DNA of 64,000 bases, taken from positions 62,374,960-62,438,959 of the forward strand of contig NC_052359.1 in the NCBI RefSeq assembly GCF_009727055.1. The letters are read 5' to 3'. How positions within the stretch are numbered: position 1 is the stretch's first letter; every line of letters begins with the position of its first letter. Shown here piece after piece: positions 1-64,000 of the stretch. The notes below the pieces were generated by a model that had not been told where the DNA came from, searched no databases, and was given only the letters and a program-made list of their open reading frames with translations. Source of the DNA: Benincasa hispida. Lineage: Eukaryota; Streptophyta; Magnoliopsida; Cucurbitales; Cucurbitaceae. Made by a program: the position numbers and the translations under genes.

Positions 1-90
1 GAAGAGCATGCTTTAGTTTTTGTCAAAATTAGTGAATTAGAATGCTTATGGATCCTTGATACTTACGCTACACGTTGTTTAACTCTTTCA
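1..90 (+). mobile_element. 3' tail of an LTR inserted in gypsy gag
   Basis: Bases 1-90 match the last ~85 bases of the solo LTR ending at 55176 (shared GAGCATGCTTTAGTTTTTG and ATGCTTATGGATCCTTGATA) and end in TCA at 90. Gypsy gag coding starts immediately after, without a primer binding site, so this is best read as the end of an LTR that jumped into gag rather than that gypsy's own LTR. The start and left target duplication lie outside the window; the right duplication would be GGGGT (91-95). Confidence 0.7.
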
Positions 91-1422
91 GGGGTAATAC
101 AAGAGCAACTCAATCTAGGGTCTTTCCCTTCTCTTTGAAGGATGTGGCCAAAGATTGGTTGTACTCCTTGCTGAAGGGATCCGTCACTACATGGAATGGT
201 TTGAAAAAAAATTTCTTAGAAAAAAAATTTCCTGCATCTAAAGCTTATAATATAAGAAAAGAAATATATGGAATTAAGTAGAGTGTAGGAGACTCTTTTT
301 ATGAATACTGAGAAAGATATAAATAGTTTTGGGCTTTATTCCCTCATCATCAAATTTCTAAACAATATCTTATCTAATATTTCTATTCAGGTTTGCTTCA
401 GTCGAAGAGGTGCAATATTGATGTGCCCACCGGAGGGGCTTTTGCAGACAAGACGCCCACTGAAGCAAGTCAACTCATATCTATTATGGTGGAGAACTCT
501 CAGAATTTTGTGCCAAGGATTCTCAATCACACTGTTGCTCAATCTAGTGAAGTAAGTAAGCTAAGATCTCAAGTGTCTGACCTCGTTTCTCTTTTTACTC
601 AGGTAGCTCAGGGAGTGCTTCCTCAAGTCAAAACATGTAGAGCATGTAGAGTAGTCGGACATACTTCTGAGGCTTGCCCATAAGCTTAAGTCAATGCCAT
701 TGGAGGATTTTAGAGGAAATATGACCCCCACGGGCAAACCTATAACCAAGGATGGAGAAATCATCCCAATTTCAAATGGAGATCTCAAGGGCAATGCGAG
801 AACTGGAACCAATCATCATCTTCAACCTTCTTAAGTATGTCTCTAGAGGATGTTGTAAAATCACTTACTGGCCACTCTTTAAAATTTCAACAGGAACTTC
901 ACCAACTTAAAAAAGACAACATCCAACTCCAAAAAAACACCAAATCCTTTCAACAAGAGACTAGGCAAGGCTTCACCAATTTGGGCACTAAAATCACTCA
1001 ACTTGCAACTGTGGCAAGAAAACTTGAGAGTAAAACATCTGGTAAGCTTTCTGCCCAACCGGATCACGAGAATGTAAGTGCTATAACTCTTAGAAGTGGG
1101 AAGGAAATTCATTCTTCCTTTCAAGAAGCTAGCCCAGTTCAGTCATCTCCCAGAAGCTAGAAAAGGTAAATGAGCAAGAAAACAAGGTAAATGAATCCGA
1201 GGAAACTCTCATCTTTCATGAGGTATGTAACTACTCTCCCTCTAAAGCAGAATCGTATGTACCTAAGGCCCCTTCCCCAGTAGATTTGCAAAACCTAAGA
1301 TAGAAGATACTGACCTAGAGCTTGTTGAGATGTTCAAAAAGGTACAAATTAACATCCCTTTGCTTAATGCTATTTAACAAATACCTAGGTATGCAAATTT
1401 TTTTAAAGATTTGTGTGGAAAC
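91..1422 (+). pseudogene. Ty3/gypsy gag fragment (G1)
   Basis: Degraded nucleocapsid/capsid polyprotein of a Ty3/gypsy retrotransposon. One main frame runs from 91 to 1160, broken by stop codons. It holds the retrotransposon gag core (FPFSLKDVAKDWL at ~120-160, then TTWNGLKKNFLEKKFP), a CX2CX4HX4C zinc knuckle at 636-676 (CRACRVVGHTSEAC), and the pre-protease LRSGK motif near 1088-1105. After a frameshift near 1160 it continues with PFPSRFAKPK (~1268) and a ...NIPLLNAI...PRYANFFKDLC segment (~1345-1420), where it stops abruptly. Protease, RT and integrase are absent. At ~1422 it abuts an oppositely oriented gag (G2). Loss is by truncation; the stop codons show long inactivity. Confidence 0.85.
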
Positions 1423-2162
1423 ACTTGAATTTATTTTCATCATTCTTTTTTTGTAATAGTTGGGGGAAGGCGTAGTTGGATGCACGTCAGCCCCTGCATT
1501 GGAGGTATTCGCTGGAGAATGAATCGTAAAACCAGGTGCTCTTTCTACTCTAGCCTTCTTAGATGCATTGGTATTCTCATATGTTTATTCAAGTGTGTTC
1601 ATTGTTGGGTTAGGGTGAATCTTTTCTCTTAATTCTTTTCTCTTAACCTATGTCATAGGTTTACCACTCCGTAGTGTCACCGTCTGACACTGCCCCTTGT
1701 CACTGTTATGTTGTTTGGGAGCTTCCGTGTTGCTTGGCAAGGTTCCTTGCAGGCGTTTTTTTAGTTCATTAGCAATCTGACCTACCTGTAACTCCAGTTC
1801 CTAAGGAGGATGTTTGTGTTGGGATTGGTATTCTAATTCTCTTAGTAGTCTCGTAGTTTGTAAACACTCTGTAAACATATTGATATTAATAAAATAAATA
1901 TTATTTTATAAGCATTTACTCGATCTAATAAACTAAGATCCGTGGTTATTTCATGTAACTTAAGCATGCCTGTGGAGACATACAAGTGGATCATGCCTTA
2001 AGTAATAATCTAAATGATATGTAGTATAAGGATAAAGGAGGGATATCTTATCCTGGTGACACTATGGATATGGCCCGCTTTGTAGATGTTACAAGTGTTG
2101 TAAAGTGCTACAAATGGTCTGGTTCTGACCATTCATGTGATGACATGCGAGCGGGGGTATCA

Positions 2163-2181
2163 TATACAAAGAGTTTGTATA
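2163..2181 (+). other. Conserved LTR hairpin TATACAAA-GAG-TTTGTATA
   Basis: Perfect 8-bp stem with a GAG loop, ~346 bp from the LTR start. The same structure is present at 11082-11100, 15237-15255, 28253-28271 and, with changed but pairing stems, at 29928-29946 and 53851-53871. Function unknown. Confidence 0.75.
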
Positions 2182-2904
2182 AGACCAGACCACGAGATGA
2201 TTAGTCTCTTTATATAACGCTGTTGATAATTGAGACTTACATTTCACTAGGATGACCATAGGTGACATGACCTTAATCCCGAGTGAGTTGGAAACTCCTG
2301 CTCATGAGGGCGGTTCTTTGATTTGTATGGGTGAGAGTGGCCAGATTGCCAACTCAATAAATCTACCATTTAGGGATTCATTTGATTGGGGAGCTGGGAA
2401 CTTAGCTACACAAGACGGAATTCACTTCTTCCCCGAAGCATGGGCAAGTAGATAAATTGCTCCCTTAAGGGCTAATTCCGAGTCTTGAATTGGCCACACC
2501 CTCTCTTGGGAAGAGAGAACTCAGTCATAGTAGGACTATAACTTATTGTTCATTAGCGGAATTAGGGTACTTAAGGAGTTAGATGTAACTACAGAAGAAA
2601 AACGGTAAATTGGCCCAGCTGTACTTATGAACGATTTATGAAGGGTCATCACACTGTTGACTGATTATATCCAATGAACACAAAAATATATCTGTAGTGC
2701 GAAGAGTGCAACTGTCGATCTTTAGTAGAGTGACCAACAGTTAACGGATGGTGGATCTCGTGATTAAAGAATTTAGTCAGTTATTCACGTACCGTTGGAG
2801 CTTCAAGCTATAGGTCCATAAGGTCCCCTTGGTAGCTCAATGGGTTCAAGTTGAAAATCAGATTTTGGGTTAGTTTGAAATGTTCAAATTAACAAGAGGA
2901 AATT

Positions 2905-3032
2905 TAATTACATGTGATATAATTAAATTATATGTGATATAATTAAATTAATTAAATTATATGTGATATAATTAAATTAATTCAATTATATGTGATATAA
3001 TTAAATTAATTCAATTATATGTGATATAATTG
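2905..3032 (+). repeat. AT-rich tandem repeat inside LTR
   Basis: About five imperfect copies of a 20-30 bp unit built on TATATGTGATATAATTAAATT. Reverse copies of the LTR family (e.g. ~10345-10385) hold only one or two units, so the array expanded in this copy. Confidence 0.85.
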
Positions 3033-5270
3033 ATTTGATGTATTAGATACATTAATTGGAGGATTAATATAAATATGATTTATATTAAATACCATACATA
3101 GAAAAAGAACTATGGTTTATATGTTTCATATGATGAAATATTAAAACTATAGGCTATAAATATAATATGATAAGTTGGTTATCATATCTATTTAAATATT
3201 AATTATATGATAATTATTCTTTTTCTTTAATAACCGATTGAATGGGAGGTTATTGGAATGATTATGGTAACTGTTAGATAAAAGGAAAATCATTTTCCAA
3301 AAATCAGATGATCATTCATTTGTGTTGTTTGACAAAAGAAAGGACTATCGAGTAAAAACGTTTTACTAAACGATAGTGTCTCACAGCTTACACGATCAAA
3401 TACCGAGTTTACTATACGATAGTTACTCGCTTACTCGTTGCTACATGATCGAATAACAAAGTCTATACGATAGGCTTCTTTTTTCTAAACGATCGAGTAT
3501 CTAGTCTATAGGATAAACTTCATACATCTCCCACTTACTCGATCGTCTATCTCCTTCTTTTCTTTCTTCAAAGTCACACAAAGCCCGCAACTCCTGGATT
3601 CTCACACCGAGAATACCAAGGTAACACTTGTGGTGGTGTTCTAGTTCTGTTCGAGGTTTGGGGATCGAGTTGGACTCAATAGTGATTGAGGATTCATCAA
3701 TTCGTGTTGTTGGCTATTATGTTCGTTATGTTCAAGTGCTTCTTTGGACGCGTTGGAGATTGATCAAAGGATACTTGAAAAAAGAGTTCTTCAAAGGTTT
3801 ACATACTCTATCCCTTGTTCATTCTTTTAAGAAGCATGCTTGTAATTTACTGATTATGCATAATCGTTTCTGTTTAGACCGTAATAGTTTAAGTTCTTTC
3901 ACAATGGGATTTGGAACAATCCGTTTTTGCTCATTGGATCTCTATGTTTAGATTTCCTTCAATTTGACTTTTTAGTATAATGCGTCATTTCTGAACTATG
4001 TACTCTTTCAACAGAGCCTCAAGTAGAAAAGAGGAACTCGACGCAGTTATACCTCTGTTGTAAGATTGTTGCGGTGGTTCTTGCTGAGTGTGCTGAAATC
4101 TCGATGGGGTTCCCTGCCTCTGCTGCTGCTGCATGCTAGAATGCTCTAGGTTTTGTTGATGGCCTCTTAAAGAGAAATTAGGATGGTTTCTCTATCTTGG
4201 TTTGTAAGTGTTGGAGAAATGGTTGTTTTTCACAAAAAAGACAGATTGTGGATTTTGAGGACAAGATTAGAGGAATGTGGCTCGCCTCAACCCATACAGC
4301 TAATCACAGGTTGTCCCGACGCATCTATCTTATGCAAATTCTAATTTAAGCTATGTGTTCATGGTTAAGTTGTTCAGCATGTTCGTCATGGCGACCACTT
4401 TCTTTGCTAAGTTGCTCACTACGTCATTATCTATCATTCCTGCTCTTCGACGCCTATCCTTCAATTGAGATTCATCCCGCTCCATGTTTTATTTGGTTGT
4501 TCAATCTAAAATCTCTTTAGCTTCATCATAGGACTTGATCATAATCTCTCCTACAGCGACTGAGGCTACAACCATCTGGGAATGTTTATTTAGATCAATA
4601 TAGAACGTTTCCATTTGAACCGTGAGAGGCAACCCATGGTTCGAACAGTTCTTAACTAACCATTTAAATATATTCCCACGCATCACTTGAGGTCTCAAAA
4701 TCTCTCTGTTCGAAGTTCATGATTTCCCTTCAAAGGAACAAAGATAGCCTTATAGATTCAGGTGTGATTCTAGGAATCACAAATAAATTACATGTCTCCA
4801 AGAAACACTTTAAGTGTACATGGGGATCCTCCCCGCGTGTTCCACCAAACTACCCTATAGTTTGTAACATCTATAACATTACAGACTTCATTTCAAATCT
4901 GGTCCCATCGGGGTTGGATATATGATCCCAGGTGTAAAGTCATATAGAATAGGTGAAGTATATTCATGCATTAGATGCCTGCTATTGTTCGCCATCTAGA
5001 TAGTATTATTGACAATATTTTTTAATTGTTGAGCCATGTGTTGGTTATTTTGATCGTTAGCCATTATTTTCTGCCTTTGCCTCCACCTTCTATTAGCTCT
5101 GATTCATTGACATAAGGTTCTTTCAATCTCAGGGTTGTATTTGGGCTCAAAAGAGTCTTTTGTGCTTATAAAACGTTTATAGGCTCAAGCTCAGCTTGTA
5201 ATACTCCTTTAGTTGAGAGTTCTACAAGAAAGATTCAATAAACCAAATTACTATTAGCTACATCGCCTAA

Positions 5271-5288
5271 TTCCCAGTAATGGCACCA
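5271..5288 (-). other. Primer binding site of G2
   Basis: Minus strand reads TGGTGCCATTACTGGGAA, a diverged form of TGGCGCCGTTGCCGGGGA found just inside the 5' LTR of Tat/Athila-type gypsy elements. It lies 6 bp inside the LTR end at 5295. Confidence 0.8.
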
Positions 5289-5294
5289 AAAACT

Positions 5295-6835
5295 TGTTGC
5301 ATTTTTAATCATTCTTTGCACTTGTGTCGTTTTCTATCTTATTTTGAGTTTATGCGTTAGGAGATAAAAATTAAGTTTTATACAAAGCTCTTAGTTGCGT
5401 ATAAGTTTTCTTGAGTTAGATCTAAGTATAAACCTAGCCCAAGTTTCCTGGCAAGCCCAGGGTTAAATGCAAGGATTAGTTAGTACTAACGCAAGATGGT
5501 GAGATGATCTTTCGTTGTGTGATTCTAAGTATAGATATATGTGTTGAGATTCTAAACTAAGCTAAGCTAACATACATGTAAGAGAAAGAGGTTTGAAAGA
5601 TGGGATATGTTGACAAAATATGTAATGCGTTGGGGCAACGTGATGATTCCTTAGTAACAGACAACAAGTTTATGTGAAATCAAGGGAATGAGATGGGGTT
5701 GGGAAGATTAACGGGTAATCTTTAAGTATACATGTATGATGTGTCTAGGTTCTGTTCTCTACTTAAGTATTTCAATATCTCTCGATGCATTGGCCACATT
5801 TATCTTATCTCTAAGATGCATGTGTTTACAAATATGAACAGATCAACATGACTAACTTATCTCTAAAGCTACTCAATATTATTACTTAATGCGTTCAATA
5901 GTTATTTTCTCTCTGAAGCAATTAACTATTTCTACTCAAATCGATTGATTAGATGGATTCAAGCATAAAACATTTAAGTATACATCAAGCAAGTTAAACG
6001 CACATACATGTGACTTAGCAGATTAATATTTAGTTCCACCGAACCCACGACAAATTTAGCTACTCATGATGAAGGAAAGTAAGAACATGGATGTGGAAAT
6101 GGATGAAATCATGATTAAATTAATATTAACAAAATATTTCTACAAAATCCCAGTTCAATCAAGACAAATAATGGAAGAAAATGCTAAGTAAGGAAAGAAA
6201 AGTGTCAAGTCGTTGGGGTCAATCTCATTCTACTTTTTGCTTGATTTTAGATGCTTGCTGCCGTGACTGAGGTGAGGATGTGTTGAAGGTCGTCTCTCTC
6301 GAGCTCTAACTCTAGCAGAACCTCCGTAATCAACGGTGGAAATGGTGGTCGGACTCCTCTTCTTCTTGTTGTCGGTTGAGGAACTACTTTGTACAGAGAT
6401 TCTACTGCCTACTTCTAGGTGTCTAACTTTTTAACTCTCTAACTATTTTTTTAGGTGGATAGCATCTCTTTTATAGGCACTTGGACTCAGCAACTTGTGA
6501 TGTGATAGGATTAATTTTCAAGCCTTCTTGTAGCTATTTGCCATTCTAATCTACTCAGACTTCGCATGTTAGGTTGCCCATACCGTAAGTTAAGATTTAG
6601 CGTTAAGTGCACGAGCGAAATGTATCTTCTTGAATTCGCTGGGTTCCAACGCATGCTTCCTGCATTGGCTTCTCTACAACACTTAGTGAAATTCCACGAT
6701 TGCTGCATTATCAAGCGTTAGTAGTGCACGTTTCTTTAAAAACGATACTTTTCTGAAATGAATGTGTTTCTCTTTATTTGACCCTAATTATTCTAACTTT
6801 AAGAAAACAATAACTTGTATTTCTACAAGTTATCA
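5295..6835 (-). mobile_element. 5' LTR of gypsy G2
   Basis: 1541 bp. Minus strand starts TGATAACTTGTAGAAATACA at 6835 and ends ...ATGCAACA at 5295, directly followed by the primer binding site. No open reading frame of note. The right edge interrupts the PMD gene; the following GGCAC (6836-6840) would be the target duplication but its partner is not in the window. Confidence 0.8.
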
Positions 6836-7471
6836 GGCACCACCCCACAAGTACGTACCAGTATGCTTGAAATCATCCAATAGTGGAAGAAACATAAGAT
6901 GTACCCGAGAATTCGACTTGTTGGCAGACAAAAATCCTCCAATAAGCTACATAATATATGCTCATGCATACTTCTGTATGCTGATGTCGTTGGCATGAGA
7001 AGATAACTCTAGAAATTGGGACACTAACCACGGGATACTCAATCTTGAGCCTTTCAAATCATTTGGTCAAATGCCCAAAAGATCATCACAAATAGTTTTT
7101 CAATCATATTGTAATGAACTTGTCACAAGTCCTCCGTCCACTAGTAATCCAAACAGAATTGCGACATCCTACAATGTAATTGTGCATTCCCCACAAGGTA
7201 TATGAAATGTGTGGGTTTCTAGTCTCCAACGCTTTACTAAAGCAGTAATGAGGTGTCAATCTAGTTGGATAAATCCAATCTATGCAACCCCAAGAAAACC
7301 AGCTTGTTGTACATAAGGAATAATACGTGGATCAAACGAGATAGTACATTGTGCAGATCCCTCCTTTCTTCGACAGCCCAAAACTACAGCAGAAGAACTA
7401 TCCCATATTGATTGTAAATGATGAATATTTTATTGATATTTTGCATAGGATTAGAAGGATCAGGATCCATG
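6836..7471 (-). pseudogene. Plant mobile domain (PMD) protein, broken
   Basis: Minus-strand remnant of the PMD (aminotransferase-like plant mobile domain) family, found in plant nuclear proteins and in some transposons. Starting at 7471 it reads MDPDPSNPMQNINK; further pieces match the family's QAGFLGLHRLD (~7310), the ETRNPHISYTLWG stretch (~7200, family HTFHMPxGE) and LPLLDDFKHTGTYLWGGA (6890-6837), the last truncated by the G2 LTR. Several frame changes and stops occur, so it is inactive. It lies just downstream of MULE M1 in the same orientation; PMD genes are known to associate with Mutator-type elements, so it may have been carried by M1. The linkage is inference. Confidence 0.7.
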
Positions 7472-7499
7472 ATGCACAAACACTAAAAGAATGCAAACA

Positions 7500-7660
7500 C
7501 ATATTAATAGAGTCAATTCCATAACAAAGTTTATTATATAAAAGAAGTTCGTTACATAAAAAATTCAATTACATAACAATTTCAATTATATAAAAAAGTC
7601 CATTACATAACAATTTCAATTATGTAAAAAGTCCATTAAATAACAAAGTCATCAATGGCT
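7500..7660. repeat. Short tandem repeats between PMD and MULE
   Basis: Three imperfect copies of a ~45-bp unit built on AATTACATAACAATTTC and AAAAAGTCCATTA (about 7530-7640). No coding potential. Confidence 0.65.
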
Positions 7661-9460
7661 CAAATAGGAAGCACCTAATGAACGATGTGAACAAGTACGC
7701 TTGTTATGTCCTCCCTTGCAAATTGTACATCAAACTTTTTGACTAGCCCCTCTCCAATCCATTTCATAATGAATTCGTGCACTTTTTGTCACACCCCCTC
7801 CTAGTTTACCCTCTTAACCTTTAAGGGGATGTGATGCTAGCAGTTACCGACCTTCTCGCCAGCACGTACTGCCTAACTTACCTATATAACCTGCTTAAAG
7901 CCTTGTTATACATTTATGACTTAGCAGGATAATATTCTATAACCGAACCAGCAAATGAAAATTATTTACAATCTCAGAGTTGACAAACAAAACAAACATC
8001 CAACAAAACAACATAAGAGCAGAAACGATGGGTCCCAAAACATATTCACTAGTTCTTGACTCCTCTCACAACATGTGTATATTATTTACAAACTTTAACC
8101 TAAGTTTTCTCCTTCCTGGCCAAGTCTTGAGTGGCAAGTGGCAGCATGTTCAACCTCGGGGAATCTGACCGCTACCTGAAAAAAAGAAAAACATTGGGAA
8201 ATAATGAGTTGGTTGCCCAGTGAGTGACTTGTATGAAACAGTTCATCTCACGCCTTTCATACACATATTAAACATGTAAACATGTTGAAATCAAACTCAA
8301 GCAACTTTTATAGAATCATACATTAAAACATAACATCACACCTCGTACATATTTACAAACCTTAGTTGAGAACGAGCGTTTGTAGCTCAAGCTCCCAACG
8401 TCCATTCATGGCCATGAGACCCATACTTCGGTCCCAATATAATGAACTGTGGCCAGGAGACCCATACTTCGGCCTCTCATACTGAACTACCTATGTACAC
8501 GTGGAGTATACTAACTACCGTCAACACCTTAGGTACTTCCTCGGATACCTTCTATACCTTTGGCATCTGGCTTACTAGAATCGTACCATTCATAGAAAAT
8601 ATGTGTAAATAAAGCTTTAAGCATAGCATTTACCTAGCTTTCACCATAAAAGCATTGTCACATTTCGACATGCATGCTTCATGAAATATAAGCATTTAGC
8701 TTTTACAATACTTTTACATTCAGCCCTGACATGCGCTAAAACTAGTAAAACTTACTTAAATAGCTTGAAACATCATAATTAAGAAATGCTATGAAATCTC
8801 TAATATCATATGTATAAACTTTAGTTGCTTGGAAAACATATAAACCTTAGCATGAAATTCATTTGGAACGCATGATCTTTTATATATAAAGTTTAAAGAC
8901 ATTTAGTCACTCATGGGTCTTTAAGCTTGTTTTCTTAGGCTTGGTAGGCTTCTCCAATGGGTGTTGCTCCTACACACAAGAATATTAATTCAGCTACTAC
9001 CTTGGTCTCCCTATTGAGGCTACCCTTTTCAAACAAAGCTCACATTTATTCCTTTCGCTTTCAATTCTTTGTAACTTACCTTAGGGCGTAGGGTACTTAG
9101 TCGAATTTAAAATGCTTAAACAGTAGATGGTCGCCTCCTTTCTAACGCCCACACCCAATACTTAGTAGGATTTTTGGGGTGTCAAACTAACGTTTAGCAA
9201 GTAATTGCCTGTTTGTTCAACAAATTCTAGATTCGGTTTCTAATGTCAATAACTCGAAATCCATAACTCATTTTAAGAAAATTCCTATTTCAAACATGCT
9301 CAAAATTGTGTTAACAATGTTACCTAAAAATTTCAATATAAAACTCCTCGTGGTTTGATCTAGGGCTTTAAATCTTCTTCATTGTCCCTAATCCACATAG
9401 CTGCCTGCTTGTTCAACAAATTCTAGGTTTAACTTCCAAAATATGTAACTCAAACCCCAA

Positions 9461-11488
9461 ACCTTTGAAGAAACTCTTATATAAGAGTGCCTATGAGTGG
9501 AAGTGAATCTTTCTAATTCATTGTGACAGAATTTCCACCTATACATTCGAACATACAAATATGGGTTCACAATGCTAAATTATTGGCATGCTTAAAGGAT
9601 CAATAAATAAGAGACCGAGAGATCATACCAGTTGAAGACTTTTCTTCACAGAAAATCTTACTTTTTCTAGAACGACAAGCTATCGTTCGGCAACACCCAA
9701 TCGTCTACCACAAATAGATGGAAACGGAGACGTCACCACCATTCGAAGCCCTCAGTATTCTCGGAGTGAGAATCCAAATGGTGGGCTTTGTTCAAATTTG
9801 GTAGAGGGGAGGAGGAAAAGAGATCATATACAATGATCAAGCAAGTGTGAGAAAGACTCGTCTATCGTATAGACAAAATGCTTGATCGTTTAGGTGAAGT
9901 ATACGATCGTGTAGGAAAAGATAAGCGATTGTCTATATGATCGTGTAGGAAAAGCTAAGTGATCGTCTATACGATCGTTTAGTAAAGCTCGGGTCCTGAA
10001 TGATCGTTTAGTAAAAGATAAGAGATTGTTCAACACTATCATATAGGCTTTGATTTTACTAAGCGATGACACACTCCCTTTTAAATCTCGCACTACACCG
10101 TGAGCTATTTAAGCGTCTCAAAACGATTCTTCATCTTATTCATCCATTACGAAAATAGAAGAGATGCCGGCCAATTATCCCATAACTGTCCAATTAATAA
10201 ATAATAAATATAATCACATTATATTCATAACCTATGGTTTAATATCATATATTAACCATAGCATTTTTCCTCCACTAGATATAAATCATATTTATATCCA
10301 ATTTCCTCCAAATTAATGTATCTCATACATAAAGTCAATTATATCATATATGATTAATTAGTTCAATTATATCATATATAATCGAACTCCCTCTTGTCAA
10401 TTTGAACATTTCAAACTGACCCAAAAACTAATTCTCAACTTGTATCCAAGCTACCAAGGGAACCTTATGGACCTATGGCTCAAAGCTTCAATGGTACATG
10501 AATAACTAACTAAACTTTTTAGCCACGATATCCACTATCCGTTAACTGTCAGGCATTCCACTAAAGACCGACAGCTGAACTCTTCTTACCATAGATATAT
10601 ATTTCCATTGGATATAACCAATCATCAGTACGATGACCGTTCACAGATGCTCATTAGTATAGCTAGGCCGATTTACCGTTTTGCCCCTGTAGTTACATCT
10701 TACTCCTTAAGTAGCACTGATCCCTCTAATGAACAATACAATATAGTATTACTATGTGTGAACACCTCTTGGGTCTGAGCGCCCTAGGATCAACCCTTAA
10801 GGGAGCAATCAATCTACTTATCCCTGCTTCAAGGAAGGAGTGAACTCCATATTGTAAAGTTGAGTTCCCAGCTCCCAAATTAGACGAATCCCTAAAGTGG
10901 TAGGTTTGAGTCGGCGCTCTGGACACTCGCACCCAAGCAAATCAAAGGACCGCCCTTAATGGCAGGAGTTCCCAACTCACTCAGGATTGAGGTCATGTTA
11001 CCTATGGTCATCTTAGTGAAGTGAAGTATTTGTCATGAACGGAGTTATATGACAAGACGTTAACACTTTGTGGTTAGGTCTTATACAAAATCTTTGTATA
11101 GGACACCCCCGCTCGCATGTCCTCTACAAGAATGATCAGGATTAGACGATCTGTGACAAGTCATGACACTTGTAACTAATCTACAAAGCGGGTCGCATCC
11201 GTAGCGTTACTAGGATAAGGTTTCCCTTCTATATCCATATACTACAGACCATTTTGGTTATCACTTAAGACATGATCCACTTGTATGTTACCACATACAC
11301 GCTTAAGTTACATTAAGACAACCAGGGATTTTAAGTTTATTGATTTGTGGTAAAGCAAATAAAACATCCAAATGTGCAAAGTCAAGAAATGAAGTAAATA
11401 TCATACATTACACATCACAAGCGTTCGTACAAAAAATGTTTACAAACTACAGGACACGAGACTTTAGGGCATCAACCTCAACAACCTT
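9461..11488 (-). mobile_element. Solo LTR nested in the 7787-12369 LTR, TSD ACCTT
   Basis: LTR 9466-11483 (2018 bp): minus strand starts TGTTGAGGTTGATGCCC and the plus-strand left end is TGAAGAAAC. Exact ACCTT copies lie at 9461-9465 and 11484-11488. The copy of the host LTR at 22840-22870 shows the uninterrupted site (CCAAGCCTCATCTT), confirming the insertion point. It shares the conserved core (~10440-11240) with the C2 LTR family and has the hairpin at 11082-11100, and CGATCG words at ~9670-10060. Confidence 0.9.
11082..11100 (-). other. Conserved LTR hairpin
   Basis: Minus strand TATACAAA, loop GAT, TTTGTATA: perfect 8-bp stem with the third loop base changed. It lies ~385 bp from the LTR start. 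Confidence 0.7.
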
Positions 11489-11909
11489 ATCTTGCAAAAG
11501 TTCCTTCTACAAACTTACTTATAATGGTGATAACAATATTACCTTAAATTTTAAGCTTGAAATTTCACGTAGTTCGGCCTGGATCTTAAATTCTTCGTCG
11601 ATGGCCCGGATTCGCCAGAAAAAGAAACCTTTCGCTATTTCCTTCCTTCTTCGTCCTTCTTCTGATGAGATTTCCTTTCAGTGGCTCGGCTTTAGAAACT
11701 AGACTCATAGAGCATGCCAACGGTACCAAGATCACTTGATTTTCCCGGAGGAGTTGTCCAAAGCGACCTTTTGAAGTTTGTCTTCTTTTTTTATACTGCC
11801 AGCCACACGAACTTACATTAAATTCTAACACACCACCTCGTCCACTAATGGATTAAGGCCTCTAGATTAAGCCAACTGTTTGGATTAATTAGGGTTTAAA
11901 GCTGATCGC

Positions 11910-12150
11910 TCATGCAAAACTCGATACTCGATGGAATACTTAATGGTATTTTGGTAATTACTCGATGGAAAATTCAATGGTATTCTGGAAAATACTCGAT
12001 GGAAAAACTCGATGCTCGATGGCTTGCTCGTTGCATGGTCATTCTTCTATCACACATACTCGATGCACGATCCTTCCTCGGACGCACATACTCAATGCTC
12101 GATGGCATTTACTCAATGCCTACCTTGTGCTTACTCGATGCTCAACCACC
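11910..12150 (+). repeat. Cluster of ACTCGATG words in LTR
   Basis: About a dozen ACTCGATG / CTCGATGG / ACTCAATG words at irregular spacing near the U3 end of the solo LTR. The corresponding region of the family copy at 20378-23504 lacks them. Confidence 0.6.
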
Positions 12151-12840
12151 ATTTTCATGACCAACACTTAGCCAAAATTTCTTTTTGTAAGGCTAGCTTA
12201 TTAAGTACCTGAGAGCCAAGTTTCCCATACTTAAATATTTTCCTTCTTCAAATCCTATCCTTTACCCATTTCCCACAACTCCAAACTAACATAAATATTT
12301 AACCCCCTTACTTTACTAAACTCAACAATAAACATATTTAAATAGGGAAAGTAGGTTTCGGGTTTTACACTTTTTGGTCGACCATGTTCTCTTAGTAAGT
12401 CTTCATTTCGACGAACTTCTATAAATGATAATCCTAGCCAATAATCTGGGTGTTCTATTGGATGGAAGCGATCTTCATAACATCGCTTGAAATGAGACAA
12501 TTTGTATCATTCATCAATAAGAGGTAAGTTTGTCGAACTCATGTAATTACAAATTACAATTACATGAGAGCATGGAATCTTGAATGACTACCATTTATTA
12601 CAAGAGCAAGCCCTTTCTTTCAAGCTCACAACTTGTGCGTGTTGACCTTTATAGGGAGAAATCATACTTATGCTAATTTGTACTTCAAAATTTTAGGTTT
12701 CCTTCTTAATAGGTGTCATGCCACTATATGTGCTAACGCTCGTTTTTCCCCCCTCTTGGCATATATTGTATATATGTCCCCACAATTAAGTGCTTTGTTT
12801 ATCTCTTGTCTTCGACTTCAAAATATAGTATTGTGCGAAA

Positions 12841-13167
12841 GAATGTTAGCCTAACCAAAGAAGTTACCTGGTCCACGATTACATGGTCAAAGTTGCATGC
12901 CAGAAATGTGGCAGTCGTATGGCAGGTCAGCAGCTGGTTCACGTGATGTGGAAAGAAGTCATGGAGCCTATCCATGATTTGGGTTAAATCGTGGACCGAG
13001 TACATGATTTATCTGCAATTGTCTACGAGACCACCATTGCACTACCCTACTTTTGTCAATTCTTTTAGCCGAACCATATTTTTTTCGATAATTATTAAAA
13101 TAGCATTATTTAAAAGAATTCCTAAACAAACTAACAACTTTGTAACAGATAGAGAAGCTCTACCAAT
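12841..13167. other. Spacer and probable 3' LTR part of C1
   Basis: No gene seen. The last ~60 bases (AAACAAACTAACAACTTTGTAACAG) match the outer part of the C1 5' LTR near 33270-33315, so at least this part is C1 LTR. The left LTR end could not be placed because the rest has diverged or was replaced. Confidence 0.5.
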
Positions 13168-13168
13168 A

Positions 13169-13182
13169 CTCTCCCTCAAGTT
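13169..13182 (-). other. C1 polypurine tract
   Basis: Minus strand reads TTGAGGGAGAG directly before the 3' LTR start (TATTGG, mutated from TGTTGG). It primes plus-strand synthesis in copia elements. Confidence 0.65.
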
Positions 13183-14004
13183 GGAGCATGAATATTACAA
13201 ACTCCTAACTTGACTAAGATGGTTTGTAAAACAAAGAAAGACAATGCTTTGGTAAAAATATCTGCCAATTGCAATGAAGATCTAATGGGCAATAAGTTGA
13301 GAAACCCATCAATAATCTTGTCTCGTACAAAATGGCAGTCAATCTCAATATGCTTAGTGCGCTTATGGAATGTTGGATTAGAAGCAATGGGAATTGCAGC
13401 TTGGTTATCACAATAAACTACTGATGGTGAAGAAACTTGTAACTTCAAATCCATCAATAGGCGATGAATCCAAGCAAACTCACTAGTAACCACAACAAGA
13501 GCTCTATATTCTGCTTCAGCAGAAGAACGAAAAACTATAGTTTGCTTCTTTGAACATCACGAGATGAGAGACTCACTCAATAAAACACAAAAGCCTATTA
13601 CCGATCTCTGAGTGTCCAAACAAGCCCCCTAATCAGCATCAATAAGTGTCTTTAATTGAAAATAAGAAGAATGTTTTATTAATATGCTTTGTCCAGGGGA
13701 GTTCTTAAGATAGCGCAACAAATGATGAGTTGCTTGCAAGTGGGCAGTAGTCGGTTGATGCAAAAATTGACTTAGCCGATACACGACAAATGAAATGTTA
13801 GGATGTGATATTTGAAAATACAATATGCATCCAATTAAGCGATGATAAGAAGAAGAAACTTCATCTGACAACCTTGTAGCAGTAGCTTTAGCTAGCTTTA
13901 ATTTTGATCCATGAGAAAGGAAGAATGTTTTGCATTAAGAAAACGTGTATCTTTTAAAATTTACAGACAATATTTCTGTTGAGACAAAAATGACCCCTAG
14001 TGAG
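13176..14004 (-). pseudogene. C1 pol, end of RT and RNase H
   Basis: Continues C1 RT after the C2 insertion. From 14004 leftward: SFLSQQKYCL, then a YHRLIGCILYFQISHPNIS segment (13629-13871) typical of the RT-RNase H connection, and RNase H (13176-13493) with VYCDNQAAIPIASNP, HKRTKHIEIDCHFVRDK and QLADIFTKAL. The stop (13176-13178) falls inside the polypurine tract 8 bp from the LTR, a normal arrangement for compact copia elements. There is an in-frame stop just after the C2 junction, another break near 13870-13990 and one around 13500-13620. RNase H retains its C-terminal motifs but the protein is dead. Confidence 0.85.
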
Positions 14005-15593
14005 TGTAGGAAATCGGAATCGGGATTTCCATAAGCAGCGAAAATAGACTATTCCAAATTATAATCATGAATCAACAAATCATTTATAGTCGACTTCAAA
14101 ACAAGAAGTTATACAATTTACAGAGAAATTACAGCATGACCAACAAATGTACAGAGGGAAAAACAGTACTAACAAAGGCAGAAGCGTCTTCATGCTATGA
14201 AGCGCGATGCTGATCGAACAAACAAGAGCAACCACGAATGCCCGATCTACACAACAGCAACATCGCACGAACACTTCGCGCTCGTCCTCAACAATTTCCT
14301 CAGTCATGAGCTCCTCTGCAATAGCGAATGGACTCCTCCGCAACACCACGAATGGCCTCCAGAAAACCTCGACGGTATCGAGTTGAGTCTGACATCACCA
14401 ACAAGGCGACCTTGGTATTCTCAGTGTGAGAATCTAGAGGGTGGGCTCTGTTCGGACTTGGTATGAGGCAGACGAACAAAGGAAAGTACTATCATATAGG
14501 TCGATGCCTAATCGTTTAGATAAAACTATGCGATCGTCTAGCAAAAGCTATGCGATCTTTTAGCTCTATCATCTAGCTCGGTCTGTCGCGTGCAAACTCT
14601 ATACAATCGTTTACCTTGGGTCAACGATCATCTAGCAAAGCTATGCGATCGTTTAGATAACACTGCATGATCGTTTAGCTCGCACCTGCACGATCGTTTA
14701 GCTCGCCCAACCATCGTTTAGTAAATCTGTATTTACTTGACGACTTCCGTGAGTTTCTTTTACTCGGAGAGAAAACTTAAAATTCTTTTTCAACCTTTTG
14801 TAAAACTTCTTTTTCAAAATAGGAAACCACTTCCTTTTAAACTCATGGTTACCATGATCCAATAACCACCCACTACTTTGGTTATTAAAAGAAAAAGTAT
14901 TAATTATCTAATAATTAATATTATTATAAACATAAATGATAACCAACTTATCATACTATATTTATAACCTATAGTTTTAATTTTTCATCTCAATGAAACC
15001 AAACCGAAACCGATTCCACCCTTAGCTCTAGATCAGACAAGTCCCCAAAAAGGTAGGCATGTTGAATTGGCAATCTGGCCACTCTCACCATACTAATCAA
15101 AGGACCGCTTCAAAGGCAGGAGTTCACAAAACACTCAGAATTGAGGTCGTGTCACCTATGGTCGTTTAGGCGAGATGTAAGTCTCTAGTATCAACGACGT
15201 TATATACAGAGTCTAGCCATCTCGTGGTCCAGGTCTTATACAAACTCTTTGTATAGGACACCCCCGCTCCATGTCTCCACACGAATGGTCAGGATCTACC
15301 ATCTATAGTAGTTTACAAACTTGAAAACATCTACAAGCGGGTCGTATTCGTAGTGTCACCAGGATTAGGTATCCCATCTTAATCCTATACTCAAGACCGA
15401 TTTAGGTTATCACTTAAGGCATGATCCACTTATATACCATATATACATGCTTAAGTTCATATAACATAACCAAAGAGCTTTGTGTATTGGATATGAGTAA
15501 ATGTCATAATTAAATAACACTTATTTTATTCATTGAACAATGTGTATCTTTACAAAACAAGAGACCCGGGAGAATTAGGACAGCATCCCAACA
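14005..15593 (-). mobile_element. C2 3' LTR, with internal deletion
   Basis: 1589 bp; minus strand TGTTGGGATGCTGTCC... to ...CCTACA. Compared with the 5' LTR (2228 bp) it lacks the part equivalent to about 27416-28045, replaced near 14998-15025 by CCAAACCGAAACCG...CCACCCTTA, which looks like the end of a hAT-type MITE. CGATCG words at 14480-14720, hairpin at 15237-15255. The displaced piece at 16273-16900 fits the missing segment. Confidence 0.88.
15237..15255 (-). other. Conserved LTR hairpin (C2 3' LTR)
   Basis: Minus strand TATACAAA-GAG-TTTGTATA, identical to the 5' LTR copy at 28253-28271. Confidence 0.75.
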
Positions 15594-15606
15594 ATCTCCC
15601 ACTTGT
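15594..15606 (-). other. C2 polypurine tract
   Basis: Minus strand reads CAAGTGGGAGAT immediately before the 3' LTR, a standard copia polypurine tract. A near copy (CAAGTGGGAGATGAT) occurs ~90 bp upstream at 15682-15697, overlapping the pol stop. Confidence 0.8.
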
Positions 15607-15697
15607 CCTAGTGACTCGAGAGACTAATGTACAATATAATAAAAAATGTACAATATACAATAAACTAAGGCATACCCCAGTATCATCTCCCACTTGC

Positions 15698-15924
15698 CTA
15701 GACAAGATGCCGCATGTCCCGCAGACCCAGACTCTCCAGGTGACCCTCGAACACTTAGTGCCATGAGGGCCTTTGTAAAGGGATCAGCAATGTTGTGCTC
15801 CGATGCGATCTACTCGACTATCACATCACCGCGATGCACAATCTCCCTAATCAGGTGATATTTTCGTTCTATGTGCTTACCTCGACGATGATTCCGAGGC
15901 TCCTTCGAATTTTCCACAGCCCTG
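15698..15924 (-). pseudogene. C2 RNase H, C-terminal tail
   Basis: Minus strand, just left of the 348-N gap: AVENSKEPRNHRRGKHIERK and YHLIREIVHRGDVIVE, then a TAG in place of Lys, IASEHNIADPFTKAL and, after a one-base shift, VFEGHLESLGLRDM. It ends at the stop 15700-15698. It is the direct continuation of the RNase H piece at 18325-18614: the N-terminal side ends YCDNS and this side starts in AVENSKEP. The gap and 2 kb of other sequence separate them. Confidence 0.85.
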
Positions 15925-16272
15925 NNNNNNNNNNNNNNNNNNNNNNNNNNNNNNNNNNNNNNNNNNNNNNNNNNNNNNNNNNNNNNNNNNNNNNNNNNNN
16001 NNNNNNNNNNNNNNNNNNNNNNNNNNNNNNNNNNNNNNNNNNNNNNNNNNNNNNNNNNNNNNNNNNNNNNNNNNNNNNNNNNNNNNNNNNNNNNNNNNNN
16101 NNNNNNNNNNNNNNNNNNNNNNNNNNNNNNNNNNNNNNNNNNNNNNNNNNNNNNNNNNNNNNNNNNNNNNNNNNNNNNNNNNNNNNNNNNNNNNNNNNNN
16201 NNNNNNNNNNNNNNNNNNNNNNNNNNNNNNNNNNNNNNNNNNNNNNNNNNNNNNNNNNNNNNNNNNNNNNNN
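15925..16272. other. Assembly gap (348 N)
   Basis: Run of 348 N. It starts at the exact base where C2 RNase H is interrupted, so neither the left edge nor the nature of the insertion can be read. Confidence 0.99.
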
Positions 16273-16899
16273 CATGAAACAATATAAACCACTAGTTCTT
16301 TTTCTATTCCATGGTACTTAATGTAAATCTCATTTACATCAATCTCCACTAGATGTATCTCATACATCATACCGTTTATATCATATATAATCAAAAATAC
16401 ATCTTATCAATTTGAAAATTTCAAATCAATACCAAGAACTGATCCTCAACATGAATCCAAGCTACCAAGGGGACCCATGGACATGTAGATCCGAAGCTCC
16501 AACGGTACGTGAATAACTGACTAAACTTTAGTCACGGGATTCACCATCTGTTAACTGCTAGGCACTCCCTAAAGATCGATAGCTGAACTCTCTTCACTAT
16601 AGATATATTATGTGTGCATCTTGACCAAAGAGCAGTGCGACAACCCTTCACAAATCACTCGTAAGTACAGCGGGCAAATAACCGTTATTCCCTGTAGTTA
16701 CATCTGTCTCCTTAAGTACCACTAATCCCTCTAATGAACATAAATCATAGTCCTACTATGACTGAGTCTTCTCTTCCAAAGAGAAGTTGTGGCCATTATG
16801 TTCAAGCCGGAATCAGCCCTTAAGGGAGAAATCTCTCTATGTATCCCTTTTTTGGGAAATGAGCGAATGTCATATTGTGGATTGAGTTCCAGCTCCCAG
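16273..16899 (-). mobile_element. C2-family LTR fragment
   Basis: Aligns in the same direction with 27412-28045 of the C2 5' LTR (TTCTTTTTCTATTCCATGGT; CAAGCTACCAAGGGGAC), with small differences. It starts at the gap and ends where a hAT-type terminus begins (16900). This is the segment missing from the C2 3' LTR. Confidence 0.85.
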
Positions 16900-17160
16900 T
16901 AGGGGTGGACAGCAAAACTGCTCAAATCGAACCGAATTTCAAAACCGAATCGATTTATAACCAAAACCGAATTTTTCGATTCGATGCGATTCGTTGGGCT
17001 GTTGAAACCGAATTTAAACTGTTTGGTTCGGTTTTAAGCTTGAAACTGATTTCTAAACCGAACCAAACCGTTTAAATATAAAATATAAAATTATAAATAA
17101 AATATATATATATATAATATTAATATTTATTTATAATAAATAACCTAAATTTAAAACTAA
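16900..17160 (+). mobile_element. hAT-type MITE, one end recognisable
   Basis: Starts TAGGGGTGGACAGC and is full of AACCGAA/TTCGGTT words, like the complete MITE at 34041-34539. The preceding 8 bp are GCTCCCAG. A matching terminus (CCACCCTTA followed by GCTCTAG) lies not downstream but at 15015-15030 in the C2 3' LTR. The right end here was not found; sequence turns to AT-rich DNA after ~17072. Confidence 0.6.
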
Positions 17161-17750
17161 AATGATTTAGCAAAGACCAGTAGACCTAGACCGCCGCACG
17201 CACAACGCATCGCTCGCAACGAAATTCTTCTTCTTCCTTTCCGTCTGGCGTCCGTCTGCTTTCGTTTTCTTCCTTTAGAACTTATAGGGTTTTTTTTGCT
17301 GCCGCCACTACCGTTCTTCTTTCTTGGTCTGCCCTACAGTGAACCAGATCTCCGAAATCTATTTTTCTGGGATAAACGAAGATTGTTTTTTCACATTACA
17401 AGTGAAGAAGGAATTTGAGATTTTCTCACCTGGTGAACACGCAGGAAATAGAAAATCCCAGGAAATGAAAGCCTCACAAAAGACTTTCTCTGGTTCAACT
17501 GTCTTCATTGTCTGAAATGTAACATACTGGATATTAGACTAAAACAGGACTTTACCGTTTCTTCTCGGAACCAGAGGAAATGCCACGAGAGCTTTAAGAC
17601 CAGTGAGCGTAGAACCGAGTGAACCAGAGGATGCCATTCTAAATTAAAACGATCGTGCAACGTTTACTTAATTTTACTCCTGATTACACATAGCTATTTA
17701 ATAGATGATCGACTGTGGGCCAAAAAAAACATTTATTTTGGTAAGAACGA
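17161..17750. other. Unassigned sequence in the C2 insertion
   Basis: AT-rich, then a CT/GC-richer stretch at 17170-17330 and mixed sequence. No family recognised and no convincing coding region. Confidence 0.5.
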
Positions 17751-18319
17751 TATGCTTGAGTCTGTAGCACGAACAGATCCGATGTCACTAATTTCGAGAA
17801 CATCGCCATGGCTTTTGCATAGACGAATCACATGGTTTTATCTAAACGATTGGGCACTCGACCCTATACGACCGATAGGTCTCCTACTATCCCTCCCACT
17901 TGCCCTAGGTATTGTACTTATCCGATCGTCTCTTCTCCCTCCATTCATCTGACCTGTTCCTATACAAGTCCGATAGACAGAGCCACAACTCCTCTGACGA
18001 TTACCCAACACCGAGGAATGACCAAGTCTCCCTTGTTGGTTTTTATCAGCCGGTTCACTACAAACTGCGACGCCATCCAGGTTTCGGAGGTCATTGGTGG
18101 TTTGCTGTGAGAGGCACCGTTTCGCGTGTTATTGGAGTGAAGTTACGTGTTGCTGGATGGGAGCATCATGACCAAGATGGAGATCAATTGAGGACCTGAG
18201 CGCAAAGGGGTGTCCCTGCCTCGGTGTGCGGGCATATAGATGGGCGTTCCGCGTTCTGTCTGTTCAGCGGCACGTCACCGACAGCTCGCGATGATACGCC
18301 TGATGCTCCATGTTTCCCC
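17750..18319 (+). mobile_element. Diverged C2-family LTR fragment, forward
   Basis: Matches the reverse complement of about 26560-27000 of the C2 5' LTR (GGTTTTATCTAAACGATTGG, GAGCGCAAAG, TAGATGGGCGTTC) with many small insertions and deletions. It runs opposite to the fragment at 16273-16899. The scattered indels could be age or poor-quality read sequence beside the gap. Confidence 0.65.
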
Positions 18320-18324
18320 CCCTG

Positions 18325-20377
18325 CTGTTATCACAATAAAGAGTGATAGGCAAATCCATATTTGGAACAACTTCCAAATCTGTAAGGAATTTCCTCAGCC
18401 AAACAGCCTCTTCAGCTGCTTCACAAGCCGCTACGTATTCGGCTTCCATAGTGGAGTCCGCGATGCATCCTTGCTTGATGCTTTGCCAAACTACAGCTCT
18501 TCCATTCAGAGTAAACACTGACCCCAATGTCGATTTATGAGAATCTCGATCGGTCTGAAAGTCAAAGTTCGTGTATCCTGTAAGGATCAGATCTTTATCT
18601 CCATACACAAGCATGTAATCCCTTTTTCTCTAAAGATACTTGAGGATCGTCTTGACCACTGTTCAGTGATCAAATCCTGGATTTGACTGATACTGACTAA
18701 CAATCCCTACTGCATACCAAATGTCGGGTCTGGTACATAACATTGCATACATAAATCTTCCTACAGCATAAGCATAGGGAATCTATCTCATCTTCTCAAC
18801 CTCTTAAGGTGTCTTAGGACATTGATCCTTAGACAGAATGATTCCATGCCTGAAAGGTAACAAACCTCTCTTGGAATCCTACATCATGTACCTGATCAAT
18901 ATTTGATCAATGTACGATGCTTGAGACAGGGCTAACCGTTTGTTCTTGTGATCCTGAATGATCGGGATCCCGAGAACATACTATGTCTCACCCAAATCTT
19001 TCATTTGGAACTGGGCAGCTAGCCAACTCTTAATGTCAGTCAGATATCCTACATCATTCCCAATGAGTAGGATATCATCCACATACAGTACCAGAAAAGC
19101 TACTGAGCTGTTGATAATATTCTTTTAAACACAAGGCTCATCAACGTTCTGGTCAAAGCCAAATGACTTGACAGTAGTGTCAAATCTGATGTTCTAAGAT
19201 CGAGATACTTGTTTCAGCCCATAAATGGACCTATTAAGCTTGCAAACTTTTTGCTCTTGATCTAGAACTACGAACCCATCTGGTTGAGTCATATAGATGG
19301 TCTTCTCAAGATTACCATTAAGAAAGACAGTCTTAACGTCCATTTGCCATATTTCATAATCATAAAATGTGGCTATGGACAGAAGAATTCGGATAGACTT
19401 AAGCATGACAACAGGTGAAAAAGTTTCCTCATAGTCAACTCCCTCAACCTGGGTATAACCCTTTGCCACGAGCCTAGCCTTAAAGGTTTGCACCTTTCCA
19501 TCTACACCTTTTTTTTTGTTATAGATCCACTTAAACTCAATAGGTTACCCCATCAGGTGGATCAATAAGCTCCCAGACTTTGTTGAAGTACATAGACTCC
19601 ATTCCTGGTTCATGGCCTTAACCCATTCATCTTTGTCAACATCCTCCATTGCTTTCTTAAAAGACAATGGATCCTCGACCCCATCATTCGTAATAACGTT
19701 ATGGGCTTCAGTCAAATATATGTAGCGATCCGGTGGATACATAACCCTCCCACTATGTCGAGGCAGTCTCAACTCTTGAGCTGGTTGACTAGACATTCTG
19801 ACCTCAACAACTCTTGTTGATCTGTCAGTCTGTTCAAAAACTCTTGATAAACCCTCAGTAGTCTCAGTCTCAGCTGAGATCTCACATAAAACGAGCTTAC
19901 TTCGTGGCTTATAATACCTCATGTGATCTTCTTCCAAGAAGATAGCATTAGTGGAAACAAACACTTTGTTCTCACTCGGATCATAGAAGTATCCTCCTCT
20001 CATTTCCTTGGGGTAGCCCATAAAGAGGCAAACCTTCGAATGCGGTTCCAACTTATTTGGACTAGTCACTAGCACATGTGTCGGACAGCCCCAAATCTTG
20101 AAGTAACGTAAACTGCCTTTATGACCTCTCCATAACTCAATAGGTGTTTCAGAAACACTTTTCGAGGGAACGTTGTTCAGGATATAACATGCAGTCTGCA
20201 CTACATAACCCCAAAACGAGTCTAGAAGATGAGCATAACTCATCATAGACTAAACCATGTCCAACAAGGTCCTGTTTCTCCTTTCTGATACACCATTCTG
20301 CTGAGGTGTACCAGGGGCCAAGAGTTGGGACGCAATCTCATGTTCCATCATATAGTTCTGGAATTGGAGGTTCATAT
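18325..20377 (-). pseudogene. C2 pol: integrase C-terminal part, RT, RNase H
   Basis: Ty1/copia polymerase region. From right to left: integrase end with GTPQQNGVSERRNRTLLDM (~20320, holding the catalytic Glu), SFWGYVVQTACYILNNVPSK and ...CLFMGYP (19545-20246), then [22 protein letters not shown] and YGLKQ (19194-19493), the YVDD catalytic motif (minus strand of 19075-19086), and RNase H with TGYTNFDFQTDRDSHKSTLG, EAEYVAACEAAEEAVWLRKF and YCDNS (18264-18614). Stops and frameshifts lie between these blocks. Upstream integrase, protease and gag are gone where the LTR at 20378 begins; downstream RNase H continues at 15924. Confidence 0.9.
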
Positions 20378-21624
20378 TATCACATCCCACCCTAGATTAC
20401 CCTCTAAACCTGGGTAGAATGGTGACTGCAGCAGTTACCAACCCTTTTACTGGCACTTACGACCTAACTATCCTATTAACCTTTACTCAAACCCTGAATA
20501 CATACATATCATCAATATACCAACATATTAACTCGGAACTTAACACATTTACATTACAGGGTTTCGTAACATTGTTCATACATGAATATTACGACTTAGT
20601 GACCCCATCTAGTATACTAGTCACTAGACAGACACATGTGTACTAACTAACATAGGTCTTTAATTACGCTTCCTTCAACCTGTTTCTTTGAGTGGCAGAG
20701 CAGCAGCAGAATAGTCTTTTGGGAACTGACCGCTACCTGAAAGAAAACATTTGAAAACGTGAGCTAGAAGTCCAGTGAGTGACTTAATAAAAATATAAAT
20801 CTCATGCTCAAAACTGGAAGCTTGAAACCATAATACTGAAACTAAAGTATACCAAGCAAACGTGTACATAAAACCTTTAAACCACCATTAAACATCATTA
20901 TTCCTTAGTTGAGAACGAGCATACATCGCTCTAGCTCCCAACGTCTGTTACCGGCACAAAGACCCATACTTCGGCCTCCCTTTGCTGGTATATAGTCTAG
21001 GAGACCCATACTTCGGCCTCTAATTCGGAACTACCTACGGCACATGGAGTTTATGTACCGTCAACACCTTAGGTACATTTATTCAAATACCTTCCTTACC
21101 TTCAGTATCTGGCTGACTTAAGCTATCAAGTTCTCGAATATAGCATAGAAAACTCTTTAGGATACCTTCCCTACCTTCAATATCCCTTTTCATTATGTTT
21201 AAGAATACCAACGCATGTACTTTGACAATCTTAGGTATTTAAAACATAGTACATCAAGCTTCATTCAACCTTAGCTTTAACCCTAACGCATGCTTCATAT
21301 TTTGTAAAATAAGTTGACTTAAATCATGTTGAACTAGCTTGTAAAAACTATTAGCATGCGTTAGATATGGAAAACATACTTGGAAGACTCATACATTAGT
21401 AATATCATGCGTTGATAAACATTCATAAGCATTAGCAATTCCAAACTATCGTTCTAGCCTAGGAGAAGATATGACTGCCTTATCCTTAGTTGAGAGTGAA
21501 CTATTAGATCTAACCCTCAATGTCAACCTTGGTCGAGGAGAGCCCTTTTGCTCAATCCCTCGACATCGTATTACCTACGTGCACGTGGTTATAACTGAGT
21601 ACCGTCATACCTTAGGTACTTGAC

Positions 21625-21925
21625 TAGGATACCTTCTCATTATCCTTCAGTATCCTTAGGATACCTTCTCATTGTCCTTCAGTATCCTTAGGATACCTTC
21701 TCATTGGCCTTCAGTATCCGTGATATAACTAGTCATAAACATTTAGTTGAAAGGATACCTTCTCATTGTCCTTCAGTATCCGTCATATAACTAGTCATAA
21801 ACCTTTAGTTGAAAGGATACCTTCTCATTGTCCTTCAGTATCTATCATATAACTAGTCATAAACATTTAGTTGAAAGGATACATTCTCATTGTCCTTCAG
21901 TATCCGTCATAAACATTTAGTTGAA
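21625..21925 (+). repeat. Minisatellite in LTR
   Basis: Three ~32-bp units (GGATACCTTCTCATTGTCC + TTCAGTATCCTTA) are followed by three to four ~62-bp units that add CATATAACTAGTCATAAACA and TTTAGTTGAA. The sister LTR has one unit (~8540-8565). Confidence 0.88.
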
Positions 21926-22344
21926 CATTAAGGCTTAGTGCTCAAATCATCATCATGTTCATCCATCATACTGGTCATCATATAAAAATGGAGTTACTTA
22001 AACATACTGATAGTATTTGGACAAGATAACATATCTAAATCATATCAATTCCATGAAAACATGCTTTACTTAACATGAGAACACAGATTCACAAAATATG
22101 TGCTTGGCAATCCATTTAAACACTTAGCATGGGAAATATTCTTCAAGAAATCATAGATTCTAAATCATTAAAACAGTAAGTCATCACATAGTCACTCACA
22201 AATCGTTGGCCTCTAACGGGTTATATGCCTCTCCTAGCTCTTCTTGGCCTGAAAGGACATAATTCCCGGTTAAACTACTCAGAATTCTTAGCAAAATACC
22301 TCAAATAGTTCATTTACTAAAGGAACTTTCATCAACAAAGACAG

Positions 22345-22560
22345 CTTTACTAGCGAGATCCTCCTCATGAGCGAGATCAGCGAGATCAAGCTTTTCCTAG
22401 CAAACTGTCATCCTAGCGATACTAACCTTACCAGCGAAATTCTGCCCAATTTCTAGTGATATTCCCTTCTAAAGCGAGATACTCATCATAAAATTAGCGA
22501 GATTTCCTTCATTAGCGAGATCCTCAGCACAAAATTAGCGAGATCCTCTTTCTCCATATG
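22345..22560 (+). repeat. Cluster of TAGCGAGAT words in LTR
   Basis: About nine AGCGAGAT-type words at irregular spacing. The sister LTR lacks them but has an unrelated word cluster elsewhere. Confidence 0.65.
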
Positions 22561-23480
22561 AGCTGTTTGCTTATTTTTCATAAGCAGCTGTCTGCTTATG
22601 CACAGCTTCTCTGTTACAAATTCAAAAATTCATAACTCAAAATCCAGCCCTCTTTTGAAGAAACTTCCTTCTACAAACATGTTTAAAATTGAGTTAGCAA
22701 CATTACCTTAAAATTTTAGCTCAAAATTCCTCGTCGTTTAATCTAAAGATTTAAAACTTCATCATTGGCCTCAATTCAAGCAGCTGTCTGCTTGTTCAAC
22801 AATATCCAGTTTAAACTTCAAAATTATATAACTCGATTTCCAAGCCTCATCTTAAAAAGTTTCATTCTATAAGGTTGTTTATAACTGAGTTAAAAATATT
22901 TCCTTAAACTTTTAGCTCAAAACGCTTCATAATTCATCCTGGAGCTTCAATTCTTCACTGATGGCCTAGACTCACCCGAGAAACGAACCCTTCATATTTA
23001 TTTTTCCCCTCCGACCTTACTTCGGCGAGTTTTCCTTCCAGCAACCCAACCACAGAAAATAGACACACAAAGCTTTCGAATGCCACTGGAATTACACAAA
23101 TTTCCTAAGTAGTTGTCCAAACCGACCCAATGAACTCGACCTTCTTGCTTATATTACCGCCCAAAATCCAGCATGAACTTTCCTTGTGCCACTGGCCCAC
23201 TATTGGTGATGAAGGGCTAGAATTTAGCAAATTTCCTTTTGCTAACTTCACTCACAATATTACTTCAGCATCATACCTCATTAGATGGTATGGTCTCATT
23301 CATATGCTTATTATGCATTCCATCATCAAGCATGACCTTCCTTAGCCTAGCCCAGTTTTGTCCTACTTTTACACTTAGCTACCCAAGAGCCTGTTTCTTC
23401 TTGCTTACATCTTCTACCCTTCCTAAGACATGGCTTCATTTAACTCATTAGAAGACATCACATTACTTACTCTTACTTGA

Positions 23481-23551
23481 AGTAATTAGGGTTCGGGTTT
23501 TACAAATTCTTCCCCCCTAAAAGTAATTAGGGTTCGAGTTTTACAAATTCT
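23481..23551 (+). repeat. Duplicated LTR end
   Basis: A ~30-bp unit (AGTAATTAGGGTTCG + GTTTTACAAATTCT) occurs twice, 40 bp apart, duplicating the LTR terminus and part of the polypurine tract. Confidence 0.8.
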
Positions 23552-25370
23552 CTACCAGACATGTCTCCAAGACCAATAAATCATATTTATTGTCTTGTCT
23601 CCTCTTTTGGAGAGTAGTGGGATGGAGGTCGCTTGCCACGAAATTCGTTTCACACGATTCTTTCCACTGTAATAAATTGGTCATTTTTAAAAACTTTAAA
23701 CGGAAATATTAACGAGTTGCTAAAAAGAAAAACACAATGACCTACGTTAGGTCTGAAGCAAATACCCGTTGTAAAACAAAACAACATCCAATAAGGTTTT
23801 ATCAAAACTAACAACCCTGTGTGACATCTAATTTTGCAATAGCGCTTCAAAGGTTTAGGACAAAAGCCATCGAAGGGAGGTTAGTTATCCCTCCTCTGAA
23901 TTGAGAAGATCTCAACCAGTCATTAATACAACTTTTGTTCCTATAACGATTAGCCATCATTAATTTGGCCAAGAGATCATTAACTTACTTAACAATCTCC
24001 CGTAAGTGTGACTGCCATTTTAAGCCCTAGAGGTCCATCCCAAAAGGCCAATCCGAAGGGAAAAAACCGATTGGGGCAAAACCTAAAGCGACCCTATCCA
24101 TTTCTGGAGTTCACCTTGATATTGACCAACTGCACAAAACCCATCCGAAGGGGACCGCATCGAAGGTGACTCGAGGGCGTAGAGAATGATCTCACGGAGT
24201 GAACCAATGATAGAGACCATAGAACGTGTTGGCACACACCCTTCACCCATTTCTGGAGTTCACCTATAAATACTCTCTCCGTCCACCTTGATATTGACTC
24301 ATGCAAACACCATCCGAAGGGGGATGCATCCTAGGGCATCTCGAGGCCAAGCATGAATCTCAGGGTGTGAACATACAGGGAGAAACGTGAGTGGAATCAT
24401 AGGCATATCTGATATGCCCTCCTCCTTCCCATGAGTATTTTATAACCTAGGGTTTAGTTTACTAGAAAAACACGGCTAAGAATTTTAAATAAGTGACTTT
24501 TAGGTTTTCCAAGAGTAAGTTTACCTTGGATAGTTGAACAACTTTTGATCATCATCCATTAAATCTTTAACGGGTCTTGACCAATACGTCGCATGCTTGT
24601 TGAAAAATCTATCTAATTCACTTTCTAGTAGGTTCCTAGGTAGGGGTGTTACATTTCCGTCAACTTAAGAACCCAGCCCAGAACCCGCCTTAACAAAAGG
24701 TCCCCTTATAGATAGGTTTACAACAAATTTAATCTTTATTTCCAACCAATTTTAATGCCTATTAAACCGATTTAAAATATTAATCTAGGTTACTAAACTC
24801 TTTAGAACTACTTGAACTTAAGTCATTCAGCAATCCAACTTTTAAAACCTTTTAAAAAACTTGTGAGTTCACCCTAAGTCCGCATGCAACTCTGAATTTA
24901 TTGATTTTAGGTACTTAATTTCCTTATAATACTTATAAACGGAAACAACCACAATTGTAAGCTAACACATACAAGGCATTCATAACGCTTATAAATAACC
25001 TAAGTGTCATGTTCAATACATTGTCCATTCATTGCTACTTCTTTTATATAACACTTATACAAAATCCGCAATGAAACAAGCAAAACATGCTTCCATTCAC
25101 CCTTAGACTATAACAATTATAATAAAAGGATAATGCATGATAATGTTTAATGCATACAAACTATAACTCTTATATTTCATGATGCATGCGCATGCTTTCA
25201 AGTAATTTCTTCATGCAAGATTATAACATTTATAATGCATGATGCATGAGTAATTGCACAACCTAAGGTGGGTTTTTAACTATATGACAAATACTTTAAT
25301 ATATAAGCACCATACATCACATCTATAAGCAATAAAAGTTGATGAGCCGGGTAAAATTTCCTTAAAACAT
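23552..25370. other. Non-coding retroelement-derived stretch
   Basis: No gene recognised. At 24085-24330 a ~160-bp block is roughly duplicated (CCATTTCTGGAGTTCACCT, ACCTTGATATTGAC and CATCCGAAGGGG each occur twice). At 24645-24655 GGGGTGTTACA resembles the reverse of a TGTAACACCCC LTR start and may mark the edge of another chromovirus LTR. The rest is AT-rich. Confidence 0.4.
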
Positions 25371-25429
25371 AAAAGAAAAGCTAACTATTACAAAGACAAC
25401 GAGTCTCCAGTTCAAACAGGTGAACCGGG

Positions 25430-26070
25430 TCTTGAATCGCTCAGCAAAGCATCGCTTCTCCAACAATCGTGTAATAAGCACCCCGCGATCGTCTACATAA
25501 TAAAACAAACTCTTCGTTCTATCGCTTACCAGTGCTCCTAGAGTTAAATGATCGTTTAGCATGCACTATATGATCGTCCAGAAAAATCCAAACGATCGTT
25601 TAGCTATTACTGCACGATCATGTACCTTTACTAAGCGATGAAGCTTGAAGTACGCGATCGCTTAGCGCGCTCCGCACAACACCCGCCTTCCGCGATCGTC
25701 TAAGTGACTACGATGCCGCGAAGCATCATCGCCTAAGCAATCGCATAACCAGTGCCTCTGTATCGCATACACGCGATCGCATAGGTAGTAACTAAGCGAT
25801 GAAGCTTGCTAACTACACGATCGTCTAACGTGCGCCTTCTACTAAACGACGAGCATCGCATGCTCCCACTATGATCGTCTACCTCCAGCGCCTATGCGAT
25901 CGGGCAACCAACGCTACGTGATATGGTAAACAATTTACCCCATCGCTTAGCATTAGCTAAACAATCGATTAGAAAATACTACACGGTCGTCTATAAAAAA
26001 TATCTAAACGATCGCTTAGTAAAATCCCTACGATCGTTTACCTGAGGCCACACGATCCGATTAACACTTG
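25430..26070 (+). repeat. Degenerate array of CGATCG(T/C)(T/C)TA words
   Basis: Roughly twenty or more variants of ACGATCGTTTAG, GCGATCGCTTAG and CGATCGTCTA, spaced irregularly at ~15-40 bp on both strand senses. The words also occur in the U5-side parts of the C2-family LTRs (3370-3545, 9670-10060, 14480-14720, 26930-27140). Here they lie in what should be the C2 leader. Confidence 0.8.
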
Positions 26071-26372
26071 ATCTTCTTCTTCGTTGAGAACTGCATCGCC
26101 ATGTGCCGAAGCTTCATCACGAACGACTCGACGAACTCGAACTTTTCGAATTACAAACTCGATTGCAAAGTTAATTTTGCCCAAAAACACGGGGGCCCTT
26201 ACAATTAACACTTCGTAATAACGAAAACTTTAACAAAAAAGGCAATCAAACCCGAAACATTCATCAAATCCATCCACAAATATAAAAAACGGTTAACCAC
26301 AAATGCAGAAACCCACCGCGACTGTAAAAATCGTTCAATTCAGATCTATAATTTGGAATATCAGAGAACCTG
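26071..26372 (-). other. C2 untranslated leader
   Basis: Sequence between the word array and the primer binding site; no open reading frame of note. Expected position of the retroelement leader and packaging region. Confidence 0.5.
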
Positions 26373-26384
26373 GCTCTGATACCA
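26373..26384 (-). other. C2 primer binding site
   Basis: Minus strand TGGTATCAGAGC, the exact site complementary to the 3' end of initiator tRNA-Met used by many plant copia elements, 2 bp inside the LTR end (CCTACA). Confidence 0.92.
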
Positions 26385-26386
26385 AT

Positions 26387-28614
26387 TGTAGGAAACCAGA
26401 ATCGGGATTTCCATGAGCAGCAGAAGTAGACTATTCCAAATTACAATCATGAATCAACAAATCATTTACAATCGACTTAAAAACAAACGGTTATACAATT
26501 TACAAAGAAATTACAGCATGAACAAAAATGTACAGAGGGAAAAACTGTACTAACAAAGGCAGAAGCGTCTCCACGCTCCAATGCGCGACTCTGATCGAAC
26601 GAACAAGAGCAACCATGAACGCCCAATCTACACGACCGCAACACCGCACGAACACTTTGCGCTCGTCCTCAACGATCTCCTCGGTCACGAACTCCTCCGC
26701 AACAGTGAACGGACTCCTCCGCAACACCACGAATGGCCTCTAGAAAACCTCAACGGTGTCGAGTTGAGTTTGACACCACCAACAAGGTGACCTTGGTATT
26801 CTCGGTGTGAGAATCCAGAGGGTGGGCTCTGTTCTGACTTGGTATGAGGCAGACAAACGGGGGAAAGAAAGATAGCATACACGACTAGGCAAGTGGGAGA
26901 AGTCGGAGACCTATCGTATAAGTCGTGCCCAATCGTTTAGATAAAACTATGTGATTGTCTAGCAAAAGCTATGCGGTTGTTTAGCTCTATCGTCTAGCTC
27001 GGTCTGTCACGTACAGACTCTACACGATTGCTTACCTTGGGCCAGCGATCGTCTAGCAAAGCTATGCGATCGTTTAGTAAACATTGCACGATCATTTAGC
27101 TCGCACCTGCACGATCGTTTAGCTCTCCCAGCCGTCGTTTAGTAAATCTGTATTTATTTGACGACTTCCGTGAGTTTCTTTTCGCTAGAGAGAAAACTCA
27201 AAATTCTTTTTCAAACTTTTGTAAAACTTCTTTTTCAAAATAGGAAACCACTTCCTTTAAACTCACGATTACCATGATCCAATAACCACCCACTACTTTG
27301 GTTATTTAAAAGAAAAGGTATTAATTATCTAATAATTAATATTATTATAAATATAAATGATAAACAACTTATCATACTATATTTATAACCTATAGTTTTA
27401 ATATTTCATCTCATGAAATATATAAACAATAGTTCTTTTTCTATTCCATGGTACTTAATGTAAATCTCATTTACATCAATCCTCTACTAGATGTACCTCA
27501 TACATCATACCGATTATATCATATATAATCAAAATACCTCTTGTCAATTTGAACATTTCAAATCAATACCAAGAACTGATCCTCAACATGAATCCAAGCT
27601 ACCAAGGGGACCTCATGAACCTGTAGATCCGAAGTTCCAACGGTACGTGAATAACTGACTAAACTCTTTAGTCACGGGATCCACCATCTGTTAACTGCCA
27701 GACACTCCACTAAAGACCGACAGCTGAACTTTCCTCACTACAGATATATTATGTGTCCATCTTAATCAATGAGCAGTACGACAACCCTTCACAAATCGCT
27801 CGTAAGTACAGCTGGGCCAATAATTGTTATGCCCCTATAGTTACATTTGTCTCCTTAAGTACCACTGATCCCTCTAGTTAACATAAATCAAAGTTCTACT
27901 ATGACTAAGACTTCTATTCAAAAGAGAAGTTGTGGCCACTATGTTCAAGCCCCGGAATCAGCTCTTAAGGGAGCAATCTCTCTACATATCTCTACTTCGG
28001 GAAAGGAGTGAATTCCATATTGTGGATTGAGTTCCCAGCTCCCAGATCAGACAAGTCCTCAAAAAGGTAGGCATGTTGAATTGGCAATCTGGCCACTCTC
28101 ACCCATACTAATCAAATGACCGCCCTCAAAGGCAGGAGTTCACAAAACACTCAGAATTGAGGTCATGTCACCTATAGTCGTTTAGGCGAGATGTAAGTCT
28201 CTAGTATCAACGACGTTATATACAGAGTCTAGTCATCTCGTGGTCCAGGTCTTATACAAACTCTTTGTATAGGACACCCCCGCTCCATGTCTCCACACGA
28301 ATGGTCAGGATCTACCATCTATAGTAGTTTACAACACTTGCAAACATCTACAAAGCGGGTCGTATCCGTAGTGTCACCAGGATTAGATATCCCACCTTAA
28401 TCCTTATACTACAGACCGATTTAGGTTATCACTTAAGGCATGATCCACTTGTATACCACATATACATGCTTAAGTTCATATAACATAACCAAGGAGCTTT
28501 TTGTATTGGATATGAGTAAATGCCATAATTAAATAACACTTATTTTATTCATTGAATATGTGTATCTTTACAAAACAATGAGACTCCGGGAGAATTAAGA
28601 CACCAATCCCAACC
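26387..28614 (-). mobile_element. C2 5' LTR
   Basis: 2228 bp; minus strand starts GGTTGGGATTGG (first T mutated to G) at 28614 and ends GGTTTCCTACA at 26387 next to the primer binding site. Conserved core at 27580-28420, hairpin at 28253-28271, CGATCG words at 26930-27140. Confidence 0.9.
28253..28271 (-). other. Conserved LTR hairpin (C2 5' LTR)
   Basis: Minus strand TATACAAA-GAG-TTTGTATA, ~345 bp from the LTR start. Confidence 0.75.
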
Positions 28615-28619
28615 GTGAG

Positions 28620-29734
28620 AGCATGCTAACTCTAGTCCCGAGAAATATTTCACTTGGCCAAGATCTTTAAGCGTAAAAGTGTCTTGAAGAAGGCCTTTAA
28701 CAAAAGTAATCTCTTGAGAAGAAGCACTAGTGATGATAATATCATTAACATAGACCAATAAAGCAACAAATGAGTCAACACTTCCAAGAGTAAACAAGGA
28801 ATAATATGATTTAGATTGCACAAATCCATGATTGATGAAAACTGGAAAAAAAATTTATAAAACCATTGCCTAGAGGCCTGTTTGAGACCATAAATGGATT
28901 TGTTGGGACGACAAACCATTTTATCCCCCTGTTGTGATAATTCTGGTTTATACCCCAATGGTAAAGTTATATATACGTCTTCAAAAAGGTTACAATTCAG
29001 GAAAGCATTGTTCACATCTAAGTGAGCTAATGGCTAGTTAAATGAAGTTACAAGGGTGAGTAACGCTTTAACTGTTATAATCTTGGCAACTGGTGAAAAA
29101 GTGTCCATATATTCAATGCCTTCCTGTTGATTATACCCCTTAGCCATAAAACAGGCTTGTATCTATCAACAACACCATCTGGAGCATACTTGACTTGATG
29201 AACCCACTTGGAACCAATGGCATGATGACCTTTCGGTAAAGGGACTAGAGTCCAAGTGTTGGTTCTTTCCATGGCCTCAATGTCATCATCCATTACCTTT
29301 TGCCAATGCAGAAAACGGGTAGCTTGGTGATAAAAGATGGACTCATATTCTGTAGATATGTTGAACAAGAAACTCTGTTGTTGAGGAGAATGTTTACTGT
29401 AGCTCAAAAAATTCCCAAAATAGTTAGGATCAATAACTTTGACAAATGGTAAATGACTCTTCAATTGCAATGAAAATCATTCAAGTAAGAAGGAGGTTTC
29501 CAAGCACGAGAAGACTGTCTAGTGATAATAACTATGGAAACAAAAGGAATTTCAATGTTAGCACTAGAACTTGGGTCATAATCTAATGAATCAACTTCAA
29601 CATATTCTAAAGAAGATTGTTGATCATTATCCACAAGATTTTGATTTGCAGTAGCTACCTTATGGATAATATTGTTATCTTGAATATCAAAGGCAGCTCG
29701 ATCGTATGTTCTTTCAAGAGAAGGTTGTGGTTGA
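28620..29734 (-). pseudogene. C1 RT, N-terminal and catalytic part
   Basis: From 29470 leftward: RFLHWQKVMDDDIEAMERTN and WTLVPLPKGHHAIGSKWVHQ (RT start), then [20 protein letters not shown] and [16 protein letters not shown] (28650-29015), then in another frame [13 protein letters not shown] and [16 protein letters not shown] (28620-28821). The catalytic motif reads YVND rather than YVDD (minus strand of 28741-28752), so an essential Asp is lost by a G-to-A change. At least two frameshifts occur. It joins 14004 across C2. Confidence 0.88.
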
Positions 29735-30874
29735 TGTTGGATTTTATGCCCTAAAACTCTGAATGTAATTAAATGATCATCATTAATAAATAGTTTTTAA
29801 TATTTTTATCAATAAGTGTTATTGATGTTTTATTTAATCTTGTCTTATTAACCCTAAAATCCAATAAACTAACATCCTAGTCAAGATACAACCTAAAGAA
29901 TCTGTAGTATAGGGATAAGGGGTATCCTGTGCAATGAGTTTGCACAAGATCAGATCGCGAAATAGTAACCACTAGATGTAACTTCATTGACTAGTTAGGT
30001 TTCTATTTGTAACCCAAGGGTAAAATGGTAATTTGATCCAATTGGGGTTACAAACACTCCTTAACTTGTAAAGGGTAAGGTAATTTGCCACTAAATTGTA
30101 TTTGAAATGTTCAAATTCAGAATTGGGAATTTTTTAATGTATGTGGATACATTTTAATATAAAGTTTATTTTTAAACTTTATTATTAACTTTGGATATGA
30201 TTCAAAATTAATAAATGAGAGAACAAAATATTTGAAAGGAGTTCAAATATTAATTTAATATGAATAAGATTCATATTAAAAACTTTAGGTTAAAAATAAT
30301 GTGCATTGGATACGCATTAAAATTATAGATTAAATGAGAGAAATGTTTTTTAATGTGATTCAAATAAGAAATTAAATTAAATATGTGATATTTAATTGGA
30401 TGATTAATTAATTGAAGAATTGATTAATTACTAATTTAATTTTGAATTTAATTAAATTGATTAAATCAAAACTAGGTTAAATTTAATGTACATTAAAACT
30501 ATAGGTTATGTGAGAAGAAATCATTTAAATATGATTTAAATGATCATTTAATTAATATATTTTATTTTATTTTTTAAATTAAACAAATTAACTCCCCATT
30601 TTAGGAAAGTTAACTATTTTTCTCTCCCTCTCAAGCTCTCTGTGTGTTTTATTCTTCATGAGAAAAGAAGAAAATTGTTATGTGATATTTCCAAATCCTA
30701 AAAGAGAGAATCCCACAATTCTCCAATTCTAATTCTAGAGAGAAATTCTACGAAAATGCATGCTTAATCGATATTACCTTTTATTCCAATGCCAAATTGT
30801 TTTGATTTTAAATGCCAATTTGGAAAAACGAATTGGTTTTGTGTGCTGTACCTTTGGGTTTTCATCCCAGTTGA
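29730..30874 (+). mobile_element. Solo LTR in C1, TSD GTTGA
   Basis: LTR 29735-30869 (1135 bp), TGTTGGATTTTATGCCC... to ...TTCATCCCA, with exact GTTGA copies at 29730-29734 and 30870-30874. Its start resembles that of 53504-55176. The interior is very AT-rich. It carries the hairpin at 29928-29946. C1 coding resumes on both sides. Confidence 0.9.
29928..29946 (+). other. Conserved LTR hairpin, compensated stem
   Basis: TGTGCAA, loop TGAGT, TTGCACA: perfect 7-bp stem. Relative to TATACAA/TTGTATA, two base pairs are changed on both sides. Confidence 0.7.
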
Positions 30875-31950
30875 TTCATTATAGAACTGTCAATATCAAA
30901 CTTGAATCAAGATATGATAAAGACCAAGGCAAAACAAGCTCATCAAGAAAGGTATCCATGGTAGAAGTTAGAGGTTGAGAGTAGAAAGGAAAAATCTCTT
31001 CAAAGAAATTAACATCCCTAGAAACAAAAATCAGTCTGTTTTTAATGTCATATAACTTATACCCTTTTATTCCAGTAAGATAACCCAAGAATATACATGG
31101 TTGAGCTCTTGGATCAAACTTAGTACGATGACTAGTCAAGGTAGAAGTAACTTGCAAAAAAGAGTAATCGACATCAATGTCATAAACCTTGAAATAAGGT
31201 AAATGATTAGAAAGTAAAGGCACAGGCATTCTATCGATTAAAAAAGTTGCTGTAAGAACACCATCACCCTAGAAAGTCAAGGGGACTTTAGATTGAAAAA
31301 GGAGGGCACGAACTACATTTAAAAGATGTTGGTGTTTTCGTTCTACTACAGAATTCTGTTGAGGTGTAGCAACACACGAATATTGGTATAAAGTTTCATT
31401 TATGGCAAAAGACTCATCAAATCTCAATCGAGGTGCATTATCTGATCTAAAAGTCTTAATAACGTTAGAATATTGAGTCTCTATGAGTTTAAAGAAATGA
31501 GGTATTATAAACGACACATCACTTTTTTGTTTCATCGGATAAACCCATGTAAAACATGAGTAGTCTTTAGCTGATGTCAAAAAACATGTATAACCAGCAT
31601 AAGTAGGTGTATGCAATGGCACCATACATCATAATGAATTAACTCGAAAGTTTCTTTAAAAACATGGTTATTTTATGGAAAAGAAAAACATTTCTATTTA
31701 GCCAAAAGACAAAAATGGCAATTACAATCACGAAAAAGAACCAGACAAAAGTAATGTATCTTTCAATAGAAGCAATAGTAGCAACCCGTGAAGAATTACC
31801 CAACACCAAACTAGCTCCACGAGGAACAGAAAATAAGAGTTGCTCATAAAACTAAGACAGTAGCGATCATCCTTAAGTAACGCTTACTAACAGTAGATTA
31901 TATGTGAATTGTGGCAAGAACAAAATATCAAGAAGAATAAAATCCTTTGT
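30875..31950 (-). pseudogene. C1 integrase
   Basis: Ty1/copia integrase. C-terminal part at 30879-31229 (HLPYFKVYDIDVDYSFLQV, CIFLGYLTGIKGYKLYD); core at 31269-31625 with YSCFTWVYPMKQKSDV, the second catalytic Asp in FRSDNAPRL and the Glu-bearing PQQNSVVERKHQHLLN. The region 31640-31950 is the degraded N-terminal/pre-integrase part; I could not place the first Asp. Frame breaks occur at ~31230-31270 and upstream of 31625. Confidence 0.85.
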
Positions 31951-33020
31951 TATATGTACCTCTTCATAAATTTAGCCATGAAACGTGTCTGATTTGGTAG
32001 TATAACATAAATATTATGCACAGGACGCAGATTCGTCAACATGGATTTATCATAACATATGTGGCTAGATGCATCAGAATCAACAATCCATTTATTCGAA
32101 ATTTGTGCTTGTAAAGAGGTGAGGGCATAAGAACAAGTAGCTGCCACGTGATTAACGACCAGTTTGCCTCCAGTATTAGCTTCTGTAATGTGAGATCGTA
32201 GCATTCCCATTAATTGAGCATATTGATCACTAGTGAGGCTAGCGAAAAAGGCTGATTGGTTTGGTTTTGCCGCTTCTGTATTCTTATCAACAAGTTGATT
32301 GGGAGAATTTGAATGTTGATTTGGTTATTGATTATTGTAAAATTTATATCTTGGGAGGGAAACCGGGCAACTTATAGCACTTGTCAGTTGTATGCCCTTT
32401 AATTTCACACTGACCACAGATTGGTCGTTGACCATCACTCTTTCAAGAATTGTCATTAAAATTTTTCTTTGAACTATCAGCCGCTAGAAGGCTTATTGTC
32501 TTAGTAATTCCAGTGGAATTTCCTGCACTTTGCTGGCTTTTATCGCAGAATATGAATAATTGGGACCCATAAGAAAATTCATTACATACTTTGTTTCAAA
32601 GATACGTAAGTAAAGACTTCATACCTCCACAAGTATAGTTATCAATTGGTCTGTAATTCGAAAGATCCTACCATAATGTTTTGATTTTAGTAAAATAAGC
32701 CTCAACTGAGAGTGAACCTTGCGAGGCTATCACGAGCTGATTTCGGAGTTGATAAATTCGAGGTCCATTAGTCTGCTTGAACCGCTCTTTCAATTCATCC
32801 CATACTGCTTCTGTCGATCCATCATAAACAATACTATCAGCAATTTCCTTGGATATGGAATTGATTTTACAAAAGTGACGATGTCGTTGTTACATTGCCA
32901 TGCAGTAGCTAAAACGTCTTTACGTTTCGTGACCGTACCATCAATAAACCCTAACTTGTTATCCCCTAAGAGAGCTAGACACATTACTTTGCTCCACCAA
33001 ATATAATACTTTGTTACCAT
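31950..33020 (-). pseudogene. C1 gag and protease
   Basis: Gag (Ty1/copia type) at 32790-33020: YYIWWSKVMCLALLGDNKLG, FIDGTVTKR, then AWQCNNDIVTFV. A CX2CX4HX4C zinc knuckle lies at 32418-32370 (CGQCEIKGHTTDKC). The protease motif WIVDSDASSHIC (~32090) shows DSD where the family has DSG, so the active site is altered. Gag lacks its first few dozen residues: the gag core begins at or inside the expected primer-site position. Confidence 0.8.
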
Positions 33021-33022
33021 CT

Positions 33023-33315
33023 TATTAAATCACCCATTAACCCATTAACCCAAAAACTTAAACTTGTTGATAAAAATAAATTTAATATATTAAATATAGA
33101 AAAAATAACATTATAGAGATTTGAATCCATGACAACATGTAAAATGGGGAGAATAAATTTTATTTAACTTAATTGATTTTTGCATACAAATGGCATATAT
33201 AAACTTCCTTTATAAATACACTTAGCCTAAAACTACCTAAACAAAATATCATAACAAATTATTAACAAAATATCTAAACAAACTACCAACTTTGTAACAG
33301 AGAGAACCTCCAACA
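33023..33315 (-). mobile_element. C1 5' LTR (approximate)
   Basis: Minus strand starts TGTTGGAGGTTCTC at 33315 and runs to about 33023, where a weak primer-site-like TGGTAACAAAG follows. The outer ~50 bp match the C1 3' LTR near 13168. The inner boundary is inferred. Confidence 0.55.
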
Positions 33316-34032
33316 ATAAATTTTAATAAACTGTTTTTGAAAAGTTTGGAATGAATATCACACAATTATTGATTGTATAAAAAGAAAATGGTATTTCAAA
33401 GTCTCACATTTTTTTTAGTTTATTTTAGAGGTTCATTAAGCTTAATTTATACCAATTTTTACTTTTGGCTATCGATGCTTGTATTTTTAAAAATATTTTT
33501 TGGATTTTTTTATTTATAAGAATTTTCCATTCATTATACACATTTTTTTATTAGAATGTCATCGTTGTAAATTTTGTTAACTAATTATAATGTCAATGGG
33601 TAGTTAGTTAATCAAAATTTCGAAAACAAAATGAAAATCAACGATAGCCATTATATTTATTAAAATATTATAAAAGACAATTTATTGTTATAATTGGGCC
33701 AATGAACAATAATTGGTATGTATTATCTCTGTTATCATATTTATTGTACTTTAACTTTAGTAAATATATATATCAATTGAAATTTAACTTTAGTAAATAA
33801 CATTGTTAATTAATTGTCTACTCAATCTAACTAAATATATCTATTTTTATGTTTTATTTTTCCTATGGTTAAATCCGTGATACTCATTGCCTAGAAGGCA
33901 TCATGTGAAATTGTGAATAGGCTATTTATATTGGGCCCAATCTTACGGGCTGAGTGTTTACAAAACTGGGCCGGATTTAGACCCACACGCCTCTCTAGAC
34001 CCAAAATGAACTTTAGTTTGAGCTCAAGGGTA
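33316..34032. other. AT-rich intergenic DNA
   Basis: No gene, RNA or mobile element recognised. Two TGGGCC motifs (33930-33975) are like those in plant promoters, but no gene follows. Confidence 0.5.
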
Positions 34033-34547
34033 TTGTTGTCTAGGGGTGTACAAGAACCAACCAAAACTGGAGAACTGGACCGAACCAGATCGAACCGACT
34101 AATTTGCTCCAGTTTTTTTTAAAAAGAAGCAATTATCAATTTATTAAGTAATCGAACCGATTGGTTCAGTTCGGTCAACGGTTCTCCATCCTAAAGAATC
34201 GAGAACTGGACCGAACCAAATCGACCCTATATATTAATATTTATTAAATATTATATTACGTAAAAGTATTATTAAATATTAAGTAATATTGATCAGTCCT
34301 TAAGCCAAGCCCATAGCATAAGCCCATAAGTCCATAAGCCCAATCTTTTTGTCTAATTAAAAAAAAACCATCGATTATAAACCGAACCGAACCAACCTGA
34401 ACCGATTCAGATTGGTTCGACAGGAACCGAAACCGATGAAAATCGGTTTCCATGGTTCTGTTAACTTGAGAACCGTGGACTTTGGTTCGGTTCATGGTTC
34501 GACCCAAAATCGGACCGAACTGAACCATGCACACTCCTATTGTTATG
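34033..34547. mobile_element. hAT-type MITE with 8-bp TSD
   Basis: 34041-34539 (499 bp): TAGGGGTGTACA... to ...TGCACACTCCTA (12-bp TIR, two mismatches), flanked by 34033-34040 TTGTTGTC and 34540-34547 TTGTTATG (6/8). Interior rich in AACCGAACC/GGTTCGGTT words that make it foldback. No coding capacity. Confidence 0.82.
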
Positions 34548-34579
34548 TTGAAGACAATCAAGATCTTGCAACCTCAAGC

Positions 34580-35960
34580 CGAAGAAAAATCCTAGTATCA
34601 AATTGACAACTAGAAATCAACCACTCCAGAATATTAGAAAACTAAGAATATGAAAAGATAGATAAATCATGCCTAGCCAAAACATGCGCAAATTTGTTCC
34701 AATTTTGCTCAACACCAAAATATTCGCAAGCAAGTCTCGAACCTCTAAAAATAGCTCCAAAACCTATTAATCATGTTAATAAACACCTGACAGCCAAAAA
34801 AAAAAATCGTAAAATCACTCACCCTAACCTAACTTATCAAAACTAAACTCTCAATAATCGAAATAACCTCAGCATAGAGTGGAGAACAATAAGAATCAAG
34901 AAATCTATAAATTGCCTCGAAACTTAATCATAGCCAGACACATGGACCTTTTCCTTCTAGGAGACATCCACAAGTAAAACCAAAGAACATGACATCCATA
35001 ACGGACTCAACAACAAAACCTCCAAACTTCCATCCATTCGAGGACACACTGAATCAGAAAAGGCATGCAAATACTCAAAAGTCAATAATTCATTCACAGC
35101 AGAACCCACTCAAAGGAAGAGCTTCGTGATTAGAGATGACCACAGAGCGAGACGGTGTCTAGGACTTTCCCACTCCTCATCCCTATCAAATTCTCCATGA
35201 GGATTAGGACAGAAATTCTCCACAGAGAATTCACAAGCATCAAATTCCTTGCAATGAATTTTTCCCATTTAATTTCTTCAAAAAAAATCAATTAACATAA
35301 ATCACTATTATGGAAAAGTATTAATTAAATGGTTAACTTTTATATGATTAATTCCATATGGACAACTAGAATTTAAAGAAAAATTACTCAAATTTTCAAA
35401 TTAAGAAAATAATTATCTATCAAATTGTTCATATACATAATCTAAATTTATTAGAATTCAAATATATCTTTTTTTACACTAATTCGAACATGTTCATTAT
35501 ATTGACCATTAAACAATAAATCTGGAAAGCTAAATATTATATTTATATAATAAAAATAAATAACATAACATTAACTTATTATAATAAATATAAAAAATGC
35601 ATTCTTCGTTCCTATTCTCATTTAACTTTCAGAAAATTTTCTCCCTCCTTCATTTCTTATCTAAAGGGGAAATTTATGTCATATTCGGAGTAATTCTCCA
35701 CAATAAAAATGGACATCTCTATTCGAAATCACCTCATATATATCAAGTTCTCACACAAGCCAATTCAAAAATCGATAATAGACAAAAGTATGAATCCATG
35801 AACCCATGACCGATTATCAAACCACTCAAAATCCAAATTTCTGCCAAGCAAGAGAATAAGCCCTTTCCAAACCTTTGTAGCCCTGCCGCAATCAAAGAGT
35901 ATGCTTAATAGACTCAAACCACCGAACACGAAGTCAAACCATGATAAAGTAAAAGTTCAA
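34580..35960 (-). pseudogene. LINE (non-LTR) ORF2 3' relic
   Basis: Minus strand. 35960-35820 reads ESIKHTLFDCGRATKVWK with preceding Cys, resembling the zf-RVT zinc-binding region (C..ES..H..F.C...VW) of plant L1 ORF2. After a ~550-bp AT-rich interruption (35260-35800), 35250-34590 resembles an RNase H-type domain: SPLYAEVISIIESL and NKFAHVLARHDLS. Many stops. Domain calls rest on short motif matches, so moderate confidence. Confidence 0.5.
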
Positions 35961-36117
35961 TATATTTTTTGTGAACACAAAGCCAAACATAGAGTCCAAA
36001 TAATAGTTTGATTATGAGTGTTGATATTACCAACGATATATTCAATCTATGTAATATGAATATCGATGTATCAATGATATACATAGTATATCACTTCTCC
36101 TTATTATATTCAATTCA
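35961..36117. repeat. AT-rich DNA with GATATAC words
   Basis: GATATAC/ATATCGATG words precede C3 and resume after it (41980-42125), so C3 inserted into this repetitive stretch. Confidence 0.5.
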
Positions 36118-36122
36118 TTTTA

Positions 36123-36562
36123 TGTTAGACATATTTAAATAATAATATATTTAATTCAAATATGGGCTATGTGGATTAATAATTTATCACATTGGGCCCT
36201 ATTATGTGATCTAATTAATTAAGGCCCTAAATTCCTAATTGAGTATGAGCTTAATGGATAGAAGCTCATTTCTAGTTAATTAGGGTTTAATGGAAACCCT
36301 AATTGAACTAGTATATAAAGAGACCTTAGGCTATAGTCCCTAACATACCAAAGCAATAAGCATTCAGTCTTTTTTGAATCACATCTAAAGAGAGATCCCA
36401 CTTAAAGCATTTGAAGCTTTGGTTGAGGAAGATAATAGCCGCCATTTTAGAGTCATCATAAATCTTTCAATGGAATCCGGTATGTATATATTCTTGACAA
36501 TTTGAAATGAATGATTCTAGAGTTTATCTATTCAATATAGATATAGAGTATTTATGCTAACA
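36123..36562 (+). mobile_element. C3 5' LTR
   Basis: 440 bp, TGTTAGACAT... to ...TATGCTAACA. Very similar to the 3' LTR but lacks ~20 bp (the AGTTATTTTATTAGATTG part) between ATTG direct repeats near 36205. Substitutions between the LTRs point to a fairly young but not recent insertion. Confidence 0.93.
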
Positions 36563-36564
36563 AG

Positions 36565-36576
36565 TAGTATCAGAGC
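36565..36576 (+). other. C3 primer binding site
   Basis: TAGTATCAGAGC, one mismatch from the initiator tRNA-Met site TGGTATCAGAGC, 2 bp after the 5' LTR. Confidence 0.85.
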
Positions 36577-36619
36577 CTGAATTTCATGTTGGATTGTTGG
36601 TTTAAATTTATTTTCCATT

Positions 36620-36621
<2 letters not shown>

Positions 36622-36702
<81 letters not shown>
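36622..36702 (+). repeat. 81-nt T homopolymer
   Basis: Uninterrupted T run in the C3 leader, 60 bp after the LTR. Length is likely uncertain in any assembly. Confidence 0.95.
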
Positions 36703-36713
<11 letters not shown>

Positions 36714-37756
36714 TTCAATAAAGAACTTATAGAATCTTTAATTCTTTAAATCTTGGTTTCATTGGCGGGATAAAGTATTTTTGGCTTAAAGAATTCAAAG
36801 ATTCAAAGTATTTTTGGTTTTGTCAGCTGTGCGTGCGTGGGTTTCACAACAATTATCGCCTACCAATAGCTTTTTTAATTCAAGGAATTTGGTGGTCTGA
36901 AAGTTCTTTTTTAATTAAATTGTTCTTGCCGATTTCAGAAGTCCAAGTGATTTCTTGTTTCCTCACTACAACTCAATGTTATAACTATTTTGCTTTCAAT
37001 ATGGTTTTGGTGACTACTACTTGATCTGAAGCTAAAATTATGAATTTGCGTTTAATAATTAGTTTGATTTATTGCATCCACTTGCAATTTAATAGGTATC
37101 TGAATAGTCATTTGTAGATCTAATTTAAATTAGCATATTGATGATTTAAGGTTAAATTTGATTAATCATGTTGTGGATTCAAGATTAATTGATCATGTTG
37201 TGGATTAAATTTAAATATGATTGATAATATTTGACGATATTCACATGTTTGTGTTATTTTAGTTATATTATGCAATTATTAAGTGAATATTAGTAAATAC
37301 TATTTGGTGTCTTCCTCTTTTATTTTTGTACAATAATATTATTATATTATTGTGTCTTATATTTTAGATTGAGTTGGTCAAAATAATATGTTACCAAAGT
37401 AGCCTCTGTTATCTAGATTAATTTAATTCTAAAATATAAGATGTGCATATTCATAAATTTATGCGGATAATTATCGGCCCAAAGGAAGATAATTATTTGG
37501 CCAAATTGTGGGTATGCATGTGGCAATAGTATGTGACAATTATAAGGATTGCTCATGTGAAAAATAGTCGGTCCAAAGAAAGGTTATTTTTTGACAGAGT
37601 TAATTGTTAGTACTTTGATCACTATGTTGAGAGTACCATTTACAGTTGGTGTTTTTGCCCAAAGACTGGACATCAATGTTGTGTTAGGTATCTTGTTAAA
37701 GGGGCCCACCACATATGTAAAATTATTTTGTTATATTTTAATTTTGAGCATATGTT

Positions 37757-38941
37757 TTGCTATTTATTGTTTCAGTTGGTCTTACTCAAATATCTAGAAA
37801 TCTGAGTTCAATCCCTAAGTTGAATGGATCGAACTTCAAGATTTGGAAGGAAAGCTTAGAGATACTTCTCGGGTGTATGGATTTAGACCTTGCATTAAGG
37901 ACCGATAAACCTACTTCTATTGAGGAACAACCAAATACGGCTAATATAGAGAAGTGGGAACGATCAAATCACATGTGTCTGATGATCATTAGGCACTCCA
38001 TTCCGGAGTCTTTTCGGGGCTCTATCACAAAAGGTGAAAATGCCAATAAGTTTCTTGCTCAAATTGAGAAATATTTTACTAAAAATGAGAAAGGGGAAGC
38101 AAGTAGTCTTTTGATTTCTTTAACTTCTATGAGGTATAAGGGCAATGGAAACATAAGGGAGTACATTATGGAAATGTCCAATCTCGCAGGTAAATTAAAG
38201 GCACTTGATATCGAGATAAATGAAAATTTACTCATGCATCTGGTACTTATCTCTCTTCCTGCACAATTCACTCGGTTTAAGATAAGCTATAATACTCATA
38301 AAGATAAATGGAGTATTAATGAGCTTATCTCATAATGTGTGCAAGAAGAAGATAGGTTTAAAAGAGAAAGGAAAGAAAGTACTCATTTGGCAACATGCTC
38401 TCGTGATAAGAAGAAAAGGAAAATTGTGGATGTTGTAGAAGGGACATCTCAGCAGAATAAAAACAAGAAACAAGCTACTGAAAATCCTTGTTTTTTCTGC
38501 AAAAGGAAAGGTCACTTCAAGAAAGATTGTCCCAAATATGCCAAGTGGCGTGTAAAGAAGGGTAAACTTCTTACTTTGGTTTGTTCTGAAGTTAATTTAG
38601 CTTCTGTATCTACAGATACTTGGTGGGTAGATTCTGGTGCTACTACTCACATAAGTATATCAATGCAGAGTTTCCTGTAGAGCCGGCTGCCAAGTAATGC
38701 TGAAAGATTCATCTATGTGGGCGATGGCAAAGCAGTTCCAGTTGAAGCTATTGGAAATTTTAGACTACTTTTAAAAACTGGTTGTTATTTGGATCTGAAT
38801 GAGACTTTTGTTGTATTGTCATTTAGACGGAATTTAGTTTCTATTTCTAGTTTGGACAAATTTGGTTTTTCTTGTTCTTTTGAAAATAATAAAGTTAGGT
38901 ACTTTTTCAAGATTCTAAGCTTATTGGTACCAGTTCTTTAA
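37757..38941 (+). pseudogene. C3 gag and protease
   Basis: Ty1/copia gag and protease in one frame with two in-frame stops (38333-38335, 38678-38680). Gag (UBN2-type): FKIWKESLEILLGCMDLDLA, RYKGNGNIREYIMEMSNL. Zinc knuckle CFFCKRKGHFKKDC (38490-38531), which binds the element's RNA. Protease active site WWVDSGATTHIS (38625-38660), followed by the GDGKAVPVEAIGNFRL stretch. The start at 37757 is the first Met; the conserved gag core begins ~20 codons later. After ~38900 a frameshift occurs and pre-integrase coding continues in another frame. Confidence 0.9.
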
Positions 38942-39535
38942 TTGATAATCTATATATGCTTGATTCTTTTGCTTCATTTAACAAGATCCTGTTATCTAAT
39001 TCATGTGGTACAAAGCGTAAATTAAATGAGAATTCCGCTATGTTTATTGGCACAAGCATTTAAGTCACATCTCTAACAGAAATTCAGAGACTTGTGTTCA
39101 GATGGAATTCTTGATTCCCTTGATTTAAGTAACTTCAACGTTTGTGTGGAATATATTAAGGGAAAACAGACAAACATAAGAAATTAGGTGCCAACAGATG
39201 CTCAGACTCTTAGAACTAATACATACAGACATTTGTGGTCTATTCCCTACGGCCTCTTGGAATGGACAACAATATTTTATTACGTTCATAGACGGACTAT
39301 TCAAGATATGGGTACCTATATTTAATTCATGAGAAGTCTAAATCCTTGGAAGTTTTCAAGTCTTTCAAAGCTAAAGTCGAACTTCAACTTGGAAAGAAAA
39401 TTAAGGCTGTCAAATCTGATTGTGGTGGTGAATATTATGGTAGATATGATGGATCAGGTGAACAACGTCCAGGGCCTTTTGCCAAATACCTAAAGGAATG
39501 TGGAATCGTCCCGCAATACACTATGTCGAAATAAT
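38942..39535 (+). pseudogene. C3 integrase, truncated by deletion
   Basis: Frameshifted integrase: HTDICGLFPTASWNGQQYF (first Asp, ~39225) and [20 protein letters not shown] (second Asp, ~39415). It runs to GIVPQYTM (39500-39525) and jumps straight into RT, so the third catalytic residue (Glu) and the whole C-terminal part are absent. A direct repeat (AATGACGTTTGG at 39532 and 39557) marks the junction. Confidence 0.88.
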
Positions 39536-41043
39536 GACGTTTGGAATATCGAAAAACAATGACGTTTGGGAACTTATCGAACTGCCATCAGGAGTGAAAC
39601 CCATAGGTTGTAAATGGATATTTAAAACCAAAAGGGATTCACATGGCAATATCGAAAGATATAAGGCTCGTCTTGTTGCAAAGGGTTTTACTCAAAAGGA
39701 AGGCATTGATTACAAATAAATTTTCTCTCCGGTTTCATCGAAAGACTCTTTTAGGGTAATCATGGCACTAGTAGCTCACTTTGATTTAGAGCTACACCAG
39801 ATGGATGTAAAAACTGTGTTTTTCAATGGGAACATTGATGAGACGATTTATATGGTGCAACCAGAAAACTTTGTGTCTGGTAATTCAAATTCTATGGTGT
39901 GCAAATTAAAGAAATCCATCTACGGTCTCAAGCAAGCCTCTCATCAATGGTATCACAAATTCCATGAAGTGATAACCTCATTTAGTTTTGAGTGAACATT
40001 GTGGAAGATTGTGTATATCACAAGTTCAGTGGGAGTAAATCAATCTTTTTAGTATTATATGTCGATGACATACTCATAGCTAGTAATGATGTAGGTTTAT
40101 TACAGGACACTAAGAGATTTCTTAAAAGAAATTTTGAAATGAAGGATCTTGGTGATGCTTCTTTTGTATTAAGAATTGAAATACTGAGAGATCGTTCTCA
40201 AGGTATTTTGAGATTGTCACAAAAGAACTACATTGAAAAGATCTTGAGTAGATTTGGCATGAAAGATTGTGCGCCAGGAGATACCCCGATCGCTAAAGGT
40301 GATAAATTTTATTTAGTTCAATGCCCCAAGAACACACTCGAGACTAAGGAGACGCAGAAGGTTCCCTATGCATTGGCCATTGGAAGTCAAATGTATGCCC
40401 AAGTATGTACGCGTCCAGATATTGCGTTTATAGTTGGAGTGTTAGGCAGATATTTGAGTAACCTGAGAATGGATCATTGGAAAGCAGCTAAACGGGTTAT
40501 GAGGTATTTACAGAGAACAAAAGATTATATGCTCACTTATCAGAGATCAGAAGTTTTGGTGATCATTGGGTATTCTGATTATGTTGGATGTCAAGACATT
40601 TTGCGATCCACTTCAGGCTATATCTTCATGTTGGCTGGAGGAGCTGTATCTTGGAAAAGTTTAAACAAACACTTATAGCTTCTTCTACCATATCTGTGGA
40701 GTTTATAGCATGTTATGAGGCATCAAATCATGGAATATGGTTGCGAAATTTTGTCACTGGGCTGCGGATAGTGGTTGGCATAGAAAGACCACTAAAATGA
40801 TTTTGTGACAATAAGTCAGCTGTGATGTATTCCAACAACAATAGAAGCAATACGAAGTCAAAGCATGTAGACGTGAAGTTTCTGGTTGTTAAAGATAGAG
40901 TTCAGAATGGTCAAATTTCAATAGAACACATAGGAACAAACTCTATGGTGGCAGATCCATTGACTAAAGGTTTACCACCTAAAGTTTTTCATGAGTATGT
41001 TGCTCACAAAGGTGTTAGTCACTTTTCTGATTCCATGGTTTAG
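39536..41043 (+). pseudogene. C3 RT and RNase H
   Basis: RT begins at [20 protein letters not shown] (39558), then [20 protein letters not shown], a stop at 39717, [20 protein letters not shown] and [14 protein letters not shown]; a frame break at 39993; then the catalytic YVDD (40058-40069), RSTSGYIFMLAGGAVSWKS and RNase H with FCDNKSAVMYSNN, RSNTKSKHVDVKF and VADPLTKGLPP, ending at the stop 41041-41043. Catalytic motifs are kept, but stops at 39717, 39993, 40678 and 40798 prevent a full product. Confidence 0.92.
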
Positions 41044-41463
41044 TGGGAGTTTGTTATTGAGGATATTCTTTGACCTTATTTTGTTTATTTTCTATATAGA
41101 ATAAAGTTGATGGTTTATGTTTTATTATCTGAACTTGTTTATCATGCATGCAGTTTAGCATAAAAAAATTTTAGAATGATCTCATTAAGGAATTTGGACC
41201 AGTTGGAGACAGGTATGATCTAGATCACTTTGCATGCAGTTTCCATGCTATCCATCCATACTTTATCTATGTCACTGAATGTATTAGAATTGGTGATCAA
41301 GGAAGGTTTAGTTACAAGGGTAGTGACGAAAGCCGCCTTGATTCCATGCTAATACAGGAGATGAATCAGATTGAACTAAAAGAAAATTCTATTATTGAAA
41401 TAACCTGTTTATGCGTGCTTAAAGTTTATGTGATTTATTATATTAGGTACATAGACATAGCCC

Positions 41464-41474
41464 AAGTGGAAGAT
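41464..41474 (+). other. C3 polypurine tract
   Basis: AAGTGGAAGAT directly before the 3' LTR; primes plus-strand DNA synthesis. Confidence 0.85.
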
Positions 41475-41935
41475 TGTTAGACATATTTAAATAATAATAT
41501 GTTTAATTAAAGTATGGCTATGTATGTGGATTAGTAATTTATCACATTGAGTTATTTTATTAGATTGGGCCCTATTATGTGATCTAATTAATTAAGGCCC
41601 TAGATTCCTAATTGAGTATGGACTTAATAGGTAGAAGCCCATTCCTAGTTAATTAAGGTTTAATGGGAACCCTAATTGAATTAGTATATAAAGAGACCTT
41701 AGGCTATGGTCCCCAACATACCAAAGCAATAAGCACTCAGTCTTTCTTGAATCCCATCTAGAGAGAGATCCCACTTAGGGCATTTGGAGCTTTGGTTAAG
41801 GAAGATAATAGTCGCCACTTTAGAGTCATCATAAATCTTTCAATGGAATCCAGTATGTATATATTCTTGAAAATTTGACATGAATGATTCTAGGGTTTAT
41901 CTATTCAATATTGATATAGAGTATTTATGCTAACA
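41475..41935 (+). mobile_element. C3 3' LTR
   Basis: 461 bp, TGTTAGACAT... to ...TATGCTAACA, followed by the TTTTA duplication. Confidence 0.94.
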
Positions 41936-42142
41936 TTTTATTGTATCATTTAAATATATTAAATGAAATGTTTGTCTTCTATAACCAAAATATTTGCTCT
42001 GTACCTCATATGAATATTGATATACCTAAATTGTTATAATATTGAAGGAACCAATAATACTGATATACATAACAATGACTATATTGATACATATGATATA
42101 AATGTTGATATACTTAATATATCAATTGTGCGTACGCGTGCC

Positions 42143-42205
42143 GTTTGATAACTAGTTGGTTTTTTATTTTTTGTTTTTGAAAACTAAGCTTATAAACATT
42201 ACTTA
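42143..42205 (+). mobile_element. Truncated MITE end
   Basis: GTTTGATAACTAGTTGG then GTTTTTGAAAACTAAGC matches the first ~60 bp of the MITE at 48715-49011. The rest is absent. Confidence 0.6.
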
Positions 42206-42529
42206 AGAGTGTTTGTTTCAAGGGTTGTTTAGGCATTTTAAGCCCAACCTTTGTTTGGAGCAAGGATCTACTTTCCCGTGGGATTGAATCACTACAAGAA
42301 TTTTGGGCTTTATTGTCAATTGGAAAAAGTGAAATCGGGTGTATAATGTCTGTTTAAAAAAAATGAAAAATCGACATTAAAGATCGGCTACAATGTTAGT
42401 TTAAAACCGACATTAAAGGTCCTCATTTATTTTTTTTAACTTTAGTAAAAAATATCTCTCTTTCATTTCGCCACCTTTCTTCTCTCTCCTTTCTCACTTC
42501 TCTCTTACAAACCCTCTCTTCCCCTTATC

Positions 42530-43060
42530 GTCCAGATCTGGTTGTTCGTGTATCGATCTGTCGTGGGGTTTAGTGGAGGTGGGTCGCTGGTTGTCAGATT
42601 TGGCAATTCAACTCGCCATTCAGCTCGTTCGTCGTGGAGGTGGGTCACCAGCGTTCAGGTTCCGGGTCTTTCGATCTGTAGAGGTCTTCCGATCGTCGTG
42701 GTTGGTAGTTTAGTCGTGGGTCTTTCGTCTGTAGAGGTGGGTCGTGGATGTGGGTCACCAACGTTTGAGTCTTCCGGGTCGTGGGCTTTTCTAATCTGTA
42801 GAGGTGGGACGCTGGCGATCATCACCAACTCGTCATGGGTCATTTTCATTCAACATTGTCTTCATCTAGCGTTGTCGTTCTTTGCCATTCCGGTGGTGCA
42901 GATCGCCATTCACAGCTCGCTCAGATCTAGTCGGCCAACTCTGTCGTGGGGTTCTTCAGCTTATTATCCAGCTCCTTCTGGTTGTCAGATCTGTTTGCTC
43001 TGTCGTTTTTTTGGTCGGATCTTTTCGCTTCGCCTGTTCTTTTAGCCCCGATCTTCACTC
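42530..43060 (+). other. GC-rich block with direct repeats in the CACTA element
   Basis: Unusually GC-rich for the window, with repeats of TCTGTAGAGGTGGG(T/A)CG and GGTGGGTCACCA. A 167-codon open frame crosses it but has repeat-like composition and no recognised domain. It could be a captured promoter/5' UTR. Confidence 0.45.
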
Positions 43061-44266
43061 AGATTTGTTTTTTCGAGGTTTCTTTTTACTGATTTTTCCT
43101 TATTTGTTCATAATATAATAAAGTTCCTGATTTCATCTTGTTTTGCGATCAACATAGTATTTTTTTCCCCTTCTTTTTAATGATTTTTCCTTCTTAGACT
43201 TATTGGGGTTCCATCCAAGTTGTTGATTTCATCTTATATGATTAATGGGTGCACTTATTTCTCTTCCATTTTTCTTTCGATTCGTAAGTTTAATTTCTTT
43301 CTAATCGAAGGAATTTGGTTGTATTGTTTATTGATGTGCTATTTATCTGAATATCAGGAGATTTCCAGCTTATGTGTGAAGCCTTGCGAATGAGTAAATA
43401 CCATCACTACGGTTTTCAACATTAAGAAGTCTGAGGTAATTAACAGAACTTCATGTAGAATAATTGAACCTTTTGAAGAGGAATAATTTCTTAATCTTGT
43501 GTATGTTGCCTTACAATGTCAGATTCCAGCATTTATATAGAGATTGATTGAGTTTTGATTCCTAGTTATAAGTATCTGCTTCCTATTCATTTTATTATAT
43601 TATCTATGATGAACTTTTTAAGACCAATTCTAACGGTACTATTTGAGATATATATATTTGATGAACTCTTAGGTTACTATTAATTACATGATAATATTGC
43701 ACACATTTTATAGCGATCGATTGATATTTTAAAGTTACATTGCATGTGCTTTGTTCTCGATTCACTAATGAAGAGTATTTTCAAATGAGATGCAAAGGTA
43801 CTCTTAAAAACTATTATGCTTAGTTATACCAAAATATTTATGAATAATTATGGAAGTCAATGTAGAAAAGCTTAGAAATTGAGACCAAAGAAAATGCTAC
43901 TTCACAATGAGAATTCCTACTAAATGCTAGCTTATTTTTGCTAATATCAGGGAATAAGGACGTTTCTTTTCATCATCATAGTTGTCAAAATATTGATAAG
44001 ATATGGAGAAGTAATATCTTATCTTGTCGTGTCTATTTCGACATTGGTAAGTAATTTTCATTGTATCTTATGTGTCCCAAAGCAAATATTTTCCTATAAT
44101 AGCAACAACGTTCAACATGAAACTTAAAAATAAGAATTTATTTAATTTGTTTTAAAGTCCATTGCTATACATTATATCTATAGAAGTTGTGACCAACATA
44201 AAACTTTTTTCCTTTCCTTTCCTTTATTTGTACTTCTATTTGAAATTTTCTTAATACTCCTCTTAG

Positions 44267-44325
44267 GCGAAGTGATTGAAAACTGGGGAGACTTTTGCCA
44301 TAAAGAAAGTCTTACAGGACAAACG
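44267..44325 (+). pseudogene. GSK3/shaggy-like kinase exon fragment
   Basis: 59 nt after a splice-acceptor-like CTTAG. Translates to AK, stop, LKTGETFAIKKVLQDKR, matching the N-lobe of plant GSK3/shaggy-related kinases (family: CLETGE.VAIKKVLQDKR, including the ATP-binding Lys). The Cys codon is a TGA stop and the expected donor GT reads TT. Captured inside the CACTA element, non-functional. Confidence 0.8.
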
Positions 44326-44431
44326 TTAAGATAATTTGGAATTTTCTTATAAAAATCTTGCAGGACATTTTTTATTTATTCTTTTCCATCTTCATTCCAA
44401 CATTAAATCAATGTGTTTATTAGATCTTCAG

Positions 44432-44499
44432 GGGGGCTAGCTTATATTCACATTGTTCCTGGAGTTTGTCATCAAGATGTAAAGCCTCATAATCTTTTG
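44432..44499 (+). pseudogene. GSK3/shaggy-like kinase exon fragment, catalytic loop
   Basis: 68 nt bordered by ATCTTCAG and GTATGT, splice-site-like on both sides. Reads GLAYIHIVPGVCHQDVKPHNLL, the GSK3 catalytic-loop region where the family has HRDVKPQN. Arg is now Gln (CGA to CAA, typical of methylated-CpG decay) and Gln is His. In real genes other exons separate this from the previous fragment; they are missing. Confidence 0.85.
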
Positions 44500-44656
44500 G
44501 TATGTAACGTATTTGTGTCTTATTATTTGTGAGCTAAGTAATAGTTTCTCTGCTCCTCATCTTTCATGGGTTCATTTTGATTCTTCTTTCCGACGCTTTT
44601 AATCTTAAGAGAATAACCTGGAAGCGTTTCGTTGAGCTTTGGAAGCTTAGGCTCTA

Positions 44657-44760
44657 ATGGGTTTCATCAGATCTTATAAGCCCACCAATGGCTTCTCTCC
44701 TAGATGGGTTTTTCTATTTAGCATTGCTAGCTTCTTCCTGGGTATTTTTGTTGTCGATAG
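44657..44760 (+). pseudogene. Beta-1,3-galactosyltransferase-like first exon
   Basis: ATG-initiated fragment of ~35 codons: SPRWVFLFSIASFFLGIFVV, then DR and a GTATTT donor. The short cytosolic tail, RWV before a single signal-anchor helix, and the DR ending match the N-terminal region (DUF4094) of plant Golgi beta-1,3-galactosyltransferases (GT31). Open and uninterrupted. The family call rests on this short region only. Confidence 0.55.
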
Positions 44761-44934
44761 GTATTTTCTCTTTTTTTCTTTTTTGTGCCTGAGGTCTTGT
44801 TTCCTGAGTATATTACATGAAAGACATAATAGAGTTGGAAATAAATCAATGAGATAGTATGCTTCTCTAAATGTACTCTTTGAGTTTATTGAAAATTAAA
44901 GAATACTATTTTGTGATTTTGCTTTGGATCATTT

Positions 44935-45069
44935 GTGAATGCAATTAGCAATATCAAGTCAAACTTATGGGATAAAGAGGGATTGGCAAGGAGATCTATG
45001 TGTGCCGGTGGAATACCCTTAGAGTGGATTGAATTGTAGCAATGCAACTACTTCAAGAATCATTTATTT
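44935..45069 (+). pseudogene. Malectin-like LRR receptor kinase exon fragment
   Basis: Reads VNAISNIKSNLW, then after a one-base shift RDWQGDLCVPVEYP, stop, SGLNCSNATTSRIIY, followed by a GTAAGT donor. This is the linker between the malectin-like ectodomain and the leucine-rich repeats of plant LRR-I receptor kinases (family: KRDWQGDPC.P..Y.W.GLNCS). The Trp codon is a stop. A third unrelated captured gene. Confidence 0.78.
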
Positions 45070-45754
45070 GTAAGTGCAAGTCTTTTATAAAGCTCAAGTC
45101 TTTTATGAAGTTTCTTGATGCCATCAAATTCCTGTTTCCATAACTAAGTTTCAAAGTCTTGTTGTTCTGCTAGCTTTAAAATGTTGTCATGTTTTTTGGA
45201 TATCTAGGGTGAATTTTGCTTATTTCAAATATTTGGAATTTGAAAGTGTTTTAAATTTAAGTTGGATCTTAATTAGATGTTTGAGTTGAACTTATAATAG
45301 GTATTTGTTTAGTTTACTTGAGTTGTCATTGAATACAGTTGGTTAGTTTTTAACAAGTTTTGTTGGATTTATTTTATGAAGTATTGAATATTCATTTTTT
45401 GAGAATTTTGGTAACTCTGTTGAGAAGAAGTGGTTGTGGGATATTATTGGGAGTGTGTTTCTTTAAACGGGTTCAAGGTAAATTTTTTATCTTGTTGTGG
45501 TAGCGTTCTTATGCTACCGAAAATTTTCAAAATATAAGAGTAATAAACTTGATTTCTTGATTGTTTGAGAAGCACTTTTAAAATACTTAGGTAAGTAGAA
45601 TTCTACCTATTGGGGTCTGTTCTCTTACGTGCTAACATGATCCTTGATTTACTTATTTGTTCAAATTGTTGTTTTCAATTTCTTGGATCATGTTGTTGAC
45701 ATTGTAGATTTTTCGATTTATGATTTGATTTGATTTGATTGATGGGTTTTTCAG

Positions 45755-45909
45755 ACGACATCACGCATCTTGCGGATTGGAAGGTGGAAAGGTTCGAGAC
45801 GAACATTTTGAAGAGGAGTTGTGCCTGAGATTGCTACAAAAAAAGGGAAAGGACTACCCTATTGGCCCTATTCTTCTTGGATTCTTCATTTTTGTCATCA
45901 TTGGATCAT
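45755..45909 (+). pseudogene. RAMP4/SERP-type ER membrane protein fragment
   Basis: 155 nt between TTTTTCAG and GTGAG. Two frame changes break the reading, but the pieces LADWKVERFETNILKR and KKGKDYPIGPILLGFFIFVI plus IGS match nearly the whole coding part of RAMP4/SERP1 (family: LADRKVERFEKNITKRG..PET..KKGKDYPVGP..LGFF.FVVIGSS), a tail-anchored translocon-associated protein. The last exon is missing. Fourth captured gene family. Confidence 0.88.
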
Positions 45910-46410
45910 GTGAGTTTTAGATTTTGGATGCTAATTTCCTCTTTTCCTCTTTCATATGCTTATGCTTATGTTTTGGCATACTTTGGATTTTTATTATGTG
46001 ATTTGAGCTTCTTTGTGGTTGTTTATAACAAGAACATGATATCTCGGCCTTCTTTGCAAATTTCCATGAAGACTCGAAATCAAAGATTTGAGAATTTATG
46101 TACATACGTATATGTGTGCAGAAATGTAATTGTTTAAATGTTGGTTGTTTAAATGATATCTCGACCTACTGTATGGTTGTTTAAATGTTGTCTTTCCATA
46201 GCTCTATAGCTTGAATTTCATAAATTCTTTTGTGTGGGGTAGTTGAATTTTTATTATATGTTGTTTGCCCATTTTTCTCTACTTATAGGAAGTCATGCTT
46301 TCGATTTGGATCAAATTTGTGGTGGATGGTGGAGAGAACATAATGAAGGAGCAATTGAAAGACTATTTTGAAAACATTACATTATATAATGACAACAAGT
46401 GTGTGTACAC

Positions 46411-46438
46411 TTTTGTTTTGTTTTGTTTTGTTTTGTTT
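46411..46438 (+). repeat. (TTTTG)n microsatellite
   Basis: Five to six TTTTG units, followed at 46446-46458 by 13 N, probably an assembly break at the repeat. Confidence 0.9.
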
Positions 46439-46445
46439 GGGGAGG

Positions 46446-46458
46446 NNNNNNNNNNNNN
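46446..46458. other. Assembly gap (13 N)
   Basis: Run of 13 N inside the CACTA element. Confidence 0.99.
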
Positions 46459-46792
46459 AAAGTTTTAGTTTGTATTTTATAGTTTAAAAGTAAGTTCTCG
46501 CTCTTTTTTTATATACTAATAATGTTGTTTGGATTTAACAAAATTTTAATTTTGCTATGTAACCCTTATGAGTTTTGGTAATTTGTTGATTACCTTGGTT
46601 TTAGAGTTAAATTATCATCCAATTCCTCTTTGTGACTTATTATTATGGATTTGTGAAAGTAATTAAGAATTTATTTTGTGCATATATAGATTGATTACCT
46701 TGGTTTTAGGGACATGTCTGTTTTTTACTTTTTGACTGACATTAATAATGGATTGGACAATGGTATTTAAAAAAATGGACAATAATTTTGAG

Positions 46793-47000
46793 CTTTAATG
46801 TCGGTTTAAAACTGACATTAAAAGCCTTTAATGTCGGTTGACAACCGACATTGAAGATCGTGTTATAAAAGGTCTTTAATGTCGATTTATTCAATGTATT
46901 AAAGACAACCGACATTAAAGACCTTTTATAACACGATCTTTAATGTCAGTTGTCAACCGACATTAAAGCTTTTAATGTCAGTTTTAAACCGACATTAAAG
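46793..47000. repeat. 92-bp inverted repeat at the CACTA 3' end
   Basis: Arms 46793-46884 and 46910-47000 with a 25-nt spacer; only a few mismatches. Each arm contains several CTTTAATGTCGGTT / AACCGACATTAAAG units, so arms are themselves palindromic. Transcription through it would give a long hairpin. Confidence 0.9.
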
Positions 47001-47021
47001 TCTATAATTCTTGTAGTGAAT

Positions 47022-48714
47022 CTACATGGTTACTATTCAAATCTATGAGTTATTTCTTTTTTCTTTTTTTTTAAAAAAATTATTATTATTATATTATATA
47101 TTTTAATTATCTCTCCTCCCGTCTTTGTTTAAAATTAATATTTCCCTCATTTTATGAAACTTTGTTTATTTTCTTTTATCCTAGTAAAAAATCGATCATC
47201 TATCTATTGTGATCTCAAATATATTGGCAATATAGTAAAAAATGTAAATACATATCACATATATTATGATTTATTTTTTGAAAAATGTAAATACATATCA
47301 CAAATAAAAAATGTAAATACATATCACAAATATATTGAAAAATGTAAATATACATCTAATATATTGTTCTAAGACGATATATTATACAAATTGTATTGTC
47401 CGCTCATTTATCAAATATACATTGATTTAATTATAGAAAATACAAATATATAGTGCTTTATATATCAAATAAACTTCCCTTACATGCTAATTTTGGTATT
47501 ATTATTATAATTATTATTAAATAATAAGGAGAGATGAAAAAGTAAATTGGGTAAGATTTTTATGTAGAATAATAGCTCACTATTCACTAGATTACAATTG
47601 TGTAATTAGGTATATTTATTTAGCCTATGTGTAGAAAACCCAAACTTAATTTAATACATTTTTTTTTCATTGGTCAATTTAACTAGCTCAAGAATTTACA
47701 ATCAATTTTTAAACTTAAAGGATTAAAATTTTGGAAACAACTTAGCGGTCAAATAAAAATTAAAATTCAAACTTTATGATCTTGTTATTCTTCAAATGTA
47801 ATTTGATAAAAAAAAAATTTAAAAAAAACTATAGTTTTTCAAAAATTAAAATACTAGTTTATTTGAATAGTTGAATTTAGATTTAAATAGTTTATTTCAA
47901 TTTGAAGTCAACATATTATGGCAAAAAACCGATCCTTTTCAAATTAGTTAAAGTGATAAAAGTCTAAGAAATTTTATTTCAAAACATAGTAAAATCAAAA
48001 TATCAAATTATTAATTAATAAGTTAAATAAAATTATAATTTTAGTTAAATCTCCATTTCAAAATTAAAAAAATAAAAAAAACAAAAAAAACTATTCTTCT
48101 AAATATTTTAGTTTATTTTAGTTTATTTTAGATTTAATTATATTAAAATAAGTAAGATGACAAATTTAAACTAATCTAAAATCTAGTTACTGATTAAATA
48201 CAAAAGAAAAGAAAAAAAATATTTTACAAAACTCAAGATTTAAAAATCTGCATTTCATTCCCACGGTTCAAGTATGCACTCTTAGATATCCAAAACTTGT
48301 ACTCCAAACACAGTCTTCTTAAACCTAGCCTACTTAAACCTCCCAGCCTAACACTAGACTTAATATTACTAGATTTAAGTTTCTAAATTTGCACATCAAA
48401 CGCCCCTCTAAATTTCTTTGTTATGTTATCTCACTATTTTCTACCCATATAATTTAAAAAATTAGACAAATTTTGAAATGTGAAAATCATGGTATGGAAG
48501 TTAGAGATAACAAACATAAATTTTATTATTATTATTTTTAACATTAACAATGGATATACATCGAACAAGTTAACAAGATAAAATGAAGTGGGTAGAGTAT
48601 CGTATTTATTTGCGAACAACTATTGAGTAAATTTGTAGTTTTTTCCCCAAATTTATCTATTAATAAGATTTTCATGGTATTTTGAAATTTATAAAAATTA
48701 TCAATTATAACTCT
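47022..48714. other. AT-rich intergenic DNA
   Basis: No gene recognised. Contains ~4 copies of an AAAATGTAAATACATATCAC unit at 47234-47360 and long A/T runs. Confidence 0.6.
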
Positions 48715-49011
48715 GTTTGGTAACTGTTTTATTTTGTTGTTTTTGTTTTTGAAAATTAAGTCTAGGATAATATTTTCACTTCCAAATTTCTTCATTTTTT
48801 ATTAATTTCTACCAATGGTTTAAAAAACCAAGCCAAATTTTGGGAACTAAAAAAAGTAGTTATCAAAAAATTATTTTTATTTTTAAAATTTGACTAAGAA
48901 TTCAACCATCTACTTAAGAAAGATGCAAATCATTATAAGAAATGTAGATGAATTATGTTTAATTTTCAAAAATAAAAATTAAAAAAAAAAAAAACTAAAT
49001 AGTTTCTAACG
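48715..49011. mobile_element. MITE, ~297 bp
   Basis: GTTTGGTAACTGTTTTATTT at the left and CTAAATAGTTTCTAACG at the right form imperfect TIRs; the interior has CTACCAATGGTTTAAAAAAC, typical of a very abundant plant MITE I recall from cucurbits and other dicots. Target duplication not clear. No coding capacity. Confidence 0.7.
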
Positions 49012-50640
49012 TGATTATAATGTCAAACATCAAGGTAAGGTAGATATCTATCCAAGAAACTAGTTAAAGCAATATATATTCAAAATGCAGCCAATAAGTC
49101 CATTAAATTTAATGTATTTTATTTCACATTTTTTTTTGTATATATAATAACAACTGAAAATATTAATTTTAAAATGCATCTAGAAACAAAATTCAACACA
49201 TGACATTACAATAAAGTAAGTTTTCTTTTATTATAGAAACGGACCAAATGAGATGAATTATTACTATCAATATTATTGATATTATTTATTTATCCTTCCA
49301 TCATCCAAATTGACCATTTTGTCCCTTTGAAAGAAACTGTGGCGCAGGCAAATGGTTTTCTCTTCACTCGCGATTCTGCATTTATCAATTCATGTTTGTT
49401 TAGTTATTTTTAAAATGTCTATATTTTTTTTTCAAAAAAATTGCAGCCGTTGGATTAACCCATGAGGTCAACAGTGACTTCATCTACCTGCCCACGGCTT
49501 AGGACCACTTGGGCTATTGGATTTACACGACCCTAACCCTATACACACATCAAACAAAAACCATAACAATTTTAAATTACCAATTCAATTTGATTCAGCC
49601 TCTTAAATCTCTTTACAACCAATATAATTATTCAATTGGGTTTTCTCATTTTACTTAGTGACGTATTTGTTTTCTAAACTGTGACACTAAAATTCCACTA
49701 AAAGAAAAAAATTGATAATCATAATGCTCAGATAGCGGAGGTACCTTTCTTTTCAGTAGCTTAATCACAGGAACTTGCACTTGACTTAGATCAGTAGTAT
49801 TTGGGTGACCTCCTAGAAATTTTTCTAAAAAGTATTTGAGTGAGGACAAAACATGTTAACCTTCATTCCTAGAAGCAGTTTAAGACAACTAAGAATGACA
49901 TAGCTAGGTCGTAGGGGATATAAGAGAATGTTGTAACCATTAGATTGAATATGAATTTCGAAATCCTAAGAAAACTGTGTGAGTTAATGAAAGATAGTCC
50001 TCACTCTTAAAAGTATTTCAAGACAAGTAAGGAAGATGTTACCAGGTCACAAATGATGCAGGAAAATATCGACCCCTCAGTGTTAAATATAAATTTCGAA
50101 TACTTGTTACAATTTAATAAATTTTCTATATTATAAAATGAGATCTCCGTATTTCAATAAATTTAAATAGTGAGATTTTCTATCATTATAATATAGATTT
50201 TTGTTTTTTTTTGCAAATTAGGTCATGGCACTCACGTTAATAATGTTAAGCACCAACAATGAACCATAATTAAAAGAAAAAAAATGTTTGGCGGTGAGAT
50301 GCTTAATTCATACACCATTAATCAAACCACAAACCTTTATTTTATTATCACCGTCATTATTATTATTTTAGTACATCAAATCACAAACCTTGTTACCTTA
50401 CTTTAAAGCTACCTTCGTCCAAACCATAAAAAAAAAAAACCACAAACGGCCACATGTTTTTTTTAAAAAAATTAAAATCCATTGCTTCACACTACTTTTA
50501 AAGTCACCAAAACAATTTTCCCCCATATTAGTCTTTAAATCTAAGTGATTAGCACAAGTTAATTTATTCATATTTATCATAAATTCTAAAAAATCATTTA
50601 TAATTTTTATATATATAAAAAAGTCAAATTGGAGCTTAGA
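49012..50640. other. Intergenic DNA
   Basis: No convincing gene. A diverged direct repeat of ~120 bp (49862-49980 and 50000-50110: AATTTCGAA, AAGACAA.TAAG, AGGTC) is visible. A 64-codon minus-strand frame at 49655-49849 has no recognised domain. Confidence 0.5.
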
Positions 50641-50908
50641 GTAAGATTTGGTGGGAGTGGGATAATATGGGAGAGGATAAGGGTTTGTGGTTTAAATAGA
50701 GCTTTCAATATTACTTTTACCAATGGGCTGGTTTTCTTTCTTGTCCAAATCTTACGTGGCTTAGCGTAAACAGCTGGCCTCCTTACTATTACGCCACGTC
50801 ATCACAATCCTTCTCTTCCATTTAAAACCAATCCCTCTCTCCCATTTTCTCTTCAACTTTCAAAATTCAAATCTCTCTCTCTCTCTCTCTCTTTATTTTC
50901 TCTCAGAA
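50641..50908 (+). promoter_or_regulatory. Promoter and 5' UTR of the small host gene
   Basis: Contains a GATAAG I-box-like site (50676-50681), CCAAT (50720-50724), and two ACGT-core sites in opposite orientation, TACGTGGC (50753-50760) and GCCACGTCAT (50793-50802), the type bound by bZIP factors in ABA-, light- or stress-responsive plant promoters. A (CT)n tract (about 50873-50891) precedes the ATG, typical of plant 5' UTRs. Sites are seen; regulation is inference. Confidence 0.55.
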
Positions 50909-51172
50909 ATGGAAGGTCTAATTCCCTTTGTTTACAAAGCATTTGTTCAATACAAGAATGAAAAACAAGTCCCAGCGATCCGATCTTGGCTCTGCGACTC
51001 CCCTTCCACGTCCTACATCAGACTTCCGAGCGGTGATTCCGGCCGATTTCAATTCCAATCCGACGGCTCACCTTCTTCTAAATCACCCTCTTCCACCGCT
51101 ACCCAGATTCTGGTTTCTACCGGAGTTCAATCTCCTCTCCGCCATCTGTCGACTCGACGGGTTGCCGCCTAA
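50909..51172 (+). CDS. Small conserved plant protein of unknown function
   Basis: 87-residue single-exon frame starting MEGLIPFVYKAFVQYKNEKQ, then SWLCDSPSTSYIRLPSGDSG, a Ser-rich middle and a basic end (LRHLSTRRVAA). This layout (MEGLIP.VY.A..QYKN start, SP..SY.RLP.GDSGRF middle) matches, as far as I recall, a family of short uncharacterised plant proteins; no enzyme or membrane domain is visible. The start is supported by AAATGG context after a pyrimidine tract. It is GC-richer than its surroundings, has a promoter-like upstream region, and TTTGTAATATGTGG follows in the 3' UTR. It is the only frame in the window that looks like an intact host gene. Function unknown. Confidence 0.72.
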   Translation: MEGLIPFVYKAFVQYKNEKQVPAIRSWLCDSPSTSYIRLPSGDSGRFQFQSDGSPSSKSPSSTATQILVSTGVQSPLRHLSTRRVAA

Positions 51173-51880
51173 TCCGGCCACCGACGGTGGGTTTTATCAG
51201 AAAAAGAAAAAAAAAACTGTTTAATTTGTAATATGTGGCTTATATTTTGTTTGGTTAAAAAGGAAAAAAAGAAGTCTTGAAGTGTTTGGAAAGCCGAAAG
51301 GCACCGGCGCTTGGGAAATGATCTGTGTAAGTTGTGAATATTGATGAATGTAATTGTTTGAGATGGAAGTTTGTTGTGGATTGCTCTGTTTTGTTTGATA
51401 TTATTGTTTTGTGAATGGTTTAATTTGGATTGTGGGTGTGGGAGGGATGGAAAAGATAGGCATTTGGGAGTGGTTAGATGTCAAATCCAAATGAACCCAA
51501 AATAATAATCATAAAGACAAAAAGAATTTAGTATGGGATGGGGAGAGTAGTTGAAAAATCAAAGGGAGTATGTCTTATTATATAAAGAATAGAAGACAAT
51601 GATGTGTAAGCTTAGAGAGTGGCCCCATAGAGGCCGATGGCTGATGAATGCTGTGGAGGCTTTATTTTTTCAGTCTTCATCATTTTATATAGATATTTAT
51701 TTATACTTTTGGTAACTAGGATATTTTTCTATTTCCAATCACAATTTTCGGTCCCATTTTTATTTCTCATTGAATATCTGGCCGATAATGCCAAATGACC
51801 CGATTTTTTTATTTTTTTAAAAAACTATCAATTGACCTTCTGCTAACGTTATCATGGTATGAGATTACAAGAATTGTTCC
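51173..51880. other. 3' UTR and intergenic DNA
   Basis: 3' UTR of the small gene, then AT-rich spacer. No other gene seen. Confidence 0.5.
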
Positions 51881-52254
51881 TGATAACTGTCTCACTCTCG
51901 CTATGTGGATCTCACTCTCGCTATCTGTCTATCTTTCATCGTGACGTGATTGTTTGTCACTGTATGATTGATTTGACAATTTTTCCGAAATCTGTCTACA
52001 ACTTAAAAACGTTAACACACAATAATCATGTAATGGTGAATTCTTTAAAATCTAAACTTCATTCGAATTGTCATTTTGTTGTACTGAGATTTATTTAACG
52101 ATGTTTTCCCGAACGGAGTTTTTCGGAACCAAACGGAGTTTTCAAAACAGGTTTTTCAGAATTGAACGAACTTTTTTTAACCTGGTTTCATTGGTGTTTG
52201 TAGGAACGTGGTCTCAAAAAAGGTATGTAAATAGCATACCGAAAGGGGTGTGAG

Positions 52255-52415
52255 AAAGAGCGATAACGAGAAAGGTGGAGAGAGCGAGATAGAGTGACAA
52301 CGAGAGAATGAGATAGAGCGACAGCGAGAGAGCAAGATAGAGGGACAATATGAGAGCGAGATAGAGCAACAACGTGAGAGCGAGAGCAATTGGGAGCAAC
52401 AGCGAGAAAGATCCA
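52255..52415 (+). repeat. GAGCGAGATA-rich purine stretch at MULE M2 5' end
   Basis: About ten GAGCGAGA / GAGCGACA words just before the first recognised transposase coding. Words of the opposite sense (TCTCGCT) occur at 51886-51930 and at 56705-57005 beyond the gene's end. Confidence 0.7.
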
Positions 52416-53498
52416 TGTTCGATACGGAGGTCATTGGGATGAGAACCAAAATTTGTATGTTGGAGGCGAGCTAACAGGAATCATTGTGCCTATTACATTG
52501 AAGTATGAAAAATTTAAAACTCACATTTATAGGGTTGCAAATTTAAGTTGCTCAGAGTTTGATGTTGCTATGGGAGTTAAATATAAGCTTAACTTTGAAG
52601 CCCCTCCACAGTACATAAGGAATGAGGTGATGTTTGTTTTCTTCGTTTTCGAGAAGATCTTTGTAGAGTTTAGTTATTATGTAACGCTAAAATCATACCA
52701 CGACGGAAATGTGAATATGAGTTATGATGGTACAGGTGTAGACAGACAATACGAGGTATCATATAAGCTTAATCGAGAAGAGGGTAATATTCCATTGTCT
52801 ATGAATATTCAACCATCAACATTATCAATAGACAATGACAACATTCATGCAGTGGATTTGGAAAGAGAAACTCAATGTAACGAACCTGTGCTTGGTAATG
52901 AGAGATCGGGAGGACTTACTTTAATGAATTGTGGTCCTTTAGAAGAGCCTGATCCTTTCGTTGTTGGTAATGAGAGATCAGCGGGCTTGAATTTTATGGA
53001 TTGTGGTCATTCAGAAGAGCGTGATCCTTTCGTGGTTGATAATGAAAGATCAGTAGGATTGAATTCTATGGAACGTGGTCTTTCAGAGGTGCGTAGACCT
53101 GTAGTGGATATTAATAAGAGATTAGTAGGATTGAATTCTATGTCTTCATGTCGTAGAGGGGAATTGATTATGTCTGGTACCTCTTCATCTGAGACAGATG
53201 TTGAAGTTGGTCAATTTCTTTTGAGTAAGAGTGACTTAAAAATGAGATTATTTATTCTGTCCATAAAAAATAATTTTAAATATAAGGTAAGAAAGTCAAC
53301 TAAGTCTTTGTTTACTATCAAATGTATCGAGGATAATTGTAAGTGGAGCCTTCGTGCAGTGAAAATTCCAGGGTGTGACATATTTAAGATCACGAAGTAA
53401 ATGCGATCGCACCCATATTCTATTGGAATTTTAAATCATGACCATAGACAAGCAACGATTGCGGTAGTTGGTGAACTAATCAAAGACAAGTTTACAGA

Positions 53499-55181
53499 CA
53501 TGGTGTTGGATTTTATGTCTTAAAACTCGTGGTTTGTAAACATTAAAACTTATTCTGAGAATTCGATAAAGTTGTTGTTGAATATATATATATATTTTTT
53601 AGAAATCCAATAAACCTAAGTCCCTTGACTATTATATGAGTACTTGAACTTTATGTGGAGACATACAAGTGGTTCAGGTTCAAGTAAATAGTCAAAATGA
53701 TCTATAGTATATGAATAAGGTTGGGGGTACCTTATTCTAGTAACACTATTGGATGCGGCCTACTCTATAATTGTTACAAAAAGTTATAAAGTGCTACATA
53801 CGAAGTGATCCTAATTCGTGCATGTTGAGACATGAGGAGTGGAGGTGTCCTGTGCAAATGAGTTTTGTGCAAGATCGACCACGAAACCTGTCACTCTTAC
53901 TTTATAACGTTGTTTACTATTTAAGACTGACTATTTCAAAGCGATGACCTAGGTAACTTAACCTTAATCCTGAGCTAACTATGAACTCCTGTTTGTTCGA
54001 GATTATCCTTTGATCTACAAACGGTGAGAGTAGACCAATTGCCTTAGCTCAATAAGCTTACCATTTTGGGGATAAGACCAGATGAATTGCTGGGAACATA
54101 GGGTGCCAGAGGGAATTCACTCCTACCCGATTAGGGTTAGTAGAGAGGTTGTTCCCTTCAAGTGTTGATTTTGGGTCTTGAACAAGAGGCCTCACCCTCT
54201 CATTGGCCTGAGAGGGATTCAATTTGTTGATTAGATTATAAATCAATTGTTCATTAGGGGATCAGTGGAACTTAAGGAACAAGAAGTAAGTTCGAGGTTA
54301 AAATAGAGATTCGACCTAACCGTTTTTACGAGCAATTTGTGAAGGGTTAATTTACTAATCATGGTTATATCGAGTGGACATAAATATCTACAGTGAGTGA
54401 AGTTCAGCTATGGGCTTTAGTGAAATCACCCATTAGTTAACGAATGGGGGTTAGATCGGTCTAATGAATTTAGCCAATTAATCTCGGATCGTTGGAGCCC
54501 ATGATCTGTAGGTTCGCGAGGTCTCAAGCTACCCTAAATCTTGTGTAAAAATTAATTTAATATTTGATGTTAAATTAATTAATTTTTAAATTAATTTATG
54601 AAATTAATTTAAGAAAATCATTTTTTGAATTAAAATGGTTTAAAAACATTTATGTTTTAAAAAGAAAAATGGAAAAATGTTTTGCATGATTGCACAAAAT
54701 GGAAAATGAGTTTTCTCCATTACCATCATCTTTATGCTCACACAAAAATCATTATCTTCTCTACTTTGATTCTCAAGCCATGCACTCCATCTCTTTTCAT
54801 GTTCATCTAAATATATAAAGAAGATTGGAGTTGTTGGAGAAGGAAAAAAAGACAGAATTTTGAGAGAAAATTTTCTGAAGAGGAAACTGTCTTCTTCAGT
54901 CGGGCTGCTGTGAGCTTTTCTTGTTTCTTCATATCTTCAAGGTTCTTGAGTCCCACAACTCTGCCTAAAGCTCCAAGAGAATAGTAGGGAAGGATTTGAG
55001 GTGGTTCACGTTGATATCAAGTGAAGACAGTGACTGAACAGACGTTTTCTTGGAGAGTTCATCAAAGGTATGTTCTGAAAACCCACTTTTTAAGAAGAGC
55101 ATGCTTTAGTTTTTGCCAAAATTAGTGATGCTTATGGATCCTTGATACTTTCGTTGCATGTTTTTTAACTCTTACACATAG
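53499..55181 (+). mobile_element. Solo LTR in MULE M2, TSD CATGG/CATAG
   Basis: LTR 53504-55176 (1673 bp), TGTTGGATTTTATG... to ...ACTCTTACA. Flanks CATGG (53499-53503) and CATAG (55177-55181), 4/5 identical. The coding frame of M2 continues across the excised LTR. It shares the conserved LTR core (~53690-54540) with the C2 family and carries a hairpin at 53851-53871. Its tail is nearly the same as bases 1-90 of the window. Confidence 0.9.
53851..53871 (+). other. Conserved LTR hairpin, G-U form
   Basis: TGTGCAAA, loop TGAGT, TTTGTGCA: all eight positions pair if two G-U pairs are allowed, which fits RNA better than DNA. ~348 bp from the LTR start. Confidence 0.65.
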
Positions 55182-56590
55182 GACTTGTTTATAAACCTCG
55201 TCACATCGTTGAGGACATGAGGAAAGAGTACGACGTAAACATAAGTTATGATAAGGCGTGGCGTGCAAGGGAAACCACTTATGCTCTTGCTAGGGGTACT
55301 CCAGAAGAGTCGCACATTGTTTTACATGCACATGGTGAAGCATTAAAAATGGAAAATCCAGGTACAAGGTTTGAAATCGAACTTGAAAATGATGTCATTT
55401 CAAGTACATGTTTATGGAATTAGGGCCTTGTATTAAAGGATTTTCAAGTTGTTGACCTGTGATAATTGTTGATGGATCGCATTTGAAAGGAAAATACAAA
55501 GGGACCATGTTGGTAGGCGTTTCCATGGATGGTAACAACCAAGTTTACCCACTAGCATATGCCATAGTAGACAATAAAACTGATCGAGCTTGGAAGTGGT
55601 TTATATCGAATTTGAAGTGTGCCATTGGAGAACCCCCTAACTTGTTGTTCGTGTCCAATCGAGCGGTATCTATTGACAATATCATTTGTGCAGTTTTTCC
55701 TACGACATTTCATGAATTGTGCACATACCACCTAGAAAATAATATTCTTTCCAACTTTAAGGATAGTACGATTGTTGGGATGTTCAAGGATGCAACCAAG
55801 GCATTTCACATGTCAGAGTTCCAAGCACACTGGAACCAATTATGTACTTTTCGAAATGGTGTTGTATCAAAATATTTTGAAGATATTGGTCTTGAAAGGT
55901 GGGCGCATGTTAACCAAACATAATGCAGATACGATAAAATGATGTTCAATAGTGCAGAGTGTTTCAATTCATTGACCAAAGAATATCGACAGCTGACCAT
56001 AATGTGTTTATTGGAACATGTTCGATGCATCATCCAGTCATGATTTTATGAACAGAGAAATTATTGGGCATTTCAAACGACGTCATACTCGGACTACTAT
56101 GAAAACCAATTAGTAATTGAGTGTGACAAGGGCAGACGATATCAAGTTGAGTCGATTGATTATTATAGGATCCATGTATGGGACAATCGATTGGACGGTA
56201 CTGTGAATCTCCATACGAAGGAATGCACGTGCAAGGAATTTGACTCACTCGGTATCCCATGTTCGCATGTAGTTGTGTCTGCGAGAACGAAACATCCCCA
56301 TCCGAGGTTTGTGCAGTTCATTCTATAGCGTTGATTCTCTCATGGTTGCTTATGTAGTGCCTGTAAATCCACTCGGTCACATATCTGAATGGAAGAGACA
56401 TCCGAGATATGTGGAAAAGCATATTGAACCTCTTAGAAGAGTGGTACAGGTCGGACGACGAAGAATACAAAGAATACCATCAAAAGGAGAATATCGCAGA
56501 CAAATAAAATGTGGTAGGTGTGGGAACTACGGGCATAATCGACAAAACTTCAGTGAATCGCTCATGTTCGGGCGACCTACTGATTCTTAA

Positions 56591-57060
56591 ATCCAAATTA
56601 TTCAAATATCGATCGATTGTAATTTTCTATGTGCCACTTGTAATCCTCAAAACTGTAATTTTCTATGTGCCACTTGTAATTTTCTATGTGTCGGTCGATT
56701 GAAATGTCTCGCTCATCTCACTCTTGCATTTCTCGTTAAACTCGCTCTCCCTTTTATAAGTTTAATTAAGTGTTTGTCTATTCATGAATCATTCTGGAAA
56801 TGTCTCTCTCTCTCTCTCTAGATCTCGCTTTCGCTAATCTCGCTATCACTTACACAACTTTACTAAAGTTTGTCTATTCACGAATCTCTTCAAATGTCTT
56901 GTTGATCTCGCTCTCCCTTTTATAAGTTTAATTAACTTGTTGGCTATTCATGAATCTTTCTAAAAATGTCTCACTCTCTCGGATCTCCCTCTCGCTAATC
57001 TCGCTATCACTTACATAACTTTCCTCAACTTTATCTATTTATGTTACTCAAATGTTTGTC
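56591..57060 (+). repeat. Two ~166-bp direct repeats after MULE M2
   Basis: Units 56741-56906 and 56907-57060 share CTCGCTCTCCCTTTTATAAG, GCTAATCTCGCTATCACTTA and TATTCATGAATC. Probably subterminal MULE sequence; a clear terminal inverted repeat partner was not found on the left. Confidence 0.8.
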
Positions 57061-57400
57061 TATCCATGTTAGTTATACACTAACAAATTAAATAACATGT
57101 TAGTAAAATTACATAAATAATATACATAATATACATCTACAATAATATACATAATATACATGTACATCAATAATATGGAGTGTTCATCTACAATTGACAT
57201 GCCAACTGCATCCTATAGTCAGCCATCTTCTCTTGAGTGATTACAGATGGGGCATTACCAGTCACAAAGTTTTCTAAGAATTTTACAACAAATAGGCCAA
57301 CTGCCTAGGACGTACGTCACTCACCAGCATATCATGAAATATATCCTCGCTAGTGATAACAGACAGAAATGCACGTTATTACAGTACTAAGTTATTAAAC
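57061..57400. other. AT-rich spacer
   Basis: AATATACATAATATACAT repeats at 57115-57170; no gene recognised. The left end of the G3 LTR may lie here. Confidence 0.4.
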
Positions 57401-59039
57401 AATGCAGGTTTACGTTGATAAAATATATAAAATTGCGTCAAAAAAATATTAAGTTCATGACATGGCGGTCGCTGCGTTCATCGAATGGAAACAGTTAACT
57501 TTAGTATTTTTATGCAGAATATGCATTAACGCAAGGCGGGAAATGCGATCACAAGAAATCAACAGTAGCATTATCGCAAGGCTTTGCGGTGATTTGTGCT
57601 CGCAAATATCTGCTCAAGAAGGATTGTTGCATAGAGCCAACGCAACTTGGTGGGCGCATCTAGGTGAAAAGCATAATAAATCACAATGGGACAGAAAAGC
57701 TAATGACGATCGAGTCCGAATTAAGTTGACAAGCCGCTAACGAACTAGTGTAGCAAGTATACTCAACTTTTCGGTGACAAATATTCGGTGCATCAGACAG
57801 AGAATTAATGTCATCCCGTCAGTGTAATCATAAGAGAGAAGAAGCCTTTCATCCCGAAAGTCTATAAATACCAAAGGTAACCTTCAGAGAAGGGGTTCAG
57901 TTCGTCAAGTTCGACAGTTAAATAATTTTCTCCATAGTTAGAAGTAGCCTTATTCTTAGTTTTTCTTTTACTTAAGGCGGAAGCGAGAGAAGCGAGATTG
58001 TGCCGAAAGATCGTTCCGATGAACTTGGAAGAGTGCCAGAAGCGTCGAGATTAGAGAGAGGGCCAACTCCTGCAGAAGCAGGAATATCTTTTGAACAGAA
58101 TAGGGTTAACAGTGTAAAAGCCTTGGGAAGCAAGTGATTTCTACTAGGCTCTCTATCCTTATCCTCCATTGTCATTTTGTACTTAAACTTATCTATAGAA
58201 ATGAAATTTACTTCTTTATATCTGTTCACTCTCTGTTTATTACGCACGAGTAGCTAAATCTGTCAAATGGGTTGAGAAGCACTCAGCTAGCATAACTGGG
58301 GATCTTCATTCTATGCGATTATCTTGTATTATGTATGCATCATTTGTAAATTAGAGATACTCGAGAGGGTAGTCTAAGGATAGAATCTAGGCTTGGAAAA
58401 GTCAGGTTAGAATCTAGGCTCGGGAGAGTCAGATTAGAACGCATAATCAAGAGATAGAAGCCTAGGAATAAGCACTGTTTGCTATTAACGCATCGCATGC
58501 ATCCTAGATATAGGTTAAGATTGTATGCGGTCACCTTGTCGTTGTGTGCATCTTGCATCATCGCATAAGCAAAAAGTAGAGACTTAGGAATAAGCTCTGT
58601 GGACATTATCACATTCAACACATGCGTCCTAGAACTAGGAGCACCGCATTTGCATTGGAAAATGATTTGCTGTCGCATGAGTGTAGCATGATCGCATAGT
58701 TTGAAAGCATTCCCGGGAAACGCTAGCTAAAGACCTTCTCAACCCGTTCCTCCGCATACTCAGTGTATCTACCGCAAAATCAATCTTTTCTCAAATCTGT
58801 CGCATACTTTTTATACAACAAACAACAACCCAAAAACAACCCTTGATTTTATGGTTACCGCACAGTCTTTTTAAAAATTATCACCACATACCGTTTTCCT
58901 AAGTCCCTGAGTTCGACCCTGGACTTACCAGGAAACTCAGCGGGATTTATACTTGGATTTTGCTGAGAAAACTTGTTGCTCAACGCATTTTCATTACCGC
59001 AATTCATTTCATAATTTCACCTCATAAAATAACACATCA
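57400..59039 (+). mobile_element. G3 5' LTR (left end approximate)
   Basis: Ends ...AACACATCA at 59039, 6 bp before the primer binding site. A TATA box TATAAATA (57863-57870) is a candidate core promoter. Contains repeated GAATCTAGGCT(T/C)GG at ~58385-58425. The left end could not be placed because the 3' LTR is not available. Confidence 0.75.
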
Positions 59040-59045
59040 AATTTT

Positions 59046-59063
59046 TGGCACCGTTGCTGGGGA
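59046..59063 (+). other. G3 primer binding site
   Basis: TGGCACCGTTGCTGGGGA, two changes from TGGCGCCGTTGCCGGGGA, the canonical Tat/Athila site. Confidence 0.88.
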
Positions 59064-59207
59064 CTTTGGCAATTCAGTATGCTAACGGTAATTTTTCTGA
59101 TTTCTTTGCAGCTCTCGATCTCTGGCGAATTACGACTGGAGATTGAGAGGACGTTCCGATGAAGATTGAGAGACAGCCGCCAATAACAACAACCAGATAA
59201 AGACGAC

Positions 59208-60533
59208 ATGGCGGAACAGTCTGGAAACGGAGCACCAAAGGAAAACAATGTCATGGTGAATCCAATCCTACTGGCAAACGATCGTAATAGTCCCATTCGG
59301 GACTATGCATCACCAAACCTCTACGATTTCTCTCCAGGAATCATGAGGCCTGCCCTTGATGGATCTCAATTCGAAATGAAACCGGTGATGCTGCAGATGA
59401 TCCAGACTGCTGGGCAATTTGGAGGAAGACGTGGTGAGGACCCACACGCCCACCTCCGAAGCTTCATAGAAATCTGCAACACTTTTGTGTTCCCGAATAT
59501 CTCTACCGAAGAAGTTCGACTAACTTTGTTTCCATTTTCTCTATGTGATCAGGCACGAAAATGGGGGTATTCTCTCGAACCGAGGGAGATCATTTCATGG
59601 GAATAAGTTGTAGAGAAGTTTATGAAGAAATATTTCCCACCAACTGAGAATGCCAGGAGAAAAAAATTAATAACCAATTTTGATCAGGACATGAACGAAT
59701 CGCTCAACGATGCCTGTGCGAGGTTTAAGAGACTGGTAAGGGACTGTCCACACAACGGATTACTAGACTGCTTGCCAATGGAGATCTTTTATCATGGATT
59801 AAATCCCGCTTCGCAGACAGCTGCCAATGCAGCAGGCACTGGTGGTCTGCTAGACAAAACATATGATGAGGCTAAGAACATCCTCGATCGCATCTCTAAA
59901 AATCACGAGGACTGAAGAGAGAGCGATCAGAGATTGAGAATAAAGGATAATGATGCAAACAATGGTGCTATCGCATCACTTCAAAGTCAGATGACTGCGA
60001 TGATGAACCTAATTTAGGGAATCGCAATCAACAGCCTAACACCGCAAATGGGCAAGTGAACGCAATTAATCAGACTGTCGCAAGGTGTGCGACTTGCGGT
60101 GAAGGACACACAATGGAAGAATACCCGCAAAATCCACAGTCTATCTATTTTGTGAAAAATAATCCATTCTCGAACACCTACACCCCTGGATGGAGAAACC
60201 ATAACAACTTTTCGTGGAAAAATCAGCAACAAAATTTCCAATCTGTGGCGCAAAAATAAGGGTCACCCGGATTTTTCCCGCGAAATAACGGTTAGATGAG
60301 TAGTCAACTTAGCAGTTCACAACTGCGTAATCTTCCTCCTTGGAAAGTTTATTGATGCAATATATTGAGAAGAACGAAACTGTGCTTCAAAACCAGGCGA
60401 CATCTATCCGCAACCTGGAACTACATATGGGCCAAATTGCAAGCGAACTCAAGAACAGACCGCAAGGGGCCCTGCCGAGTTCAACAGAACTCCCACGCAG
60501 CCCGGGGGAACAGGTAAAGAGCAATGTCAAGTC
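59208..60533 (+). pseudogene. G3 gag
   Basis: Starts MAEQSGNGAPKEN at 59208. RDYASPNLYDFSPGI and QFGGRRGEDPHAHLRSFIEI are typical of Athila/Tat gag. One in-frame TAA (59605-59607) then VVEKFMKKYFPPTENARR and NHGLLD-type core to 59915. After a stop the knuckle region reads CATCGEGHTMEEY (60087-60125) with the final Cys replaced by Tyr, followed by PQSIYFVKNNPFSNTYTPGW. The C-terminal part at 60340-60537 carries LELHMGQIASELKNRPQGAL. In-frame stops at about 60016, 60257 and 60293; frameshift near 60530. Confidence 0.88.
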
Positions 60534-61560
60534 TTGACATTGCGGAGTGGAAAGACTGTGGTGGGGGAGAAGAAGAAGCCTAGCCGGATTACTTCTATTG
60601 TGCTGGAACCTGAGATTGCGGTGACTCGAGAAGAAGAAGGGGAAAAAGAAGCGATAGAGCTAGAAATTGCGTCCACCTCAGAGCCAAGAGAACAAGGGAC
60701 AGTGAGGGTACAGTTACCACCTTTCTCACAGAGACTCAGAAAGAAGAAGAATGACGAGGTACAGTACCAACACTTCATGACTATGTTAAAACAATTGCAT
60801 ATTAATATTCCATTCACTGAAGCGATTGAGAAGATGCTCGCATATGCGAAGTTTCTTAAGGATATGGTGACCAAGAAGAGAGGTACTGGTAAGTTTTCCA
60901 CGGTGGCTTTGACGCAGAGCTCGAAATCGATAATCCCATCGAAGATGCGCGATCCTGGGAGCTTTACTATACCTTTCTCCATTGGAGGACTGTACATCGG
61001 GCAAGCATTGTGTGATCCTTGGAGCCAACATCAACTTGATGCCTCTGTCGATCTTTAAGCAAGTTGAATTTGAGGCAACTTACGCCCACGATCGTGACTC
61101 TTCAACTAGAAGATAGATCTCTGGTGCATCCAGATGGGAAGGTGAAAGACGTGCTGGTTACAATCAACAATTTATATTACCAACCGACTTCATCATCTTA
61201 GATTACGAAGCTGACAAGGATATACACATCATCCTGGGGCGACCATTTTTATCAACAGTTCATGCCCAGGTTGATGTGCACAAAGGAGAGATCATCTTAA
61301 GCGTGAATGGATAAAAGCTCAAGTTCGACATCATTTGTGCCATGAAGTTTCCTGACGAAGAAGACCTGAATGAATCTGACGACGACCAGAGTTTGAATGA
61401 AGAAGAAAAGCCTGACGATGAAAACGAAGATGAAGATGCGATCACATCCATTATTGCATGCAATGCAATCATAGAAAAAAACAAACAAGGAAATGAGATG
61501 ATCGCAACCCAAGAAGAAAGAGCCAACAGTAAATGAAGATAAGAAAAACAACGCAACCGT
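60534..61560 (+). pseudogene. G3 gag end and aspartic protease
   Basis: TLRSGK at 60537 marks the gag-protease linker. The protease follows: SKMRDPGSFTIPFSIGGLYI and GQALCD, where an indel shifts frame exactly at the active site (~61013); the next frame continues LGANINLMPLSIFKQ. Then YEADKDIHIILGRPFLSTVH (61210), an acidic linker (DEEDLNESDDDQSLNEEEKP) and a stop at ~61534. The shift separates the catalytic Asp from the rest of the fold, so no active protease. Confidence 0.85.
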
Positions 61561-61569
61561 TTTTTAGAA

Positions 61570-63159
61570 GAACCACCATAATAGAACTGAAGACCCTACC
61601 TAACCACCTGAAGTATGCATTTTTGGGGCAGAATGAAACGCTGCCAATAATTATTTCCTCTAAACTTAATAAAGACTAAGAGAATGCACTGCTGAGCATT
61701 CTGAGAAAATATGTGCGAACGATTGGCTGGACGCTCGCGAGCATTCGTGAATTAACCCCGCATACCTGTATGCATCGAATTCGTCTCGAAGAAAATCACA
61801 AAGGATCGATCGAACATCAGCACAAACTCAACCCTGTGATGAAAGAGTCGTTAAGAAGAAGATAATCAAGTGGTTAGATGCGGGCATCATTTATCTGATA
61901 GCAGATAGCACGAGGGTCAGCCTAGTGCAGTGCATGCCGAAAAATTTGTGGGATGACGGTAGTCCCCAAATGCAAATAATGAGTTGATACCGCAAAGAAC
62001 CGTCACCGGATGGCGTATTTGCATGGACTACCACAAGTTGAATGCGGCAACGAAGAAAGATCATTTCCCTTTACCTTTCATTGACCAAATGCTGGATCGG
62101 CTAGCTGGAAATGACTTCTACTGCTTTTTGGATGGGTATGCCGGTTATAATCAGATCATGATTACTCCCGAAGATCAAGAAAAAACCACATTCACCTACC
62201 CGTATGGAACTTTTTCTTTTCGCCGCATGTCATTCAGCCTCTGCAATGCGCTGAGCACGTTCCAAAGGTGCATGATGGCCATCTTTTCAGAATATTTTGA
62301 AGACTCTGTTGAAATATTCATGGACGACTTCTCTATCTATGGGCACACATACGAAGTCTATCTTGCAAACCTGGAAAAGATATTAAAAAGATGCGAGGAG
62401 ACGAATCTCGTACTTAACTGGGAGAAATGTCATTTTATGGTGAAGGAGGGCATTGTGCTGGGGCATAAGGTATCTCGGGATGGTTGGAGGTGGACAAGTT
62501 AAAAATTGAAGCAATTGAAAAGCTCCCACCTCCAACAAGTATAAAGGCTGTAAGGAGTTTCTTGGGGCATACTGGATTTTACAGATGTTTTGTCAAGGAT
62601 TTTTCAAAAATAGCACGACCATTGAGTGCATTATTGGAAGCCGATAGGAAATTTGACTTTGATGATAATTGCCGCAACGCATTCATGATTTTAAAAAACG
62701 CACTGACAACTGCACTCATATTGATCACGCCAGATTAGACACTTCCCTTTGAAGTAATGTGCGATGCGAGCGAGTATGCAATGGGAGCAGTGCTAGCAAA
62801 GAAGACAAAACAATACTGCATCCCATCACATATGCAAGTAAGACTTTAAACCCTGTTTAGACAAACTACACCACCACAGAAAAAGAGCTGCTTGCGGTAA
62901 TATTTGCGTTGGAGAAATTCAGAGCATATCTGCTAGGAACAAAAGTACTCATCCATACTGACTACTTAACGATAAAATATCTGATGACAAAGAAGGATGT
63001 GAAGCCAAGGCTGATTAGATGGGTTCTCCTCCTCCAGGAATTCGATATGGAGATAATTGACCGCAAGGGGATGGAGAACCAAGTTGCAGATCTTTTATCC
63101 AGATTGGAAAATCCTGAGGTTGACTGCAATGAGTCAGAGGTGAGCGTAGTGTTCCCAGA
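61570..63159 (+). pseudogene. G3 RT and RNase H
   Basis: Begins LPNHLKYAFLGQNETLPIII (~61600), with frame breaks near 61680, 61860 and 61950. RT core at 61984-62502: TGWRICMDYHKLNAATKKDH, FPLPFIDQMLDRLAG, and catalytic FMDD (62317-62328), the usual gypsy variant of YxDD. Connection: LPPPTSIKAVRSFLGHTGFY (62520). RNase H starts after a stop at 62736-62738 with FEVMCDASEYAMGAVLAKK, then [20 protein letters not shown] and [11 protein letters not shown], to [12 protein letters not shown] (~63115). Ends at the adapter. Confidence 0.9.
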
Positions 63160-63197
63160 CTGTCTCTTATACACATCTAGATGTGTATAAGAGACAG
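63160..63197. other. Nextera junction adapter (synthetic)
   Basis: Two Tn5 19-bp mosaic ends head to head: CTGTCTCTTATACACATCT (63160-63178) then AGATGTGTATAAGAGACAG (63179-63197). This is the junction adapter of Nextera mate-pair libraries and is not plant DNA. The ORF reading across it gives the well-known contamination peptide [12 protein letters not shown]. Confidence 0.98.
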
Positions 63198-63823
63198 GCA
63201 TACCATCCATACACGAATGATCGGGCTGAAGTGTCCAACCGAGAAATTAAGTTGATATTGGAGAAGGTGGTAAAGCTTTCGCGAAAAGATTGGGCAACAA
63301 AGTTGGACGACGCACTGTGGGCATACCAAACTGCCTATAAAACACCGATAGGCATGTCTCCGTATGTATTGGTATTCAGTAAAGCATGTCATTTGCCATT
63401 GGAGCTGGAGCACAAAGCGCTGTGGGCGGTGAAAAAACTTAACTTCAACTTAAAAGTAGTAGGGGAAGCAAAAAAGCTACAACTAGTCGAGCTTGTTGAG
63501 TGGAGAACGCAAGCTTATAAAAATGCCAAAATATACAAAGAACGAGCAAAACGTTGGCATGATAGCCGACTATGCGGTAAAAATCTCCACGCCGGACAAA
63601 AAGTCTTATCTTCAATTCACGGTTACGACTCTTTCCCGGAAAGCTAAAGTCGCGTTGGTCCGGACCCTTTATAATTAAAGAAATATTACCGTATGGTGCG
63701 GTTGAGCTGATTACTGAGGAAGGGACCCGAACATTTAAGGTTAATGGGCAAAGAGTCAAGGCATATTACGGGGGCGATTTTCAGCGAGAAAAGACCTCTG
63801 TAGACTTGAGAAATCTGGAATGA
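63198..63823 (+). pseudogene. G3 integrase, C-terminal half
   Basis: Starts [20 protein letters not shown], the region with the catalytic Glu of gypsy integrases (family: HPQTNGQAEVSNRE), then [32 protein letters not shown] and [15 protein letters not shown] shift near 63640 leads to KSRWSGPFIIKEILPYGAVE and QRVKAYYGGDF, stop at 63821-63823. The zinc-binding N-terminus and the first two Asp of the core are missing because the adapter joins RNase H straight to this point; about 0.6-0.8 kb would be expected between. Confidence 0.9.
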
Positions 63824-64000
63824 AGGAAAATGGAGTGGCCCCTGCGCTGGCATGTGACAGAAAATCATTTGGGATACAAGTCTTCTAGAGTATCCTTTTT
63901 CTTATTTATGATTCATGAACTCTCACTACTTTGATGTTTCAATTATTGTTTACCTATCTTCATTGTACTTCTAAAAAAAAAGAGAGATAAAAAAATTTCG
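63824..64000. other. G3 downstream sequence
   Basis: Untranslated DNA after integrase ending in an A-rich run; no 3' LTR yet. Confidence 0.5.

Follow-up and report, generated by a model that had tools for sequence, protein, structure and literature searches.

A wax gourd CACTA element carrying DNA from five host genes, very probably loaded in steps

How do pieces of several unrelated host genes come to lie side by side within one small transposon, and are they of any use once they are there? A 64,000-nt stretch of the Benincasa hispida (wax gourd) genome, here called the window, raises this question. A sequence-only reading of it had described a CACTA element holding fragments from four or more unrelated host genes, taken up at the DNA level in separate events and in the same orientation. 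The evidence set out below makes it very probable that this is a Pack-type (Tgm-Express-like) CACTA element holding five genes, loaded stepwise by two routes, mobilised in trans and carrying its cargo passively.

The element and its host-derived DNA

The element occupies positions 42290-47018 on the plus strand (4,729 bp) and is of the CACTA (En/Spm) class. Its terminal inverted repeat (TIR) is CACTACAAGAA; a search of the 64-kb window allowing at most one mismatch gave seven matches, and the two exact ones lie at 42290 (plus strand) and 47008-47018 (minus strand). Both ends are bordered by the target site duplication (TSD) AAT, at 42287-42289 and 47019-47021, so the ends first proposed for the element stand. 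A 41-nt inverted pair at the ends, extending a few bases into the flanks, shows 78% complementarity, TTTAATGTCGGTT-type repeats are present at both ends, and repeat families D1 and D2, together with the inverted pairs, constitute the subterminal repeats. Because the longest stop-to-stop frame (198 aa) has no transposase match, we classify the element as non-autonomous.

Repeat analysis and copy comparison delimit a 5′ end with TIR, subterminal repeats and the start of a leader (42290-42526, plus strand) and a 3′ end with subterminal repeats and TIR (46590-47018, plus strand). In a genome search in which 40 of 212 first-look candidates were scored, 42440-42526 was the part matched by most of the places listed. 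The GC-richer leader that follows (42527-43060, plus strand; repeat analysis and genome search) has degenerate internal repeats and long matches at five places, the window included, among the matches listed. A repetitive CACTA backbone lies at 45204-45675 (plus strand; genome search with 443 first-look candidates, 40 of them scored). Thirteen Ns interrupt the element at 46446-46458, and unremoved adapter is present elsewhere in the window. DNA of five host genes lies between these CACTA ends, with no transposase by the longest-frame scan, as defines a Pack-CACTA element; about 2.2 of the 4.7 kb is host-derived when introns are counted, and every piece is in the sense orientation, as had been noticed. 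A donor locus for each gene was found in the same genome, with flanking introns, in agreement with the proposed capture at the DNA level.

The fifth gene, overlooked at first, is a conserved BtrG-like gene. Its piece spans 43237-44199 (plus strand), is 78-84% identical by BLASTN to a donor at 63.39 Mb of contig C12 (minus strand) whose protein was identified, and, by mapping of the donor exons, keeps four exons (43358-43435, about 43523-43570, 43746-43799 and 43951-44046) with their introns. Near 43664, about 147 bp of the donor is absent from the element. The BtrG-like peptide had no match in Pfam or NCBIfam. This query also matched other parts of the genome, among them a family-like place at C8:64.02 Mb and a group limited to 43563-43947.

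Two pieces derive from a GSK3/shaggy kinase gene at C5:60.15 Mb and keep its order and orientation, the second sitting 254 bp beyond the first in that gene. The first, P1 (44208-44328, plus strand; 105/122 identical), holds an intron end, an acceptor and the first 62 nt of a long exon; the second, P2 (44381-44548, plus strand; 152/168 identical), holds an exon (44424-44499) between intron sequences. The GSK3 origin assigned to segments 44267-44325 and 44432-44499 thus stands; the 3′ border of the first and the start of the second do not. Since P1 stops inside the long donor exon, as read from the donor frame, it appears to be cut within that exon and the GT at its border to be accidental. Among solved structures, the joined peptide best matched a serine/threonine kinase (8qcw, E 1.1e-10), with GSK3-beta chains next (1.5e-9).

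The GT31 galactosyltransferase piece (44546-44800, plus strand; 228/257 identical to its donor at C12:2.009 Mb) comprises the region upstream of the ATG, the first exon from the ATG at 44657 to 44760, exactly as first read, and the start of an intron. By itself it scores weakly (DUF4094, E 0.0049, under Pfam's cut-off), and its peptide alone had no match in a protein search; the exons of the donor gene, joined by hand, gave Galactosyl_T at 1.4e-18 and DUF4094 at 6.2e-17. The malectin-LRR receptor kinase piece (44808-45096, plus strand; 255/289 identical to its donor at C9:9.2 Mb) runs from an exon end through an intron and the exon 44936-45069 into the next intron. It matched a cucumber malectin-LRR kinase protein at 83% (E 1.6e-13) in a comparison that two of six candidates passed; the linker peptide had no Pfam match and no relevant solved structure. 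The family assignment made for segment 44935-45069 was therefore right, and its 5′ border was not, the acceptor AG having mutated to TG at 44934 in the window copy. Finally, the RAMP4/SERP piece (45688-46118, plus strand), 86% identical to a RAMP4 gene at C1:93.9 Mb, contains the predicted exon 45755-45909 between two introns. Its hand-joined peptide matched Pfam (E 2.7e-16) and cucurbit RAMP4 proteins (77-83%), and the piece matches 41 places in the genome, donor gene and window included, among the matches listed.

Partly loaded relatives and the joins between pieces

Relatives of the element are found elsewhere in the genome. CACTA ends with a matching TSD were present at four of 17 other loci scanned (ATA at L010 and at L022, AGT at L018, and ATT at L016, which has one mismatch in its 3′ end); at the other 13, an end or both were missing at a tolerance of one mismatch, or the triplets did not match. 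The kinase piece occurs at 17 places besides the window: eight with all or part of a block of GSK3 exon 2 and GT31, five without this block, one with no other host piece, and three that are kinase genes. The combination of BtrG, GSK3 and kinase pieces is present in five copies, and that combination plus GSK3 exon 2 and GT31 in nine, the window included and some partial. GSK3 exon 2 and GT31 occur jointly in seven of the nine copies having either (the window, L010-L014 and L016; L017 and L019 are partial), and three of these nine carry RAMP4 downstream of the core. Simpler loads exist as well: BtrG alone in two CACTA-like copies (4.5 kb fetched), RAMP4 alone in L031 (5.5 kb fetched) and L032 (4.5 kb fetched) and, 5′ part excluded, in the stretch fetched for L034. 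The idea of separate captures thus holds for the BtrG, receptor-kinase and RAMP4 pieces, which have single-cargo copies in the fetched stretches, while GSK3 exon 2 and GT31 usually travel together. Deletions are common among the copies.

The RAMP4 piece most likely came through fusion with a second, RAMP4-carrying CACTA element rather than directly from the gene, as the structure of two copies suggests: L010 and L014 each keep the 3′ part of the core, minus its TIR, and after it a RAMP4 unit that lacks its 5′ end (L014 has no 3′ TIR within one mismatch). The window copy probably derives from such a fused copy; its own core-RAMP4 join, near 45675, is specific to the window and known from this copy alone. 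Copies whose core is followed by RAMP4, three in all, cluster in two trees with modest support (83/90 and 83/88). In L011 and L012 RAMP4 stands on the other, upstream side of the core, so RAMP4 and core were joined more than once, or rearranged.

At the other joins the pieces meet directly, either through microhomology of 3-4 bp or with a few filler bases between them; P2 and GT31 overlap by 3 bp, and at the P1-kinase junction of the five shorter copies 4 bp are in common. No transposon remnant was found between the GSK3, GT31 and kinase pieces, so the fusion route is suggested for RAMP4 only. The evidence on whether the 44329-44808 block was gained late or lost points both ways. Each of its two ends is also a breakpoint in the shorter copies, which favours late insertion; exact loss is favoured by the collinearity of the GSK3 pieces and by two extra kinase-donor bases in most of the longer copies. 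Branches with and without the block are sisters in one tree, the kinase-piece tree (bootstrap unsettled) fails to separate them, and the donor divergences do not decide. A nested transposon was considered and rejected: a TA-like duplication flanks the block, but no inverted ends were seen in the borders inspected. Loss of introns through RNA was rejected for the shorter copies because two bases that splicing at the P1 border GT would have taken out are still present at the P1-kinase junction.

These joins suggest how loading might have proceeded. A non-autonomous CACTA element would have gathered DNA of the five genes in steps while transposase supplied in trans copied it around the genome. 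By one route, two CACTA elements, each with its own piece, would have landed close together, lost their inner ends and moved as one, bringing in RAMP4; by the other, host DNA may have been joined end to end, with microhomology or filler of the sort left by error-prone repair or template switching, producing the GSK3/GT31/receptor-kinase block.

We consider it very unlikely that everything arrived in one capture, or through repeated local captures at a single site, with the simpler copies as deletion products. One capture followed by internal deletion would simply explain P1 and P2, collinear as in one gene, and the frequent deletions would fit; however, the five donors are spread over four contigs (two on C12, one each on C5, C9 and C1), and copies with BtrG, kinase or RAMP4 only exist. 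Moreover, the stretch of kinase gene in the kinase-only copy L023 is 64 bp longer than in the rest of the family, and mean divergence from the donors is unequal, from 16.7% for BtrG through 15.3 and 13.7% for the GSK3 pieces, 11.9% for GT31 and 11.5% for RAMP4 to 10.2% for the kinase. An assembly artefact or a cluster of pseudogenes in place of a single mobile element is scarcely credible: the N run and the adapter would suit it, but other copies, on other contigs, show the same core joins, and four of those copies have their own TSDs.

Splicing and decay of the captured exons

Could the captured exons instead be a functional trap, spliced into chimeric transcripts useful to the plant or the element? 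The window copy retains 12 of the 13 donor-defined splice dinucleotides that were checked, its pieces all lie in sense and its GT31 first exon remains open; the soybean CACTA element Tgm-Express1 yields chimeric spliced transcripts (PMC1947982). However, the BtrG, GSK3, kinase and RAMP4 frames are interrupted by stops or frameshifts, the kinase acceptor is lost in the window and one BtrG acceptor is gone in five of 13 copies, and the first GSK3 "exon" is an exon fragment. Comparison among the copies (13 splice sites with up to 16 rows per segment, hence of limited power) showed that splice dinucleotides agreed with the majority of copies in 122 of 136 cells (89.7%), against 89.8% of 2,024 other dinucleotides, and per-base agreement was 94.5% in exons and 94.6% in introns and UTR.

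Measured against the donors, splice sites do match more often (122/136, versus 74% of other dinucleotides and 70% of other AG/GT). Because this excess disappears when copy is compared with copy, we read it as reflecting constraint on the donor genes. The donor-based count alone would favour a chimeric gene, which we rejected as the best reading after the among-copies test: there, splice sites and exons had decayed no more slowly than the neighbouring sequence and thus showed no purifying selection of the kind expected for a domesticated chimera. By chance, five genes would all lie in sense in about one case in 16, which at most hints at a bias. A functional trap is thus quite unlikely, and we favour passive cargo that probably decays neutrally: captured exons, all in sense, without sign of retention for function.

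Two copies at C5:41.562-41.578 Mb lie in a giant inverted repeat, whose arms are separated by about 1.5 kb and show 91.4% identity over 7,735 aligned columns, and perfect stretches of at least 21 nt are common to these copies and the loci of all five donor genes. It is conceivable, though we think it unlikely, that the family assembles host gene pieces in modular fashion, with the C5 repeat as a source of silencing for the CACTA family and the donors. If so, the repeat would give a long hairpin RNA, and from it small RNAs acting on the family and, by way of these perfect stretches, on the five donor genes. Mu killer in maize is a proposed maker of long hairpin RNA.

Comparison with known gene-carrying transposons

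Descriptions of gene-carrying transposons often present a finished product. Here copies with one cargo or an intermediate load coexist with two fused copies and a compact copy probably derived from such a fusion, and with donors for all five pieces in the same genome, the order and mechanism of loading become testable across cucurbit genomes. Among the titles listed from a literature of partial coverage, none concerned this element or a gene-carrying CACTA element of wax gourd.

Helitrons lack TIRs and TSDs, unlike the CACTA element described here. Maize Helitrons likewise acquired several gene pieces in sequential steps (PMC3288121). The Tpn1 family of Ipomoea nil is also non-autonomous and of En/Spm type, its ends kept and its interior replaced by captured genic DNA; its host differs, as does its cargo as far as compared (PMC5105172). 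Pack-CACTA and other Pack-TYPE elements are similarly non-autonomous carriers of host coding DNA, in maize often from several loci, and fused "AB" elements have been described for a Mariner family, with similar CACTA cases reported; those elements belong to other host species, whereas here five genes are packed into 2.9 kb, two copies are fused, and a compact one is probably derived from such a fusion (PMC8903248). The 5.7-kb Tgm-Express1 also carries exon and intron pieces of five unrelated host genes between inverted-repeat ends; its chimeric spliced transcripts have been shown, whereas the wax gourd element is known from its sequence, and its partly loaded relatives are visible (PMC1947982). 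We conclude that the wax gourd element is a new member of the Tgm-Express/Pack-CACTA kind.

Element ends and donor genes

The element at window positions 42290-47018 has both CACTA ends exact over 11 bp and AAT flanking each, confirming the terminal inverted repeats (TIRs) and target site duplication (TSD) proposed in the sequence-only reading. Its longer inverted ends are imperfect, subterminal units of the TTTAATGTCGGTT type are present, and its longest stop-to-stop frame is 198 aa, for which a Pfam profile search found no transposase match. A leader (42527-43060) that is richer in GC and contains degenerate repeats has long matches at no more than five places among the matches listed, the window included, and may itself be another captured 5′ region. 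The window also contains Copia, Gypsy and Mutator-like pieces, with Mutator-like transposase pieces at 52378-55923 (DBD_Tnp_Mut, 1.9e-10; MULE, 2.1e-17) enclosing a 72-bp tandem repeat (52888-53142). A 135-aa frame at 50765-51172 possibly marks the beginning of a host gene, 3.7 kb downstream of the element. An exact 38-bp adapter (63160-63197), which by name and letters we take to be the Nextera mate-pair junction adapter, is retained in the assembly within a Gypsy-like reading frame, and the draft may be misjoined there.

Pieces of the element were used as queries against the whole genome (a 912.9-Mb assembly of 1,791 contigs, with the window at C11:62374960-62438959). The earlier claim of pieces from at least four unrelated host genes held: a donor was found for each named family, with homology seen at loci on C5 (GSK3), C12 (GT31), C9 (LRR receptor kinase) and C1 (RAMP4), and a BtrG-like piece brings the total to five, together ∼2.2 of 4.7 kb. 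Searching with the GSK3 segment 44230-44530 returned 19 matches, which comprise family copies, a gene at C5:60.15 Mb and four weaker, short matches on C3, C1 and C10. The C5 gene matched in two collinear blocks, 44208-44328 (P1; 105/122) and 44381-44548 (P2; 152/168), spaced 254 bp apart in the gene. By our reading of the donor gene, P1 ends within a long exon, and thus the splice donor previously assigned to the end of the first GSK3 segment is accidental. The GT31 piece (44546-44800) is identical at 228/257 positions to C12:2008895-2009147. In its donor gene (C12:2.009-2.021 Mb, read as L029 and L038), a Gypsy element sits between exons 1 and 2, the later exons are still readable, and the exons joined by hand matched Galactosyl_T (1.4e-18) and DUF4094 (6.2e-17). 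The receptor-kinase piece (44808-45096) matches a C9 gene at 255/289 positions, and the remaining exons of this gene match most of the cucumber malectin-LRR kinase P0021. Because a second kinase-like stretch adjoins the donor gene (L021, oriented positions 3-1237 and 2940-8358), this locus looks like a tandem cluster. The RAMP4 piece (45688-46118) is 86% identical to C1:93.9 Mb, which encodes residues 2 to ∼52 of the B. hispida RAMP4 protein P0004 with zero differences, the last exon lying further along.

For the fifth piece, query 43060-44210 matched C12:63.39 Mb and, less strongly, a neighbouring site at 63.41 Mb; positions 43237-44199 align with the former in three blocks (78-84%), with four donor exons present and ∼147 bp of donor absent. 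The hand-joined donor protein matched 721 of 786 candidates at E ≤ 0.001. Among the 120 matches listed, the named ones were plant proteins, mainly uncharacterised, several being named ‘Butirosin biosynthesis’ or BtrG-like and one carrying an unrelated lipase name; a Pfam search found no model for this protein. Part of the piece (43563-43947) also occurs alone at another group of places, perhaps a further mobile family.

Introns are retained in all pieces, in agreement with the earlier proposal of capture at the DNA level. There is a 3-bp overlap between P2 and GT31, and 7 bp separate GT31 from the kinase piece. In five copies P1 abuts the kinase piece directly, and by our own reading of the alignment the two donors share 4 bp (TATA) there. 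Such joins are consistent with DNA-level end joining or template switching.

Partial loads and the order of capture

The kinase query identified 18 genomic places including the window, and the remaining 17 were all read. Block 44329-44808 (GSK3 exon 2 and GT31) was present, whole or in part, at eight (L010-L014, L016, L017 and L019), being partial in L017 and L019 and lacking its first 33 bp in L011, L012 and L016. It was absent from five (L009, L015, L018, L020 and L022). One place (L023) has the kinase piece plus 64 bp extra of the gene, without other host pieces, and three are kinase genes (L021, L024 and L025). In the 4.5 kb read at each of two further loci, L036 and L037, BtrG is the sole host piece, and one side of each has subterminal sequence resembling CACTA; no TIR was found in either 4.5-kb stretch at ≤1 mismatch.

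A tree on 43703-44328 placed seven longer and five shorter copies on opposite sides of one branch (100/97). With the BtrG donor and BtrG-only copies as root, the longer and shorter copies formed modestly supported sister groups (75/85 and 81/85), and the three copies in which RAMP4 lies downstream clustered (83/88). In the kinase-piece tree, the kinase genes fell outside all 15 transposon copies (96/91), a topology in line with one kinase capture; longer and shorter copies were not separated among these 15, the bootstrap being not settled. Mean differences from the donor were 16.7% for BtrG, 15.3% for P1, 13.7% for P2, 11.9% for GT31, 11.5% for RAMP4 and 10.2% for the kinase. The largest value suits BtrG as the oldest capture; the order of the remaining pieces by divergence is blurred by constraint on donor exons.

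The RAMP4 piece is more abundant: its query (45690-46060) matched at least 41 places, a figure that counts the window and the gene and comes from scoring 40 of the 91 candidates, these being sequence matches and not necessarily CACTA copies. Of 18 RAMP4 regions selected, four were read as shorter stretches (L031-L034), L033 being the gene. L031 and L032 have RAMP4 without other host pieces, as does L034 in the part read, its 5′ part lying outside. Early frame breaks are common to the RAMP4 copies read, so that a single capture may have been copied to many places.

In L010 and L014, the core (BtrG, GSK3, GT31 and kinase pieces) is followed by its own 3′ part (∼450 bp), which matches L018, a copy with both ends and a TSD, and then by a RAMP4 unit without its 5′ end. 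Such a structure would fit fusion of two elements as the way in which RAMP4 was joined to the core. All 6.7 kb of L010 lies between exact CACTA ends with TSD ATA; no 3′ TIR was found for L014 at ≤1 mismatch. In the window copy the core meets the RAMP4 unit directly, near a TTTT common to both, most simply through a later internal deletion. Fused ‘AB’ elements, products of neighbouring insertions remobilised together, are described in PMC8903248 for a rice Mariner family, with similar cases reported for CACTA.

In L011 and L012, RAMP4 is also found on the upstream side of the core. These two loaded CACTA copies together form one giant inverted repeat (C5:41,562,000-41,578,443; 7,735 aligned columns, 91.4% identical, 1.48-kb spacer), one arm reaching the edge of the stretch read. 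The longest perfect stretches shared with the five donor loci are 28-42 nt for the L012 arm and 22-35 nt for the L011 arm, and may lie in introns.

Function of the captured exons

Reading frames are broken in BtrG, GSK3, kinase and RAMP4, and the GT31 first exon is open. In 122 of 136 cells the splice dinucleotide was the one found in most copies, compared with 89.8% agreement for other dinucleotides (n = 2,024), and 53% of 5,000 random dinucleotide sets agreed as well or better. Agreement among copies was 94.5% in exons and 94.6% in introns and UTR. Thus, neither splice sites nor exons were better conserved than their surroundings among copies (136 splice cells, 2,024 other dinucleotides). 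When copies were compared with donors, splice sites agreed in 122 of 136 cells, versus 74% at other sites and 70% at other AG/GT; such a difference is expected if the donor genes are under constraint, and our verdict is based on the copy-versus-copy comparison. We conclude that the captured pieces are probably passive cargo. Transcripts from the element are possible.

Comparison with known systems

The L011/L012 inverted repeat is a possible source of hairpin RNA. Any hairpin RNA made there would be similar to the one proposed for Mu killer (PMC3440606). Each principle is already shown by Tgm-Express1 (PMC1947982), Tpn1 (PMC5105172), Pack-TYPE elements (PMC8903248) and stepwise Helitrons (PMC3288121); what is added here is a cucurbit family whose surviving copies let the stages of loading be read.
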